Shown here piece after piece: positions 1-11,596 of a DNA stretch of 11,596 nucleotides; the first letter of the stretch is position 1, and every line of letters begins with the position of its first letter. Made by a program: the position numbers and the translations under genes. Location: the NCBI GenBank assembly GCA_023250585.1, contig JAHFAK010000077.1:1-11596 (forward strand), in the 5' to 3' direction. The notes below the pieces were generated by a model. It saw only the letters and a program-made list of their open reading frames with translations. It did no database searches and was not told the origin of the DNA. The DNA is from Deltaproteobacteria bacterium. Lineage in GTDB: Bacteria; Bdellovibrionota_F; JAHFAK01.

Positions 1-171
1 CTCTTCAGATACATTGCCTTTAAAGAGCACGCATTGAATAATTCCCGTCCCATCCCGAAGTTCAATAAAAACAAGTTTGCCGCTGCTGCGTGAATTATAT
101 ACCCAACCTTTAAGTGTGACATTTTCATGCACGAAATTTCCAATATTTGAAACATAATGTGATGGCGTCAT
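1..171 (-). CDS. asnS: Asparagine--tRNA ligase, N-terminal part (runs off the window)
   Basis: The reverse strand reads 57 codons from an ATG at 171-169 to the window edge, so only the N-terminal OB-fold anticodon-binding domain is visible. The pattern GWVYNSRSSGKL...IELRDGTGIIQ is typical of class IIb asparaginyl-tRNA synthetases; the RSSGK and LRDGTG elements fit AsnS better than AspS. The enzyme charges tRNA-Asn in the cytoplasm using ATP and asparagine. A strong Shine-Dalgarno sequence (AAAGGAGA on the minus strand, about 174-181) lies just before the ATG and fixes the start. The gene is divergent from the arginase gene and has its own likely promoter at 196-224. The catalytic class II domain lies outside the window, so the AsnS call rests on the OB-fold alone. 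Confidence 0.85.
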   Translation of the reverse strand, partial: MTPSHYVSNIGNFVHENVTLKGWVYNSRSSGKLVFIELRDGTGIIQCVLFKGNVSEE

Positions 172-195
172 TCTTTCTCCTTTCAATTCAATGCT

Positions 196-224
196 ATAGT
201 ATGCAAGCCTCACTATTGGGTCAA
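196..224 (-). promoter_or_regulatory. Candidate sigma70-type promoter of asnS
   Basis: On the minus strand, TTGACC (224-219) is separated by exactly 17 nt from TACTAT (201-196). Five of six bases match the -35 consensus and four of six match the -10 consensus. Transcription would start near 188-190, giving a short leader of under 20 nt that carries the asnS Shine-Dalgarno sequence. I see no equally good promoter for the divergent arginase gene in the same 91-bp gap. Confidence 0.6.
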
Positions 225-280
225 TCGCTTTTATTGGTAGCGCTTGCTCCTTCTCATTTCATGTGCTAAGCTTGATTTCT

Positions 281-1201
281 ATGTCTTACATTACAGAACC
301 AAAAACCGTCGCCATTGTTGGCGCGCCAATTGCTCTTGGACAAAAGTTACCAGGCATTGAAAAAACTCCTGACTTATTAAGAAATGCGGGGTTGCAAAAA
401 ACAATTGAATCATTTGGATGGAAAGTAGAAGACCATGGAAATATTGATCTTCATAAAAATCAAAGCCTTGGCTTAGTATGCAAACATATTGCCGACACAG
501 TAGAAGTATTAGCACAAAAAGGACGTTTTTGTTTAACCGTAGGTGGGGATCATAGTATTGCGTTTGGCTCGATTAGTGGAATACTACGAGCACGCCCCGA
601 AGCTGCAATTGTGTGGGTTGATGCACATGGGGATATCAATACTCCTCTGACCTCGCCGAGTGGAAATCTCCATGGAATGCCATTAGCAGGTTTGCTGGGA
701 CTTATTGAGTCCGCTACACTTCCTGGCTTTGAATGGTTACGCCACATTTTAACTCCCGACAGAATAGCGCTGGTTGGAGTACGTAGTTTAGATCCTCCAG
801 AACGCGCTATTATTCGGAAACTAGGAATTCAAGTTTTTACCATGTATGAAATCGATCGATATGGGATTGGACAAGTCATGGACATGGCTTTAAAAAAAAT
901 CAATCCCAAAGGAAATCGCCCCCTTCATTTAAGCCTCGACATCGATGCACTCGATCCATATATAGCACCAAATACAGGGACCAAAGAACGTGGTGGCCTA
1001 ACCTACCGAGAAGCTCATTTCATTGCCGAAGCTTTAGCTGAAACCAATCGACTTTCATCTATGGATCTCGTCGAAATTAATTCAGAGGTAATTCCTCTCT
1101 ATCTACAAGGATCAGCAAAATATACTCATGAAGAAATAAATCCAACAATCGAACTTGGGTTAGAACTCATTGCTTCCGCTCTAGGAAAAAGAATTTTGTA
1201 A
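281..1201 (+). CDS. rocF: Arginase (ureohydrolase family)
   Basis: Predicted to hydrolyse L-arginine to L-ornithine and urea in the cytoplasm, using a binuclear Mn cluster. Counting from the ATG at 281 (306 residues), metal ligands are visible in GGDHS (H91), DAHGDIN (D114, H116, D118) and SLDIDALDP (D220, D222). The motif DAHGDINTP followed by SPSGNLHGMP keeps the Asn and Ser residues (N120, S127) that hold the alpha-carboxylate and amino group of arginine. The closing motif TGTKERGGLTYRE is also typical. These features favour arginase over agmatinase, which has a different loop here. Length is normal for the family. A GTG at 263 in the same frame would add six residues (MLSLIS); the ATG at 281 better matches the usual N-terminus, but neither start has a clear Shine-Dalgarno sequence. 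It is followed 69 bp later by speA, which also consumes arginine. Confidence 0.9.
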   Translation: MSYITEPKTVAIVGAPIALGQKLPGIEKTPDLLRNAGLQKTIESFGWKVEDHGNIDLHKNQSLGLVCKHIADTVEVLAQKGRFCLTVGGDHSIAFGSISGILRARPEAAIVWVDAHGDINTPLTSPSGNLHGMPLAGLLGLIESATLPGFEWLRHILTPDRIALVGVRSLDPPERAIIRKLGIQVFTMYEIDRYGIGQVMDMALKKINPKGNRPLHLSLDIDALDPYIAPNTGTKERGGLTYREAHFIAEALAETNRLSSMDLVEINSEVIPLYLQGSAKYTHEEINPTIELGLELIASALGKRIL

Positions 1202-1270
1202 ATTATTAATTTGTACTTGCTTTCATACAAGTTTTACGTTTATTAGACTTTTTTAAAAAGGAGATATGTT

Positions 1271-3190
1271 ATGAACGAGTGGACATCAGAAAAAAGTGAA
1301 GAACTTTATAACGTAAAATTATGGGGAAGCCCGTATTTCAGTATTAACGGAGAAGGACATTTGGAAGTTTCTCCGCAAGGTAAACGTCCGGGGCTTGATA
1401 TTTACAATCTCGTTGAAGACTTGAAAAAACGAGGCCTCGAACCTCCTCTTGTCTTACGCTTTTCAGATATACTCGCTCATCGATTAAAAAAATTACACAA
1501 TTGTTTTAATGAAGCTATTGCGACCCACAAATACGAAGGAAGTTATCAAAGCATTTACCCCATTAAAGTAAATCAACAAAAACATGTCGTCGAAGAATTG
1601 CTTCATTTTGCAAAGGAATACACCTGCGGGCTTGAAGCTGGGTCAAAACCCGAAATGCTCATCGCGCTTTCCATGCTCTCCACACAAAAAGGATCTCTGA
1701 TCATTTGTAATGGCTACAAAGATAGCGAATACCTAGAAACTGCCCTCCTCGCTCAAAAATTAGGACTTCAGCCCATTATTGTTCTTGAACGTTATTATGA
1801 ACTCGATATGGTAACTGAAGTCTCAGCCCGATTGGGAATTAGTCCAATCTTAGGCATTCGCGCGCGACTTTCATGTAAAGGTAGTGGCAAGTGGGCAGAT
1901 TCTTCTGGTGATCGAGCAAAGTTTGGTCTTAATGCCGCTGAAATTATTGACGTAGTAGAAAAACTGAAAAAAAATAATATGCTCGATTGCTTACAGTTGC
2001 TTCATTTCCATATTGGTTCACAAATTACGGATATCAAAACTATTAAAGAAGCATTAAACGAAGCTTCATATTTTTATGCTGAATTACTCATGATGGGTGC
2101 TCCCATGAAATATCTTGATGTTGGAGGAGGTCTCGGTGTTGATTACGATGGATCAGAGTCTAATTTCCATTCATCGAAAAATTACTCAATGGAAGCCTAT
2201 GCAGCTGATGTTGTTGCAACTATTCAAACCGCATGCAAAGAAAAAAATTGTGCATATCCTATTATTATGAGTGAAAGCGGCCGTGCGCTTGTTGCTCATC
2301 ATTCAATGGTTATTATCAATGTGCTTGGCGTTGAAGATATGGAATTTGACATTACTGAGAAGGAATTTGATTTAACGAATGATACGATTCGCGATCTCTA
2401 TCAAACATATGTACGCATCAATGATGACAATTTGCTTGAAACATATAATGATGTGATTCAGGCAAAATCTGAGTCTTTAAGTCTTTTTAGTCTTGGGTAT
2501 CTCTCATTAAAAGAACGCGGCCAAATTGAAAAAATTTGTTGGGCAAGCCTTTCCAAAATTAAAAAGATTGTAAAAAGACTTGAGTTAAAATTTGATGAGC
2601 TTGAAGATCTTGATCGAACACTTGCAGGTAATTATTACTGCAATTTTTCTGTTTTCCAATCAATTCCTGATTCATGGGCATTGAAACAGCTTTTTCCTAT
2701 TATGCCGATACATAGACTTAATGAAGAAGCAACCGAACGCGGAATTATTTCTGACCTTACGTGTGACAGCGATGGAAAAATCGATCAATTTATAGACGTA
2801 CGCGATGTAAAACGAGTACTGCCCCTTCATAAATGGAAAGAAGGTGAACCTTATTTCCTCGGCATTTTTCTGACCGGAGCATATCAAGAAATTATGGGCG
2901 ATTATCATAATCTCTTTGGCGCAACTCATGCTGTGCATCTTCATGTTAATGGCGATGGCTATAAAGTCGAACACGTAATTGAAGGTGATTCAATGACTGA
3001 AGTTATGAACTCAGTTGAATATGAACGAGCTCATTTAATCGAAGCAGTTCGCCGTGCCACAGAAGCTTCGCTCCTTGAAAAACAAATGACGATTGAAGAA
3101 TCACGTCTCTTGCTGAAACACTACTCCGAAAGCCTCATGCGGTACACCTATCTTAATTCTCGCAAAAACAATTTTGCTGTAGTTGAGTGA
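1271..3190 (+). CDS. speA: Biosynthetic arginine decarboxylase (PLP-dependent, SpeA type)
   Basis: Decarboxylates L-arginine to agmatine, the first step of the agmatine route to putrescine and spermidine. At 639 residues it has the usual SpeA length (about 630-660). Visible motifs are YPIKVNQQ with the PLP-binding Lys at residue 99, GLEAGSKPE (119-127), GSGKWADSSGDRAKFGL (204-220), HFHIGSQI (245-252), the phosphate-binding Gly-rich DVGGGLGVDYDG (283-294), SESGRAL (334-340) and LTCDSDG with the conserved Cys498. The order is that of fold-III alanine-racemase-like decarboxylases with an N-terminal TIM barrel and a C-terminal beta domain. A strong Shine-Dalgarno sequence (AAGGAGAT, 1258-1265) lies 7 nt before the ATG. 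The 69-bp gap after arginase contains TTGCTT (1217) and TATTAG (1241), possible but weak promoter boxes. No agmatinase or agmatine deiminase gene lies nearby. Confidence 0.95.
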   Translation: MNEWTSEKSEELYNVKLWGSPYFSINGEGHLEVSPQGKRPGLDIYNLVEDLKKRGLEPPLVLRFSDILAHRLKKLHNCFNEAIATHKYEGSYQSIYPIKVNQQKHVVEELLHFAKEYTCGLEAGSKPEMLIALSMLSTQKGSLIICNGYKDSEYLETALLAQKLGLQPIIVLERYYELDMVTEVSARLGISPILGIRARLSCKGSGKWADSSGDRAKFGLNAAEIIDVVEKLKKNNMLDCLQLLHFHIGSQITDIKTIKEALNEASYFYAELLMMGAPMKYLDVGGGLGVDYDGSESNFHSSKNYSMEAYAADVVATIQTACKEKNCAYPIIMSESGRALVAHHSMVIINVLGVEDMEFDITEKEFDLTNDTIRDLYQTYVRINDDNLLETYNDVIQAKSESLSLFSLGYLSLKERGQIEKICWASLSKIKKIVKRLELKFDELEDLDRTLAGNYYCNFSVFQSIPDSWALKQLFPIMPIHRLNEEATERGIISDLTCDSDGKIDQFIDVRDVKRVLPLHKWKEGEPYFLGIFLTGAYQEIMGDYHNLFGATHAVHLHVNGDGYKVEHVIEGDSMTEVMNSVEYERAHLIEAVRRATEASLLEKQMTIEESRLLLKHYSESLMRYTYLNSRKNNFAVVE

Positions 3191-3227
3191 TGAATCAACA
3201 ACTATGTGAATTATGGGGCAAAAAAAT

Positions 3228-3644
3228 ATGGGCTATAAAAGGATTTTTATCATCTGTATGTGCACAATGAATATTGTTTTTCCATTAAAAAGTATCGCTA
3301 AGGATTGTACTGAAATTTGGGGAAAAGGAGAATTTGAAGAGACTTCTCAAAATTCACATTCATCTATTAATGAAGAAGTTACAAAGTATTTAGAAGAAAA
3401 AAAGAGAAGCGAAACAATAAAAAACATGCAACATCTAGTTTCTGAAAGAAGAATTTTTATTCATGATGCATTAGCGTTTATATATAATACTCTTCCTCTT
3501 CAAACTCCGTTACCAAATATAAAAAGAACTCAAATTAAACGCGAATTTTCAAATGAACAAGATAAAATAATCTTTAATGCAACAATTGATACTGACGTGG
3601 AGCTTCTTTTAAAAATAGAGGAAACGAAGTTATATCAACTCTGA
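3228..3644 (+). CDS. Small exported protein of unknown function
   Basis: I do not recognise this family. From the ATG at 3228 (138 residues) the protein starts with a basic n-region (MGYKR), a hydrophobic core (IFIICMCTMNIVFPL) and a likely signal-peptidase site after SIA, just before KDC. The rest is hydrophilic and Lys/Glu-rich, with a probable helical stretch (EEVTKYLEEKKRSETIKNM). No catalytic motif is evident, and although a Cys follows the signal the residues before it do not form a lipobox. An in-frame ATG at 3213 would add five residues, but GGGG at about 3215-3218 serves the 3228 start better as a Shine-Dalgarno sequence, and the signal peptide then begins normally. It lies 37 bp after speA and may be co-transcribed. 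Its last 10 bp overlap the end of the convergent envC-like gene, so its C-terminus may have been shortened or extended recently. Confidence 0.6.
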   Translation: MGYKRIFIICMCTMNIVFPLKSIAKDCTEIWGKGEFEETSQNSHSSINEEVTKYLEEKKRSETIKNMQHLVSERRIFIHDALAFIYNTLPLQTPLPNIKRTQIKREFSNEQDKIIFNATIDTDVELLLKIEETKLYQL

Positions 3645-4864
3645 CCTTTGAATGAGCCCTTGATGCTATCAGATTTCCTCAGCCAACCTTCCGGATCAAC
3701 AGCCCTACCCTTTTCGCGGATTTCGAAATAGAGCGAACTTTCTTTAAGCGAACCCGTATCACCCGTAGTTCCAATATTTTGTCTAAGATCGACAATATCT
3801 CCTGTTTTTACCAAACGTTTATCGAGATGCGCATAGAGACTTACATAGCCCTTCCCATGGTCAACGATGACAAGATTTCCATAGCCGCTAAACCAATCAG
3901 AAAACAATACTACTCCCGGAAAAATACTGGAAACAGGCGTTCCCTTTTTACTCGCAATAAGTAATCCTCGATGAGGAAGTTTTGTCTGAGTACGAGAATC
4001 AACGATGAAACCAAATGACTTAAGAATTGTGCCTTCTAATGGTTTAGAAATTTTGCCTTTGAAAAGTTCAATATTCTTTGTATCTTTCATCTCTTCAATA
4101 ATATGAGCACCTTCTAATTTTTTTACGACTTGTTCTAACTTAGCATAGGCTTGATCCATGTCTTTGAGATAGCGCTCATACACTTCTTTACGTTTTTGTA
4201 TGTCAGCAAGAAGTATCTCTTTCTGGCGACGGAGTTCTACGAGATAAACATTTTTTGATCGCGCTTCTGTTTGGAGCTTACTATATGTTTCCATTTTTTG
4301 AGAAAGTAATTCAGTAAGCTTTTTATTTTGCCCATGAGCTTCTAATTGTGTTTCAAATGTCTTTAAATCGTATCGTACGATATGTTCGAGAATATATCTT
4401 CTGCGAACTAAATCACTATATGAAGTGCTTCCAAAGAGCACTTCCAAAAAGCCATTACTGCCAAAATAAGCCATAACGGGCAGACGTTCTTGGAGAAGTT
4501 TATTTTGCTCTGCAATTTCTTTTTCTAATTTATTTTGTTTATTCTGAAGAATATCTATTTCTTTTTTTAAAGATATTTTCTGACGTTCTAATACACTGAT
4601 TCGTCGTGTTCCATTATCAAGCTCGAATTCTACCGTATTGAATTCACTTAAAATTTTATTTTCAGTTTGTAATGTCTTTTTATATTCCTCAAGCTCATGA
4701 GCTATCTCTTTAGAAAGCAACACAAGCTTTTCATGATTAATCTCGTAAAAATCTTGGGAAAAGAGAGGACTTGATATAAAAAAAAAGATTGTCATTCCCA
4801 TGAAGGGGGTAATCAAGGAACAAAGCCTTCGTGGGAATGACAATTGAAAAAATCTTATGTTCAT
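3635..4864 (-). CDS. envC: EnvC-like murein hydrolase activator (coiled coil plus degenerate LytM/M23 domain)
   Basis: Predicted periplasmic activator of cell-separation amidases. The 409 residues comprise a signal peptide (1-37; core TIFFFISSPLF, cleavage likely after FSQ), a long charged coiled coil (about 40-265) and a C-terminal LytM fold (about 275-400). The LytM domain keeps H298 (PHRG) and H346 (LYAHLD). The Asp expected four residues after H298 is Leu, and the HxH motif is replaced by SSLYFEIR (377-383), close to the SLYFEIR of E. coli EnvC. It is therefore probably not a zinc peptidase but an EnvC-type activator. The gene starts 10 bp after ftsX, completing an ftsE-ftsX-envC order that matches the known FtsEX-EnvC complex, in which ATP hydrolysis by FtsE is relayed by FtsX to EnvC. 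Oddly, codons 7-26 lie inside an inverted repeat (4788-4844). The Shine-Dalgarno sequence is weak (GAAG). Its 3' end overlaps the convergent small gene. Confidence 0.85.
   Translation of the reverse strand: MNIRFFQLSFPRRLCSLITPFMGMTIFFFISSPLFSQDFYEINHEKLVLLSKEIAHELEEYKKTLQTENKILSEFNTVEFELDNGTRRISVLERQKISLKKEIDILQNKQNKLEKEIAEQNKLLQERLPVMAYFGSNGFLEVLFGSTSYSDLVRRRYILEHIVRYDLKTFETQLEAHGQNKKLTELLSQKMETYSKLQTEARSKNVYLVELRRQKEILLADIQKRKEVYERYLKDMDQAYAKLEQVVKKLEGAHIIEEMKDTKNIELFKGKISKPLEGTILKSFGFIVDSRTQTKLPHRGLLIASKKGTPVSSIFPGVVLFSDWFSGYGNLVIVDHGKGYVSLYAHLDKRLVKTGDIVDLRQNIGTTGDTGSLKESSLYFEIREKGRAVDPEGWLRKSDSIKGSFKGQS
4788..4844. repeat. Inverted repeat, family 1, copy 1 (inside envC signal-peptide codons)
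   Basis: The left arm 4788-4805 (ATTGTCATTCCCATGAAG) and right arm 4827-4844 (CTTCGTGGGAATGACAAT) are reverse complements over 18 bp with one mismatch, separated by 21 bp. The GTCATTCCC / GGGAATGAC ends match the second copy at 7200-7292. In the envC sense direction the hairpin is followed closely by nine consecutive T residues, so it also resembles an intrinsic terminator placed inside codons 7-29. The element is fully open in the envC frame and encodes QLSFPRR on one arm and MGMT on the other. Confidence 0.85.
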
Positions 4865-4874
4865 TTTTAAAACT

Positions 4875-5780
4875 TCATCGTGAGATTTGTAAAAATCGGT
4901 TAACTGAAAGTGTGGTGCTTGTTATTCCAATTACTAATGCCAGAAAAAACAAAAATACAATCTTATGAAAAGATAAGAACGAAAACGATGTATGAAAAAG
5001 ATCGAAGAGAAAAATACTCTTCAAACGCATGATGATGAGCGCATACGAAGCAAAGAGAAAACCAATGGCCACCAAAGCTCCCAAAATACTTTGAATACAG
5101 CCTTCAATATACAAGGGAATTTTAATAAATGGTCGTGATGCACCGACAAGATACATAATTTCGATTTCATTCTTTCGTTTATATAACGTGAGTTTAATCG
5201 TGTTCGACACAACAAAAATCACGGCGATAAAAAGAATTGCAATGAAGAGAAATCCCACATATTCAATCGTACGAATGAGCGCCATATATTTTGCTAAAAA
5301 TACTCCTTCATACATAACCTCTTCAAAAATCCCGACATTTTTAATTTGCCGAGAGAGCTCTTTTAAAGCCTTGCGCTCCAAAGGTTTAGCAAGAACTATA
5401 TCCAAAGATGCAGGAAATGGATTAATCGATAAACCACGGAGAAGTTTTTTAAACTGTGGTGTATGTACTACAAATTCTTCACGTGCACGATCTTTCGAAA
5501 CAGAACGAACTTCTTCTACCTCATCTAATTTACGGACTGTTGCGATAGCTTTTTCAATAGCATCAGCAGCAACATCGCTTTTTATTAGTGCGCTCATATT
5601 CTTTTGTGGATGATCTCTATCAATCACCGAATGGATATTTTCAAAAAGAAGCCAGAAAAGGCCAAGCATGTAGATGGTCAAAATAATCGTTGTGGTTGTA
5701 AGTAAAAAATAACTATAGTTCTCTTTAATATTTGTAAGCAGGGTTTTAAAAATATAGAGGATTTGATACAGCTTATTCAT
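4875..5780 (-). CDS. ftsX: Cell division ABC transporter permease FtsX
   Basis: Inner-membrane partner of FtsE; it relays ATP hydrolysis to periplasmic peptidoglycan hydrolase regulators at the division site. From the ATG at 5780 (301 residues) the topology is that of FtsX: one membrane segment at about 25-46, a periplasmic loop of about 125 residues, then three segments at about 175-192, 228-250 and 272-290. The loop carries the family hallmark NPFPASL (120-126). The stretch SNTIKLTLYKRKNEIEIMYLVGAS (192-215, after the second segment) is the conserved cytoplasmic coupling region. I chose the ATG at 5780, which overlaps the ftsE stop codon region by 8 bp, over a GTG at 5795 that would add MVESS. 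No strong Shine-Dalgarno sequence is visible, as expected for translational coupling. It is followed 10 bp later by the envC-like gene. Confidence 0.93.
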   Translation of the reverse strand: MNKLYQILYIFKTLLTNIKENYSYFLLTTTTIILTIYMLGLFWLLFENIHSVIDRDHPQKNMSALIKSDVAADAIEKAIATVRKLDEVEEVRSVSKDRAREEFVVHTPQFKKLLRGLSINPFPASLDIVLAKPLERKALKELSRQIKNVGIFEEVMYEGVFLAKYMALIRTIEYVGFLFIAILFIAVIFVVSNTIKLTLYKRKNEIEIMYLVGASRPFIKIPLYIEGCIQSILGALVAIGFLFASYALIIMRLKSIFLFDLFHTSFSFLSFHKIVFLFFLALVIGITSTTLSVNRFLQISR

Positions 5781-6429
5781 TGACGATTCTACCACGCGAA
5801 AGTTTTATAACCTTTTTTTTATACTGTTCAATAATGTGTTGATCATGAGTAGCGACAATAATAGTCGTTCCCGACTTATTGAGTTCCTCAAATAAATTAA
5901 AGATGCCGAGCGATAAATCCCAATCAACATTTCCGGTTGGCTCATCTGCTAAAATCATAGGTGGATTATTGACAAGGGCTCGCGCAATAGCAACACGTTG
6001 CTGCTCTCCACCAGACAAGCGATTAACTTTTTCATCAACTTTATCATACAATGAAAGTTTTTTTAGGATTTCCCAAACGCGACGTTTGATTTCAAAAGAT
6101 TTAATACCCAAAACGGTTAAGGTAAATGCAACATTTACAAATACCGACTTGTCTTGAATTAATTTAAAATCCTGAAACACAACGCCTACCTGGCGGCGTA
6201 AATGCGGGACTTCTGATTCTTTGAGCTTAGCTATATTTTTTCCATCTAAAATAATTTGCCCATTTGAACATTCTTCTGCTTTAAAAAGCAATCGCAGCAA
6301 TGTTGTTTTGCCAGCTCCTGAAGCGCCATTGATAAAAACAAATTCACCCGTATTGACCGTAAGATTAATGTCGCTTAAAGCTTTTACATTTCCTTCATAT
6401 GTTTTTGAAACATGATAGAGTTGAATCAT
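5773..6429 (-). CDS. ftsE: Cell division ATP-binding protein FtsE
   Basis: ATPase subunit of FtsEX. All ABC motifs are intact over 218 residues: Walker A GASGAGKT (35-42), Q-loop Q86 in VFQDF, signature LSGGEQQR (138-145), Walker B MILADEP (158-164), D-loop region TGNVD, and H-loop His195 in ATHD. Length and the start MIQLYHVSKTY are typical of FtsE (about 220 residues), as is the VGVVFQDFKL segment. It is first in the minus-strand ftsE-ftsX-envC cluster. The ATG at 6429 has no obvious Shine-Dalgarno sequence, and I see no convincing promoter in the 156-bp gap shared with trpF. This is in contrast to envC and ftsX, which follow without room for promoters. There is no ftsY upstream, unlike the enterobacterial order. 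Confidence 0.95.
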   Translation of the reverse strand: MIQLYHVSKTYEGNVKALSDINLTVNTGEFVFINGASGAGKTTLLRLLFKAEECSNGQIILDGKNIAKLKESEVPHLRRQVGVVFQDFKLIQDKSVFVNVAFTLTVLGIKSFEIKRRVWEILKKLSLYDKVDEKVNRLSGGEQQRVAIARALVNNPPMILADEPTGNVDWDLSLGIFNLFEELNKSGTTIIVATHDQHIIEQYKKKVIKLSRGRIVNE

Positions 6430-6500
6430 AATGTTGTAAACACGGTAACAAATATGATTGTGGATTTCAAAGAAGAAAGTAGGTAATAGCTCAATAATAA

Positions 6501-6524
6501 CTGAGGAATTACTCAGAAATTCCT
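6501..6524. promoter_or_regulatory. Two overlapping inverted repeats upstream of the trpF promoter (possible operator)
   Basis: CTGAG (6501-6505) pairs with CTCAG (6512-6516), and AGGAATT (6504-6510) pairs with AATTCCT (6518-6524). The two pairings share bases and exclude each other. They lie in the ftsE/trpF divergent gap, just before the -35 box of the trpF promoter. A DNA-binding site for a dimeric regulator is one reading; in a short AT-rich stretch chance is another. Confidence 0.3.
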
Positions 6525-6531
6525 AAAAGGT

Positions 6532-6560
6532 TTGACTTTATCTCGCTTCACATTTTAAAT
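6532..6560 (+). promoter_or_regulatory. Candidate sigma70-type promoter of trpF
   Basis: TTGACT (6532-6537) is followed after 17 nt by TTAAAT (6555-6560). Five of six bases match the -35 consensus and four of six match the -10. A start near 6567 would give a leader of about 20 nt carrying CGGAG (6576-6580), which sits five bases before the TTG start codon. Confidence 0.5.
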
Positions 6561-6585
6561 AACCATTGAATATTACGGAGTAGCA

Positions 6586-7182
6586 TTGATTATTAAAATT
6601 AAAGTCTGCGGCGTACAAGATATAAAAACGGCTCATCATGCACTCGAATGTGGAGCCGATGCAATTGGCTTTAATTTTTGTAAGGAAAGCCCTCGTTCCA
6701 TTTCTCCAGCTAAAGCAAAAAGCATCATTTCTGAACTACAAGGAAAAATTCGAACTGTCGGTCTTTTTAACACTCAAGAAGTAAGTTATATTCATTCAGT
6801 GGTCAATGAAACACTGGTGGATATTATCCAACTCAATGATCCTCAGTATCCTGAATTTTCATCTCTATTTTCTGGACCAGTCGTGAAAGCTGTTCGAACA
6901 AAAGACGCTTCAAAGCTTAAAACTATGGTTGATTATCATGTGCATTACGATGTTCTTGAAAAAGATCCTCATACGTTCAGTTGGCATTACTCGATTGAAG
7001 CAAGTAAATTTGGAATGATTATTCTTTCCGGTGGAATTACTCCTGATAATATCACCAAAGCAATTGATCAAGTTAAGCCGTATGGAATAGATCTTTCAGA
7101 AATCATAGAAAATGCTGAAGGAAAAATTGATAATAACCTTATTAATGAAATAATCAAAACAATTAGAAAGCATACGATGTAA
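6586..7182 (+). CDS. trpF: Phosphoribosylanthranilate isomerase-like protein (divergent TrpF)
   Basis: A (beta/alpha)8 protein of 198 residues related to TrpF, which isomerises N-(5'-phosphoribosyl)anthranilate in tryptophan synthesis. Visible hallmarks are IKVCGV with the catalytic Cys8, CGADAIGFNF (22-31), SPRSISP (35-41), VGLFN (58-62) and SGGITPDNI (148-156). The catalytic Asp is probably D122 in HYDV. Other conserved elements are altered: QLHG is QLND (82-85), the GG[ST]GKTFDW loop is shortened to PHTFSW (128-133), and DVSSGVE is DLSEIIE (169-175). It is shorter than the typical 200-220 residues. Translation starts at TTG (6586) with CGGAG five bases upstream; no better start exists. No other trp gene is nearby. 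It may be a genuine but diverged isomerase or a relative with another substrate. Confidence 0.75.
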   Translation: MIIKIKVCGVQDIKTAHHALECGADAIGFNFCKESPRSISPAKAKSIISELQGKIRTVGLFNTQEVSYIHSVVNETLVDIIQLNDPQYPEFSSLFSGPVVKAVRTKDASKLKTMVDYHVHYDVLEKDPHTFSWHYSIEASKFGMIILSGGITPDNITKAIDQVKPYGIDLSEIIENAEGKIDNNLINEIIKTIRKHTM

Positions 7183-7199
7183 ATAAAACGATCCTATTC

Positions 7200-7292
7200 T
7201 GTCATTCCCGCAAAATCGGGGATCCAGGAAAAATAAATATGAAAAAAATGCACTCAAAACTATTCTGGATTCGCGCCTTTGCGGGAATGACA
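7200..7292. repeat. Inverted repeat, family 1, copy 2 (spans RBS, start and signal peptide of the S55 gene)
   Basis: The left arm 7200-7229 and right arm 7263-7292 are reverse complements at 25 of 30 positions by my hand alignment, separated by 33 bp. The arms begin TGTCATTCCCGC and end GCGGGAATGACA, and the inner ends read ATCCAGG and CTGGATTC. This is the general form of small palindromic repeats found in many bacterial genomes. A T-rich run (ATTTTTTATTTT) follows the right arm. The ATG of the downstream gene (7239) lies in the loop, the AGGA that can serve as its Shine-Dalgarno sequence is the inner end of the left arm, and the right arm encodes signal-peptide residues. Confidence 0.88.
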
Positions 7293-8987
7293 TTTTTTAT
7301 TTTATTCACTCAGCTTTATGCAAAAACCTCCAAAGAATTCTTTGATCTCGGCAAACTCAAAAAAGGACAGAAAGGATATGCTGAAACTGTTTTTGAAGGA
7401 ACAGAGCCAGAAAAATTTGATATAGAAGTTTTGGGGCTCTGGAAAGATGTATACCCTTCAATCGATATAGTGCTTATAAAATGTACGGGAGAAAAAATTG
7501 CCAAAGCTCATATTGCCCATGGAATGAGTGGAAGCCCCGTCTATATTGATAATAAAAAGCTTGGTGCCATTGCGATTTCTTTTGATGGCAAGGATATTGA
7601 TATTGCAGGAGTAACTCCTATTCAAGCAATGTTTAAACAAAAACGTACAAACGATGTTGCGAATTTATATGATACAATTTATTACGAAGGCACACATCTC
7701 TCACCAAAAAATGGATTAGTAACAACAGCGTCTTCAAATTTTTCAAAAAATGCACTCGCCCTTCTCAATAAAACATGGAAATCTCACGCACTTGGTGAAA
7801 TTATTGATACACCCGGCGGATATGAAGCAGGTCTGCCTGAATCTTTGAATTACAAAATAAAAGCGGGATCAATGATTGGCGTAAGCCTTGTGAAAGGCCA
7901 ATTCAGCATGACTGCTTTTGGAACCGTTACTGATGTAGAAGACAACTCATTCGTTGGATTTGGTCACCCTTTTTTAGGACTCGGGTCAGTAGAATTTCCC
8001 GTTTTCAATGCCTATACGTATATTGTTTTGCCTACAACGTTAACTTCAAATAAACTTGTAGGGCTTGGCAAAGAAATTGGAGTAATGACTGGCGATTATA
8101 TAACCGGTGTAAACGGAAATTTTAACAAACGGGCAAAACTTATTCCGGTAAACATTAGTGTACATCAAAAATCAAAAAATATTGATCAAAAGGCTTCATT
8201 TGAAGTCATCTCACATAGAGATCTTTCCACTAATTTAATTTATGCGGTTACGCAAAGCCTTATTGATGCCACCCTTTCATATGCTTCTCATAATTTGGTT
8301 CATGCAAAACTTTCCTTCAGCATGGATGGAATACAAAAGCCGTTTGAATACGACATGAGTTATTACCAAGCCCAAAATCCTCTTTCAAAAGATCTTATGT
8401 TCATCCCTGAAGTTCTCATTCAAAATCCTTATAGAGAACTCAAGCTCACCAATCTTTCTTTGGATATTTCCATTGAAAATGAAAAACGAGTCAGCATCAT
8501 TAATAAGATATGGCTTAATAAACCGCTGTCAAAGGACGAAGAAAATTATACTCTTTTTATCGAACTTTTAGAATATAACAAAAATTATAAAGTTCTCTCT
8601 CAGCGCATCAAAATTCCTACAGCAGAAATTTCAGGTCCTCTTGAAATTTCTGCTTCGAGTGGCTCACAAGTTCCGCCGTTTGAGTATCCAAATACATACA
8701 AAGAATTCATCAATTTTGTCCGAACTATTTATGGGCCCCAAGATCTTGTCGTTACCGTGACCTATCAAAAACAGGGACTGCGACTTGAAGGCAATGAGCT
8801 ACAAAATCTTCCTCAAAGCGCTTATTTTATTTATGAACGACAAAATCGTCTGAAGCTCACTCAAATAAATGAGAAGCAACGTTTCGTCCTGAAACAACAA
8901 GAAGTTATCCTTGGCAATCAATTGATAGAACTCGAGATGGAGAAGGCACATTCTTCACGTCAAAAACAAGAAGGAAACAAAAAATGA
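7239..8987 (+). CDS. Exported SpoIVB/S55-type peptidase-domain protein
   Basis: A predicted secreted or periplasmic protein of 582 residues. A signal peptide (1-28) ends at LYA, with a core GMTFFILF. Residues about 34-135 contain KKGQKGYAETVFEGTEPE, then AHGMSGSPVYIDNKKLGA (94-110) with the candidate nucleophile Ser97 or Ser99 (equivalent of the GMSGSP serine of SpoIVB), and IAGVTPIQAMF (122-132). A second block at 228-305 has FVGFGHPFLGLGS with His243, then a segment ending AKLIPVNISV. This is the S55-type family known outside sporulators; the order Ser-motif then His-motif is the reverse of SpoIVB itself. The remaining C-terminal half is beta-rich without a motif I recognise. AGGA at 7226-7229 precedes the ATG by 9 nt. 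The stop codon overlaps the next start (ATGA, 8984-8987), so both products probably act together in the envelope. The substrate is unknown. Confidence 0.75.
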   Translation: MKKMHSKLFWIRAFAGMTFFILFTQLYAKTSKEFFDLGKLKKGQKGYAETVFEGTEPEKFDIEVLGLWKDVYPSIDIVLIKCTGEKIAKAHIAHGMSGSPVYIDNKKLGAIAISFDGKDIDIAGVTPIQAMFKQKRTNDVANLYDTIYYEGTHLSPKNGLVTTASSNFSKNALALLNKTWKSHALGEIIDTPGGYEAGLPESLNYKIKAGSMIGVSLVKGQFSMTAFGTVTDVEDNSFVGFGHPFLGLGSVEFPVFNAYTYIVLPTTLTSNKLVGLGKEIGVMTGDYITGVNGNFNKRAKLIPVNISVHQKSKNIDQKASFEVISHRDLSTNLIYAVTQSLIDATLSYASHNLVHAKLSFSMDGIQKPFEYDMSYYQAQNPLSKDLMFIPEVLIQNPYRELKLTNLSLDISIENEKRVSIINKIWLNKPLSKDEENYTLFIELLEYNKNYKVLSQRIKIPTAEISGPLEISASSGSQVPPFEYPNTYKEFINFVRTIYGPQDLVVTVTYQKQGLRLEGNELQNLPQSAYFIYERQNRLKLTQINEKQRFVLKQQEVILGNQLIELEMEKAHSSRQKQEGNKK

Positions 8988-11185
8988 AAAAAAAATATTC
9001 TATACGCAACAACATAAAAAATTGCGGATACATGACGCAAGAACGAGCAGACCAAGGCACGACGAAGTCGAGAAGCGAGGCGTACGAGTTTGTACGCCGC
9101 AGCGACGAGACGAGGAGTAACGATGGTATGCGAAGTTATGGCGTCGTGTATATTATTCTTTTGTTGTTTTCTCTTCCACAATTTGTAGGAGCAGTTACGA
9201 CAACGATTTGGGAAAATAGCGATTACAAAGATTTTGAGGGAGGAAAACTTCATAATGTTTCCATTGATGAAATGGGAAGAGTTAAACCAACACGACCTTT
9301 GGAGAAATTAAAAAATGTACACTTTGATAGTATTATTGCTCTGACGAAACTCGATAATGAATTCTATATTGCGACGATTGGACCCAATGGAATTTATAAA
9401 TTTTTTCCTGATAAAAAAGAAAATACCACCGAAAAAATTTGGGATACGACCGAAGAAATTATCACCGACCTTGCATCATTTAACGGTAAACTATATTTTT
9501 CCACAATTCCTGATGGCAACCTTTATGAAATAACTCATAACAAAGTCCAAAAAGTATTAAATGTGCCCGCAAAATTTGTATGGAAGCTTCTTCCTACAAC
9601 AGACGCCCTCTATATGACAACCGGAGAACCGGGAGGAATGTTTGAACTCAGTAAAAGTAATTCGTTAAAGAAATTGTACACGCATGAAAAAATGCATTTT
9701 AAACCTCTTCTGAAACACAAAAATATCTTGTATTTTGGAGGTTCCCCTAAATCAATTCTCTACAAGATGGACGAGAAAAACAAAATTTCAGTCATGCGAG
9801 ACTTTGGTCATTCCGAAGTCGCTGATATTGAAATCTGCAATAATAGCCTTTACGTTTTAACCAATGAATTCAAAGACCGACCAGCTGAAGTAGATCCCAC
9901 TACTCCACAACCAAAAAATGAAAAATCGCAGAGCCCCATCGAATTATTTTCTCTTTATGAATTCAGCAAAGATGAAGTAAAACGATTGTTCATGCAAAAA
10001 AATGAAATGGGTACTGATCTTGTCTGTAACAATAATGCTCTGCTGATTGCCACAAATCCGCAGGGAAAAATTTATTCTTATTCGGCGATAACTCAAAACG
10101 TTTCTTTGCTCTATGATTTAGACGATCAATTTATTTTTTCGTTGCGATTTTTTGATGAGGAACACGCATTTATGAGCACCGGCAATGAAGGAACAATCTA
10201 TAAAATTAAACCTAAACTTGGTGATGAATCATATTATATTTCAAAAGTGCTCGATACTCTTTTTACTTCACAATGGGGCAATTTTACGTTACGTCACGAA
10301 GGAGAACTCACGAGCTCATTTCGCACAGGTAATACCGTTGAACCTGATGAAACATGGACGGAATGGACATCTGATTGTAAAGAGTCTGAATGCATGATTA
10401 AAAATTCTTCCGCTCGATTTATTCAATATCGAGTGACTTTTAAAGATCTTGAAAATAGTTTCTTCACCGACGTACATCTTGCATATCATACAAAGAATCA
10501 AAAACCCATTATCCGATTTATAAAAATCAATGCTGATAGCGTTCAAAAAAGAAAACCACAAAATGATGCCACTGAAGATAATCAAAATGAAATTTCCGGA
10601 TATCTTTTTCCCGTGGTTCGTATCGAACGAGTGGTAAAAGTCATTGAGCCCCACAGCTCATTAAAAGAAATTGCGTGGGATGCTTTTGATTATGATCAAG
10701 ACGTTCTTGCCTATGATTTATTCTTTAAAATGGTCGAAGATACGGAATGGAAAAAAATTGCCCAAGCAGAAGACTTATTACAAACAAATTTTTTATGGAA
10801 TACTGAAAGCATTCCAAGTGGGCTTTACGAAGTTAAACTGATTGCTAAAGACACTTTTGATAATACCAACGAAGAGAAAAAAGAAACGTCTCAAATATCT
10901 TCTCGCTTCTTGATTGACAATGAAGCACCTCGGTTTGACAAAATTGAAACCAAAAACAACCATATCGAAGGTATCGTAAAAGACTCATTTAGTCGTATCA
11001 TGCAAATTGATTATTCTATCGATGGTATGCAATGGCGCATGATACGCCCGACTGATGGCCTTTATGATGAAAAAACTGAAGAATTTTCTTTCTCGGTTGA
11101 ATTACCAAAAAAAAGCCACTCAATTGCCCTGCGTGCTTTTGATGCAGAATCAAATCTTGTTACCACGTATCTAAAAATCCAATAA
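8984..11185 (+). CDS. Exported seven-bladed beta-propeller protein with C-terminal Ig/FN3-like domains
   Basis: 733 residues from the ATG at 8984. Seven recurring segments of the form LYxxTxxxGxIYxx are visible at about 127-140, 170-183, 209-222, 249-262, 289-327, 353-366 and 395-408, consistent with one beta-propeller. A jelly-roll-like region follows (about 430-500, with RFIQYRVTF), then two Ig/FN3-like modules (about 560-645 and 650-733; FLIDNEAPRF joins them). No catalytic motif is evident, so a binding or scaffold role is inferred. The start is ambiguous. The ATG at 8984 overlaps the previous stop and has GAAGGA upstream, but it places 48 hydrophilic residues, mostly encoded by a repeat (9000-9088), before the signal peptide. 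An internal ATG at 9128 begins directly at that signal peptide (MRSYGVVYIILLLFSL, ending VGA) and has GAGGAG 10 nt upstream. Coupling to the S55 gene suggests a shared function. Confidence 0.7.
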   Translation: MKKKYSIRNNIKNCGYMTQERADQGTTKSRSEAYEFVRRSDETRSNDGMRSYGVVYIILLLFSLPQFVGAVTTTIWENSDYKDFEGGKLHNVSIDEMGRVKPTRPLEKLKNVHFDSIIALTKLDNEFYIATIGPNGIYKFFPDKKENTTEKIWDTTEEIITDLASFNGKLYFSTIPDGNLYEITHNKVQKVLNVPAKFVWKLLPTTDALYMTTGEPGGMFELSKSNSLKKLYTHEKMHFKPLLKHKNILYFGGSPKSILYKMDEKNKISVMRDFGHSEVADIEICNNSLYVLTNEFKDRPAEVDPTTPQPKNEKSQSPIELFSLYEFSKDEVKRLFMQKNEMGTDLVCNNNALLIATNPQGKIYSYSAITQNVSLLYDLDDQFIFSLRFFDEEHAFMSTGNEGTIYKIKPKLGDESYYISKVLDTLFTSQWGNFTLRHEGELTSSFRTGNTVEPDETWTEWTSDCKESECMIKNSSARFIQYRVTFKDLENSFFTDVHLAYHTKNQKPIIRFIKINADSVQKRKPQNDATEDNQNEISGYLFPVVRIERVVKVIEPHSSLKEIAWDAFDYDQDVLAYDLFFKMVEDTEWKKIAQAEDLLQTNFLWNTESIPSGLYEVKLIAKDTFDNTNEEKKETSQISSRFLIDNEAPRFDKIETKNNHIEGIVKDSFSRIMQIDYSIDGMQWRMIRPTDGLYDEKTEEFSFSVELPKKSHSIALRAFDAESNLVTTYLKIQ
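9000..9098 (+). repeat. Family 2 repeat, copy A, with terminal hairpin (5' end of the propeller gene)
   Basis: Positions 9000-9088 align without gaps to 11275-11363, with 81 of 89 bases identical by hand count. The central stretch from ACGCAAGAACGAGC to AAGTCGAG is identical. The element is clearly more GC-rich than its surroundings. Near its left end TTGCG and CGCAA form a short inverted repeat in both copies, and at its right end GGCGTAC (9079-9085) pairs perfectly with GTACGCC (9092-9098) around a 6-nt loop. It is open in the propeller frame and encodes TQERADQGTTKSRSEAYE. Confidence 0.85.
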
Positions 11186-11255
11186 ATATTTTTCTTGCCT
11201 AAAATTTTACTCGATGCTACATAGATTTTTTTGTCATAAAACTATGGAGGGAAAA

Positions 11256-11426
11256 ATGAAACAAATTCATGTACCTATACACAACGACATAAATAATTGC
11301 GTATACACAACGCAAGAACGAGCAGACCAAGGCACGACGAAGTCGAGGAGCGAGGCGTATGAGCATACACAGATAGTATGTGAGGACTGTGGTTTTACGT
11401 GCAACGATGCAGATGGGCCTTTGTAG
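11256..11426 (+). CDS. Small ORF carrying the family 2 repeat (56 residues, uncertain)
   Basis: An ATG at 11256 is preceded by a strong Shine-Dalgarno sequence (GGAGGG, about 11246-11251). The reading frame starts MKQIHVPIHND, continues through the repeat-encoded TTQERADQGTTKSRSEAYE, and ends with a short Cys-containing tail (VCEDCGFTCND). Residues 8-35 match residues 7-35 of the propeller protein closely because both come from the repeat. There is no signal peptide and no known domain. It could be a real small protein, the remnant of a gene interrupted by the repeat, or a non-coding repeat with a chance start. The good ribosome-binding site is the main argument for translation. It ends 6 bp from the convergent gene at 11433. 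Confidence 0.35.
   Translation: MKQIHVPIHNDINNCVYTTQERADQGTTKSRSEAYEHTQIVCEDCGFTCNDADGPL
11275..11368 (+). repeat. Family 2 repeat, copy B
   Basis: This copy aligns with copy A over 11275-11363 (eight substitutions, no gaps). At its right end GTAT (11357-11360) and ATAC (11365-11368) can pair around a GAGC loop. The pairing replaces the GTAC pairing of copy A at the same place, although the sequences diverge from there on. The TTGCG/CGCAA inverted repeat is conserved. Confidence 0.8.
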
Positions 11427-11432
11427 AGGTTC

Positions 11433-11596
11433 CTAAAACGAATACCCCACCGCAAGGCCAATAACGGGAATCGTAATATAGGTTACATACAGATCATTCA
11501 TATAATAATCGAGTTCGCTTTCAAGGGTTGAAAGATTACTATCGGTAATAGTCGTTGTAGAATAAAAGGCTTTAAAGAAGGCAAGCTCACCCGTGA
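11433..11596 (-). CDS. C-terminal fragment of a probable outer-membrane beta-barrel protein (runs off the window)
   Basis: The reverse strand is open from the window edge to a TAG at 11435-11433, giving 53 residues. The final part (MNDLYVTYITIPVIGLAVGYSF) has alternating polar and hydrophobic or aromatic residues, and the last residue is Phe, the usual C-terminal signal for outer-membrane barrel assembly. An upstream stretch (GELAFFKAFYSTTTI, then DSNLSTLESELDYY) looks like a strand followed by an extracellular loop. The protein family cannot be determined from this fragment. It is convergent with the small ORF ending at 11426. Confidence 0.5.
   Translation of the reverse strand, partial: TGELAFFKAFYSTTTITDSNLSTLESELDYYMNDLYVTYITIPVIGLAVGYSF

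Follow-up and report, generated by a model that had tools for sequence, protein, structure and literature searches.

A REP-type palindromic repeat at the signal-peptide codons of an S55-like gene: a probable tolerated in-frame insertion, with further apparent cases in the same genome

Intragenic REPs, Rickettsia palindromic elements (RPEs) and a predicted signal peptide derived from the RU-2 repeat are already known. REPs of the CGTC-1 type, such as dRS3 of Neisseria and RPE-6 of Rickettsia, carry a CGTC tag, have some copies inside open reading frames and are not obviously linked to a transposase (PMC3733652). RPEs (Ogata et al., as reviewed) are palindromic repeats inserted in frame in protein genes, including those of cytosolic enzymes (PMC2229807, PMC10969869). 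Moreover, the RU-2/YPAL element in YPO1552 gives rise to a repeat-derived predicted signal peptide (Delihas 2007; PMC2759123).

The locus described here belongs to a 2.24-Mb draft genome of 164 contigs, and the window, the whole stretch of 11,596 nucleotides that was analysed, is all of contig C152. Elsewhere in the genome, the stretches around the repeats were analysed. Gene calls are simple codon-usage calls, and signal peptides were called throughout with a simple hydropathy scan. The features of the window are collected in Table 1.

Table 1. Repeats and genes of the window
Feature	Position	Strand	Content	Basis
Left arm	7200..7227	+	REP unit (tag TGTC, stem, CCAG tail), 5' of the S55-like gene; untranslated if the start is 7239	Inverted repeat; matches the genome family with 3 mismatches
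Spacer	7228..7264	+	37 nt; GA of the SD-like AGGA, ATG 7239, codons 1-8 and most of codon 9	No alignment to the canonical 18-nt spacer
Right arm	7265..7292	+	REP unit, in-frame WIRAFAGMT; holds the alternative start ATG of M17	
S55 (SpoIVB-like) exported protein	7239..8987	+	582 aa	Pfam Peptidase_S55 22 bits, cut-off 25
Host-encoded signal-peptide core and cleavage region (FFILFTQLYA-K)	7292..7322	+		Sequence; simple hydropathy scan
Second REP-type copy	4790..4842	-	21 nt shorter than canonical; in frame in the M23/PcsB-like signal peptide	
M23 peptidase with coiled coil (MNIRFFQLSFPRRLCSLITPFMGMTIFFFISSPLFSQ...)	3635..4864	-		
Family B palindrome	8990..9152	+	In frame at the N-terminus of ORF 8984-11185; ATG and last codons MRSYGVVYI adjoin the hydrophobic core ILLLFSLPQFVGA	
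ORF without Pfam match	8984..11185	+	733 aa; signal peptide partly encoded by family B	

An earlier note on this DNA had proposed that a 93-bp inverted repeat at 7200-7292 supplies the ribosome-binding site, start codon and signal peptide of the S55-like protein. The inverted repeat itself was borne out by the complementarity of its arms (28 nt each, 86% complementary, 37 nt apart), by its predicted RNA fold (-41.7 kcal/mol versus a shuffled mean of -17.6; z = -8.2; 0 of 200 shuffles equally stable) and by copies across the genome. The search for repeat pairs suggested in the same note found GTCATTCCC-N(10-80)-GGGAATGAC at six places, versus none for the reversed-pattern control, and the half-site with up to three mismatches occurs 39 times (control 0). 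An Rfam search of the window gave no match. Misassembly is an unlikely origin of the repeat because the copies in the window have diverged and their spacers are unique.

A 72-nt REP-type dimer is present at about 25-27 places in the genome, and the S55 repeat is a diverged copy of it. The canonical dimer consists of GTCATTCCCGCGAAGGCGGGGATCCAG, 18 nt and CTGGATTCCCGCCTTCGCGGGAATGAC, with 27-nt arms that point outwards. Each arm is a small hairpin of consensus ATTCCCGC-GAAG-GCGGGAAT with a CCAG tail, and (A/G)ATCCAG follows most half-sites. Dimers of 72 nt with the tags outside are found on contigs C80, C83, C100, C109, C111, C117 and others, together with short, truncated and nested forms. In L072 (contig C15, element 4090-4233) a third palindrome (GTCATTGCGAGGAGCGA...) lies between the arms of a REP dimer, within its spacer. 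Contigs C4 and C6 (L061 and L062) both end at apparently one and the same REP copy, the assembly breaking at the repeat. In RAYT-mobilised (GTAG) REPs the repeat flanks a cognate Y1 transposase gene. Y1_Tnp genes are present here on contigs C13, C32 and C69, with no clear link to the repeat: no half-site was found near those of C13 or C69, and one loose match lies near that of C32. When 386 genomes were searched for an arm with hydrophobic codons after it, three matches turned up outside this genome, and the two inspected were not this repeat.

The protein is described here as S55-like: it scores 22.0 bits with Peptidase_S55 (SpoIVB, PF05580), below the gathering cut-off of 25, and its sequence contains a GMSGSPV motif. 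Its reading frame is open from 7167 and the ATG at 7239 is the first start codon, with AGGA nine bases 5' of it; no in-frame ATG, GTG or TTG occurs between the upstream stop and 7239. The positions given earlier for the SD-like AGGA, at the end of the stem (7226-7229), and for the ATG, in the loop (inside the spacer), were confirmed. Codons 1-9 (MKKMHSKLF) lie in the spacer except for the final base of codon 9, at the border of the arm. The arm had been read as codons 9-18 (FWIRAFAGMT); it does provide in-frame codons, but these are codons 10-18, and F9 straddles the border between spacer and arm. The first and second candidate starts are spacer codons and the third is a codon of the right arm, so that with any of them the start codon falls within the element. 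The only candidate downstream of the spacer is M17, itself in the arm, from which the leader would have 12 residues and a charge of 0. Given this, and the lack of a start upstream of 7239, the signal peptide almost certainly includes residues encoded by the repeat. Read from M1, the leader has a charge of +4, the core FFILFTQL and an L-Y-A site, and presents the charged n-region, hydrophobic core and small residues at -3/-1 typical of Sec signal peptides.

As the earlier note had stated, the signal-peptide core follows directly, FFILFTQLYA adjoining the right arm; this export core is, on the sequence, host and not repeat. When the arm codons are removed, MKKMHSKLF-FFILFTQLYA remains, which is a normal signal peptide. 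Thus the proposal that the repeat provides all three elements stands only in part: arm codons appear to be translated in the leader and the start lies inside the element, but the spacer that holds the ribosome-binding site, the ATG and codons 1-9 does not align with the canonical one, and the core comes from the host. Alignment did not support derivation of the 37-nt spacer from the canonical 18-nt one (shuffle p of about 0.36, genomic null 0.55). Because of this difference in length and the failed alignment, the ribosome-binding site and ATG may be host sequence caught between the arms, or a replaced spacer. Furthermore, most of the SD is base-paired in the predicted hairpin, so the repeat could just as well impede initiation as provide for it, and an efficient start at 7239 is not assured.

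Homologs of the S55-like protein were found in 14 of 59 genomes. They are distant (about 27-28% identical) and carry signal peptides in the same place with unrelated sequence. Contig scans with the S55 and SpeA proteins gave no close orthologs, and the one same-class genome compared had no S55 match. These scans thus gave no empty site, and the order of events at this gene is a proposed one.

The same REP-type repeat is found in frame in other genes. Two other signal peptides, those of the M23 gene (4864, minus strand) and of L073 on contig C56, contain the arm frame WIPAFAGMT. The L073 element has the full 72 nt, its arm ATG is now ATA and there is no usable start between it and the core; the repeat must therefore be translated in L073 if the protein is exported. 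A start at M22 in the M23 gene or at M17 in the S55-like gene remains conceivable. PdxA carries a single REP unit in frame (LDSRLRGND; L065 2094-2120, contig C67) and is six residues longer there than its PDB homologs, and three further REP-type copies overlap C-terminal codons.

A second palindrome, family B, is unrelated to the REP-type repeat. It has the form TATACACAACG...CGTTGTGTATA, ends in CGAGGAGTAACGAAGGTATGCGAAGTTATGGCGTTGTGTATA and gave 42 matches, a number that includes partial and marginal ones; the one same-class genome compared had no convincing copy. Near the right end of the copy next to the S55-like gene (8990-9152) there are an SD-like AGGAG and an ATG, and a partial second copy (11275-11363) lies after the following ORF. 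Family B forms in-frame N-termini in that ORF (8984), a secretin (L105), a PEGA lipoprotein (L099), two exported-looking ORFs of L089, an LPG_synthase_TM protein (L088) and PurE (L097); in PurE, homology to a solved structure begins at the end of the element. In L083 (8768-8890, contig C106) family B is read through in frame within a 1167-aa exported-looking PD40 protein. It is conceivable, although we hold it only tentatively, that these two unrelated families act as portable gene 5' ends. Family B would bring AGGAG, an ATG and hydrophobic end codons (MRSYGVVYI or, in a different frame, MTRRGVTKVCEVMALCI), and together with the REP dimer it would have given starts and parts of signal peptides or first membrane segments to about nine exported or membrane proteins.

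The S55 arrangement is probably a tolerated in-frame insertion of a REP-type dimer in or just before the signal-peptide codons, although translation, export, insertion as a single event and tolerance rather than benefit are parts of this reading that we infer. This is the simplest reading because the leader without its nine arm codons is still an ordinary signal peptide. A dimer with 27-nt outward arms, like those of the CGTC-1/dRS3/RPE-6 class, would have landed at the 5' end of the gene with its right arm in the one frame that is both open and hydrophobic (WIPAFAGMT). The arm would now be translated, its residues coming after the charged n-region MKKMHSK and ahead of the hydrophobic core. 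Export signals can be formed by many different hydrophobic sequences. A leader that accepts additional hydrophobic residues, and is later cleaved off together with them, could explain how the insert survived, and similar insertions would have been repeated in the genome with the REP-type repeat and with the unrelated family B.

An alternative that we consider rather unlikely, although not strongly so, is that two independent single REP units flank the original ribosome-binding site, ATG and n-region, one upstream and the other in frame after codon 9, which would be compatible with translation of the arm. The spacer indeed resembles a normal ribosome-binding site plus n-region, unlike the canonical spacer, and single or short units are found in PdxA and other places; however, extra material within a dimer spacer is also seen in L072, and the outward orientation fits a single dimer. 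By eye, the GCAAA variant in both arms and the asymmetry between left GGGGATC and right GAATC are common to the S55 arms and the dimer of contig C15, and these shared variants favour one dimer over two chance singlets.

The earlier note went further and regarded the repeat as recruited for initiation and export. Positive recruitment, in which the hairpin would regulate initiation, the WIRAFAGMT codons would improve export and selection would keep the repeat, is improbable, since tolerated insertion explains the data and selection for recruitment is unsupported. In its favour, the SD-like AGGA is partly paired at the stem end and the loop holds the ATG; the arm has also stayed open as it changed, in ways that fit a signal peptide (P to R in the S55-like gene). 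Each copy has few substitutions, however, too few for a selection test. In a hand count, nine of the ten in-frame fusions at N-termini involve exported or membrane proteins, versus three of 17 genes closely preceded by an unfused repeat (Fisher p = 0.0008); with two to four assignments shifted against the trend p becomes 0.013 and 0.057, an earlier and shorter list gave 0.0075, and the baseline for N-terminal hydrophobic segments, liberally counted, is 38%. This excess of export among the fusions is suggestive only, because the list was drawn up with the data already in view and fusions to cytosolic proteins are harder to recognise. Besides, tolerance predicts an equal concentration, as leaders accept inserts more easily than folded domains do.

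Also improbable is a misassigned start, with translation from M17, the hairpin as 5' UTR and only MT of the repeat translated: it has been argued that many N-terminal REPs are extragenic and their starts misannotated (PMC3733652), and GGGAATG puts an ATG in every intact arm, but the resulting leader MTFFILFTQLYA would have 12 residues and no positive charge, M17 has no SD at proper spacing and its ATG would lie in the predicted -41.7 kcal/mol stem, and this escape is absent in L073, where the ATG is ATA.

If tolerated insertion is correct, export signals would be a harmless entry point for mobile repeats into proteins and a route to new leaders. N-terminal REPs are usually dismissed as misannotated starts, whereas several of those found here are not easily dismissed and are on signal peptides, which would call for caution against the automatic trimming of such starts. 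The view that use as a signal peptide is unusual has to be qualified by the published intragenic REPs, by the published repeat-derived predicted signal peptide and by the several further cases in this genome. A literature search for the encoded peptides found nothing. What appears new, as we found no description of it, is that two repeat families of a single genome recur at export signals, and that a downstream start is excluded in at least one of the genes.

Concerning the described systems, the repeat shares with the CGTC-1 REPs an 8-bp stem (8-9 bp being the range of that class), a 4-nt loop, a CCA tail at the untagged end, predominantly head-head dimers, some copies inside ORFs and, on the searches made here, no obvious link to a transposase (PMC3733652). 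It differs in the first base of the tag, and it is described as REP-type and CGTC-1-like but kept outside CGTC-1 because the tag is TGTC, not CGTC, in 39 of 42 half-sites. A further difference is that misannotated starts cannot account for all of its N-terminal copies, as L073 illustrates. Like the RPEs, it is a palindromic repeat that is found in frame in protein genes (PMC2229807, PMC10969869). RPEs are given as 105-146 nt long (PMC2229807); the inserts in this genome are found mainly at export signals, and the start codon can lie within them. Finally, RU-2/YPAL is an unrelated element with YPO1552 as its main example (PMC2759123), whereas here several genes and two element families are involved in a single genome.
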